Source: Tubiluchus corallicola | Taxonomy: Eukaryota > Priapulida > Priapulimorpha > Priapulimorphida > Tubiluchidae | Length of the DNA stretch: 64,000 nucleotides | Assembly (NCBI GenBank): GCA_030141605.1 | Contig: JAQGDQ010000175.1 | Location: forward strand, 62,001-126,000 | Direction of reading: 5' to 3' | Shown here: positions 1 to 64,000 of the stretch, in pieces | Numbering within the stretch: position 1 is the first letter of the stretch | Layout: each line of letters opens with the position of its first letter | Notes under the pieces: generated by a model | Databases searched by the model: none | What the model was told of the DNA's origin: nothing | Seen by the model: only the letters and a program-made list of their open reading frames with translations | Program-made: the position numbers and the translations under genes

Positions 1-593
1 TGACGTTTGGCTACAACAGTTAAAGTTAAACGGGAAAAAAGGCTATTTTAAAGTATGTCCTAAAAAACTTCCTACATAAAGCTATATTACTTTGTATTAC
101 GCTTACCAGTTTGAAAGATTTAAGTAATTAGAAAAAAATTCTAATGTGTGTACCACTCAGTCACCAAAAAACACATTATTCATCTTAAAGTAATTTACGT
201 TTTTGCTTAGTTACTGAAAAGTGTGATACGAATACTCTAATTATTTATTTTTTCAAACTTTATGCAATGTTATCTAAACTGATTTCAAATGACTTATCCT
301 TAAAATGGCTGGGTGTAATGGTCATCGCGGATTACTGTGCGCAACAGGATTGCATGTAAGTGATATAAAATTTTAGGAAGAATATTTTAAACTTTATTAA
401 CTAAGAGTGTTTTCTTGTGTTTTAACTTAAAAGCACAATCGCAAGACATATTTTAAAATCACAACTATGATTATACCAGCGGCCTCAACATGCTATTACC
501 AAAAGCAAGTTTAAAACAAACTATATGAACAAACTTGAACTTGCTCAATCAGTAAGTTATGTTAAAAAAATTGTTTATGACTATGACTTGTAG

Positions 594-3500
594 ATGAATA
601 TGACTTCAACCTTAAACAAGCTCAGCTGCCCATCATTGATAGAGATAGGTGTAACAGCGATGAATCATATAATGGCGCTGTCAGCACTAGTATGTTTTGT
701 GCCGGATATCTTGAAGGCGGTGATAGTCATTGCCAGGTAAGCTAATTGATGTTTATGCGAACCTATAAGTAATTTCAGTTCACTGATTTATTGTAAATTG
801 ATTTCGTCAACTACATTTTATCAATATTGTCACTTTTTCACGCTATACTCGTGCAAATGCGCGAAAGCAATGCTAAATAGGCTTCAAAGATTTTGCCCTC
901 CACTGGGACTCAAATGCAAGACCTCTTGCCTTCCGACATATCAACTCAGTCCTCAGCTTCTCTTTCAATCCAGTAACAAATATGCGTACAGGAAGCCCTT
1001 GTTGGGCTCCATTTTTCACAATTGCAAAATATCATGCCGATTGCTAATTATTCTGATCATACATAATCTCTGTTTAAAGTCGGGTGTACAACAGAAGAAC
1101 ATTAGCCAAACAGGCTATTCATACCGATTACAATAGACTACGCTAAAAATTTGATTAAAATAGACATACAATATTACTCAAATTGGAAATAAAATCAAAA
1201 GATGAAAAACAAAATGGGGTACTCTGCAAAATACAAAATAAAATTATACAAGCCAGGATAAAAACAAGACAGTCACAAATATTTGAAAAGGTTTAGCATC
1301 ACTTAATTCTGAGAATATGAAAAGATTATATGGAGATAAAAAGATCAGAAAACACTAAAACTGATTCACTAAAACAATGAAGATACAGAGTACTTAAAAT
1401 TAATTAACACAAATTAGGTAGCGCAAGTTGAGCGTCTACATATGTCCCCGCTCCATATGTTAATTTGCCTCAAGGAATCATTATAGTTAGTGACTATGCG
1501 CAATTGATTGGGCAATTCACTTCACATTTTAGAAGATGAATATCGAAAACTTTTTTATATATAATTCTGTGCGTACTCTGGGAATATTTAAGATGTTATC
1601 GTATTGTATTTGATAAAAGCTTTCTCTCAAATTAACCATATATAAGCTATCTGGACAGAGTTTATGTAGAGTTTTAAACACCTCTAACGCTATTAATCTT
1701 TGTCTTTTTTAATTTTTTTAATTTTAGCTTTTTCTCAACAACGTTTCGTAATCACTAAAGTAATCATTAAAGACAAAACGTAAGGCACGTTCTTGTAATT
1801 GTTCCAATTTTTGTGTGTTCGTTGCACCGCAGAAATGCCAAACTAATGGACAATAGTTGAAATTAAAAGATATGAAACCGTGGAAAATGGCTTACATTTT
1901 ACAGTTTACATTTAGTAAAGTTGACAGTCGTTTTAGAACATTAATTTGGCAAGAGGTACGCCTGCAAATGTTTGAAATATGTTCGTTAAAACTGAAATTA
2001 AAATCAATGTTAACACCTAGAATTTTGGCTGAATCTGCACAATCAATTTCCATATTTTGAATGACTTTAGTTTATCATGTGCCTTTACACCAAAACTAAC
2101 TGCCTGGAATTGACTAGGATTTGCTTTAAAACCATTGCAAGTGAACCAATTTAATAACCTTGGAAGTTTTCACTAAGATTATGCACGAGATTTTCAAAAT
2201 TTTCGGATATACAAAACAATGTGCTATCATCAGTATAGTTGAATAGTTTACAATCAGGCACACAATTAAAAATGTCATTTACAAAGACTTTAAATAATAA
2301 AGGACCCAATATAGATCTCTGTGGGACACCTTTGTCTGTATGTCCCCATTCACTAGAGACTGAACCTAGTTTGACACACTGAGATCGGTCACACAAGTAA
2401 CTACCAATTTAACTAAGAGCTTTATGTGAGGCGCCATAAATTTTCAATTTTTGCAACAGTAATGAGTATGGTATACAGTCAAAAGCTTTTGATAAGTCCA
2501 TCAGTACTGAAGCACAAAATTTCTTTTTATCTAGAGCTTGTTTTACAAAATTCAACTAAGTTTAACGGTGTTGTTTGGCAGCTGTATTTTTTCTAAAACC
2601 ACCAAGAGAGGCGTGAAAAATGTCATTGAAATATTCTGCTAATTGGTCATCTAATACTCGCTCAAAAACTTTTGAAATAGCTGGCAAAATGCTGACAGGC
2701 CTGTAGTTACTTTTGCAAGAGGACAATTTTTATGCAGTGGTCTTATTCTGCCTGCTCGAGCCTGTTAGGAAAGTAACTCTTTGTGAGCACGGAGCTTACC
2801 AAATTAGTGAGTGGGCTTTCCAAGGCTTGATCAGCTATTTTTAATAACTTAGCTGGTATACCATCTACTTCAGTCCCTTTTCTTTTTGACAGAGATCTCA
2901 TAACTAGCGATATCTCATAATTTCGTTATCAGTAACAAGGCTAAAGTCAAAATTGCATTTACGGGGACAATATTTGAGCAAGACCATTTCCAAGTGATTT
3001 AGTAACATTTAGGAAATAATCGTTCAGAATATTGCAGACCTTATTTTGGTCAGTAACAATGATGTCACTTTCTTGCAAAGTGATAAAATCGTCACCAAGC
3101 TTTGATTTGCATGACAGCTTGATAGTGGACCAGAAATCCTTTGAGGTTTGTTCACTATCACATCGATCAAAGAAGCATTGCTTTATGGATTTCTTTCTTA
3201 GTTTAGTACTAAAAATTTTCGCTGATTGCGGTAACTATAGCAGCTATAAGCATTTTCACATTTTTTATATTTATTAAAAAGCATATTTTTCTTATAAATA
3301 TTTTTACGTAATTCTGGGTTTATATAAGGAGTATTCTTTATAGGTTTACGACTTTTTGTAGATCAATCCAAGTCTTATCAATTTAATCAATGAATTGCAT
3401 TTACTTGACACTGACTCAAATAGAGAGGAGTCATTAAAGTCGACAGGTTTTGTTTTTAACATTGGCACAAGCATGGGGAACATGAACAATGGACGAGCTT

Positions 3501-3736
3501 TTATCATTTAAAATATCCTATCGTAGGCTGATGAATAATTATAATCGTAAAGTCTCATATTTGTTTAGGGTGATGACGGCGGTCCACTAGTTGCTCAGCA
3601 TGGCTCTGGGCACTGGGTTGTGCATGGAGTAGTATCATGGATAGGGGGAAACTGCGGTGATAGAAATTACCCAGGCGTCTACAGTCGAGTGGGTAGTTTC
3701 GTCAACTGGATTTATGATATGATGATGGCTATGTGA
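594..3736 (+). CDS. Trypsin-like serine protease homologue, 3' part; catalytic Ser replaced by Asp
   Basis: Two exons are clear: 594-736 (acceptor tag before 594, donor gtaagc at 737) and 3569-3736 ending in TGA. They join in frame as ...[15 protein letters not shown] / [10 protein letters not shown]..., the S1-family region around the active serine, followed by [13 protein letters not shown] and PGVYSRV. The family motif is GDSGGP; here it reads GDDGGP (codons GGT GAT GAC GGC GGT CCA), so the nucleophile Ser195 is Asp. The S1-pocket position 189 (second residue before the Cys of CQGD) appears to be Ser, not the Asp of trypsin. The product is therefore probably a non-catalytic protease homologue, or a decaying gene. 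The exons with the catalytic His and Asp are not found and probably lie upstream of the window. The 2.8-kb intron holds an antisense LINE relic. Confidence 0.8.
1500..3530 (-). mobile_element. Decayed non-LTR retrotransposon (CR1/L2/jockey-like reverse transcriptase)
   Basis: On the minus strand, in several broken frames, the sequence gives a run of LINE reverse-transcriptase hallmarks in the correct order. About 3240-2950 reads like the pre-RT region ([10 protein letters not shown], then [14 protein letters not shown]). About 2720-2580 reads [18 protein letters not shown] and then GGFRKNTA. About 2350-2200 reads [13 protein letters not shown] and then YTDDSTLFC, the degenerate YxDD active site. 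About 1860-1740 reads [20 protein letters not shown], the typical C-terminal tail. Stops and frameshifts interrupt it throughout, so it is inactive. It lies antisense in the last intron of the protease-like gene. Confidence 0.85.
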
Positions 3737-6700
3737 AAAATCTACGCACTTCTGAGCATTATGTGTAGAGCAAGACAGCAATGCACCTATCTGTGTTTCT
3801 GAACTTATAATCAAAATCCTAAAACAGTTTGTAATGCCACATTTTTGCCATTTATACGAAATATTTTTTGCCTAACTTATTTGCTTATTCCTATTTACAT
3901 AAAAATGAAGGCACGTCCGATTTGGCAGGAACAGGCTCATTCTGAATTACTTGCTTTCGTGACTTGATATTTCGTCTTTTCTGTTATATTTTATATAGGC
4001 GTAAGTCTATAATTGTAGCTTACATTACGTCTTCAAGCTTTTTCAACATTAAGTAATTCTTTAAGGTATTATTTGTAGTTTACCCAAAACCACAATTAAA
4101 AGCAATTCTGTAACAGCTGGAATATTTTGTGATCTCTCTAAATACTTTGACGTAGTTGATGTCGCCATGCAGGATATATCACCTTTATTTGGTTTTAATA
4201 ATTACGTTGCTATCAACACTCAGCGACTTCAATGTAATGCCACTTGTTTTGATCAGTTAGTCACCAAATGTGTGGTTTATACGGTTTGATTGTTGGTCTT
4301 TTGTTATTCTTAACGTATATCAATGCAAAAAATGTAAGCAATATCTCTCACCTTGAACAATTAATGCCTTTCACAAGCATTGCATATTTACACAATTCCA
4401 CGTAACTTTAATCCCACAATCCCCTGATTTTACCATAATTAAACCATGAGAGCATCGTTGTTGCAACTTAAGTTATCGTTGTTACAACGTAAGTTTCTTC
4501 GTACCCGTTGAGATCTGTCAGCTATTCTTAACGTTCATTTAATGATGTAAACTACTATCCAGTTGTGATGCATAGTGGTGATATAGCTACGTACAAAACT
4601 AATTTCAGTCTACTTTCCCTTTTTTAGTAATTATATGTAAAATGAAGTATTTAGCATCATAATGCCAGATTTAATCTGTTTATGATTATTTGTAGAACGA
4701 GTTATGTTTAATAGTAGTAATAATAATAATGATGATGATAAAAATTTGTTTTTATAATGTGCCATTTACATAATATATTTCATCAAGAGCGCAGCGTACA
4801 GAATAAACAAAAATTTCAGTCAAAGATTCGTATAAATATTGGGTACTTGCACTAGGTTTAGCCTATATACATTAGTAAATTATAAGAAAGCATATATTAA
4901 AGAATGATGTAATTGAAACGCAGTCTTATGTACACGCCTACGTCACGTTATAATGTGAACACATAGAATGAGTTATAACGTAAATTAGTACACGTTATAA
5001 TTAAGGATTTGAGATTCACGAAAATGCTGTTTTAAACAAAAAGTTGCTAAGAGCCAAGACGAGTCATATCAATACTATCACGTGGATAAGCACGTGACAT
5101 CAGACATGTCTTCAAGCACTATGTTCCGTGCTTGAAGACATCTATTATTGTACTTTATACAAATAATCGTACTCATCCTTCATGTACATTAGTACTGATT
5201 GTAGCTATGGTAGTATTGCAACCCAAATGACAGATTACAAAATCGTATTGTCGATCTGGTCAGGTCTCTTTTGAAGTCTTTTGCTCTTCGAACGTCTGTT
5301 GCTACCATTAGTCTCTTGGATCTCTACTTCAATGGAAGATGTTCACATGTCATAAGTTCCTAAGCGGATGGTACGGGCAGTTTAGTCTAGGTGCACCTTA
5401 TGTTGCTGTTTCTCATAATTATACCTTAGACATTCTTAGATGCAGAATTGTTGTTCATAAATCCACTTCCAAAAGAACGTTCATAAGTAACCTATAGCAC
5501 TGGCAATTTAGTTGTTTTAACATATAGCCGTGTTTATCCCAGACGGTATTTGAACTCGTACCTGCTGTGTCAGGATGATATTCTGTAAAATGAGAATAAC
5601 GTAGGCGAAGCGTCAAGCGTACAAGATATTACTCTCGCCAGGAAGCTAAAAGAAAAGAAAATATCTTTCGTAATTTTTGGGCATGTTTCCAAAAACGGTG
5701 AGCAGGTCCGACTTCTACACACATGCACATGCTAATTATGGCGTAGAATGCGGGCAGTTTATGATTAAAAAACACCCTCGGCAATATAACGCAAAAAAAA
5801 CAATGATTCCAAAACTCTAATAATCAATTTAATTAAGCAAACGGTAGGCATGAAAAAGACTACCACAAACTAGACCCGGACATTATGCAGGAAAAGCACA
5901 CGTTGCCGTTTCAACATCCACGGGTGGCAGATCCAGGTCTGTAGAATGATTCCGCTGAAGATCACTGCTATCAGGAACATACCATACACTTGAACAGGAT
6001 CCACGGAGCCAATGCATGCCGGTACAGTCGAAGGTAGTTTCCCAAACCATATGTCTTGAAAACACCGTAGAGGCAGAAAGATGATTCGTCTGGTTCAAGA
6101 AAATTCAGTATCTGCAGGCGGTAGCCACAGGATGAACGTCAAGCACTCGTCTTGTCTGGAAACCATCGTATGTGGAACCAAACGGATCCCTCTTGGACAC
6201 ATGAAAACGTCAACTTCAAGCGTCATGACGAGAAAAATGTCCACAAAGGTGCTCTGTGTGCTATTTACAAAACAGCTGGCGCCAATAAAACGTAGTCATG
6301 ACGTACATCAGGTATTTTATCAAACACGGCAACAAAGGCAGTAAACATAGGCCATTAACGCGTTAAGACGTAGTGGTTTCTCTGCATGAAACATAAAAGA
6401 AAAAGTATCAACAAAAACGTGATAGTTTAAAACGCATTATCTCGACAAGGCAGGGTCTGAAGCAAGACATATAATATCACTTTGTTGTCTTTTCTGTGGC
6501 CTAAAAACCACGTAGACTTTTTCAGATACATATCAAAAGCCAAGTCAATTTCCTACTGGCCGAACTCCAAGGTAAACTAGTTATGCTAATATTATGTACA
6601 TAACATTTATGTCAGGAAAAACTAGTTAGAATTTTGAACAACAGGTATCAGCGTAAGGTTATAGCAAGAAATTATTAGATGAAGAATTTATAAAGAGAAT

Positions 6701-6960
6701 AAATAATTACTGCCTAGGGGTTGCACACAAAAGTGTATATAATCTGCTAGTGGGAACTATTACAGTTGTAATAAATCAATTGTTTGTATTTTTATTTCCA
6801 CTTTTTTATTGTAGGCCTTTGTCCTGAAAGGTCACTGGTCAGATGTGTAAACAATAATTGATAAAATAAAATAAAATAAAAACACTATAACTTTTGGAGA
6901 ACATGAGTTAGAGAGCTACTAATATATGAAATATTATAAAATACTGTGTTATTAAAACGA
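3737..6960. other. Intergenic stretch without a recognised gene
   Basis: I find no supported exon here. The sequence is AT-rich with short stop-bounded frames. It contains a perfect 14-bp hairpin (5106-5119 with 5128-5141, 8-nt loop) and a short (AAAAT)n run near 6862-6890. A more GC-rich block at about 5870-6360 looks different from its surroundings and is listed separately. Confidence 0.6.
5870..6360. other. GC-richer block of unknown origin, possible decayed coding sequence
   Basis: Base composition here is close to balanced while both flanks are strongly A+T-rich. On the minus strand two overlapping frames stay open for roughly 70 and 110 codons, and on the plus strand one stays open from 6081 to 6344. 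None matches a family I recognise and no convincing splice sites bound them. This could be a relic of a transposon or a captured gene fragment, or an unrecognised exon. Confidence 0.3.
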
Positions 6961-7732
6961 TGAAAACAATTTACTCACAGTACTCACCTTGATCGATAGC
7001 TAGGCTTTCGATTTGTACTAAAATCTCCATCAGAACACCCTACACAGGGCAAAACTGAAACACACAGCTTCAAATAATTTTAAATAAAAGAGAATCAAAT
7101 AATGTAACAATTTACCAACGAAACAAGTGCTGTTAATATCACAGCACTGAAGCAGAAATGTCACTCAGGTTAAAATATTACTTGATGTATATTTGTTTCA
7201 TAGTTAAGTTCAAAGGGATGTATGTCAATATTTTCAATGATTCTCATTTTTACGTATTGAAAGAATGGCATGTACATAGAATCGATTAACAACCAGTTGA
7301 TGACTAGAACGAGTATAAGCTTGTGTGTGGCCTGCTAATTTTGTTCCTAACTAAAGACCTGTTAAGTGTCTTATGGGACGAGATTGAGTGTCGAGTGTTG
7401 AGTGGCGACAAGATTATGCTCATTCTTCTGATAAACTGTTGGTTTTCGCTTCCGCATTACAGGTCATTCTTTCCAAAACAGAAAAATTAAGGATTGCTGA
7501 AAATAGGCAACTGAAAATGTTGAGGAAAAGTTAAATTGTTGGGTAAGAACTCCAAACACTGAATCTTCGGAATGACCCTCCGGAATGGTTACATTATTTG
7601 ATTCTGTGTTGTTTAAAAATATGTATTTTAAGGTACATGTGTAAGATATTCCACTATTTAATTTGTTCCACTATTAAATTTTAGTTGTTTTAGTTACATT
7701 ATTTTTGCCCTTATCCTTTCAGGGTGTTATCT

Positions 7733-7845
7733 AAGTCTTACCATTTCTACCTTTGACCAGCTACACAGTAATCATGAGTTTAAACAAATATGCACCTCTG
7801 TATGGAACATCTGCTCATTAAATCACCAAATTACCGCATTAAAAC
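7733..7845 (+). promoter_or_regulatory. Putative 5' leader exon with a conserved upstream ORF (copy A)
   Basis: A pyrimidine-rich tract ending in ccttatcctttcag (AG at 7731-7732) looks like the acceptor of a leader intron and is kept in copy B. Downstream, an upstream ATG at 7774 opens a 15-codon ORF, MSLNKYAPLYGTSAH, that stops at 7819-7821, 24 nt before the main ATG at 7846. Copy B has the same ORF length at the same place with several substitutions. If the leader is transcribed, the uORF would be expected to reduce initiation at the main start. Confidence 0.45.
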
Positions 7846-10800
7846 ATGGCGAACAAAAGTCATAAAACAGCACTTGTAGTTGTCCTTACATGCGTCTGTT
7901 TAGCACTAATAGCTGTCACTGTCACTCTAGCAATAGTTCTAACTAGAAGTGATGTGAAAACTGTGCAAGAGTTGTGCGACGAATACTGGAATTGGAGGCT
8001 GGATCAGGCTCCGGAATTTGCTACGTACGTCGGAGATACAAGTAGAAATGAGAGGTTGGAATCTTATTCGTTATCGGCATGGAATCAAAGAGAGGTAACT
8101 AAAAATTTAACTTATTAATGTTTTTCGCCTTCTTCTATTCAATGAAACACTGATCATTGGGTAACTGTTGCGCGCATTGATAACTGTTAATGTATATCCA
8201 CGACTGTAAACCTAGTTGTCCTTTTTATAAGGATACGCGACATTTGGGCACGGGACACTTGGGCACGAGACATATAAGCACGGGACACTTGGACTCGAGA
8301 ATTTGGGCATGGGACATTTGGGCAGGGGCACTTTTGCACGAGACATTTGGTCACCAATAAAATTTAATACTGCACCCACTTTTTTATTTTTGTTTATTAA
8401 GTGTCTTATTGACTCACTATAATTTCTTAATTTTCACAATGTTTTTTTAATAATCATCGCCTCACTTATTTAAACGTGTGCAGCCAGTCATGATATTAAA
8501 AAGAAAACCAGTCAATTGACTTTGCAGTTTCTAGTTCGCACCTTAGTTCTGTATTTTATGTGTACCTTTTAAGTTGAAAGAAACTGAAGAAGTTACCGCG
8601 ACTTTAAATTAGATTTTACTAAAATGGAATTGGAATTAGAATAATTAATTACAATAGTATTAGAACTATTAAAATATGACAGCAGTTTATATCAAAAATA
8701 TTTAGCGCATCACAAAAACAGTAAATAACAGATATGTGAGCCACAAAAAATCTATGCACACCAAAATTTTGCGTGAGTACCAGTGGTGCAGCAATTTAAT
8801 CTCCTTAATTTAGCCACGATTTATATTTTTATTTATTTTTTCACTCCTCCCTTTTTGTTCTTTGATAACTCGTACACGCACTGGGCTAGGGTCAAAACTC
8901 ACAGGGCACACTTCCAGGCAGGGGGGTTTATTGTTCGCGCATGACCCGTCACCCCTGGGTCAAAGGTCACGGAGCGAGCGGGACTTGTTGTTTTTCCGTT
9001 AGGCTTGATCTCATCCTACAATTTTTGAGCTAGGGCTAGAGTTTTTGGAATATTGCTAAGCGGGGCAGAGTTTTTGTGCACGGCTAAGTATGAGCTAATT
9101 GCGTTTAGGAAATTTTTCGGTAGGAGGCAAAGAACAAAATCGAGGGTGTCTGGGACACCAATTGCTTCCAATGTCGAGTAACAGTATCGTGCATGTTGTT
9201 ATAATTATGCTAGGAAAGGGTAAACGAGATTTTCGTAGAGAAATGCGGGCTTTGATTCAGGCTTACCTAAGCAGGAGTGGTGCATCGGTACAAGTTAATG
9301 CGCTGTCTTCCTTTATTGCAGGAAGACATGAAACTTTTGCTGGAAGATATAAACAACACTGAGGAGGAACTGGATCTTAGTGAAGAGGAAGCCACAAATT
9401 TGAAAATATTGAAACAAGAAATACAGATGTTTCTAGATGGGCTTCCGTATAAAGGGTAGGCACATAACTCGCTTTCTGACTGGGAAGGAGAGCTAACGTA
9501 TTAATGTTTCGTGGACTTTGGGCATGAATATAGATCATTTCATTTCTTCAATTCCTTCTACACTTTTTCGAAAATAGGAAATACTACCAACATACTGTAT
9601 TACAATGAAAAACTTTTCCTGTTATTGTAATATAATTGTGTTCAGCTAGTGTACGTCTGGTTTGAAGAATATTGAATTAAGATAATTATAAATTAGCAGG
9701 TACTTTATAGCCATATTAGTCAACTAAGGTTAGTTCTATATAACTTCAAAGTTGTACCAATCTTATTTTAAAATAGGTACTTTTTCACTATCAATTTTCT
9801 GGAAGGTATCCACTTAGATTTTGCCTCACTGATTTCATACATGCCAATTGAAACTGTTGAGGATTATGAAAACATTCTGTCTCGATTCGATGCTTTTCCG
9901 ACACAGGTAATATATGATAGTGAGTAACGCTATTATTCTGTTACAGCTATACATGCACTGTGGATAGTCTTTATAATAATTTTGAATTTAGTTTTTCGTT
10001 CATTAACAAAATGAGGTACTATACCGGTTTATTTGTGAACATGTACAATTAGCCTTTGAACTCTTTTCAGATTGATGAAATTCAAGAACTTTTACAAGAA
10101 GCTATCATTCAAGGATTTACATACCCTGCTGAGGCTATGGTAAAATTGTGTTAATATGCAATTTTTGAATGACAACTAAGCCTTGTTGCTGTTGTTGTCA
10201 TCGCCGTATTCATCATTTTGTTCCAGTGAAGTGAAATTAAATATAATAAAAATAAGAGTACATGTTAATGTTATGCTGTTTTTGGCCGTTTCTGTTGTTG
10301 TTGTTGTTGTTGTTGTTGTTATTATTATTGTCTTTATCGTCATTATTGTTTGCTGCAAGTGTCGTAATCACTATCGATGTTGATGTCACTATCGCTTTTG
10401 CCATATTTTTAGCAGTCACAATTTTTGCACTTTCTCGATATCGTTGCTGTTACTACGTTTGTCACTGTTGTCACGACCTGGTGAAGTCAGCTTGTACCTT
10501 CGTAAATTCATGATTGCGTACTTTAATAGGTGTAAATATACTTCATACAGTACTTTGCCCGTAACAATGCCAATGCTTTTTTGAAAAATCAATGTTGCTT
10601 TTTCTTCCGTGTCTTATCAAATTATGTCTTAAAATATGGAAATGTTTAATAGACTATAGAATTGCTACACGAAAACCAAAAATAAGCAGAAATCATTGAA
10701 AAACGTGTATTTACAGTTTTGTAAAATTCAGTTCAACTCCCTACTTCTTCAAGGCATAAAGGTTCAATTTTGTTTCAGAAAGGCGTAATTGCTCAGTTCC

Positions 10801-13800
10801 AGTCCTACCACGTAGAGTTTTCAAATCAATCCGTTTTCTACGAGCCATTCAAACAAATTCCTCCTTCATTTGAAGACAGCATCAGGTAAATTACTAGGGC
10901 AGTTAATTTTTATCGAGAAAACGCTGTTGGTAAAAATGAAAATGACTGTCTCAAAAAAGTTCTTAATATAGAGAAGGCCATTTTCTAACTCTGCCCTAGA
11001 AAAATAATTCCTGTTACAATATGTTCAGTCCTACGAGGGTTTATGTAATGCTTAACACAGAGTAAGAAAAAAACAGTAACAAATGACCACCGACGAACTG
11101 ACCAACCATTCAACCAACAAACCAACCAAACTACCAATTAGTAAATAATTAAATCAACTAACTAACTAGCAAAATGGTAAGGCAAGATTTATCTTTTCAG
11201 AACTGAATTACAGACAAAGGGTCTCGAGGCTGTAGAAGGCAAAGTCTTACCTGCTCTAAAGAAGCTCGAAGATTTCATGGAAAATGTACGAGAAGTGTTG
11301 AAAAGCAAGTTTGAAAGGCTTAATTTTTAAATGTTCGAGTGTTTAAATAGTTAATAGATTTAAAATTTTACGATCGACTATAAGTGAACTTTACTGATGC
11401 TAGGTATATATATATATTGAAAATATTGTAAAAATAGTTTACATTAAGGCCAAGCTCAGACATGCAATTTTCTGTTGTGCAATTAAACGTTGTAAAATCT
11501 GTAAATAACTAGTCTATGAGAGCACGCTGATTACATGCAACTAAAACTGCGCAATTAAAAATTACAGTCTGGGCTCAAACTTTTAGTTGAACAACTGTTT
11601 TGTAATGTACTGTTCTCAATTAGAGCGCGCAGACATGTAATTTTCAATTGTGCAACTTTTAATATAAACACAACAGTTTAGCATGAGAAAAAAGCAGTGC
11701 CTAATGAAGAGGCACCATTCAATAAAAGGAAAAAAGAAAAACAGATTAGTGGATGTTTTTGAATGCATCAAAAACTGTGATAAGGTTCTACTTTTTGTGT
11801 ATTTTTTAAATTAGCAGGTATATAAAAAATACAAAAAGTATAAGTAATATCCGTATACAATAAATTTGTTATTTTATTCGTTATTCTATTTATCATTTTT
11901 GTGCAGTTTTTGTGCGCAAGATAAAGCGTGCCTATAATTACAGCTGCCACACGCGTTTAGATTTTTGCATGGATAGAACTAGTAAAACGACTGTGCAAAC
12001 TCTATTTATCCAAACAGAAAAATAGTTTAATATCAACGTAGGTTTAACGATGATGTAGTAAAGTCACTGAGGGAATACCTCCTCTGCCGGAATGGTTTTT
12101 CTCCAGCTAGCGTTCGTGTATGTGATGAATGATCTAATAACACTTAAGAGTTCATCAAGACTGTTTGGACTCATCCAATAATAACTAAAGAATTTATTCT
12201 AAGGAGCCCGTAAGTCGTCACAGAACTTTTAAGGTGTCCTTTCAATAATCGCACGCTTGTTATTGTACGTGCTTTATTTTTCGGGTGTCCCTTTGTTTTT
12301 TTGTGAATTAATAATACACATATGCAAACAGCGTCTTCAAACTTGATACCGCCAGTTGCACAATCTAAAATTGCATGTGTGCACGTTTTATCTTGGTACA
12401 CCAGTAGAATTGCTGCAATTTTCAGTTGTGCAACTTTTAGTTACACAATTGAAAATTGCGTATGTCCACGGATACCCAAGTCTACATTTCTGCGCTAATA
12501 ATTACATCCGTCATAGGACTACATGAAAAACCTCAGGAAAGACATTGCCATTTCTAGTGTGCCAAATGGTCAGGAAATGTACAAGCAACTAATTACGTAT
12601 TACGCAGGAACATCAATGACTGCTGAAACAGTGCATGAGATTGGCAACAATGAAGTTAATAGAATATTGGAAAACATGTTGAAGGTAAATCTTTAGAAAT
12701 TGGAGGGGAGGGGATAAACCGTTGCACAAGTATAGGAAAGTTATCAAAACAGCTAAAGGACAAACAAAATTTGCAGACCAATTTTTTACGTACCAGTCTC
12801 AAACCATCTTTAATCGTTCTTTGACTCCCTAGCTAGCCATGTCATTCCATTCACAGTTCGGCTTATTCGGTCTACTGCTGTTACTACTATCATAAATGTA
12901 ACGATGATACAGGACAATATTGTAGAGTGGCGAATAGTAGGCTAGTGCTATTGCCTGGAATTAGCGTAGAGTGGAGTACTGCCATAGACAAAGTTTTAGG
13001 AATAAAAAATCTTGGGTTGAAACTACTAACATTTATCTATTTGAAATGAACAAAAAATGGAAAAATGTAATTTATTTTCTGCAGTGTCAGTGTTGCTTTG
13101 CTTTTGAAACAATGGTTAATAGTTTTGTTTTAGTTGTGTCTTTTTGTTTCCTGGAACAGATTGTTGAAAGTCAAGGTTTTGATAACAAATTTGAATTTGA
13201 TGAATGGCTGAAAAGTAACGAAACAAACTTCTACGATAATTCAGTAAGTATTTCATTATTAACAGTTTCATCAAAGAAACAAAAGTACTATAATTTCTGT
13301 TATGTATCTCACCATCACAGCGTTATAGTGGAAAATTAACACTTCGATAATAAATTCAAACGCCTGCCAATCATCATAATGGAATTATATCTTCGCAATT
13401 TTGATTATCCCGATTTCTTTATTATTCTTGATGACAAATAAAAATACAAAATAAAACAAGTGTTGTTTTTGTGTAAATTCACACGACGTAATATCCATTA
13501 GCCGAAGTGTGATCGCATAGTGGTAGTAACAAAGTTTGTTTACATAGCAAGTATATAAACAAGCATAATAATATCATTATTACGAGTGACACGGAGAGTG
13601 TAGCAAGTGAGAACATCCAGCAGAAGCAAGTCCCCGACACTTGCTCTGCAACGCCTTATTTACCCAGTCTGGTTAGAACGGTAACCTCCTGGAGGGTGCC
13701 GTCATATCTATTTTTACCGTCATCATGGTTAGCAACTGGAAAGTGCCTTCCCAGCCCGTTGCGATGATGATGAGCTCGTTGTCATCGTTATCAGCAGGGA

Positions 13801-16800
13801 ACTTCCTTCCCGGTCCGTTCTATGGTGATACTTGTCATGGTGTTAAGCAGGGAACTTCCTTCCCAGTCCCGTTGTTATAGTAACTTACTGACATAGGGGT
13901 CATTCGCTCTAACTGATTTAACGGACGCTGCTGACGTAGCTTGCTGCTAGCCAAAATTAGCGCATTGTAAATTGCACAGGTTAGGCTATTAATCAGTCCT
14001 ATTTATTTTGATTATTTTTCTTACAGAATAATCTAACAAATATTTTAAAACGTAAAAAATTAATTCACTTCAGTCCTATTACTGACAAATACTTCTCCTA
14101 TATAGGAAAATTATCTTTGCTAGTTCAGATAAACCTGATATTTCTTTCGTGTTTGTGGTACTAAAAGTTCATTTTTTTAAATTTTTACAGGATGATATAA
14201 TAGCTGCCTACGAAAAAATTATTTTTGAGAGAGTGGAACCACTACTTCCTGAATGGTTCACGAATTTGCCAAAGCAACCTGTTTTGTAAGCATTTTAGAT
14301 ATTTTTTAGAAACAAAGCCCCAGATTCGTTGAGCTATAGTAAATTAATGCCAAGACTCTATGCAATATGTAATCAATTTCAATATCAATATCTATATCAA
14401 TTTATTTTGTGACTACAATAGCTGCTTACAGGAAAATTGCTTTTGATATAGTGGAACCACCAGTGGTTTCCAAATGGTTCGAGAATTTGCCAAAGCCCCA
14501 AAGCAGCCTATTTTTGTAAAAACACAAACTTATTTTTTAGATTTTAGAAGTGAAATAACAATAATGCGTTATTATGGGCTATAACCAATTAATATCACAT
14601 AACAAAATCCCCAATATGAAATTCATTTCTTTCTCTGTCATTTTATTCTGTGATTTTACACTTATTCTAAGTATTGTTTCTAGAGTAAAACCTGCCCCGG
14701 ACACTATGCCAAATGCTCCTACAGGATCCTACATGCCAGGAACAATTGACACACCCGGTATATTTTATGTTAATGTGGCAGATCCAAAATATCAGTAAGT
14801 CAAATACTAAAATATTTAATATGATCGTGTGCTGCTCCATGTTTTTCTGTCAACCAGGGAGTGCGCCATGCCACTGAATGTACTGAAAGCATTTCAGCAC
14901 AGAATGAGTCAGCCAGAAATAGCGAAGCATGTCCGTATCGATTTGTGGCCCACAAAATCATCCAAATGAGATAAAAAGCTTTGTAAGCACAAATAATTTT
15001 CGATGCACTGAAATAACGTTCTATGCAATAAAGCGATGATGAAGTATCACTAGTGTATATGAGAGGTCTTATTATACGTTAATGTTATCTCTTTTAGGCC
15101 CATACCGGAAATGGCTTCTTTGTCTTTACACGAAGCTCAGCCTGGACATCATACTCAGGTATATATAAGATAGGAACAATAAACGTTCCTTGAAATCTAT
15201 GTAGATCTTAGTTTTTTGATGTAAGCATTTTAAAACATATGTACTTGTTGACCAGTGGCATTTTGTAGATAGCCTTGTCAATAGAGAATACGGGAATCCA
15301 CGAATTTCGCAGAAACGATGATACACGCAAGTATGGAGAAGCTCCGACTCATTTTCCAGTCTACGGTGCATACGTTGAGGCAAGCATTCATCTCTTATTA
15401 CTGCAGTTTTCAGCTAAAATAATTTATTTCCTTGAACTGCTTAGAGTGGTCATCTAATTTTCAAGCCAGTTCCCTCCGATTATTGTATTATTATAAAATT
15501 ATTGACTAATTTTATCCAATAAGAATGGTGACTTTCATATCGTCAGTAACGTATAATGCGTAATAAATACGATGAATGTTCGAGCATTTGTGATCCATGT
15601 AATAGTTTTAGTTGAATTCCGATTATGCATAAAATATCTAGAGTGATCGTTTGTTTTCATTATTATTTTTTGGACGTTAGTGTACATTTCTATGCAAATT
15701 CAATCAATGGAAATACTAAAAGCTGTAATATTTTATATATAATGATAATATATGAAATATATATATATATATATATATATATGATAATTTTAGGGATGGG
15801 CGTTATATTCGGAAAAGCTTGGCGAAGAAATGGAGGTTTATAAAAATGAGCTAGAATTGTAAGCAAAAAAGTTATTTATTAACTGCAACTACCAGATATC
15901 AACAAAAATGCAAAGACGTATTCAAGAATTTCGATTTTGAGTAGCAACCAAAACTTAAGCAAACATGGGCTCGGTTGTAAAGTTTCAGATAAAAGAAGTA
16001 CTATATAATTAAGAAAGCAGGCATTCAAATGGTTGCAGAGTTTTTGTGAACTAATTTTAGTGTTACCCATCAACAGCACAATATTGCAGTCTGATCCCAA
16101 CGGAAAATAAAATGTATATTATTATTGTATTCGACAATAATATTTTTTCTTTTTAATTCAAAGATATGGACGATATTTAAAAGAAATGTTACGAGCATGT
16201 CGCCTTGTTGTGGACAGTGGAATGCATGCCCTTGGGTAAGGTATAAATCATTCGTAATTAAAATAACACGATAGAACAGCATTTCACGGGTTTGGAATAA
16301 TCATTGAAAACTGTGCAATAAAAACGATAATTGAACGAAAGCTTTTGCAGCGAGGCGGTACATTAAAAGTGAAAATTGATCACATTGTTGAAATTACTAG
16401 CAATGAACACAAGATCAGTTTAATGATGAAACAATCAGCAATATTAAATTTTTGCTCGAGTTTGGCTTCTCAACATCTATGAATAAGATAAACAACTGCA
16501 GTTTCTTCTTATGTGCATCAATCTCTTCCCGATTGCCACCTATCTATTTGGGTTCTGGATTTATCCGTAACTTTAACCTACCATGCATTGAAGAATCCTA
16601 CAATTTACAACAACCTTGGATAATATTTAATTTTCAAACTCAGCCACACAACCTTTTTTAAATATTTAATTTTCAAACTCAGCCACACAACCTTTTTTAA
16701 AGAGAACAATTGGTTTAGTTATGCACCATGTTAAAGAAAAATCATCGTTCAATAGCACCGAATTTAACAGACGAACTAAAAGCATTGGATAATTCGTGTT

Positions 16801-19144
16801 CAAGTATCAAGAAAAAGACGTCTAGATACGTCTATAAATAAAAGAGACAACTACAATTGCACAATCTCCGAACATACTAACAACAACAACAACAACAACA
16901 ACTATTATTATTATTATTTTGTATAGCGTCTAAATCTACAGACAGCACAACTGACAATATTCAAATACAAATACAAGCGCAAGCGTTTAGCGTTTTATCT
17001 CACTACTGGGTGTGGACTCAAAAACGGAAAACAAAATCAAACAAAAGTTGACATTTAGTCGTGGCCACTCGTTGATATCATTAGCAATTTTTACGCATAC
17101 GCTAAAATATCTCAACCATCCTTTAAAAGGTGTTAATAATCAGATGTAAGGATAGTTGTAATTTTTATAATTAAATTATAATTACATTTAGGCTATTATG
17201 TTATATGTGAAATTTTAGTAAATCTTACTCATTTAATTAAAATAATCATTAAGATTGCGCAATATTGATTTAAATTTAATTCAGAAATGCTGTCAGGAGC
17301 GTTTTGAAGTTGCTGATAGGTGGGCTATCTATCAACATAGCATATTTTTCGTAGTTACCTGTTACAACAGCCTTTTCTAAATTTATAAAACCTATAAAGG
17401 AAGATTTTAATAACAACGTGTTGTAATAGTTTTCACTGTTAGGACCAACTAGCTTTCAAGTCAGTTGTATGGTGTCATAGTGTTATCATTTTAGTTTAAC
17501 TTTAGGTGGTCAAGACAGCAAGCCATAGATTTCATGAAACAAAACCTTGCCAGTGCCGATTCTACTATAGAAAAAGAAATCGACAGATATATTGCTTGGC
17601 CAGGACAAGTACGTACAAGAGCTTTAGCTGTAGTAAAAGAGTGTTATTTTTAATAATTATTGTTCTTTGTAGCTTGATGTTCACTAGGATTTTTATGTCC
17701 TGCTTTGTTAGTTTGCTCCACTGCATTTTAGGGACTTTTTCCTATATGACATCCACTTACTTATGTTTTCAGATCAAACCATCATTTGACAGCAACCCTT
17801 TAAACTGTTACAAACTGAAAGTAATTCCACCACATCACGAAATATCAATGATAATGGAAATTTGGCAAAATATTACTTGGATTCTGTTAACATTATGCTT
17901 CCAAGTTTATTTAAACGTACTTCTTACCTACGGGCACCATCGTTCTGACTCTTCCCTTTGTATGACGAGAGATTTTGAACAAATAAGCATTTGTCCGTAT
18001 GTTTCCTGTTATCAAATAACGTACAATAAAATTTCCTTTGCAAGCCTTTGTTACACAATCTGTTTTTGAATTCACCAATCGTCCATGAATTCAATAGGTA
18101 TAAAAATTTTGTATAAAATGCACAAAAAAACATGTAAACTATACCTACATACTCTGTTTAAGGAATGGTCAGCACGTATTTAGTTTATGAAAATTATTTA
18201 GTCAGTATGGTTAAAATGATCACATTTGTCACACCAGCATTCATCATTCAATTAACAATAGATTTAATGTATTTAGTATGTTAGTATTTAGGTTAATGTT
18301 GCTGATAATAGTCTTTTTGAAATTTAGGCGCTTGACAAATTTAAGCAGAAGAACAACTGTGGAAATAAATACATTTAGTGATGAAGTTTTGCATCACTGC
18401 GTTGATTTTATCGTTTATCCGAAAACATAGATTCTCAAGTTCTGTTCCTTTATATTTCACAGGCGTTATCTTACAAACTTGGAGAGATTAAAATTGTAGA
18501 GGAGCGAGGAAGGGCTGAAAGAGAATTAGGTAATGACAAAAGCCATGATATTTATGGTACTAAATAGAGCCAGCAACTGCAATATTGTTGAACACCACTA
18601 ATACTGCACATTGACCTACACCTTAAAGGTTTGCAATGTTATTAACTGAAAGAAAAAGATTAGTGTCATCAGCGAAAAGTTGATGATTCAATTGAGAAGC
18701 ACAAGGTATGTCAATGATGTGCATCAAGTAAAGTAAAGACCCGATAGTTGAGCCTTCAGAATGCTGCAAACAACTGTACAAAGGCCAGGATTAATATTAA
18801 TATTATTGAATATGAAATAAAGTGCCGAAAGAATTTATTTTTAATAAGGTAGTATCAGATTGTTCCAAAATAATGGTAAAATTTAATTTTCTTAGCCTAG
18901 CTGCACAAGCGCATACCCGGCGCAATGCAAATAGTGCCAAATAACATTTTTATACTACGAAAGTATGAAACATTTAAGTTCAACTAAGCAATAACAGCTG
19001 TAATAATAAATTTCTTCCGTTTATTTGTTTGCAGGGGAAAAATTCATCGTCAAAGAATTTCATGACCTGTTTCTTCAGCTAGGATCAGTAAACCTCGACT
19101 TATTCACAGAAACCATTGACGATTACATCGCGTCTCGTCAGTAA
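7846..19144 (+). CDS. DUF885-family membrane-anchored protein, copy A (17 exons, 606 aa)
   Basis: Exons: 7846-8094, 9322-9455, 9777-9906, 10071-10139, 10779-10885, 11201-11285, 12517-12684, 13160-13243, 14191-14285, 14684-14794, 15098-15158, 15269-15379, 15794-15858, 16164-16235, 17506-17608, 18463-18529, 19035-19144. All phases join without a stop. Residues about 8-33 form one transmembrane helix after a short basic N terminus, predicting a type II anchor with the rest outside the cytosol. Family signatures follow: LCDEYWNWRL (43-52), QLITYYAGTSMTAETVHEIG in exon 7, FYVNVADP in exon 10, HEAQPGHHTQ (422-431), GWALYSEKLGEEM (469-481), RLVVDSGMHALGW, WPGQALSYKLGE (545-556). DUF885 has no settled biochemical role. 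The His/Glu-rich HEAxPGH motif resembles metallopeptidase metal sites, but its spacing is not HExxH, so peptidase activity is only an inference. Intron 12 has a GC donor. One family residue differs from copy B: GSYMPG for GYYMPG in exon 10. Confidence 0.93.
8225..8352 (+). repeat. Minisatellite array, unit about 15-16 bp (intron 1, copy A)
   Basis: About eight imperfect repeats of a unit like gacatttgggcacggg run through the first intron. The same array type occurs at the matching place in copy B (22891-22980) and again, inverted, at 24425-24566. This suggests the terminal array of a foldback-type mobile element. Confidence 0.75.
10298..10335 (+). repeat. (GTT)n/(ATT)n microsatellite
   Basis: Run of gtt triplets followed by att triplets in intron 4 of copy A. 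In copy B the matching tract (about 26442-26475) has become gtt followed by gtc triplets. Confidence 0.9.
11445..12475. mobile_element. Inverted-repeat element inserted in intron 6 of copy A
   Basis: Intron 6 is 1231 bp here but 380 bp in copy B. The extra sequence starts with gctcagacatgcaattttc and ends with a related inverted form, gaaaattgcgtatgtcc. Similar motifs recur inside (cagacatgtaattttcaatt near 11630 and ttttcagttgtgcaact near 12418). No transposase frame is visible. It looks like a non-autonomous DNA transposon with imperfect terminal and subterminal repeats; I could not fix a target-site duplication. Confidence 0.55.
13690..13890 (+). repeat. Three-unit tandem repeat (about 55-60 bp unit) in intron 8 of copy A
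   Basis: Units beginning near 13735, 13794 and 13847 share the core gaacttccttcccgtccgtt in imperfect form (gcagggaacttccttccc is exact in the last two). The array is more GC-rich than the intron around it and is absent from copy B, where intron 8 carries a different unrelated stretch. Confidence 0.6.
14418..14517 (+). pseudogene. Decayed tandem copy of exon 9 (copy A)
   Basis: About 130 bp after exon 9 the intron contains a second, diverged exon 9. The frame TIAAYRKIAFDIVEPPVVSK, then WFENLPKP, aligns with exon 9 IIAAYEKIIFERVEPLLPEW, then FTNLPKQP. The donor-like tttttgtaaaa remains, but no acceptor AG precedes it, so it is probably not spliced. The same relic sits at the matching place in copy B, so the exon duplicated before the whole gene did. 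Confidence 0.75.
15758..15784. repeat. (AT)n microsatellite
   Basis: Uninterrupted at dinucleotides in intron 12 of copy A. Confidence 0.9.
16622..16699 (+). repeat. Perfect 39-bp tandem duplication
   Basis: The 39 bases at 16622-16660 are repeated exactly at 16661-16699 (unit starts aatatttaattttcaaactc and ends in acctttttta). It lies in intron 14 of copy A. Exact identity implies a recent event. Confidence 0.95.
16715..16870 (-). mobile_element. Remnant of the intron-14 LINE (copy A)
   Basis: This stretch aligns with 34790-34910 in copy B, where it continues into a recognisable minus-strand reverse transcriptase relic. Copy A keeps only the edge of it. The LINE was therefore present before the segmental duplication. 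Confidence 0.55.
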
Positions 19145-20435
19145 CTCAACTTTTTTGAATGTGAAAAGCCATTATGAATGAGAAATAATAAGTTTGGCAA
19201 AATTTAATACTGAAGAATTGCCTGAAGGTCTTCTGAAAAACCTTATTAGGAGAAAACTACAGATGTGCATGTTCATCATCAGCTTCCTTGGCTCATTTAC
19301 ATGATTTACTGAGCCACATCACAATCGAATTATTAACATAGATCACTTTTTATTTTTAACTTAAATCAGTCTCTTTGCCTTGGAAATTCTCTCAGGTTAA
19401 CCACCAGGAATTTTACATTTATTATCCAATGACCTTAAAATTATGCCAAATAAGGTTAAATGCGCTAATGTCGGACAACGATTTTTAAGTTTTCCTAAAA
19501 GCTATTAAATTATTTGGATGTTGTTTTTCCTTTCATTGTTAATACTGCTTCATCACGTCTTTAGACTGGAATTTTCACATTTGCCTAGCAATTCGCCTTC
19601 TGGCAGCCGTATGTCGTGAACATACAAGCTCGCTCAGTGAGAAGGTTTATCCTTAACTGTATTAACTTTTTTTTAATTTACTGATAAACAGACCTAACGC
19701 ATTAATTATTAACAGTTGCCTTTTCAGAAATGGCTTATTTTGTAAGTTACTTCTTCCACAATACTTTCATGCCACACTTTATAAAGCATGACATTTCTTT
19801 GTTCATTATACAAGTCACTGAAGCAGTGTCCAACTTTACCGGTAAGACCAGTGTAAGGTCAAGGCCCTAGATTAATGCCGGACAACTGAATATTTGTGTT
19901 AGGTTTTTCGCTGCAATTAATTGTTTGTGTAGGTAAATAGCACTGATTTTTTTATGGCTACTTGAGCCAAAAAGCAAAAATATTACGGTTCTAATCTTTT
20001 TAGAAATATGGGGAAGCAGGAAGGAAGCTGGTAAAAATGCAGCAAAATTATTATAATTATTATGAAATAATGATTTAAGCTATAATTAAAACATACGCAC
20101 AAGTGAAGTACACTCAATTATTATTATGCATCATATATACATTCAGTTTCACTCATATAGTCTCATTAAGACAACTATTCTATACCGAGTTGAGTTTATA
20201 ATTCACCTTTAATTAAATGTACTAATTTATTTAATAGTACTTGCATAACTTGTTCACAATATTGCATTCAGGACATTTCGACTGCTTAAGTCTTTTTCAA
20301 CTGTGGTATCTGGAATTCAATATTATATATGCGTTAATTTGCGATTTCTATACCTAATAGTGTTCATCAGCAACTTATCAAGTTAGTGCAAATACGGCTC
20401 ATATACATTAAGATATTGTTTCTACAAATTGTTGA

Positions 20436-20456
20436 TATGTATATATATATATATAT
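20436..20456. repeat. (AT)n microsatellite
   Basis: Short run of at dinucleotides just before the unpaired counterpart of the copy B palindrome arm (20455-20510). Confidence 0.85.
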
Positions 20457-20544
20457 GGAAACAGTTTAAAGTTAGTAATTATGATTTCTAATTTGTTGAT
20501 ATTTTTTGTAAAAAAATAAAGACAGAATCCAGTGGGATTCGAAA

Positions 20545-21415
20545 CCAAAACCACCTTCGGCTTTTTTGGGCAGCCCTGCTAATTATTATATTATAGAAGT
20601 GCTCTAACTTTTTACACAATAAACTGCCAGGTTATTTTGTCTGTTAACTATTTACTTATTGTTACCTTTACCTTTTCACATCTCCGTTAATAGAAAACTT
20701 GGTCTCCAACGTCTTCTTAATGGCCTTCCCACTTTCCCATGATGATGATGATGACGACGAGGGACGACGATGGTGAAGATGATGATGATGGTGATGGTGA
20801 TGATGATTATGATGATCAGATAGAATTCACACTGAGATATCATGACAACTTCGAGTACTCGCTCTTTAGAGCTACTGAACTGTAATGGTTTGTACTGGTA
20901 CCTAGAAAGGAATCTTTGCCTACCATGAGAAACGTACTACACACACTATACTCACAATCACTAATCGTCTTCAGATGCCTGATTTTCGTTATCCCTAAGC
21001 AATAAGCATCTTAGGCGCTCCGTTTTCTCATTAATTGTTTTAGCATGTGCGCTATGTGCCACTCACACTGAGCTAGAACCTGCAATTTGAATTTGGCCTG
21101 TATTAGATAGGCTGAATTGGCCTGAATTCAATTTTTTAACGATTTTCGACTAAAATGTGTGATCATTAATAAAAAGCGATCTCACAAAGATCGTGCATAT
21201 CACTTGATTTTGTTGCGTAGTAAAAACATAAAGTAATTTGCTTAAAAATTTTGCACAATAATTGCAGCTGAATTATGTTGATTGCGTAATGTTCCAAATG
21301 TTTTAATGCTAAGGTTTGTACATAATTTTCTATTTGAAGTACTAAATTATTTGAATTTATAATTTCCGCTTTGATTTCGAACGTTCGGTGCTCGCCTTTA
21401 AACAAGACAAGACAA
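20545..21415. other. Spacer between the two duplicated segments
   Basis: No gene is recognised. A (GATGAT)n-rich simple-sequence tract lies at about 20737-20818. The rest is AT-rich and ends in acaagacaagacaa directly before the long (AAT)n array, a junction also seen next to the second array at about 38885. Confidence 0.6.
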
Positions 21416-21417
21416 AG

Positions 21418-21556
<139 letters not shown>

Positions 21557-22436
21557 TATTGTAAATGATGATTATGATGATGGTGCTCTTACAGTACGCA
21601 AAACATTGCCCATTTTGATCAGTAGCTAAGCTTTCGATTTATACTAAAATCTTCTTCGTCAGAGCTTTTTACACAGGCAAAACTAATATTTAAAATATAT
21701 ATCTTCAAAAAGTTTTAAACAAAACAGAATCAAATAATGTAACAATGTACGAACGAAACAAACGTTTTCATTATCACAGCAACTAAAACAGAAACATCAC
21801 TTGGGTTCAAATTTTGGTCAATGTTTCGTAGTTAAGTTCAAAGCGATGTATGTCAATGTTTTCAATAATTCTCATTTTTACGTATTGAAAGAATGGCCTG
21901 TACATGGAATCAATTAGCAACCAGTAAATGACTAGACCGAGTATAAGCTTGTATGTGTCCTGCTAATTTTGTTCCTAACTAAAGACCTGTTAAGTGTCGA
22001 CTTCCCACGAATCTCTTCCCACTTCCACTTTACAGACCATTCTTTCCAAAAACAGAAAAATTAAGGATTGCTGAAAATAGGCAACTGAAAATGTTAGTTT
22101 GAAGAGGAAAAGTGAAATTTTTGCGTAAGAACTCTGAACACAAATCGTCCCTTCGGAATAACATAATTTATCATATAGTGATAACCCAGATGATATTTCT
22201 GTTTTAATTGTTATAATGATGGTACCTGGTTACGTTGTTTGATTCTGTTTCGTTTAAGTCTGTTTGAAACTATGTATTTTACGTTCAGTTTTGCCTGTGT
22301 AAAATACCCAGGCGAAGATTTTAATGAGTTCCACTATTAAGTTTTAGTTATTTTAGTTGCATCATTTTTGCCCCTATACTTTCAGGATGTTATCTAAGTC
22401 TTACCATTCCCACCTTTGACCAGCTACACAGTAATC

Positions 22437-22484
22437 ATGAGTTCAAACAAATATGCACCTCTCTATAGAACATCTACTCATTAA
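22437..22484 (+). promoter_or_regulatory. Conserved upstream ORF in the leader (copy B)
   Basis: Fifteen codons, MSSNKYAPLYRTSTH, ending 24 nt before the main ATG at 22509. Length, start, stop and spacing match copy A although four codons differ, three of them changing the residue. The putative leader acceptor (ctatactttcag) lies about 50 nt upstream of it. Confidence 0.45.
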
Positions 22485-22508
22485 ATCACCAAATTGCTGA
22501 CTTGAAAC

Positions 22509-25500
22509 ATGGCGCACAAAAATCATAAAACAGCACTTGTAATTGTCCTTACATGTGTCTGTTTAGCACTAATAGCTGTCGTTGTCACTCTAGCAATATT
22601 TCTAACTAGAAGTGATGTGAAAATTGTGCAAGAATTGTGCGACGAATACTGGAATTGGAGGCTGGATCAGGCTCCGGAATTTGCTACGTACCTCGGAGAT
22701 ACAAGTAGGAATGACAGGTTGGAATCTTATTCGTTATCGGCATGGAATCAAAGAGAGGTAACTAAAAATTGAACTTATTAATGTTTTTCGCCTTCTTCTA
22801 TTCAATGAAACACTGATCATTGGGTAACTGTTGCGCGCATTGATAAAACTGTTAATCTATATCCACGACTGCAAACCTGGTTGTCCTTTTTATGTGGGCA
22901 CGTGACACTTGTGCACGGGACACTTGTGTACGACACATTTGAGCACCGGACACTTGGGCAGCAGACATTTGATCACCAATAAAATTTAATATTGCGCATA
23001 TTTTTTATTTTTGTTTATTAAATTTTCAATGACTCACTATAATTCTTAATTCTCACAATATTTTTCAAGAATCATCGCCTCACTTATTCAAACATATGCA
23101 ATCAGACATGAAATAAAATTTAAAAACTTTGCTCTTTCTATTTATCATATTAATTCCGTACATTATGTGTACATTTTAAATTCAAAGAAGCTGAAGAAGA
23201 TACCACAAGTTTACATTAGTTTTTATTAAAATAGAATTGGAATTACAATAATAAATTAAAATTAGTATTAGAATTATTAAAATATGACAGCATTTTATAT
23301 CAAAAACATTTAGTGCATAACAAAAACAGTAAATAAATAACAGATATGCTGCTAGGCGGGGCCGAGTTTTTGTGCACGGCTGAATATAAGCCTTTGCGTT
23401 TAGCAAATTTTTCGGTAGGAGGCAAAAACCAAAAAAGATGGTCGGGGCTTGGCCAATTGCTTCCAATGTCGAGTAACAGTATCGTGTAAATGAGACTAAC
23501 CGAATGGTTTGTTTCGCCGACTTTCGTAGACGCTGAACGTCAGGATCACAGGTTAAAGATAAGAAGTCCGATTTCAGTATTGAAATGATCGCGAAACACC
23601 GTCGAGAAAAAACATCCATCGGGCGTGTTATGGGAATATTTATGGACGTTTTATAGAAAGAAAAAGAGCTGGGCTTAAGATGATATAAGTTTTTTTCTAA
23701 AGACAGCTAAATAATTGCGAAAATCAATTGATTAATTACAGGGTAAACACCTCAAAATTCATGGTGATATCAAGCTTTTCAGAGACTTCCAATGGAGACA
23801 ACATTAAGCCCTTCAGAGCCTTGAGTTGCGGCTACTTGTGAAAATTTGACAAATTCCGATTTCACTAAATAAACGTTTTAAAGTCAAGCACAGCAGTACT
23901 TACATACGAGATGTTAACTATTTTGAAAAACAAAAGCTGTTACACAAAGTATCCTGTCACAAAAGCAGAATCTTACAAAGTCAAAAACACACTAATTGGT
24001 ATTGTATCATAATTTTATATTCATTGAATGCTTGGTGTGTTTTAGAAAAAGCCGATGTTGTTTTGTTCATTAGTTACTTATAAACTGCTTGCCAAATTGA
24101 AAACCACTAGCTAGATCAGTAAGTAAGTCAATTAAATGATGTGCGTTTATTAACATTAAGATCAACAATAATTTTGAGCAATTTTGCTGAACTCGATCAA
24201 TAGCAGTGTTTTTAGACGAGAACGCACGTTAAATTATACTATATAGTTGTTTCCAGTTTTACACGATCGTACTTACGAAAAGAATTATTTCTTTTCATAC
24301 AAAAACTTTAGATGTTTTAAAAGTTCCATAGTAATCAGGTAGAGAACGAGGATTCAGACTATAATTATCTTAGCCTTCTAGACGGCGTGATTTGCAGCGC
24401 AAAAAGAAGTGTCGATATATTGTTGCGTGATCGAGTTGGACGTCAGAGCTTGCGCCCAAATGTCTGGCGACCAAGTGAGTCAGGGCTCAAGTGTCTGGCG
24501 GCAAAACGACCGCACCCAATTTTCTCGTGCCTGAACGGCAGCACGCAAATGTCTTGTCCCCTTTTATGAACTCACGAATAAATAACTGATCCATCAATAA
24601 CTATACCACGCCAGTTTAATTGTAAAACTTGAAAAAATGTTAGTCACAACAGTAATAACAAATAATATTGCTAAGGAATTCCAACAAACAGATGTCGCTT
24701 ACAAGATACACAAGTAGCTATTTCGCAAAATACTTGCTATACAAAATTAAGTCTTAGTATTACTAACAAAATTAACTAACTTATAATGTTGCCACTGCTG
24801 CATATAATACTATGCCAAGCAGCTGTTAAGCCAGTACAGAGAATGGATACAAATTTATTATTTACTATGCGCAAAAATTAGATACATTTTATACACTAGT
24901 AAAAGTAAACAGTAAAATTATATGGTCATGATCCATGCAAAGGTTGTGCCTCTCGCTGTGTGCCATGGATGACAGCAAGGAACTATAAATCCTCGAACAG
25001 ATCACTGCGTGTCATCCATCACATACATTTTTAATAGTTTTTCTACTTTATGCTCGTTAATGTATTAGCCATCATTGTTATAATTATGCTAGAAAGCGTA
25101 AACGAGATTTTGGGCTTGTGAGATTTGGGTAGAGAGATGTGGGCTTTGATTCAGGCTTACCTAAGCAGGAGTGGTGCATCGGTACAAGTTAATGCGCTGT
25201 CTTCCTTTATTGAAGGAAGACATGAAACTTTTGCTGGAAGACATTAACAACACTGAGGAGAAACTGGATCTTAGTGAAGAGGAAGCCACAAATTTGAAAA
25301 TATTGAAACAAGAAATACAGATATTTTTAGATGGACTTCCGTACAAAGGGTAAGCACATATCTCCTTTTCTGATAGGGGAGGAGACTTAAGGTATTAGAG
25401 TTTCGTGCACTTTGGGCATGAAAATCGATTATGCGGCAAGTTTATAATAATATTGTACAGTGAAATTGCGGTGCTTGTTATGTTACAAACCAATTCAAAA

Positions 25501-28500
25501 TATGAAATCTGTAATAACGATGCCATCACAAAGAACTAGAATATTAATACGTTGTACTTAGTTTATATGTTTGTGTGCCTATGTTTTTGACGATACTTTA
25601 CTCCAGGAATCATCATCGCCACATGGAAGTTGTGATCTTTCGAGCTGCCTTCCTTAAAATTGCATTTTTCGAAATTCCAATGTAATGTTTTTCACCTCTT
25701 CAATTCATTTCAAATTTTCCAGATATAGCAAATAATGTCAGCACACTATATTACAATAAAAAAAACTCTTCCTGTTATTGTAATACAATTTTGTTTAGCT
25801 AGTATATGTCTGGTCTGAAGGCTATTGGATTAAGAATATTTTAAACTGGCAGGCGCTGTAGCCAAATTAGCCAACTAAGGTTAGTTCTATATAACTTCAA
25901 AGTTGTACCAATCTTATTTTAAAATAGGTACTTTTTTCCTATCAATTTTCTGGAAGGTATCCACTTAGATTTTGCCTCATTGATTTCATACATGCCAATT
26001 GAAACTGTCAAGGATTATGAAAACATTCTGTCTCGATTCGATGCTTTTCCGACACAGGTAATATATGATAGTGAGTAACGATATTATTCTGTTATAGCTA
26101 TACATGCACTGTGGATAGTCTTTATAATAATTTTGAATTTAGTTTTTCTGTCATTAACAAAATGAACTACTATACAGGTTTATTTGTGAACATGTACAAT
26201 TAGCATTTGAACTCTTTTCAGATTGATGAGATTCAAGAACTTTTACAAGAAGCTATCATTCAAGGATTTACATACCCTGCTGAGGCTATGGTAAAATTGT
26301 GTTAATATGCAATTTTTGAGGGATAACTAAGCCTTGTTGCTGTTGTCGTCATTGCCGTATTCATCATTTTGTTCCAGTGCAATGAAATTAAAAATAATAA
26401 CAATAAGAATACATGTTAATGTTATGCCGTTTTAGCCGTTTCTGTTGTTGTTGTTGTTGTCGTCGTCGTCGTTAGCGTCGTTGTTTGTTGCAAGTGTCGT
26501 AATCACTATCGATGTTGTACGGAGCCCCCTAAGGGACATAGTGAAAAAATTTTAATTCGTGGCCACGAATTACTAATCCGCGCGCACGAATTACTAATCC
26601 GTGCGCACGAAATACTAATCCGAGCGCACGAAATATTAATCCGTGCGCACGAAATATTAATCCGTGCACACGAAATGCTGGCCACGGATTAATACAATCG
26701 TGCGCACAGATTCAGATCAATGAATGACAACTGCTGCAAGTAGCTACTCTTTGCTTTATATCAGTTTTACGAAAAGATGAGTTAAACTAGATAGTGAGAC
26801 TAACCAGTGTGCACGATACCCATAACTAAGTATAACTTGCGGATTTCTAGTCTAATGTGGTTTATCCTATTTTCCTCTGTTACAACTTTGTCCTGTTTTC
26901 AAATTTTGTCTTCTAACTCTTGCACTTAAACACTTGCAGCTGAGCGCCTACATCAGTTTTCTAGCAAATACCAATACATGCAAATTTCTACAGGCAACAG
27001 CAGGTACCATTTTAAAAGTCTTTGGTATGACCCGGCCGCAGTATCAGACTCTTACCAGGTGGAAAGCGGACGCGTTACCATTAAGCTAAACCGACTGGTC
27101 ATTGTATTATGTATTATATATTAGAATCGTCTGGTTCTACGCATTGTAGTAGGAGTTACTCGATGTTAATGTCTTTCGCCTCTATGTGGGCGCCTTAAGA
27201 ATCGCAATTTTTAAAAGCCAGTGTACGCGTCTACGCCATTAGTTCCTAAAAATTAATGATTCATAATTCATTTTATTGTGTGAGTAAAAATGTAAAATTA
27301 CAATACATAGAAAAGCATGTATTCCGCACATCATCAAAATAATTAATTTGCATTTCATTACAAAGTAATATTAACATTAACTACATAGTAATTACAAATC
27401 ATACTGTTGCTGATCACACTGTAGAATTAAAGTTAAAAATGTCTTCTACATCGCTTAAGCTTTTATTATACTAGTTTCTCTAGTATATCTAATGCATATT
27501 GTCATAATGCTCGATGCATAATATTGTAGTACCCTTATTAAGTTAAGTCTCACATTACTCAGGTCAGTTTTACTGTCTACTGAAAGTATATTTTACTGAA
27601 AAAAGGTTAAATCAGTCTGATAGTGCCATCTCTTACTAAATATTATACTAAACGTTTTTAGTATTATAGTATACAGTTAAAATAGACTTTTACTTAGAAT
27701 CATGTGCGTTACACAACTAACCTACTGTGACTAGAATGATGTCTGCATATTTTACAAAATCAGTCATATCTGTCTTTGAAAGCATTTGTACTGGTGGTCA
27801 ACGCAATTCCACAGAGAAACAATTCGATTACTAAAAAAGAACTACGTTAAATTCTACGTTCTATTGGATTCAAGAGCAAAACACAGCAAGTCATAGCTTA
27901 GATACATAAATATGTAAAAACATGGGGACTTATTATTGTTTGCAATTAATTTTCAAGTCTTTTAGATGCAGTTGAGATGTGATACAATGATAATAATAAG
28001 AACAGAACAACAATGACAGCAACAATAACAACAACAAAAACAATAATAATATTATTAAAAATTTATTATGCTAGCCATTAAAGGTTTGGCATTTTGCGAG
28101 ATTTGTCATTGGATTGAAAAACGCACATAATCACTAATCAATCGTTTCTTCTTTGAAGAAACCATGAAACTCAAGTGTAAATTAGTATTTCGTGCGCACG
28201 GATTATACGAATTAAATTTTTTTTGCCATATCTCTAGCAGTCACAATTTACGCGCTTTCTCAATATCGTTGCTGGTACTACTTTTGTCACTGTTATTACG
28301 ACAAAGTAAAGCTAGCTTGTACCTTCGTAAATTTATGATTGCGTTTTTTTAATATGTGTAACTTCCTGCAGTGCTTTGCTCATAACAATGCCAATGCTTT
28401 TTTGCAAAATCAGTGTCGGTTTTTCTTCGGTGTATTTGTCAAATTACATCTTAAAATATGGAAATCTTATATAGAATATGGAATTGCTACAAGAAAAACA

Positions 28501-31500
28501 AAAATGAGCAGAAATCATTAAAAACGTGTATTTGTAATTGTGAAACATTCACTTTAACTGTCTGCCACTTTCAGCATAAAAACCAGGCATAATTTTGTTT
28601 CAGAAAGGCGTAATTGCTCAGTTCCAGTCTTACCACGTAGAGTTTTCAAATCAATCTATTTTCTACGAGCCATTCAAAAAAATTCCTCCTTCATTTGAAG
28701 ACAGCATCAGGTAAATTACTAGGGCAGTTAATTTTTATCGAAAAAGTGTTGCTGGTGGAAAAAAGGAAAATGATTGTCTCACAGAAAATCCTAATTTTAT
28801 AACTCTGTCCTAGAGAATCTATTCAGTCCTACGAGAGTTTATGTAGAGCTTATCATAGAGTATGAAAAACAATAAGAAATAAACACCGACGAACTGACCG
28901 ACCAAGTCAATCAACCAAATCATTAAGCAATTCAATCAACTGGCTAATTGACAAAATGGTAAGTCAATGTTTATCTTTTCAGAACTGAATTACAGACAAA
29001 GGGGCTCGAGGCCGTAGAAGGCAAAGTCTTGCCTGCTCTAAAGAAGCTCGAAGATTTCATGGAAAATGTACGAAAACTGCGGAAATGCAAGTTTAAAAGG
29101 CGGCCTAATTTACAACTGTTCGAATGTTTAAATAGTCAATAAAATTTTACGATTGACTAAATATGAACTTTACTAATGCTATGCATTGTTGTATAATATA
29201 GCAATATAACAAAGTATTTAATGATATAAAAAATTTACTGAAACTCATATACTGTATTGATTAAATGACTATGACAATGATTCCTTGAGTTGAATGTTAT
29301 CCTTCCTCCGTCAAACTTATTGACGAATAATAACTTTATTCTTATTCTCACTCTGCAGGTTAAGGTTTTATGGTCTCTAAGATATTGTAATTATAGTGGA
29401 TATTAAGTTTACATTTCTGCGCTAATAATTACATCCGTTATGCGTAGGACTACATGAAAAACCTCAGGAAAGACATTGCCATTTCTAGTGTGCCAAAAGG
29501 TCAGGAAATGTACAAGCAACTAATTACGTATTATGCAGGAACGTCAATGACTGCTGAAACAGTGCACGAGATTGGCAACAATGAAGTTAATAGAATATTG
29601 GAAAACATGTTGAAGGTAAATCTTTAGAAATTTCTTTGTAAACTGGAGGGGGAGGGAGATAAAAAGTTGCACAAGTATAGGAAAGTTATCAAAACAGCTA
29701 AAGGACAAACAAAATTTACAGACCAATTTTTTACGTACCAGTCCCAAACCATCTTTAATCGTTCTTTGACTCCCTAGCCATGTCATTCCATTCACAGTTC
29801 GGCTTATTCGGTCTACTGCTGTTACTACTATCATAAATGTAACGACAATACAGGACAAGTGTTGTAGAGTGGCGAACAGTAGGCTAGTGCTATTGCAAAA
29901 AGTGGGGTAACTCCAATAGACAAACTTTTAGGGATAAAAAGTTTTGGGTTGAAACAGCTAGCATTTACCTATTTGAAATGAATGAAATGAACAAAAAATG
30001 GAAAAATGGAATTTATTTTCTGCGGTCTCAGTGTTGCTTTGCTTTTGAAACAATGGTTAATAGTTTTGTTTTAGTTGTGTGTCTTTTTGTTTCCTGGAAC
30101 AGATTGTTGAAAGTCAATGTTTTGCAAACAAATCTGAATTTGATGAATGGCTGGAAACTAACGAAACAAATTTCTACGATAATTCAGTAAGTATTCCATT
30201 ATTAACAGCTTCATCAGAGAAACAAAAGTACTATAATTTCTCTTATGTAACTTGCCGTCACAGCATTTTAGTGAAAAAAAATAATATTTCAATAACAAAT
30301 TCAAACACTTACTAGTCATCATAATGGAATTATACCTTTGCAAATTTTTATTATCATGATTGTACTTTATTTGTTATCTCTTTATTATTCTAGCTAACAA
30401 ATGAAGATATGAAATAAGTGCTTTTTTGTGTAATTCACGCGACGTAATATGATTACCCGAAGTGTGATAGTACATAGGGCATTATACGCATTAATAAGCA
30501 AAAGTTATATATAGCGTTGCACAGTTTTACAAGTGGAAATTTCTCGAAGTGGAACTAGAAGTTGTTTGTCCAGGTGGAGGTAACAAAAAGAAGTGGTAAA
30601 CAGTCCCTCTGAGGCCTTCATTAAGTGGTTCGCGAATGTTTTTTACGTGGTGTTCAGTCGAGTTTTGCGAAAAGAACCGGCGAAAAGATTTCCATTTTGG
30701 CACCTTATACCAGCCTTTCTTCACAAAGTTTATTGGAAATCTGTTAGACAATTTTTGCAAAATAGGCTTATTGCCATAACAGAAAAAACAACCAAACAAA
30801 CAAGCTGTGTTGAAGAATAACTTCCTTTGCAAAGGGTAATAATAACTAAAATAGTTATCTCCCGCTGAAACCCTAACACTAAACACACGTCTTACTAAGT
30901 GTGCAGTTTTTTGTGCCATTTTTACCTACTTTTCCATTTGCGCCATTTTCATGTACTTTTTTTATATACATGCTGTTTTAGAATGTGGAAGCACATAGGT
31001 AATGATGATGCTATAGTAACTTAACTGACCTAGCGGTCATCGACCCAACTGTCGCTGATTACGCACGCCTATTTATTTTTTATTATTTTTCTTATAGAAT
31101 AATTTAATATTTTATTACGTGATTTTGTTTGATAAATTAATTCATTTCAACCCTATTACTGACATTACAAATACTTCTGTCACTTAGGAAAATGACTTTG
31201 TTTCGTAAATTATCTTTGTCAGTACAAATGAGGCTGATATTTCTCTCATGCCTGCGGTGTTTGTAGACTAAGAGTTTATTCTTTTACATGATGATATAAA
31301 TTTCTCCAGGATGATATAATAGCTGCCTACGAGAAAATTGTTTTTGAGGTAGTCGGACCACTGCTTCCTGAATGGTTCAAGAATTTGCCAAAGCAACCTG
31401 TTTTGTAAGCATTTTAGATATTTGTTTATATACAAAGCCCCATATTCGCAGGGCTATAGTAAATTTATACCAACATTTTTTACAATAAGCAATGACTTTT

Positions 31501-34500
31501 TTATATCGGTTTATTTTATAGTTACAATAACTGCGTACAAGAAAATTGCATTTCAGGTAATGGAATCACTGCTTCCTAAATGGTTAAAGAATTTGGCAAA
31601 GCCCCAAAGCAGCGTATTTTTGCTTTGGGGCTTTGCCAAATTCTTTAACCATTTAGGAAGCAGTGATTCCATTACCTGAAATGCAATTTTCTTGTACGCA
31701 GTTATTGTAACTATAAAATAAACCGATATAAAAAAGTCATTGCTTATTGTAAAAAAATAAAAGCATTTTTTAGATATTAGAAATGAAGTAACAATAATAC
31801 GTTTTTATGGGCTTATAACCAATTAATGTTGCATCCCCAATATGAAATTCGTTTCTTTTTCTAGACATTTCTTTGTCAACTTATTCGGCGATTTAATACT
31901 TACTCTAAGTGTCGTTTCTAGAGTAAAACCGGCGCCGGACACTACGCCAAATGCTCCTACAGGATACTACATGCCAGGAACAATTCATACACCCGGAATA
32001 TTTTATGTTAATGTGGCAGATCCAAAATATCAGTAAGTCAAATACTAAAATATTTAATATAATCGTATAGGCCTACTGCTCGTACCAGTCACTGGATAGC
32101 AATTTACATGAGAGAAACAAGTGAATGAGTCAGCCAGAAGTAACCAAGCAGTTGCGTCTTAAAGTCTGGCCCAACAAATCACCCAAATGAGATGTAAAGT
32201 TGTGTAAACACCAATAATTTACACCTCAAGTGCGCTGAAATTCACATTCTATACAACGAAGCGTTGATAATTATCACTAGTGTATATTATTGTATATGAG
32301 AGACATTATTATAATGAGTGTTCTTTGTTTTAGGCCCATACCGGAAATGGCTTCTTTGTCTTTACACGAGGCTCAGCCTGGACATCATACTCAGGTACAT
32401 ATGAGACAACAATATTAAAACTTGAGATCTATGTAGATCTTAGTTTTTTGACGTAAACATTTTAAAGTATATGTACTTGTTGCCCAATGGTATTTTATAG
32501 ATAGCCTTGTCAATAGAGAATACGGGAATCCACGAATTTCGCAGAAACGATGATACACGCAAGTATGGAGAAGCTCCGACTCATTTTCCCGTCTACGGTG
32601 CATACGTTGAGGCAAGCATTCATCTCTTATTACTGCGGTTTTCAGCTAAAATAATTTACTTTCCTGAACTGCTTAGAGTATAAATGAAAATTTTTACGAA
32701 TTTTTCTCTTTGCTGCCCGCCATCCCTGGCCAAGAATACACTTTCTATACTTAAAGAAATGTTTCACTTCGAGCATTCCCGACGCCTCATTGGGCAATTA
32801 ATCAATGCCTCGCAAGTCGTAAATGCCTCGCTACTCGTTTATGAGTAGCACTCACTCACTGGATAAAATGGCCATGTCCAGACTCACTCAGAGTTTGGCG
32901 TGTCATTATGGAAGGAATGTTCAATTGCCGATGGGTTATTAATAAAGCTCAATAGTTGTCACAGGCCTAATTAATAACGTAGTTCCAGCCGATGAATTTT
33001 AGCCAATAAGAAAGCTGAATTTCACGGATACGAGAATAACGTGGATACAACCTGTTAACTTAATATCGTCAATAACAAACATAATAAATACGATGAATGT
33101 TCATACATTAATGATTCATGTAATAGTTTTAGTTGAATTCTGATTATGCACAAAATGTTTTGCTATGAAGTTCTGTCATCAGTTCATTGTTTGCACAAAG
33201 GCAATATACTTGGTTTGCATCAGTGAGCTTTTGTTTTCATTATAAGTTTGTGAACGTTTAGCGTACATTTTTATGCAAATGCAATGAAAACATTTGTTTC
33301 TTGAAACTGTAATCTACATGAAGGATATTTTTAGGGATGGGCGTTATATTCGGAAAAGCTTGGCGAAGAAATGGAGGTTTATAAGAACGAGCTAGAATTG
33401 TAAGCAAAAAAGTTATTTATAAACTACAACTATAGGGTATCAACAAAAATGCAAAGAAGTATTCAAAATTATTGATTTAGCTGAGCAGTTCATGGTATGT
33501 GAATAGCAACCAAAGTTAAGCAAAATTTGGCCTAGTTGGAACGTTTCAGCTAATAGAACCACTGTGTAATTAAGAAAGCAGGCATGCAAAGGGTTGCAGA
33601 TAGTAGGCCCGGCCATACCGTTTGAAAATCTAAATTTAGTTACATGTGGTAACTAGTTACCGTAGGTACATGCTAGTTTGAGCCATTGAAAGCAGTTGAC
33701 CTGACGCGGGTAGTTTAATAAACGTGTCGCTAGTTTTAGTATTATCCCATCAACAGCACAGTATTGCAGGCTGATCCCACAGAAAGTAAAATTTATAATA
33801 TTGCCATATTCGAAAATAATATTTTTCTTTGTAATTCAAAGATATGGACGATATTTAAACGAGATGTTACGAGCATGTCGCCTTGTCGTGGACAGTGGAA
33901 TGCATGCCCTTGGGTAAGGCTTAAATCATTCGTAATTAAATAATGCTATAAAAGAACATTTCACGGGTATGAAATAATCCTTGAAAACTGTACAATAAAA
34001 ATGATAATTATACGAAAGTTCTTGCAGCGATACAATACAGTGCGAGCATTAAAAGTGCATTTTTATCATATTGTTGAATCCTATGAATATTTATCATATG
34101 GCAATGAATGTAAGATCAATTTAATGGTGAAACAATCAGCAACATTAAATTTTTGTTCGAGTTTGTATATATATAAATATGTATTTTTGTAATGTATCCA
34201 TATCATACTATAACCTGCGGGTACCATGTGCGGCTCAATCCCGTAAGCTCACCGTTTGGTCAATAAAGCCAAAGCTCAACGTCTTAATAACGTTCATGTT
34301 CATTTTATTATCAGAGCAGAGTCGTATTAGACTTCTGATTTTTTGTGTAAAAGTCTCTCTGCTAGTTGTAAAAATAGCTATGTCATCCATTAGTAATAAC
34401 CTGTGGAGACCTTGTAAGCTTGGCACCAAGAGATTTTAGTTTAGTTTAAACTTTTTTTATTTAATGTAGATTTACAATATAGACAACTTCTGATAATGGT

Positions 34501-37177
34501 ATTTCCACGGTATTTTACAGATTTCTCCAAAAGATTTTATAAATCTCATTAGTAGAGCCACATACAAACAGAATAATAAGGAAAGTGAACCTCGGTGATC
34601 CTTGTTTGACGCTGTAATTGCAGCCAAAGATTATGTCCCCTGTATAGGGCTCTTTCGTAGTGTTGTATATATGAGTAATGGCAGGTAGCACACGCCCATA
34701 CCTGTGTCGTTTCAACACTTGCAGTAACGTCCTACCAACACGACCAAAGGCTTTCTCAATGGCTAGTATGGCTAGTATGGCCATACTCCATGCTAAAAGA
34801 AAATCATCGTTCAATAGACCCGACTTTAACAGATGAACTAAATACATTAGACAATCCATGTTCAAATATCGAAAAAGACACGTCTGGACACGTCTGTAAA
34901 TGACTAGAGAAACAAAAACAATTGTACAAACAGTAAGCGTTTAACGTTTTGTGTGATTGCCGAGTGAGAACTTTGATTGGTATGACATCACGCTCAATAA
35001 TAACGGGTGAAAACAAAATCAATCAAACAATGATCGCTGGTAGAATAAAATTAGTCATTGAGTATCATAAGCTGTTTTGCGCGTACTTACTAAAAGACCT
35101 CAACCTTTCTTTAAAAAGCATTAAAAATCAGATGGAAGAGGAGCTGAAATATTATAATTAAATTTTAATCACATGTAGTCATTTATTTTAGTTGTGAAAT
35201 TTAATAATCCTGACCTTACTCATTTAATTAAAATAATTACTAGAATTGCACGATATTGATTTAAATTTAATTCAGAGTCGCTGTCAAGAGCTTTTTGGGA
35301 TTGTTGATGGGTTTTCAACATAGCCTACTTTTCGTAGTTGCCTGTTAAAACAGTCCTTTTTGAAAGCTGTAAAAGAAGATTTTAATAACAACGTGTTGTA
35401 ATAGTTTTCATTTGCAGGATCATGTAGCTCTAAAATCAGTTGTTTCGTGTCATAGTGTTATCATTTTAGTTTAACTTTAGGTGGTCGAGACAGAAAGCCA
35501 TAGATTTCATGAAACAAAACCTTGCTAACGCAGATTCTACTATAGAAAATGAAATCGACAGATATATTGCTTGGCCAGGACAAGTACGTACAAGAGCTTT
35601 AGCTGTAGTAAAAGAGCGTTATTTTTGATAATTATTGTCCTTTGTAGCTTGATGTTCACTAGGATTTTTATATCCTGCTTTGTTAGTTTGCTCCACTGCA
35701 TTTTAGTGGCTTTTTCCTCCATGACATCCACTTACTTATGTTTTCAGATCCAACCATCATTTGCCACCGCCCCTTTAAACTGTTGTAAACTGAAACAATA
35801 CCGTCAAATCACAAAATACGAAAGGCGTTGTAAATTTGGAAAATATTACTTGGATCAGCTAACTTTGTACTAACAAGTGGGTTTAAATGTACCTCTTACC
35901 TACCAAACAGGCACCATCGTTTTGACTCTTCTCGTTGTACGACAAGAGATTTTGACCACAGTACAGTGTAATTTTCGTTTCCAGTTGTTAAAGAACAAAG
36001 TAACATTTCACTTATTTTGCAGCTCTTCGTAATATATTGTATTTTCAAATTCAGTAATTGTCCATGAATTCAATACGTATCATACGTATAGTTTTTTTTA
36101 TTAAACCCTGTTTTTGAATAATACCTTTATATTCCGTTTAAAGAATGGCCAGTATGCATTTAGTTTATGAAAATTGCTTAGTCCGTATGGTTCAAAGATA
36201 AAAAATTGTTATAATATCAGCATTCAGCATTCAATGAACTAAGGATTAAATGTATTTTACATTTAGGTTAATGTTGCTGATAATAGCATTTTTTAAATTT
36301 AGGCACATGACAAGTTTAGGCACTTGGCAGAAGCTGCATTTAGTAAAGCTTTTAGTGAAGCTTAACAATTCTGTTGATTTTATCGTTTATTTAGATCACC
36401 AAGTTTTACTACTGACGTTATAAAGTTTCTTCATATTTCACAGGCATTATCTTACAAACTAGGAGAGATCAAGATTGTGGAGGAGAGAGAAAGGGCTGAA
36501 AGAGAATTAGGTAATGACAAAAGCCAGTAAGTACAATATTGGCATAGACTGAAAAAAGCCAGTAAGTGCAATACTGTTGCACACAGGAAAAAACAGTAAG
36601 TGCAACAGTAAAGATAGCAAGTGCAGTATTGTTGTACATTGGTACACTGATAATACCGTACGCTGACCTACACCTCAAGGTTTGCATAATTTTTAACCGA
36701 AAGGCGAAAAGCCAATGAGTCAGTCATTGAGGAGCATTGCTGTGCAACATGAAAAGTAAAGGTCCGATGGTGAAGCCTTGTAGAATGGAAAAAACAACTG
36801 CACAAAGGGCCAGACTTAATATTATTGTTATTGAATATGAAGTAAAATGCTGTAAAATTTGATTTTAATAAGCTAGTATTAGACTATTCCCAAGAGAGGG
36901 ATAATAGCTTATTAAGTTTCAGCTGCACCAGTGTATACACAGCACAATGCAAATCGTATCAAATAACATTGTTCGTATAATGTCATGCTATGAAAGCATG
37001 AAACATTTAAGATTTACTAAACAATAATAGTTGTTACAATAACTTCCTTGTGTTTAATTGTTTGCAGGAGAAAAATTCAGCGTCAAAGAATTTCATGACC
37101 TGTTTCTTCAGCTAGGATCAGTAAATCTCGACGTATTCACAGAAACCATTAGTGACTACATCGCGTCTCATCAGTAA
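22509..37177 (+). CDS. DUF885-family membrane-anchored protein, copy B (17 exons, 606 aa)
   Basis: Exons: 22509-22757, 25216-25349, 25928-26057, 26222-26290, 28604-28710, 28983-29067, 29448-29615, 30103-30186, 31310-31404, 31922-32032, 32334-32394, 32501-32611, 33335-33399, 33842-33913, 35481-35583, 36444-36510, 37068-37177. Every exon has the same length and phase as in copy A, and the reading frame is open throughout. The N-terminal anchor, HEAQPGHHTQ, GWALYSEKLGEEM and WPGQALSYKLGE are all kept, so both paralogues look functional. The intron 1 acceptor is AAG here (ttattgaag) where copy A has CAG. Intron 12 again uses a GC donor. Introns 1, 4 and 14 are much longer than in copy A. The function is unknown beyond family membership; a metal-dependent hydrolase role is an inference from the conserved His/Glu motifs. 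Confidence 0.93.
22891..24570. mobile_element. Foldback-like element bounded by inverted minisatellite arrays (intron 1, copy B)
   Basis: The left array at 22891-22980 has units like gggcacgggacacttg. The right array at 24425-24566 has the complementary kind (cgcccaaatgtctggcg). They face each other across about 1.4 kb. Long terminal inverted repeats made of short tandem repeats are the hallmark of foldback elements. Much of the right part (about 23490-25070) is missing from copy A, which keeps only a left-type array. No transposase frame is seen. The exact ends are not fixed. Confidence 0.5.
26520..28207. mobile_element. 1.7-kb DNA element with subterminal repeats inserted in intron 4 of copy B
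   Basis: Copy A runs without interruption through atcactatcgatgttg into gccatat. Copy B has about 1.7 kb between them. The left end has aaaaaattttaattcgt followed by six imperfect units of about 19-20 bp (taatccgtgcgcacgaaat) at 26570-26690. The right end is an inverted match: one tttcgtgcgcacggatt unit at about 28187 and then acgaattaaattttttt. Inverted ends plus subterminal repeats indicate a non-autonomous DNA transposon. The first 25 bases on the left (acggagccccctaaggg) have no partner on the right, so the right tip may be truncated. Confidence 0.65.
26930..27105 (-). mobile_element. tRNA-derived SINE nested in the intron-4 element
   Basis: On the minus strand, 27101 to 27023 reads like a tRNA head. 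It has an A-box-like tagcttaatggtaac, a region that could form an anticodon arm, a weak B-box-like gagtctgatactg, and then ggccgggtcataccaaag. A non-tRNA body follows (aatggtacctgctg, gcgctcagctgcaag). This architecture is that of a tRNA-derived SINE rather than a working tRNA. Confidence 0.5.
30470..31020. other. Copy-B-specific stretch in intron 8
   Basis: This part of intron 8 does not match copy A, which carries a tandem repeat instead. It holds a 130-codon open frame on the minus strand (30919-30527) of unknown origin, with many aromatic and basic residues. I do not recognise it and do not call a gene. Confidence 0.4.
31476..31756. repeat. Perfect 136-bp palindrome with a 9-nt spacer (intron 9, copy B)
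   Basis: Bases 31476-31611 are the exact reverse complement of 31621-31756, separated by gcgtatttt. The left arm carries the copy B version of the decayed extra exon 9 (frame ITAYKKIAFQVMESLLPKW). Copy A has a single, non-palindromic version of this sequence. In RNA or single-stranded DNA it would fold into a very stable hairpin. Confidence 0.95.
31522..31621 (+). pseudogene. Decayed tandem copy of exon 9 (copy B), forming the palindrome arm
   Basis: The frame TITAYKKIAFQVMESLLPKW, then LKNLAKPQ, aligns with exon 9. An acceptor-like ttttatag precedes it. The normal donor region at its end is replaced by the turn of the palindrome. It is homologous to the relic at 14418 in copy A. Confidence 0.7.
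32690..33065. other. Copy-B-specific insertion in intron 12
   Basis: Intron 12 is 723 bp here and 414 bp in copy A. The extra sequence is somewhat more GC-rich, has several cctcg-type repeats (atgcctcgcaagtcg, atgcctcgctactcg) and no coding signal. Its origin is unknown. Confidence 0.5.
34210..34900 (-). mobile_element. Decayed LINE reverse transcriptase in intron 14 of copy B
   Basis: The minus-strand frame 34865-34515 reads like the RT core: FGRVGRTLLQVLKRHRYG, then ITHIYNTTKEPYTGDI, then NYSVKQGSPRFTFLIILFV. The next frame, 34429-34235, continues with LLMDDIAIFTTSRETFTQKI and NKMNMNVIKTLSFGF, i.e. the xxDD box and the following motif. A frameshift and losses separate the parts. It is a different lineage from the LINE at 1500-3530. 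Confidence 0.8.
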
Positions 37178-38131
37178 CTTACAACCTCGACCTTTTACAG
37201 ACGTGAAAAGCCATTGGACGTGAATAAGGAATAATAAGTTTGGCAGAAGTTAATATTGAAGAATTGCCTGAAAGTCTGCTGTAAAACCTTGCTGGGAGAA
37301 AGCTATAGATTACCTAATTTCCTGAGCCACATCACAATTTTGTTATTATCATAGATCATGCTTTATTTTTAACTTTAAATCAATTTTTTTTGCCTTGTAG
37401 ACGCTCATGTCAACCACGAGGAATTTTATATTTGTTTACAAGTGACTTTAAAATTATGACAAATGTAGGAACAATGTTTATGCGTATCGTGCCCAATAAC
37501 TAGGCCTGGAAAAAACAATACACCTAATACAAGACAATAAAAATGTCTTTTTGCTAACGAGTGCCAATGGTGTACTCAGTCACTAATATAATCAGTGAAC
37601 AGACACGAGAAGTTTACGACAAACTGTATATTTTTCTGTTACTATTATACTATAATACCTATAATGTTATATGTTATAACGTTGCATTGTAAGTACTTTG
37701 TTAAAAAGCTAAAAGTTATAAACTTTAATTATTGTAATTATTGTTGAAATAATGACCTCAGACATAATTAAAACGTACGCACAATTGATTTGCAGTCAAT
37801 GATCATTATGTATCATATACACATTCAATTTCACTCATTTAGTCTCATTAAGACAACTATTCTATATCGACTTCACATTTAATTAAATGTACTAATTTAT
37901 TTAAAAGTACTTGCATAACATGTTCACAATAAAACACTCAGGAAGTTTCGACCTGCTTGAGTTCTTTTTTCAACTGTGGTATCTGGAATGCAATATTATG
38001 TATGCGTTAATTTGCGGTTTCTATACCAGTAGTGTTCATCAGCAAGTTAGTGCAAATTTGGCTCATATACACTAAGATATTGTTTCTACAAATGGTTAAT
38101 ATGTGTATCACAAATTGTTGATATGTGATAT

Positions 38132-38250
38132 AAAAATTATTAACAAATTAGAAATCATAATTACTAACTTTAAACTGTTTCCATATGGAATATATATATG
38201 GAAACAGTTTAAAGTTAGTAATTATGATTTCTAATTTGTTGATAATTTTT
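38132..38250. repeat. 55-bp inverted repeat with a 9-nt spacer (3' flank, copy B)
   Basis: 38132-38186 is complementary to 38196-38250 with a single mismatch (t/c near the outer end). Copy A has only the right arm sequence (about 20455-20510), preceded by an (AT)n run. The left arm is therefore a new inverted copy. Confidence 0.93.
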
Positions 38251-38284
38251 GTATAATTTATAAAGACAGAATCTAGTGGTCAAT

Positions 38285-39478
<1,194 letters not shown>

Positions 39479-42400
39479 ATGCAGATTTGGGCCACTTGGC
39501 TCCGCAGAGCTATGAAACGCGAAATGATTTTACATGGGCAATATAAACTATGGTTCGCTATTGTAGTCTTGTGCTGCACTTTCATTGTCATGTTTATGTT
39601 TTTGCACTTTAAGGCAGAAATAGAACGTCTTCAGTACTCAAAATTAAAATTAGGTAATACTGTATTTTTCAATTCAATTTCATGCAGTTTTATTTTCTCA
39701 TCATAAGATTTACGATAACACAGTACCAGTAGTTTTTTTCCATATATTTGTAACAGAAGAGCAGCAAAAGACCTTTTGGTCCCTTAAACTGCTAATGGTT
39801 TTGCTTCTTCAGTAGAAGAAATCCTTTCTAGAGGTCCAACCTCTAACACTTATGCTGCATTAGATTTAGCAAAATTGATCTGGGCAAAAAAGGTTGAAAC
39901 ATTTGTTATGACTTTTGCTTGATTCAGTTTACCAAACATTTTGGGACAAGCCTCTAATTGAAGCACCTCTTGATAGTTTGTTTGCCAGGACTTCTTCTGG
40001 GGTTGATAAAGGGTGGCTATTAGCAATATCTTCTAGTCATGCTGGTGCATGGCTTGAGGCCTTACCTGTTGTGATGGTCCAGTATCGTATAGGGAATCAT
40101 TAGCCTAACAGCCGTGCACATTATTTGTTTACATTCATAAGCTAAGCTGAGGATGAAGAGATAAAATTTACTTTTCTTTTGCCTTTTTAGTTTAATTTGA
40201 TGTTCTACAAAATTGCATTTTGATCTCGAATATTACTACCCCATTAGCTAGGTCACTTGGGTGGGTACATGAGAATTGCATTGTAGAGTAAGATCTTCAC
40301 GTTAAAGTTAAACCACTGAAGCCAGACGTTCACGTATCAGTGTGACTTGGATTTCTTTGCCTGCCAATTCCATAACACGTAGAAGTAGAGGGTGGTTTTC
40401 CTGTGTTAAACGGAGGTACGTCTACACGTTAAGTACCTTCCATCTTGTATCCTGTCTCAGTTTGATGTCAAGACATGAGATGTGGTCCCCGGGTTCTGGT
40501 TCAAGTTTCACAGACCCGAGGATACGTTAGCAGATCACAGAAAGACGTAACAATATACTTCTACTTGTGTTATTACTCTCGTGAATCACCAACTGCTAAT
40601 TGCCATTTGTTTGGTTAATACCATAGGGATGCTAGACTGTATAGTGGTCAGTTTCACTTGAGGAGTGTGATGGCTATTTCCATCGCTGTATGGGGATGCT
40701 ATTATCTTCACGTAGGCGTTAAATTGTTTACCATTTTGGGAACGTCGTCTGTGCGACACTGTCATGAAAGAAATCTGTAAGCCGTTACTGTCAGTGTGGA
40801 CTGTTGTACTGCCGGTGAACACTTAGCAAAACCCGGGTAGCTAGCCAATATTCTGGGGAAAGGGTTTTCCTTTTTTTATACATTGATGCTCATTATCATT
40901 TTTTTAATATTTGGAATCTTGTTGTTACATCTCATTACTTGTTTTTCGAGAGTCGGATAAAATGTCGTTAACCAATGAAAAGAAAACAACCCGCGTATTA
41001 TTTAGCGAAACTACGAACAAAATATTTATTCCCATGAACATTTTATGAACATATCTTAAAATTAGCATAAATAGCTAGCATACACCTTTAGGCACACGCT
41101 ACGTCAAAAGGTGGTTTTCGGGTGCCTGTGGCCCCTTCTTACCCGAACCATCACACCTGTCCCTTCATTAAGTCTGCATTTATATGATAATCAATTGCGT
41201 ATTGCTGCAGCGCTTCAGTTAGGTGCATATATTTGTCATCCTCATCAATGCAAATGTGGAACTTTTGTAGATAGTTCAGGAGTTCATGGCGTAAGTTGTT
41301 TAAAAAGCAGTGGTCGGTTTTCAAGACATCAGGCTGCCAATGATTTAATTTGTCGTGCTTTGACGAAACATTAATAACGTGTCTATCTCACCACTATCAA
41401 ATCTACTGCTCATGTTTCCATAATTATACTTGTATTATACAGATAATTGTATGGTTTATTATTTATGTTTTCAAACATTCTGTAGAGATCAGTGTTAAAT
41501 GTACACTATATTAGCGTATTAATATGTATTAATATTATTTATATAAATTTAATCAGCTGTCCCTTTTTCAAGTAGTGACAATTACATTACAAATGCAAAA
41601 AATTACAAAAGATTACTACATTACTGTACTTTCCAATCTACCAAAGAAGGGAAACGATTTGTATCATATCAAGGAAATAAATATTTTATAGTAAACAAAA
41701 ATGACAAAATAAAAGTTAAGCAACTATGAACATCCAGCAGATTTCAAACAATAAACATAGAAGTGACTGCAAGTAAACTTAAATGGTTAATATTATATGT
41801 TGTATTTAATAAAACAAAAAGACATGAAATAACTATACCATACACAAAGAGCAGCTTATGTGAAATATGTTAGCACAAAGGTGGGAAAATGTGCAAAAGG
41901 AAAAGTGTGCAGTGGCATAGTGCGTGGTTGGCAATTCGTGCCTTGTCTCTAAAAACTGATGCACTTCTATTCGCACTCTATGTACTAAATTTCACATCAT
42001 TGTTTTAAAAGGTGGAAACTATATAAAATTTAATAAAGTTTTGAAAAGACATCAAAATTGCAGTTTAAGTTGTGGATTTTCAATCCAATTTTAAATAGAG
42101 TAGGAATAAGTTTACAGAGCAAAAGAATTAGTAGTTTCCTCGGGTATCTATGTCATGATTGTCTATATAATTTATTTTTACTGTTTTAGAACAAGGACTT
42201 GCAAAAGTTCAACTTAGTAACATAGATATTCAACGGAGAAGTGTATACCCTGATGATGTGCAACCTACTCAGGATGAACAGGTCATTATCTACAACAGAG
42301 TGCCAAAGACCGGAAGCACTTCATTCATGGGCGTAGCTTATGATCTATGTACAAAAAATCACTTTAATGTTTTGCATATAAATACGACTAGAAACAGTCA

Positions 42401-45400
42401 CACCATGTCTTTGGCAGATCAGGTAACATTGAGAATGAAAAACTCATTACAGGTAGTCATCAACTTGTGACCACAATTGGTTCCTGCAGATAGGCTGCAA
42501 TTCGGATCCATATGTTCAAACCTCAGTATCCCCATACACGTAAAATGAACTGTGTGTGTGTGTGTGTGTGCACTAAGTATGGCGGTATCTACGGTATTTA
42601 CCGAAAGAGATAGCGATTTAAAATTAATTTGCTTAAAAAAATAGAAGTAACTGTAAGACATAATTAGTTTTGTATAATTAATTAATCAAGTTATGGTCGC
42701 GTTATAAAGTCGAGCAGTTCTAAGTTGTGTAGGTCGTAAGTCGACGATTACCTGTATTAGAATGAACAAAATTGTTATTACAAATCTATAAGTTTCCTAG
42801 TTGTTTCACTTTCTTTTTTTATTTCAACTTCTCCAAAAATTAACCTATACACATTCAAAATGTGCTTCATTGAACTTCCACTTTGCACTTTTAAAGGTGA
42901 CACTGAAAGTACACTCCAGCTTGATTTTGCTCATGGTTTTGTTCTTTGCAGAAATTTCAATACTTTTTGTATCTGTTTAGAATTTTTACAGATTTTTTTA
43001 AGCAATATCTGCTTTGCAATTTAATGTTTTTTTATTTATTTTTTAATTATTTACTTTTCTGTGAAGAAAGGCTGAATAAAGTTTTTGACGCTGGTAACTA
43101 TCATCGAAATTTTCGTGCACTTGTGAGCGGCAGTGAATATATCTGAAAGAGTGCTTGGGAAATGTTGAAGTGAAATCGAATTGAATTGGAAAATTTTATT
43201 TTGGTATTTATCCATAAATTGTACATGCAATAAGTGGAAATTAGTTTAGTAATTATTAAACATTTTATCCAATGAGATCATAAGCAGTATTTTTTATTTT
43301 TTAAATGTGAGTACTGTTAATTGTGTTTTTCAGGTCCGATTTGCACAAAATGTTTCTATGTGGACAATCAAAAAACCAGCAATTTATCATGGTCACATAG
43401 CCTTCTTTGATTTTACTAAGTAAGTGCCGCATACTAGTAAGTTAGTATACAAAAGTACAGAAAACCGTCATGATATGTCTAGGCTTTTGTTATTTGGATC
43501 ACTAATGACAAGTTTCGTCTGGCTTTAGTTCTCAACCTGCGCTTTGTGGAAAATTAATTGTTACTTTTCAACATGACGTCACAAGTCAGGATTTTTATAT
43601 CATGTAGTCAAATAAATATCAAAGTCTTAGTGGTCTCTAATTTTTTGGACAGTTATTGTGTGTAAAAGTTTATTGTTGTGGCATCTTCTTGTCCTCAGTT
43701 TTTACAAATTCTTAAATAAAGGAGGAGAATAAATGATCATGTAATAATTATTGTAGTGTATATAAACTCAACAGATTAAAATTTCTGATCATTTGCCATA
43801 ATCAGTAGTCATAATAGCCCATAGGTTTTTTCTACCTTTATCATTTATTTATTAATATACCGGTTAGCGGTTTATAGTGTGGTATAGTGGTTAGCATAGC
43901 AGAAGGCATGAGTTTGAATTCCTGTGGAGGTGCAGTACATTTATACACTTATATGAATGATTACTTTGATAAGTAATGTAGAAGTGGGGTATATCACTGG
44001 GATAGGTAATGGTCCCTATTCTGTTTTCCATTTTTATGCTGTTTCCTATTATAGAAACTAGCAGTTCAAATTACATTTCTCATCACAAGGAATTTCTGGA
44101 AAATTGTGTCTGAAATTCCTGTTTGGATGTCAAATATTTTCTAATATTAAATTATGACAAAACAGGTGTGATTATTTTTGGAACTCAGCATCAACTTTCA
44201 AAAATCAGTCAATTCTCCATGGTGGTTGCAAGTACTGCAATTACATCGAGCTGTCTGATAGTGTTAGGTACCTTGGTGTAATTATGGACGATTGTCTTTC
44301 AGTAGCCTTTCACAATAACAGTTTTTGTAAATCGTCAGATTTTTATGTGCAAAATATATAAAAAATTAGTACATTTCTCACGAAAGATACTTGAGAAATT
44401 CTGGTGTATGCCTTCACTAGTTCCCAATTGGATTACTGCAATAGTTTATATAGTCTTCCTCTCTATCAAATTGAAAAGCTTCAACACATACATAGTCCAG
44501 CTCCTATGTTAACTTCGTAGTTCTAAAAAAGTCTGGAAACTTACTATTTTAATGAAGCTGTCTGCAACTGATTTAATGTGCATTTTCTATGTTTTGTGTG
44601 TGTTTTCTGGTGTTGCTTGTATTATATTTCTAATTTTCCTGTGTTTTCATGTTTTTATATTCAGTATACTTTTAGTCGATTAATGTGTTATGGTTTTATG
44701 TGTAACTGATTTATATACTTGAGAAATTAATTTTTTAGAGTTTTTGGATACAGTTCTAGGAATTAACTGATTTTATGATATTACTGTGATCTCATTGATT
44801 GTAAAATGCGTTTGATCATCATGTAAAATGATTTTCAAAATATTCAATAAATTAAATTAAATTACATTGTCTGGAAAAAACTTCAGCTTCACAATAAATA
44901 GCAAGGGAACAAAAGTACTGTTTTTGCATTTATAAAGCATTTAAATTGATTACAAAAATGGAAAACTGTGCAACATTGCATAAGTTTTTTATAAGTATGT
45001 TCTCTTGGACATCACTAAAATATTGATAGAAATGAAGACGGTGTTTTTGTTGATATTGTTATCAAGTATTTACAGAATATTTGAAATTATAGGCCTTTAT
45101 AATGATGCATAATTGTATAACATGTGACATTAGATGAATGGATTTACTGCAGCTTTTTTCCATTCCATCCTGGTGTTGTTTTACTAGACTAGAGCTTTCA
45201 TTAACTTTTTCTGCAATAGAGTGTTTTTATAGTGATTATGTCTGTCACTCATGACTATTCATTACTACTTTGTTCATGCAGAAAGGTTGTCATCAGTGGC
45301 TCAGCCAGGTGACAAATTATAGAAATCTTTCTATATAGAATTCATTCTTGCAGAATATGTATGAAATGACAAATTGCAAAGCTAAGGCAGCTACTTATAA

Positions 45401-48135
45401 TAACATGCTGAATTTATTGTAGTTTCCAGATGTTTTGTGTACATATTATGTACATCCTCAGTGGCAAAGAGTATATTAATTCAAATTAAGAATTATGAGA
45501 TCAATTGTTCAGTAATTCTTAATTTACATTGTAGACATGTGTTACAAATTCAACTTGTGCATAATATATATATACATATGAATATATATATATATATATA
45601 TATATGAAACGTCAGGAAATTGCAATTTATTCGGCATGTTATTACCCTGTACATTGTATATGTGACTGTCTTTGCTTTGCTATTCAGGAATCTTTTGTCT
45701 TTTGTGTCGTATAGGCATTGATTATGCATTGTTTAATGCACTAACTAGTTCTTGTTTAAACTTTCATAGTAAAAATGTACCTGTCAATTAGTTATTTTGT
45801 TATGCATTTAGTTATACACCTGTATAAATATGGCTGTCAGTCATTCAACTAGCATTTTCCTAATTACAGGTATGGTATGACAAGGAAGCCACTTCATATT
45901 AATATCATTCGGAAACCTTTAGACAGGCTTGTGTCATATTACTATTTCTTGCGACATGGAGATGACTTTAGGCCTCATTTAGTGAGGCGGAAGCAAGGAG
46001 ACAAAAAGGTAAATTAAACTCTGTTATGTAAACTTAATTGCAGGTTTTAGTGTGATGTAAATACGATAAACCTGAAAAAGTGTGTAGTAAATTTTTTCGA
46101 ACTGAGCTTCAATGCTGTACTTGCAAAGTGGTAATTTTGCAACTCACAAATCCAAGCTGTAATTGTAAAGGTAGCTAATGCCATGGATTAAAACAACATG
46201 CTTTCTGGGCTGAATGATGACAATTTGCTTTCAGCACTTGTATTTACAGTTATTGCTGTTTAATATATGTGGTAAGTATTAGTGTCTATTCTATTTACCC
46301 GTCAGATTTGGTGCTGTTTAATTTTTTAGCTAAGCACACACTGTAACCACTCACTCAAACTCCATTCCTTTCCAAAAATTGCCAAATTCTGTAATTTTAC
46401 ACAAATGACATGTCAAAATGCAAAGTTACTAGTTACCACTGTTACTGTAGTAAATGAGTTTTAGCAATTTCACAGCTACGCGGTTTTTAATTTAGCTGTA
46501 AATAAAGTCATAATTACTGAATACAACTTATCAGGCCTGTGATATGTGCTTATCTGTTCCAGACATTTGATGAATGTGTGTTTGAGGATGGTGACGACTG
46601 CCATCCCAACAACATGTGGATGCAGGTTCCTTTCTTCTGCGGTCACGAGATTGCTTGTTGGTAAATAATTAAGTATTTTAGTATTTTGTGCGATCATATT
46701 ATAACAACATAATGTTATGATGTAATGGCGTGTTCAGACGTAGATACGTCTCCTGCAACTTGTTGCAATGTGCGACTTTACTCTCAGAGAGAAGTTGCAC
46801 AACAAGTTGCAAGAGAAGTCCCCATGTCCGAACGCGCCATAAGACTGTTTCTCTCTACTATATTTAGGTTATCGTGCAATATTCAGCTGTTAGCGTAGCG
46901 AATGTACGTTTCAAAAAGCAAGTATGTGATTAGGTTAATGGCTTGGTACTTCAAAACTATGGTACCCTGCTTTACTGCTAGTATTTTCCTCTATAGTAAT
47001 TGATTTGTTTAATGTGCTGCAAAAATTTTTTACAGGACGCCAGGCAATAGATGGGCATTGGAACGTGCAAAAGCTAATCTAGTCAGTCATTACTTTCTTG
47101 TTGGTCTCACTGAAGAGTTGTATGATTTTGTAGCCATGTTAGAAGTTACGCTTCCACGCTTTTTTCGAGGTGCTCAACGAGTTTTTCTGCATGGTAAGCA
47201 TTGTTCTGAATAGTTTGCATACTATTCATAACTATGAATAGCTAATTATAATGCTGGCAATGCTTTTTACAGAACAGTTTACTGCAAGCAGTAGTTAGTC
47301 ACAAACAAATAAATGTGCAAAACGTCCTGCAGTAAATATGGCGCAATCCCAGTTTAATTTTTACAGATAAGATTACATTGTTTCTTTAATTTCTTATTGA
47401 TCATGGTAACTAGAAACTCTAATGGTAATAACACAGAGATAATTTTTAATGAACAACGAAACAATCTGCTAATACTAATGTTTATACATTACATCGTGAG
47501 CTGAGCTCGTGGTCCAGAAACAGTCTGTTATACATCCGAAGGCCATTATAATGAGGCCTGTTATAACTAGGTTATACTGTATGCATGTTAGTGACCTGTA
47601 ATTCAGTTTCAGTGAACTGCCATTAACAGAAGTGCAACTACAGGTGATAAATCCAATCAGTTGTGTTCTGATGAAAGTAGTGTTACTATAAAACTACTAG
47701 TAGCCTTTAATTTTTGCCTTTACACAGAAATAATTCTGAGCATCACTAATCCGCAGCTGGTGTGAATGAGAAATACCAAGTTTGAGTCCCACGCTCACTA
47801 TTAATTTGAGTTTTTGTTTGAAGCATCATAGCAGAAATTATTTGTGTTTATTTTGCTTTGTTTGTAGAAGTCATTAATACTATATTGGTTAAAACTTTCC
47901 CTTTTTATTCTTAGGCGATAAAAACCATCTGCGCAAAACGTCTAAGAAGCAGCTGCCGTCAGATGCAACAGTGAGAAAAATTCACGAGTCAAAAGTCTGG
48001 CAGATGGAGGATGAGTTTTACGAGTTTGTGCGAGAGCAGTTCCACTTTCAAAAACGAAAAACTCTAACCGACAGGGAAGGTTTTCAAGCTGATAGAGGAA
48101 AACGTTTCTTCTATGAAAAGATACGTCCGAAATGA
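39479..48135 (+). CDS. HS2ST1: Heparan sulfate 2-O-sulfotransferase (7 exons, 369 aa)
   Basis: Exons: 39479-39653, 42190-42422, 43334-43419, 45870-46008, 46563-46660, 47036-47193, 47915-48135; all phases join without a stop. The enzyme transfers sulfate from PAPS to the 2-O position of iduronic acid in heparan sulfate in the Golgi. Residues about 24-44 form the type II membrane anchor, followed by a short stem. [10 protein letters not shown] (95-104) is the 5'-phosphosulfate loop. YHGH (154-157) carries the two active-site histidines. [17 protein letters not shown] is the 3'-phosphate site; the usual Asp after Arg (IRDP) is Lys here. C216/C224 and C237/C243 keep the spacing of the two disulfides known in vertebrate HS2ST. 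The end, FFYEKIRPK, matches the family C terminus. Vertebrate proteins are about 356 residues. The N-terminal start could instead be Met12 or Met16. Confidence 0.97.
39755..41374 (+). mobile_element. Split LINE tail in intron 1 of the sulfotransferase gene
   Basis: Two plus-strand fragments match consecutive parts of a familiar LINE C-terminal region. 39915-40103 reads [15 protein letters not shown] and then [17 protein letters not shown]. 41165-41374 continues with [34 protein letters not shown] and [20 protein letters not shown]. Just upstream, about 39800-39915 gives [11 protein letters not shown], also typical. About 1 kb of unrelated sequence (40110-41155) separates the pieces, so another element probably inserted into this relic. 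Confidence 0.75.
42547..42570. repeat. (TG)n microsatellite
   Basis: Short uninterrupted tg run in intron 2 of the sulfotransferase gene. Confidence 0.9.
43875..43935 (+). repeat. tRNA-like sequence, probable SINE relic
   Basis: tggtatagtggttagca resembles an A box and gagtttgaattcc a B box, but only about 16 bp separate them where a tRNA needs about 30. It is not a functional tRNA; a decayed tRNA-derived SINE in intron 3 is more likely. Confidence 0.4.
44080..44890 (+). mobile_element. Decayed LINE 3' fragment in intron 3 of the sulfotransferase gene
   Basis: In broken plus-strand frames the sequence gives [12 protein letters not shown], then [18 protein letters not shown], then [17 protein letters not shown] and [12 protein letters not shown]. 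This is the order found after the active site in CR1/L2-like elements. It ends in an AT-rich tail with aataaattaaattaaatt near 44845-44865. Confidence 0.8.
45568..45605. repeat. (AT)n microsatellite
   Basis: Two close runs of at/ta dinucleotides in intron 3 of the sulfotransferase gene. Confidence 0.9.
46726..46839. mobile_element. 114-bp PIF/Harbinger-type MITE
   Basis: The ends are inverted repeats: tggcgtgttcagacg on the left and, read inward on the other strand, tggcgcgttcggac on the right, with further pairing inside (gcaacttgttg on both arms). The element is flanked on both sides by TAA (46723-46725 and 46840-46842), the 3-bp target duplication expected for PIF/Harbinger. It sits in intron 5 of the sulfotransferase gene. 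Confidence 0.75.
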
Positions 48136-51100
48136 AATCCATCCCATTTCCAATTTATAAAATCTCATTTTTTTCATTCGCATTTAATTCTGTACTGTTG
48201 ATATCATTAACATCATCATAAATTGTCTCCAGTGTTGTATAACAATTTACGTTTATTATCTGGAACATATTTTGACCATCTCTTCTATGTGAAGCATACA
48301 GTGATCTGGCTTAGAGACCTGGTTACACACAGCTGGAGGCCTGGTTGCGGGGGGTCTTGCAAAGGCAGGATTCATACTCAGATGTTCTCTCATCTCATCG
48401 GTGTTTTTAGTGGTCATGTGTAGGTGCTTGAGTCACATACCCACAGCACATGGAAACTTTTCTGCATTTCAAAGAGTTATTATTATCATTACACAAATTT
48501 CTTATGCAGGATAAACTTGACTGAGTATTAAAGAAAGGACAAGTCACTTAGCATGTTGGAAAAATTTAAAGTCAAACTAATTCCTCACTATAGTATAAGC
48601 TTTTACAACTTAAAATCCTGCTCTCATTATCAACATTCAATTTATTTTATTACAAACTTATTGTAAAAATATCGTTTCTTTTGATTTCTTTATCACTGTT
48701 GTTAGCGGTATTAAACTTGAAGAACTGCCATTTTTCGTTCCACGAGACGAACGATGTTCATTCACGTATAAGTACATTCACGAGATCACCAAAGATTGGT
48801 ACACTAACATCGGTAACCAAAGACGCTTTCTGTACCTCGTGCGTGATTCTTGCTCATTTGCGCCAAAGACATAAAACATGGCGATCTTCACGGCAATGCA
48901 CGCATATAAAATTCACCGGGAAAAGGTAAGTTAATTTTATAAGTCACTTTTGTTTAATAATAACTGTGAATTCTTTGTGTAATCGTAATAATGAATTCAA
49001 AAAAACTTTGATGTCTGTTGGGGTTATATAGGCCTTTAACAAACAAATTTGCAAAAAAGTTGTCTGTATATCATAAAGTTAAATTGTACTATCACTGTAC
49101 ATAAATTTTCAGGTGCGATGAAAATTGCCATTCACTTGAAAGTTTTAATGTAACTGGTAGACCTAGTGACTTTTCATAAGCACGCACTGCCTAAAGTAAT
49201 TCAAACTTCTGCAGCTTACCTAATGTTTACGCAGAACTATCACAAAATTAGCCCACTAATTTTTTTAAAAACCTATTATATTTTTGACGGAAATTGACAT
49301 CGTAATACTTTTCTTCAGTTCATGAACGAGGCGGGTTCAAATTGGAAGCACCCAATCATAAAATGATAGCAACTTTGCTAAAATGATGTTACTAACTACA
49401 ATGAAGCATTTATTACTAAACTTACTTCTAACTTTTTTGCAAACCTTGAAATAATCCTAACTTACCAGAAGACGTAGTTTTTCCTTTAACACACCACTGG
49501 CAATTGCTGCTAGTCAGTTGTATATATTCTCTGATATAGTTCAAGTAGTGTATGGTGTCACCTTGATATGCATATGTTTTAGCAGCATTGTTTACAAGGA
49601 CTAAAATTAATATCTACAAAAAAATATTGTATTATTGAGCTAAAGAAGCTAGTGTAACTCTAATATTGCCAGTGTAGTAAAACACTGTATAGTGTTTTGT
49701 GTAGTATACACAAAAGTAGGAGTTTTATTCCTTCACGCTATTTTCATCACTTTTTTGCACTCAATTATTTCAAAAACTACATTCGTCCATCTGCAGTGAT
49801 TCCAGGTAGCAGATCTTAGAATCTTGAACAGTATATTAATTTATTTTGTCACGATTAAAAATTATAAATTTCATAACTAACTTGAAATGGTATTTTATTA
49901 CTTTACAACATTGTGCAAGTGTTTATCTTAATTTTATACATTAATAGTTTACTTATAATTTACTAAAAATATGGGTTTTGATAATTCTTTAAAACAAATC
50001 GCCTGGTCTTTCAAAGCGTGTATGTCTGTATAGATTTTTTTATCATGTATTAAACTGTTTTTTTTTTGTTTCTGTTTGTTGCCATTGAGGTTGTATGTAA
50101 GTACCATGATGATATTTTCTTTGTGCATCAAGTACAGATCTAGTTGATCATTGTTATAATGATATATAAAAACAGTAGTCAATGTTTTTATTGATCTTTC
50201 TTAGATGACTTATACGTAATTACTTTTACACTGTGTAGTGTATAGAAGTTTTGTGTAACAAAAATCATGTTAATTTATATTCAGTAGATGTAATTATGTA
50301 AAAAATGTCTAGAGTACAACCCTTACTCTTAGTGATCTGTAGAATGCGGTAGATTTAACATTCATAACAATTTAAGACATAATGTCTATAGTATAGTAGA
50401 CTACAGTATAAATAATGTTTGTTATCGAGAGAATAAAACGACTCTCAGTCTTTATCAAACTTTATCGCTGTCGGTTTTGCTTAGTTAATGTTTCCACCTT
50501 TCCAGACATCGAAGAAATAGTTTAAGCAAACTGCCAGTTATGTAGATAGAACTGACAGTTGTCAAATTTTTGACATTTGCAAAAGACACGATGTCTGCTT
50601 AACAAACATCAGGAAAATTTCTGTTGGTTGACATAATATAGCATAAAAATGTCCTTGTTGATATTAATAACTATAATTATACATATTTATGTGCTCATTA
50701 ACGACACAATAATTATCTTAGTTTGGTAAATTACTGTGTAGTATTTTTAGCTTTTCAATTTAGTAACAAAGTTGAAGACTAAAGTAGGTATAGCAAGTCG
50801 AAAGACAATCATTTTGAGTGCTGCATGCTCCTGGGTTGGCAAAAATTTTCTGTAATGTCGAAGACATTTTTTGTCCAAGTGATGTCAAAAATTGGAAACT
50901 GATCACAACAGAAGTTAATAAGGTATTAAATGAGAAGAAAAAATTTCCACTGCCTGCTATATTTCACTTGTTTAGTATAATCTTTTATTTGCATGTGTGA
51001 TTAATAAGCTATGTCTATGTTTATAATGCACTAATGAATAGTCATATTTAGTGCATTTTTACTAAAGAAAATGTGTCCATAAACCCACAAATGACTGTAA

Positions 51101-51955
51101 ACACTTCACACAACTTACGATAGAAATCATTACACGAAACCACAAAAAAGAACGAACTTTAGGGAACACTCATTTAACTACAGTCAAACCTATATACTGC
51201 CTGCCTACGTTGTGACCGCAAAAAAGTCTGCATTGTAGCAAGTTTGGCATTATAATGTGCATTAACAAGTACCTCTCTATGCAAAAATAGATATTTTGTT
51301 TTGCTAAAATTTGGGCATTAAGTGAGGTTAGCTTTATAAAGGGGACATTATAACGAGGCTTACTGCGTATTGAAGGCTTTTTGTGAGGCTTCAACACCTG
51401 CATTACTACATATTTCTAAGCTTATACTGACTTTACTGAACATGTACACGTAAATTTACAATTGAACATGCAAACGTAACTTGATATGAAACGTTCATTA
51501 ATTTTTAGTTTAATGAAGTCACAAAATACATTTCATTGAATTTGAATACACACTACAAATTAGTCGATACTTGGTAGCATCTGTTAAAAGTACTTTGCAT
51601 CTTCGATGAACTACACATTGTTCATTATTTCTACTTTATAATTATTAATACGTGCCTGTCCATTTATTAGTCATATACAGTACATTAGCTGTGTATGCCA
51701 ATACAGTACCTCTTACTCTATAACGAGGTTATGCTGTAACTTTTGCCAGTCAAGTCACTAATAATCTCATGGGCTACTAACTTTATCAAAAGTATTTTCA
51801 CCTTTACTATTTTACAAGAACAACTTGGTACCATTTGCTGCCAATGTCCAGTACATTGGCTATTCTCAACAGAGAACAATGATTTCAATGTAAAAAAGTT
51901 CAAAGTGAATATCTTCATTAATTAGCACACAGATGTGTTCAACCAGTTTCTTTTA
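48136..51955. other. Intergenic stretch with repeat termini, no recognised gene
   Basis: A somewhat GC-richer patch at 48725-48930 ends in atggcgatcttcacg...gaaaag followed by gtaagt, which could be a short first exon of an unknown plus-strand gene, but I find no partner exon. Pogo/Tigger-like termini occur at 51180-51370 and 51715-51738. On the minus strand an AATAAA (51668-51663) lies about 290 bases after the PHF14 stop and may be its poly(A) signal. Confidence 0.45.
51178..51370. mobile_element. Candidate pogo/Tigger-like MITE
   Basis: The left end is tacagtcaaacctatata. The right end, read on the other strand, is tacgcagtaagcctcgttat. Similar ends occur singly at about 47545-47580 (minus strand tacagtataacctagttat) and 51715-51738 (minus strand tacagcataacctcgttat). 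TA flanks would be the target site. The termini fit the 'cagt..aacctcgttata' type known from pogo-related elements. Confidence 0.45.
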
Positions 51956-54823
51956 CTATTCTGACACAGAGTTGGCTGCATCTGTGACGCTGTCAGCTAG
52001 CTCTGCCTGCTTGTTTTGAACTGAAAATTCGTCCTCAGCTGGCAAAGATTTTGCTTCAATGGACACTGTCCTCGGTAAAGGACCCCTCATAACTGGCACA
52101 TCCGTAGGCAAGACATTACCCTGTTCAGATGCTGATAAATTACTTGAAGTGGAGGCAGTAGTTACCTCAATGCTAACAGATCTAGCAGTAGTAGAATGGA
52201 CTCTTCCATATGTCACAACTCCTAGAGTAGAAGTAGTAACTTTCTCTCCTTGTGCATTTTCATCATTAGCATTTATACTGACTTGTATTTCTTGCCCAGA
52301 ATTTGCTGCAGTGCTTCCTCCAGTATCAGAAGCATGAATCTCTTCAATGTCAGCAGCTTGAATTTCTTGAAGAGAATTGCCTGAAGCACATTCTTCAATG
52401 TCAGGAAGTTGCTCTTCTTGCCCAGAATTCGCTTCATTTGTATCAAAATCTTGTCCTCCAGGACTATCGACAAACATTGGCTCTTCAGTGTTAGAATCAT
52501 GAGCTTGGATCTCTTCCATTTTTTCTGAATCTTCTGAGCTAGATTCATATGGGTCACAAGATTCACAAAACCAAGAATAGCCACGAACTTTGGGATTTTT
52601 CTTTAATGGCGGGTTGACACAGCCAAAATGAAATGTCTGGTGACAACCGTCACAACGAATTAGATCAGCATTTGATCCTTCAGCTCCACATTTGTCACAT
52701 TCAACAAGGTTGTCAACTTCCTTTATGTGTCTTTCAGTTCTTCCTCGTTTTTTCAACGTAAAGTCTATTATGAAATCTGAAGACTGCTTTGATTCATCAC
52801 TTCCAGCATCATCTTTGACAAAAATGATATCATCGTGTGGCTTGATCAATTTTTTCTTTGACTTTCTCTGCTTTCCAAGGACAATCTTTTGCTTTTTAAG
52901 CCCTTCGTCTCTAGCTTTATGAGAATAATTAGGCTCAAACTTTTGTGGCTCTTTAATGACCTGGCGCAGCTGTCTTGGTGCATCTATGTCAATCACTTTC
53001 GGAGGAGCATCGTCATCACTGCTAGATGTAGGACAGCAAGACTTGCACTGCCAACCATACAACTTTGATTTCTTGGGCATTCTTGTCAAAGGTGGATCAA
53101 GGCATGCTAAATGGTAATACTTAAGACATGTGTCGCACTGTACTAACTGATGCTGGTCATGTGACGTGTCACAAACTGAACATGTGTGCATTATAACCGG
53201 AAAATGAAAGATTTTCTTGCGTTCTTTCTGTACTGGTATTTGAACAGGCATGAGAACTTCAGGCAGCTCCAAATCTTTTTTAAAGAATTTGCACAGCCAA
53301 GCATGATATTGTTCAGCATCTTGACTAAGTGCAGTGCCATCAGCCTTCAAGTTTTCAAACTCAGACTGCAGTAGGTCATACTGAGAACGAATAGAAGCCT
53401 GTTGACTCTTCAATAATTTGTTCATTTCTATTTGTTTGTCAACACCAGTTTTCATAGCTTTCATTCTTTCAATTCGATCTAAATAATAGCAGATGAATTC
53501 AGTAGTGAAAGCTACAGGGATATGCCACTTCTTTCTAATATCAGCAAGTTCATCTTGAGATCCGTGCCTGGCATGTACCGTATCAGCATTAACCCCAAGT
53601 AGTTCAGCCTTTCTAACAAGCTTGCGACAAGCAGATGGACAAGTGGTAAGCAAGCGTGGCATCTTTTCGGCAGGAACCCCACTAGCCGGCCAATGCGATT
53701 TTTGCTTTAAATATTTATTCTTTGCACGAGTCAATTTTCTTTTAAATCGAAATATCTCTCCTGATGTTTTATTTTCCCACTGATTTTTCTCACTGCTTAA
53801 TTTACATTGAGACTGAAGAGCCAGCCAATTACGTCGCTTGCTAGTTGCTTGCGCTTTATCTGCATGTAATTTACAGTAAGAATAAAATGGGTCAGCTATG
53901 TCCTCAGCTTGCACAGCTTCAGACAGTAATCCATTCTTTTGAGCACAAGTAACGTGGAAATAGTTCTTGCACATTCCTGCGTCACATTTTATACATATGC
54001 CAGTACGACTGAAACGATCATCTTCACATAAGCAACATTCCCTGGCACCCCATTTTGTGTGTGGCAACTCTAACAATGTCACTGGACTGAGCCTATCCAC
54101 ATCACCAAATGCAATTCCTGGTGTATATAGGGCACAAACCAAATGCACCCACTCATCTGTATCAGTTTCTTTCAGAATGCCACCGAAATTCGGGCAAAGT
54201 TCACAGTTGGAACTACTTGCTCCAGCACGGCACGAGTCACAAAACCAAGGTTCAGTAGAGCAAGAAGAAGTAGTACTGGCTTCAGATAACGAATCAGCAA
54301 TGCCATAACATCCCTCATGCACAGACATTCCACAACCATCACATTCAACAATCTCATCGTTTGGTTCACTAATGTCGCCTAAGCACACGCAGCAAATCTT
54401 AACATCAACAGGCTTTTTGAAACCACTATTGGATGCTATACGTACGCGTGCATTCTGTTGTCGCTCCTTCGCTTTCTCTAAGAGCTCATTCAGGGATGCT
54501 GTTTTAGGAACAGATGTAGCAGACTCACTAGTTGCCTCACGATCTCCTTCATCCAAATCCTGAGATGATTCAGATTTTTCTTCACTTGTATCAGATCTAT
54601 TCTCACTTGTTTCCTCTCTGATTTCAAAATCGCTATCATCATCACTATCATCCAAACCTCCAAAATCAAGCTGTAGTAGATGTGCTTCAACTGGCTTCAC
54701 GCGGCGCTTTTTTGGATCTCTAGCATGCATTGCTCGGTACAGGAAGTCAACTTCTTCAGGCACATCTTCAGCAAGATGATCAATTTCTACCACACTACCA
54801 TCACAAGAGTCTTTACTTGACAT
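51956..54823 (-). CDS. PHF14: PHD finger protein 14, single coding exon (955 aa)
   Basis: This is a chromatin reader expected in the nucleus; the vertebrate protein binds histone H3 and regulates transcription. An acidic Ser/Asp-rich N terminus (about 55-105) comes first. A first PHD finger follows (143-200, KICCVCLGD...EPWFCDSC), then an extended zinc-knuckle/PHD module (207-322, CELCPNFGGILKETD...SYCKLH). A helical, probably coiled-coil stretch lies at about 440-500. The last two PHD fingers are at about 548-596 (CSVCDTSHDQHQLVQCDTC...HLACLDPPLTRMP) and 709-756 (CDKCGAEG...FHFGCVNPPLKKNP). The order matches PHF14. The frame stays open 25 codons further upstream, but those bases look like an intron ending in ttctttgcag directly before gcATG, so I start at 54823. 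One uninterrupted coding exon is unusual, since vertebrate PHF14 has many exons. Either lineage-specific intron loss or a retained retrocopy could explain it. Confidence 0.95.
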   Translation of the reverse strand: MSSKDSCDGSVVEIDHLAEDVPEEVDFLYRAMHARDPKKRRVKPVEAHLLQLDFGGLDDSDDDSDFEIREETSENRSDTSEEKSESSQDLDEGDREATSESATSVPKTASLNELLEKAKERQQNARVRIASNSGFKKPVDVKICCVCLGDISEPNDEIVECDGCGMSVHEGCYGIADSLSEASTTSSCSTEPWFCDSCRAGASSSNCELCPNFGGILKETDTDEWVHLVCALYTPGIAFGDVDRLSPVTLLELPHTKWGARECCLCEDDRFSRTGICIKCDAGMCKNYFHVTCAQKNGLLSEAVQAEDIADPFYSYCKLHADKAQATSKRRNWLALQSQCKLSSEKNQWENKTSGEIFRFKRKLTRAKNKYLKQKSHWPASGVPAEKMPRLLTTCPSACRKLVRKAELLGVNADTVHARHGSQDELADIRKKWHIPVAFTTEFICYYLDRIERMKAMKTGVDKQIEMNKLLKSQQASIRSQYDLLQSEFENLKADGTALSQDAEQYHAWLCKFFKKDLELPEVLMPVQIPVQKERKKIFHFPVIMHTCSVCDTSHDQHQLVQCDTCLKYYHLACLDPPLTRMPKKSKLYGWQCKSCCPTSSSDDDAPPKVIDIDAPRQLRQVIKEPQKFEPNYSHKARDEGLKKQKIVLGKQRKSKKKLIKPHDDIIFVKDDAGSDESKQSSDFIIDFTLKKRGRTERHIKEVDNLVECDKCGAEGSNADLIRCDGCHQTFHFGCVNPPLKKNPKVRGYSWFCESCDPYESSSEDSEKMEEIQAHDSNTEEPMFVDSPGGQDFDTNEANSGQEEQLPDIEECASGNSLQEIQAADIEEIHASDTGGSTAANSGQEIQVSINANDENAQGEKVTTSTLGVVTYGRVHSTTARSVSIEVTTASTSSNLSASEQGNVLPTDVPVMRGPLPRTVSIEAKSLPAEDEFSVQNKQAELADSVTDAANSVSE

Positions 54824-55990
54824 GCCTGCAAAGAACTGAAACAAAAATACTGAATTATTTTGACTGCAGTGATTGATTCTCATTTCATGCTCTTTCACAT
54901 TAATAATTACAAAGAGAAGTAAACCAAGCTATGAAGGTTGCATAATTCTAGTTCAACATATAGACTTGTAGATGGTAGCGCAAGTCCGCATGGTACCGCA
55001 CAAACATTCACTGGAATTATCGAAAACTCGGCTCAATTCAGAATGAATTTTAATATCCTAGCTTTATGTTAATGACCAAAAACAAGTCATATGCAGACAA
55101 TTTTTTTCAAAATTGAACCCTTGTAAAACAACTACTTATACACTTATATGGTATATTGATCCATGTACATTACTTCGTAATTAAAATACTGAAACGTGGT
55201 GAAATATAAACATATTTTAAAGCACGCTTAATGCACAGAAAACTCAAGATACACTGCAATACATCCTACACTAACAAAAAACCCTAGTCCTTCACCCATG
55301 CATGCAAACTGGCAACTAGTAATACGAAATTTAAATTCACTTAGTTCCCTTATCTATGCTGGAATAACTGTAGACAACCGACATTGCTAGCACGTGTGCA
55401 AAAATCATTGTTATTTTGAATTTATTGTCTACTACTTTCTTCTTTTAGGTGGAGTAATTTGAGTAACTGACATGGCCACAAAACAACCACGAAAAATTTT
55501 TCAGCACAACTTGCCAACATATAACGTATAGACAAGCAAAGTAAAGTTTCGACAATTTTAAAAAATCGTCATATTGCATTTTCACTTTTATTTCGTGGTG
55601 AGACAATGCGACTAAAATAAATTACTGAAAGTTTTTTGTGCACAAAACATATTTAGAAAAAGTCATAGAAAAGGTTTACTAGGATGCGTATGGTAAAAGG
55701 GTAAAATGCAAAAGACCGGTCTGGGGGTAATTTTTTACCTCCCGATGACCCTATAAAGGCTAAAATTGTGTGGCACTAACTGATGCAATACCAGAAAATT
55801 CAGCCCTGCATTACAGGATTTATGCAAGGTGACACAAATAATCTGTAATATAACAAAAGTAGAACTGTAATGACCAGGTTCAATGTAAGTTTAGCCTTAG
55901 TTATTTAATTTGCCTAGCATATAAAGAAGAATGAAATGCAATATCAACTTGCATCACTTAAGACATTATTATTACTACTATACTAGTAGT
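54824..55990. other. PHF14 upstream region
   Basis: A probable leader-intron acceptor (minus strand, ending at about 54826) means a non-coding first exon lies further upstream; I cannot place it. The rest is AT-rich without a recognised gene. Confidence 0.4.
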
Positions 55991-55994
55991 AGTA

Positions 55995-58900
55995 GGGTGG
56001 CTGAACGAAAATTGTAGAGCGCGCCACCATAGCCGCAAGCGTGCTCATTTGATAGAGCTATGAGCATATAGTTAATTAAAAAAAAACCAGATTTAAAGTA
56101 ATTAGTTTGTTTTGAAATGGCGGTCAGTTAAAGTTAAAAAAAAACGCTCGAGTTTTGGGAGTAAGAAAAAATGACTAAGTCCGGTTTGAGCAAAAAGTTA
56201 AAAATTGTACTTTTAGCATTCTATTATTTATAACTAAAAATTCCAAATACAGGTTTTAGTATGTTAGTGTTGTTAAATGGAGTGCATTGCACGAGAAGTA
56301 ATCATATCAAGTTATATGGCAACATAGTATTCGTTTTTCCAGCATCCAAAATTCATCCAAATGATGTTTTACCTTAACAGGTGTGAAAATGGACCTTTTA
56401 CAAAAGTGTGCTAACTTGTCAACTTTAGAGTGTTATAAAAGATGCTAATTCAACTGGTAGTTAATTGTTAATATGACTTTTGGTAGCTCAGTGTACATAG
56501 AACAGATATTCATAAACACTTTGCACCTTCAGATTTATGCTAGGGAAAATTTTTACAGGAAAAACCGGGAAAACAGCATTTTCATGAGTATTACTAAATT
56601 TACGATATGAAAACTATGCGTTTTAGACAGTGGGATTTAGTTGGTTACACATAGCCATTGAAGTGATTTTTCTGTGTTTAGTGCCAAGTCCATGTTTTCC
56701 TCTTGTACAGGTAAAAATCTATGATGAAGAAACTCCGTTGTCATGGCAACACATTAATTAATTCTTTGTAGAACTAATCCAAGAGCATTTTAAAGGTATT
56801 TTGTTCAAAAATAATACCTTAAATCTGCAATCTTTTATCATAGGGCATGTACTACCTTGATTACACCTGTTTTAATGCATTGATGACCTACTTCCAGGCA
56901 CATCTAATTGATATTTTTATCATTTTTGTTACTTCATGGTATAATATAAATGTTAACCAAATCATAATTAATGATGTGTGTTTTAGTACCCAAGAACGGT
57001 TTTGTATTTTTGTTATGTACGTATAATGAAATTTTTCTAGTGTGAAAGCTGCATGGCAAGTTTGCAATTTCCAGGTACATCTAATCGACAGTGCATGTAT
57101 TTTTGGATGTAGTTAAATGTACTGTTAGCTCAGTAGGATTAACTGCCTGCAATGAAATGTCTTGTAACATTATCTGAGATACAAAATTGCCAAATACAGT
57201 TATTGCAATATGACTGTGTGCTGTAACTTGCAATATATGTAGCTTACAATTCCTGTTTCTCAATTTCAAATGTGTACTAGATTTTAACTTGCCTAGAATA
57301 TGTTCATTGTATATTATGTCCCATACAAATCGTACACTAGGGTTTTGCAGCAGATCTATTAGCAATTTATTTTTCTTGTATTTGCTCACTACTTTTTTTT
57401 TGCTCTGCTATTAGTCAAGTTCATTCTTCAATTTTTTTGTTTTTTTATTTTACTGCTAGGTAAAGTCAAAAATGACAAAAGTTAAAAAATAACTAAAACT
57501 TAACTTGTAATAATAGAAAGTAAATTTATTATAAATAATGATGTTAACTACACAAAATATTCATATCTGATTTCTTTTTACAGTATATTATACAATTTTT
57601 GTACTACTTTCTTAATATGAAGGTTTTAATGAATTAATGACAGACTACGCCTAGTTATCAAACTTGGGTAAAAATGGAAAACGAAAAGTAAAATTATTGC
57701 AAGTAAACCTGATATGGGTTTTTTGGATACAAGCACAACATCCAACTACAAGAAGTCTAAGATGCACCCACTCCTGCTGAGTATGTCTTCATGGTTGATT
57801 GCTCAGTTTTTAGGACAGATAAGATTGAAGAAACGAAGACTTAGTTAAAATGAATAGTGGTTCAAATATTGGGTTGGTAAAATATATGACTATAAATTTA
57901 TCATAGTAAAGTATAAAAGTATTTTACTAAAATTTGAATTTTCTGCACAAGAGATGCTACTGATTTAAGCTTACTTTTGACAACAAGCATTTACAGGCTA
58001 ATTTACAAAAGTTTACATGTTTGAAACCTTTGATTTTTAAAATAGTACGTTAGATCTCAAAAATGTCAGCGGGTTTATTAATTATCTGATCTTGAACTCC
58101 AAATTCAAATGTTGATCTTTTAGCGGTTGTATAACGCAAAATGAAGATGACACTATAATAACTTTACTGGTCTGCAGGGTTCCACTAGGTTAGATAAGAT
58201 TTGCAAAAGCCTAAAAAAACAAGTTTTCAATATTTGAGTTTCTCATAATTATTCTTTAACATCATAATAAATATCAAAATTAATAGTTTTGTTTATCATA
58301 GTTTTGTTGACTGGAAAACCTTTAGCCAAAACTAAAGTTTAGTCAAAATAGTTAATGAAAATATGAAGTAATTAAATTCTTGGCAAATAAATACCTTAGT
58401 ACTTTAACCTGCTTTCATTATAATGTGGCTAACATAACACAAAAACGGCTAAAATATTGGCTGCACATAATAATTTTGGGAGTGTGAGGTGATTCTGGTT
58501 GGATATACACAGTAAATTTTAGAGCATCTAATGAATTTATTAGCAATTGACTTTAAGGCATAATAATTTTGAACTGGTAGCCAATGTGCAAACAATAGAA
58601 TTCAATGTAGTAGCAAAGGTCTTGTGATTAAAACAAAAAATAACATAAAAAACTAAAATGTGTATTTAAAATTCTTTTAGACAAAGCAGTTGTTTTAGAA
58701 GCTACAGCTAATGCTTTCACAAGTAATTTCAGCTCGAGTAATAAGCAAAACTTTACCTGTATTAGCTAGGCCCAAACAAAGTATCCTTAAATTTAAAAAG
58801 CATTTGAACCAATGTTACAGCGATAAAGTACTTTTGAGGTGAAATTAATTAATCAGTATAAACTTTTAGGTTTGATCTTTAAAAATAACTTCATACAACT

Positions 58901-59871
58901 GGTTGCAAGCACATTAAAATGTCAAAAATTAGTCAAACAATAAAAAAACTGTAGTAGAACTTTAACAAATACCATATAAGAAGCGCAAGTACAAATGTAA
59001 GCAAGAATACAAGCACAAGAAGACACAAAGCGAATACAGGTACAGTAGTAGACACGGCGAATACAGGTACAGTAGTAAACAACAAAAGCTCAATAAACCA
59101 GGGAAGCATACTCTTGCAGTTAAATAAGTTCCATCTTTTGATATTGGCTTTCACAATACATATTTCAGGCGCTGCGCCCATCTACAATGTATTTACTGCC
59201 AGCAACCAATCGCAAAGCGTCTTGTCACAGCTCAAGCTGTACATGACATCACCCGAATTGTCCAATCAGCGAGGAGGCAAAGGAGAAGTTTTCATTACAA
59301 ACTGCGTTCTCTAAATGGACAAATGCGGCCCGGACTAACTCATTTTATCCAATCATTACGTGTTTTAGAATTAAGATAACACATTTAAGAATATTTTTAT
59401 AAGCGAACCAATAAGATTTCCACTCTTTGAAGGCTTAATACCGCAGTGCGTGTACCGCTATTTTGACGGACAAAATGTTGTAATTTAATTGTGGTTCGGG
59501 TCTCAAAAAAATTGGCCGACCTTTTTTACCCAGGTAAGGCTGATAATATCGAAAATGAAGCTGTTAGTCCGGGCCGCAAATTGATTTGAAAATACCCACT
59601 GAAATTTTTAAATCGGGGCCATTTTTGATTTCACGCTGACGGTCGATTGCAGTAAAGCCGTTTTTGACAACTTCACAAGTTTCCTGCTCAAAACTTAGGA
59701 CAGTACGGAAAATTAAATTTCGGTAGATAAAAGACCGACAACAGTAGCTTAACTGTATTAATTTGATTTTTAATTTACTTTCATATTGTTTGAAAACTGG
59801 TAACCGAAATATGCCAGAAAATGATGTTCTACCTTCATCTCCCGCAATATGGCGGCGCGCGTCAGCCACCC
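55995..59871. mobile_element. 3.9-kb candidate DNA transposon with short TIRs and 8-bp target duplication
   Basis: The left end gggtggctga (55995) and right end tcagccaccc (ending 59871) are inverted copies. A few bases further in, gcgcgccaccata on the left matches gcgcgccgccata on the right strand. Both sides are flanked by tagtagta (55987-55994 and 59872-59879), consistent with a hAT-like 8-bp duplication. The flanks are themselves tag repeats, so the exact ends are uncertain. I find no transposase frame inside, so it would be non-autonomous, or it carries captured sequence. The right part has four CCAAT-type boxes (see findings). Confidence 0.55.
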
Positions 59872-60568
59872 TAGTAGTAGTACTACTGTATTTGTAGCAT
59901 TACTTTATCAGTGAATTTTATTGAAACTTACTGAAAAAAATTAGTTAGTTCAGCTACCAGTAACCAGATAATACAAATATTATTAGTTTTATTATTTTAA
60001 GATAGTCGATTTTTGTTTCCTTTACAGCTTCAAAGTAAGTTATATAGTTTGTCCATCCCGCCGACTCAGATATTAATAAAAATGTGTTATATATCCTCTC
60101 GCGCCGTTCTAGGTTATCACTTACCATAACGGTGAGCACGTTGTAATATGGTAGTGTAACAAAACAGTTACTGCACATAAATAGTAGTGGATTCATTGAG
60201 GAGGTGCCCTTCGTGGATTAGTCATACCGGGTACGGTACATCGAAGGCACTAATATCAACATCTCCACATCAAAAGACCTCTAGTGCATCACACCTACCT
60301 TTGTCAATTTATGATTCGATAACCAAAATTTAGTCAAACTGATATAGCAATCTAACAACAAAGTCTTCAAAATCTATTTTAATACCAGAGTAAACCTGAA
60401 TACGCAGCAAAGTAGCAAGTTACCAGTAACTAATAAAGCGAAGCAACTTGCAAAAGACGCCACCTTGCACAAAGATGTGTGATTGTTGTGATTTCCGTAA
60501 TTGCCCAAGACTGACTTTATATTGTAGTAAACTGATAATTTTAACTGCAGTACGTAGCTGTTCGCAAC

Positions 60569-60922
60569 TAGGCGTGGGCATCGAACGTTCGAGTTCGAAT
60601 CGAATTCGAACGCTCGAATTCGATTCGAACGAGTTTTTTAGTTCGAACTCGATTTGAATCGAAAACTATAGATTCGAATAATTTAGCACTTCAATCACAC
60701 ATGTTCTTTATCACTAAAACAATTGAAACATCATGCAATTAGCATAATTTAGCTGTGATTTCTGCACACAATTTCAAAGAAATTACTAGTCGTTTTATTG
60801 CAGAACAAAATCTAGTGATATGCATGATCTTTGTAAGACTAACTTGTTCGAAAATCTTTCGATCTCAATTCGAATTCGGTTCGAATTCGAATTCGCTTTC
60901 TGGTAGAGAATGCTCACCCCTA
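60569..60922. mobile_element. 354-bp hAT-type MITE with perfect 8-bp target-site duplication
   Basis: The element begins taggcgtgggcat and ends, on the other strand, taggggtgagcat; this is the typical hAT terminal motif. The bases ttcgcaac flank it exactly on both sides (60561-60568 and 60923-60930). Subterminal regions consist of interleaved ttcgaa/gaattc repeats on both ends (60585-60665 and 60850-60897). It is too short to encode a transposase. Confidence 0.9.
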
Positions 60923-60930
60923 TTCGCAAC

Positions 60931-62555
60931 AAGCCTAGACATAATCTTTCGCCAGAGGATAACAAAAACAACAAGTAACAGTACTGAACAATTCATTACA
61001 TCAAAGGGTTGGTGTATCAATAGAGGCACTGTCATGTCCTCATTGTCTCTCACAAGTCACAGCTGGCCTGCAATTTTGAGGGGTATCAGTATGAGTATCA
61101 GCAAGAAGATTTAACAAAATGCCCAAAAATTCACTGGAGCTCAACCAAAAGAACCACACCCTGAATGAACGAGCTATGGCGAAGTTTTTGCAAATCTTGC
61201 TGAAGTGCAGTTTTCACACCTGTGTGGGGTTGTGGGCATAGTATAATACAACGCTATAACAGTGAAAAAACTACAAAAATTTGCAATGATAATTTGAATA
61301 GTGTGAACTATTCCCAGATGCAAAGCCTTAATATATTCGTATCTAGTGCACAGTATAATAATTCGAGAAAGCTACAATTTGCTATTTACAACTTCCATTT
61401 TAATAATGGTCCGTTTATACTGAGAGTTTTCTTCTCTAAGTAGAATTGCTTTTTGTGGTTTCAAGTTGCATCATCTATAGAAAATAATTATGGTTTCTCT
61501 GTAGACACCCAATCGCAAGTGGGCTTTGGTGCATCGCGAACAAAGTCTTGCTGCAGCAGAATCAAAGTCTGTACACACGTCCTTACTAAGTGTACAATGG
61601 CTGATAAAGTGGAAACAATTATACAATTATATATACCCGAATCTCACTCAGAATAAATCCATAGGCAAGCCCTGACTGTTGTTCTTTATTGTACAGTAAT
61701 AATGTAACACCTAATTAACAATGATTGTGAATGCTATTTCTGGATAGGATTGCCCTATTCAGCTAAGTATAAAACAGCATCTCGTTGTGTTCGGTAACTG
61801 GAATTTTCAATTAGGGTAGGTTCTCGCTGTTATTTCAAATACTTCAAATGGACTAGTGCAAAAACAAATAAACAAAAACAAAAATGGTGAATGTTTTAGA
61901 AAGTATAACTAGGCTACCAAATTGTGGCTGGCCGATTGAGGAAGGAAAGAAATATAGGCATTGAAAAAAAAGGTGGCAACAGTGTTGCATAAAATGAAAA
62001 AACGTGAAACAAGAATACATGAAAAAAATGCGTGAATGAAAAAGTCTAAATATTTGTAGCTATCATCAAACAGGCCAATTGTTATAAATGATTGGGTTTC
62101 CTAATAGCAAATGTAGTGTTGAAAACGAACAAATTAGCAATGTGAAAACATTCTGCGTTATTGTCTACTGTGCAAACGGTTAACTCCCAGTACCACTCAC
62201 CCCCAGCTCGGTAGCCATGACTATTCGTATATGATCTATTTGTTCTTGTGCAAACTTGTGCATTTTCTATTATTATTATTGATAGCCTCAGCATAGACAC
62301 AGATTATTAATGTACAAGAAATCGTCTTATAACATCATTAAAGACAATTTAAACAATACGTTATGTAATGTCTTAAAATTTTTATTCCACATATTATAAA
62401 ACTATCAATACTGCATATATTAACGATATTCTGAATTTTGTAATTATCAGTTTGGAGGTTCGGGGATGGAAAATTGGAGATAGCACGTGTCACTACGAAT
62501 AAGCTGCCTAAAGTAACAACATAATGTGTAATGAAGACCACACCCTGTCACAAGT
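60931..62555. other. Intergenic stretch, nothing recognised
   Basis: AT-rich, with short open frames only. None has splice sites or a recognisable family signature. Confidence 0.5.
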
Positions 62556-62559
62556 CTAA

Positions 62560-63320
62560 AACATAAAAAGAAATGAGTTTGATGAATTGGAAAGTATTCA
62601 AGGAAAGTCAATAAGAATTATGTTGGGAATGGCTAATACTATAAGTTTCTGGGGGTTATTATCAGAATTGGGAATTTGACCAGTTGTAGAACGTATTTGG
62701 TACAAAAAATTTATGTTTTATAGAGCTCTACTAATATCAGGAAGTGAAAGGTTAGCCAGGAAAGTTGTAGCACAGCAAATGAAATACCGGCATGATGACA
62801 ATTGGCATATTGAAGTTGAAATTATTGCAATCATTTATGGAATTAATATTGACAAGGAGTAATAAATGGGAACAGAAGGATTATTTTACAAAATTCAGTC
62901 AAGCAGAAGTTAAAAATATTTTGGATTTGAGTCTTAATATGGTCAAAGTAAAAGCAAATTTTAAGGGTTCATTTATAAGAAATTAAATATGTCCCATGTG
63001 CGAAAGTGAATTAGACATAACGTAACATTTATATGCTTGTAGCAAATGTAAAATAATTAACGAAATTCTAGGTGAAGTCTCAACAGAGGATGTTAAAAGC
63101 TGTTGTAGTGAGAATTTGTTGAAAGCATCAAAATATGTGAATGATTGTTTGCTTTATAGGAAAAACATTTTGAAGGAAGTTGGTGAAGTAACTTTAGAAG
63201 AAGAATAAGGGTGCTGCAGTGTTGAAGAACCCCTGCAATCGATTTCATCATTTGCCCATACAGGCGGAGAGGTGTGAGAGAAACCACAAAAACCACGGAA
63301 ACAACAAGTGATTAGCCCAA
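62560..63320 (+). mobile_element. Decayed LINE 3' end with zinc-knuckle relic
   Basis: Broken plus-strand frames give FDELESIQGKSIRIMLGMAN, then IWYKKFMFYRALLISGSERL, then AEVKNILDLSLNMVKVKANF and a Cys-rich CPMCESELDI...YACSKC. This is the usual order at the C terminus of several LINE lineages. A 3' tail continues to about 63320, with an aaaaataaa run near its end. Confidence 0.7.
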
Positions 63321-63787
63321 AAATAAACTGAATTTGAATCAACTTTAGGGACGCCCAAAATGCATTTCGCGGAATGAGGGTTTAGGTATCTAGTGCCTGT
63401 TTTTACAAATTTTAGTATTTTTATTGAATGTACGCACGGTTCTTACGAAATTAGTTAAAAACGTGTTAATTTGTTGCTGATAGGTTGGTATTAGCAACCA
63501 GTGACACGGACAAGTTTCGCAAATTCTAGCTTATTTGTATTTGCCTTTGCATCATTGTATGCATGTTACAGCGTGAATGTTCTGTTGGCCTTGTAGTGTT
63601 GCGCAAACCCTGCTTCCTTACGTTCACAGCAATCAGACTTGAACTTCTCGAGAAAAATTTGCTGTTATAAAATTTTCAAACTTAGTGACTTCTTTGGTTT
63701 TGTGACCTTGTCAGTTGCCATTTTGCTGTGAAAGTAGCAAAAATCTTGTCCTTTTATTAAAAGTATTAACTACACTTATTTAACAAT
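63320..63787. promoter_or_regulatory. Presumed 5' flank of the gene starting at 63788
   Basis: Unrepeated sequence between the LINE tail and the ATG, with no clear TATA box. It presumably includes the promoter and leader, but nothing specific can be pointed to. Confidence 0.3.
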
Positions 63788-64000
63788 ATGTCGGGTGGAG
63801 CAGGAGACATTTCAATACCTGAAGACGGAAACTTTTCTGCACACAATGAATTTGAAATGGAAAATGAGAACAGTGATGAAACAGAGCCTGGAAAGCCAGA
63901 CACTGTCGTACACTTTTCTCTTCCTGAACGCATGCGACGTAAAGCAAAGCGGCCATCCAAATACTTGCAAAAGCTTGAAATGGGTATAGTGCAAGCAGCT
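63788..64000 (+). CDS. 5' end of an unrecognised acidic protein, cut by the window edge
   Basis: ATG at 63788 opens a frame of 71 codons that is still open at the last base. An in-frame stop (TAA just upstream, at 63779-63781) supports this start. The N terminus is acidic (MSGGAGDISIPEDGN, then several Glu/Asp), followed by a basic patch, PERMRRKAKRPSKY, and then LQKLEMGIVQAA. A short acidic-then-basic, disordered N terminus suits a nuclear protein, but I do not recognise the family. Confidence 0.6.
   Translation, partial: MSGGAGDISIPEDGNFSAHNEFEMENENSDETEPGKPDTVVHFSLPERMRRKAKRPSKYLQKLEMGIVQAA

Follow-up and report, generated by a model that had tools for sequence, protein, structure and literature searches.

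A 136-bp palindrome in an intron of a duplicated DUF885-family gene of Tubiluchus corallicola, very probably the product of a single short-range template switch

The window analysed here, a stretch of 64,000 nucleotides from the priapulid Tubiluchus corallicola, carries a tandemly duplicated gene of the DUF885 family, and copy B of this gene hosts the palindrome described below. The protein of copy B (a model of 619 aa, with exons joined and exons and introns numbered by hand) matches the DUF885 profile (PF05960) over its full length (E=1.9e-132, profile positions 1-530 of 532). Exon 9 of copy B (31310..31404, forward strand, 95 nt) reads DDIIAAYEKIVFEVVGPLLPEWFKNLPKQPVL, is flanked by CAG and GTAA, and lies within the DUF885 match; its counterpart in copy A is likewise 95 nt long (14191..14285, forward strand). 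Intron 9 starts with GTAAGC and ends with TTCTAG in both copies, and spans 517 nt in copy B (31405..31921, forward strand) compared with 398 nt in copy A. Within the window, Rfam gave no match at gathering scores, and ARAGORN detected no tRNA.

Intron 9 of copy B contains two arms, 31476..31611 on the forward strand and 31621..31756 on the reverse strand, which are exact reverse complements of each other over 136 nt (100% complementary) and are separated by a 9-nt loop (31612..31620, forward strand, GCGTATTTT). The preliminary description had reported exactly this arrangement, and both the repeat listing and the comparison of the arms confirm it. With a seed of 20 and a minimum length of 40, four inverted pairs are listed in the window, and the palindrome is the longest of them. 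When the window was simulated ten times with a first-order Markov model, the longest exact arms, with loops of up to 60, measured 10-13 nt. The predicted RNA fold of 31446-31786 has an energy of -233.9 kcal/mol, compared with a mean of -62.25 in 100 shuffles.

The first arm, the ancestral one, can be aligned to copy A; it consists of about 47 nt of mostly intron sequence followed by the remains of a duplicated exon 9. The loop is also ancestral, with copy A reading GCCTATTTT at this place. The arm had been described as the relic of exon 9, and such a relic is indeed present, but the likeness covers only about 80 of the 136 bases (31523-31602 against 31315-31394, 82.5%), the remainder being mostly flanking intron. 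That the relic occurs once in copy A was borne out by the genome search and by the alignment of the two copies, in which it lies at 14393..14505 on the forward strand, single and not inverted, with 78.8% identity to arm positions 27-136. Relative to exon 9, the relics of both copies carry two indels in common, one of -1 and one of +8 nt, which make it probable that the duplicated exon was dead before the gene itself was duplicated. Where the exon has its acceptor, the relic of copy A has no AG; that of copy B does have one (TTTATAG, followed by TTACAATAA), but translation from it in the phase of the exon would, by our reading, meet a stop at the third codon. The dN/dS ratio between copies is 1.35 for the relic, where 3 differences across 33 codons are synonymous and 15 are not, and 0.43 for exon 9, where the corresponding counts across 31 codons are 3 and 5, a contrast that, given such small numbers, is compatible with a dead exon. 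The relic is open in the frame of the exon in both copies, which counts weakly against its being dead. The possibility that it is a still-used alternative exon was rejected, since the shared indels, the acceptor defects and the dN/dS values fit a dead exon.

Compared with copy A, which has no second arm, copy B has a net insertion of 127 nt (31623..31749), which can slide to the left by the 3-nt repeat TTG, the only direct repeat at its ends. The insert is an exact reverse complement of the adjacent sequence, and nothing has been lost at either end relative to copy A; the second arm's outermost 2+7 nt have a counterpart in copy A, to which they align with one mismatch. At the first switch point, the priming match is only 2 bp (TG/CA), and at the return switch point (31747..31755, forward strand) the nonamer TTGTAAAAA occurs both at the copied arm's end and at the ancestral site, which in copy A reads TTTTTGTAAAAAC. 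A clean inverted insertion with such junction matches is the mark left by a short-range template switch or by foldback-primed repair. Two of the 76 indels of 12-600 nt between the copies are templated by a reverse complement, both of them in copy B, as counted in one alignment in which each indel was scored against 250 nt of flank on both sides, with a cut-off of 14.

We infer that the state of copy B is derived. Polarity is drawn from copy A and from the exon itself, in place of an outgroup species; a genome profile search for a third DUF885 paralogue that might serve as an outgroup returned none (14 candidates scored, all four matches within the stretch of this window), although such a search runs exon by exon and diverged copies can escape it. 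The sequence that follows the donor site of exon 9 (AAGCA-TTTTAGATA) recurs after the second arm in copy B; of 2000 shuffles, 9 scored as high with the flank of exon 9 in copy A and 56 with that in copy B. In copy A the same test is unsupportive, as 277 and 994 of the 2000 shuffles reached the scores, and the argument for polarity that it provides is therefore modest. It had been proposed that the second arm was gained after the gene duplication, and this is the most likely course of events, given one relic in copy A and arms that have not diverged. The accompanying proposal that perfect identity means either youth or gene conversion is likewise supported, since none of the 136 arm positions differs, whereas intron 9 has diverged between the copies by K=0.19. 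Barring gene conversion, these values make the event no older than ~11-17% of the age of the duplication; alternatively, identity may stem from later correction, by gene conversion or by further template switching.

A second, smaller foldback palindrome (38128..38254) lies downstream of the last coding block of copy B. It also has a 9-nt loop, and its arms can be taken as 59 nt at 97% or 69 nt at 91% identity; the counterpart in copy A consists of one arm, near 20447-20535. Other near-perfect short-loop repeats are present in the genome sample, which comprised 20 pieces of 10 kb (200 kb) in addition to the window.

The palindrome very probably goes back to one germ-line mutation, a short-range template switch (foldback). 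A strand ending in ...TATTTTTG would have folded back over the 9-nt loop, primed by the 2-bp TG/CA match, would have copied about 127-134 nt of neighbouring sequence as a reverse complement, and would then have re-annealed through TTGTAAAAA at the place it had left. The setting would be replication or break repair, with the enzymatic route presumably lying correspondingly at a fork or in the repair of a break. The copied stretch would be mostly relic because a dead tandem duplicate of exon 9 was already present in the ancestor. The insert is an exact reverse complement of nearby sequence, and one event with a return to the original template accounts for flanks that remain in register, with the paralogue standing in for the ancestor. 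Microhomology at switch points, which is common but not required in the mechanism-agnostic model of template switching, amounts here to TTGTAAAAA at the return point and to TG/CA at the first switch. Against a single switch stand the priming match of only 2 bp and a length close to the maximum recorded in great apes.

Short-loop foldback chimeras are a familiar library artefact, and the palindrome could in principle be a snap-back chimera from one read or clone that was built into the contig. Of the 20 sampled pieces, two contain over 7 kb of N apiece (gaps or withheld sequence). However, the right flank is regained through a shared 9-mer, nothing is missing and the alignment with copy A stays in register, which is unexpected of a plain foldback read; moreover, the same gene copy has a second foldback with diverged arms, and the genome sample has further repeats of this kind. 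An artefact is thus unlikely. It is still harder to believe that the palindrome predates the gene duplication, copy A having lost the second arm precisely while gene conversion kept the arms of copy B identical. Loss with return to the original sequence has been reported for small inverted triplications on plasmids in E. coli and yeast (PMC13334657), and the insert is flanked by a TTG repeat, but ~18-26 differences between the arms would be expected at the age of the duplication, where none is found, and two special events would be needed instead of one. An inverted repeat within an intron might also suggest a foldback or MITE-type transposable element, an origin that deserves almost no credence. 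A genome DNA search with the arm, of a kind that ignores common words and overlooks short targets, gave three matches, all at this gene pair, so that dispersed copies are lacking; the insert ends without a direct repeat beyond TTG, leaving no target-site duplication, and the first arm is ancestral sequence that copy A also has.

A different question is whether the template-switch product now acts as a hairpin RNA, that is, whether double-stranded RNA from the intron undergoes dicing or editing and in turn targets exon 9 of the family. The role through Dicer, A-to-I editing or splicing that the preliminary description envisaged is a conjecture. A 2023 paper in PNAS reportedly describes new microRNAs arising from template switching; a microRNA precursor needs a far shorter stem than 136 bp. 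The predicted fold is very stable, the genome encodes exons with Dicer-dimer and A_deamin domains, and it has been proposed that fly hpRNAs typically originate from the genes they target (PMC10317233). However, the longest exact run shared by the arm and exon 9 is 11 nt in copy B, with none of at least 9 nt in copy A, and the best 21-nt windows have two mismatches to exon 9 of copy B and three to that of copy A (14 of 116 windows in each case); a single mismatch at best is reached only against the unspliced relic of copy A. Furthermore, the three genomic matches to the arm, from a search blind to short targets, are confined to the gene pair, and the palindrome is too young for conservation to show. 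A working hairpin RNA is highly improbable, and it would take a similarly improbable turn for a late switch to have made the dead exon into a newborn self-targeting hairpin, a diced 136-bp intronic double-stranded RNA dampening its own gene family. If true, this would be an RNA-interference locus born from a dead exon in one step, with the ancestor still adjacent. The palindrome is probably neutral intron sequence.

Since the neighbouring copy is unaltered, the locus offers a well-resolved example of a long perfect hairpin arising in one step inside a gene, and it supplies both switch points, the size and the relative age of the event. Should the palindrome prove polymorphic, it would provide a convenient natural test of the effect of a young, long intronic hairpin on splicing, editing and small RNAs.

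Among known systems, the four-point model of short-range template switches (PMC7954356) likewise yields, in one event, an adjacent reverse-complement insert and a perfect hairpin. Template switches reported there for great apes have a median length of 12 and a maximum of 128 (Walker et al. 2021, PMC7954356); the net 127 nt found here are longer than typical and lie at the edge of this published range, and polarity is taken from a paralogue rather than from a species tree. Template switching has also been proposed as a source of new hairpin RNAs (PMC8794818), with a perfect stem made by one mutation in a likely transcribed region, as here, where the stem would at most be a candidate RNA gene. 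The foldback inverted insertions that yeast acquires at DNA breaks, most of them ~5-34 bp long, share foldback priming, a short loop and microhomology at the second junction, but the local insertions are primed by an imperfect 10-bp repeat across a 41-nt loop (PMC11724301), in contrast to 2 bp and 9 nt here. In small inverted triplications, attributed to replication error, the inverted fragment is about as large as here, with a median of 160 bp, and the spacer has a median of 30 bp (PMC13334657), whereas at this site the flanking direct duplication is only 3 nt and the loop 9 nt; the palindrome does not fit this class, as the ends of 31623-31749 repeat only TTG and do not form a DUP/INV/DUP architecture. 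Target-derived hpRNAs (PMC10317233) resemble the palindrome in being an inverted gene piece similar to an exon of that gene, but the present one is intronic, has a diverged relic as its arm and is known from DNA alone. Thus, the palindrome is a further case of a mutation class already described in apes and yeast, of an ordinary kind and rather long.

Intron 9 of copy B, one of two tandem copies of a DUF885-family gene, does contain the palindrome reported in the preliminary description: two arms of 136 nt each (arm 1, 31476-31611; arm 2, 31621-31756) are exact inverted copies of one another and enclose a 9-nt loop. Exact arms of this length are far beyond chance: when the window was simulated ten times with a first-order Markov model, the longest exact arms measured 10-13 nt. 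The palindrome is also the longest short-loop inverted repeat in the 264 kb scanned (the window and a further 200 kb from the genome). Folding of the region as single-stranded RNA predicts a single long hairpin of -233.9 kcal/mol, whereas 100 shuffles averaged -62.25.

The two gene copies (A, about 7.8-19.2 kb; B, about 22.5-37.2 kb) have 17 coding blocks in common by hand count, and it is on this count that the exon number 9 depends. The hand-joined protein of copy B covers positions 1-530 of the 532-position DUF885 profile (PF05960) with E=1.9e-132. A search of the genome (343.5 Mb, 2344 contigs) with this profile gave four matches among 14 candidates scored, all of them within copies A and B, although diverged copies may escape a search that treats each exon separately. 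Exon 9 is 95 nt long in both copies (14191-14285 in A, 31310-31404 in B), whereas intron 9 is longer in B (517 nt) than in A (398 nt). Long ATA trinucleotide arrays lie downstream of each copy (21420-21556, 46 units; 38902-39139, 80 units) and were perhaps duplicated along with the gene, their length having changed since. Elsewhere in the window, the minus strand carries a 990-codon intronless open frame (51956-54928) with PHD-finger domains (PF00628 in three stretches, E=4.3e-25; PF13832, E=9.9e-26); this frame, which we take to resemble PHF14, is either one large exon or a retrogene.

The arm resembles exon 9 of copy B over its positions 48-127 (31523-31602; 82.5% match), and its remainder is mostly intron. 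In copy A, the corresponding relic of a duplicated exon 9 is single (14393-14505; 79% to the arm). Both relics have the same two indels when compared with exon 9 (1 nt deleted, 8 nt inserted), so the relic was most likely already disabled prior to the gene duplication. The dN/dS ratio between A and B is 1.35 for the relic (33 codons) and 0.43 for exon 9 (31 codons), both from small counts. In the exon's register, the relic frame is open in both copies (14409-14516 and 31518-31622) despite indels at its ends, which is weak counter-evidence to a dead exon. The old donor of the relic, GTAAAA in A, is broken by the insertion in B, which leaves one GTAAAA at the arm 2 end; this change could be of consequence only if the relic were spliced.

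Copy A is without the second arm. In the alignment to A, the net gain of B is a 127-nt insertion (31623-31749) between TATTTTTG and TAAAAA of the ancestral sequence, with zero sequence loss at the site; an alternative alignment shifts the gap leftward by three bases (31620-31746), reflecting a TTG repeat at the gap ends. At the start of the insert, a TG and a CA on either side of the 9-nt loop are able to pair, and at its end TTGTAAAAA is common to the copied arm and the corresponding site in A. This pattern is that of a template switch, in which an inverted copy of adjacent sequence is made and the original site rejoined. It is equally that of foldback priming at a DNA break with subsequent end joining, and the two routes cannot be told apart from the sequence. 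Directly after arm 2, the post-donor sequence of exon 9, AAGCA-TTTTAGATA, is found again, with an alignment score matched by 9 of 2000 shuffles for the exon A flank and 56 of 2000 for the exon B flank. The same flank test was not significant for the post-relic sequence of copy A (277 and 994 of 2000 shuffles) and gave no match at the start of arm 2 (419 and 1473 of 2000). Together, these comparisons modestly suggest that arm 2 was inserted into an older exon-to-intron junction.

That the palindrome is a foldback artefact of library preparation appears unlikely, since an in-register return through a common 9-mer would be unexpected for such an artefact, and a natural process is favoured by the presence, close to copy B, of a second foldback whose arms have diverged. 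This second foldback (38128-38254) sits downstream of the last coding block of B and has a 9-nt loop and arms of 59 nt at 97% or 69 nt at 91%, while A has a single arm (20447-20535). Its left edge carries a tandem repeat with a period of 22 nt (38090-38143), which suggests that the switch returned upstream of its departure point. In a single global A-B alignment, 76 of 200 indels measured 12-600 nt, and two of these 76, both in B (the 127-nt insert and 38109-38187, the latter giving rise to the second palindrome), were templated in reverse complement from within 250 nt; some indels are poorly placed because identity is 73% over aligned columns (9406/12806). The 200-kb comparison sample, with 15,265 N in the whole, comprised eight pieces from the window's own contig and, for each of 12 others picked by number, the initial 10 kb. 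One piece of the window's contig has 56-nt arms at 98% around a 1-nt loop (L004:1532-1644), and another piece of the genome has 44-nt arms at 100% around a 5-nt loop (L021:3081-3173). In all, the scan gave arms of 56 nt (98%), 44 nt (100%) and 38 nt (89%), as well as a 64-nt AT repeat of low complexity, so near-perfect short-loop repeats recur in the genome, whether or not they are foldback-born.

With regard to age, the arms are identical at all 136 sites. Once the insert is left out, 64 of the 376 sites aligned in intron 9 are different between A and B (K=0.19), and arms as old as the duplication would be expected to show about 26 differences at equal rates. Because there are none, the event would fall in the last 11% of the time since duplication (95% bound, equal rates). 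In three other A/B blocks, exons included, K is 0.13 to 0.19, and the lowest value (0.13) would relax the bound to 17%. Gene conversion or further template switching could have made the arms identical at a later time, in which case the bound would be void.

The hairpin had been proposed to feed Dicer or A-to-I editing. The genome has two Dicer-dimer matches, both at a single locus and one of them interrupted by a stop, and eight adenosine-deaminase (A_deamin) matches on three contigs, the A_deamin domain not being ADAR-specific. These matches suggest that proteins capable of meeting double-stranded RNA are encoded in the genome; they are no evidence for use of this hairpin. The longest exact run between arm and exon 9 is 11 nt in B, and A has none of at least 9 nt. 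The best 21-nt arm windows have two mismatches to exon 9 in B and three in A (14 of 116 windows each), and one to the relic in the A intron (4 of 116). The palindrome is most likely neutral.

Among published cases, template switches in great apes are given a median of 12 nt and a maximum of 128 nt (PMC7954356), and foldback insertions in yeast span 10 bp to more than 150 bp at one break, the majority being about 5-34 bp (PMC11724301). In small inverted triplications, the inverted fragment has a median length of 160 bp and the spacer one of 30 bp (PMC13334657). Eukaryote intronic densities of perfect inverted repeats exceed exonic ones in a survey of spacers up to 8 bp (PMC13155455), a limit just below the 9-nt loop found here. 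It has also been reported that RNA stems can be created by template switching, as exemplified by human microRNA loci (PMC8794818), that an origin from their own targets is proposed for fly hairpin RNAs (PMC10317233), and that inverted duplication is one model for the origin of plant microRNA genes (PMC3237417). From this template-switch, foldback and inverted-repeat literature, the locus is therefore a new, well-resolved case of an already known mutation class.
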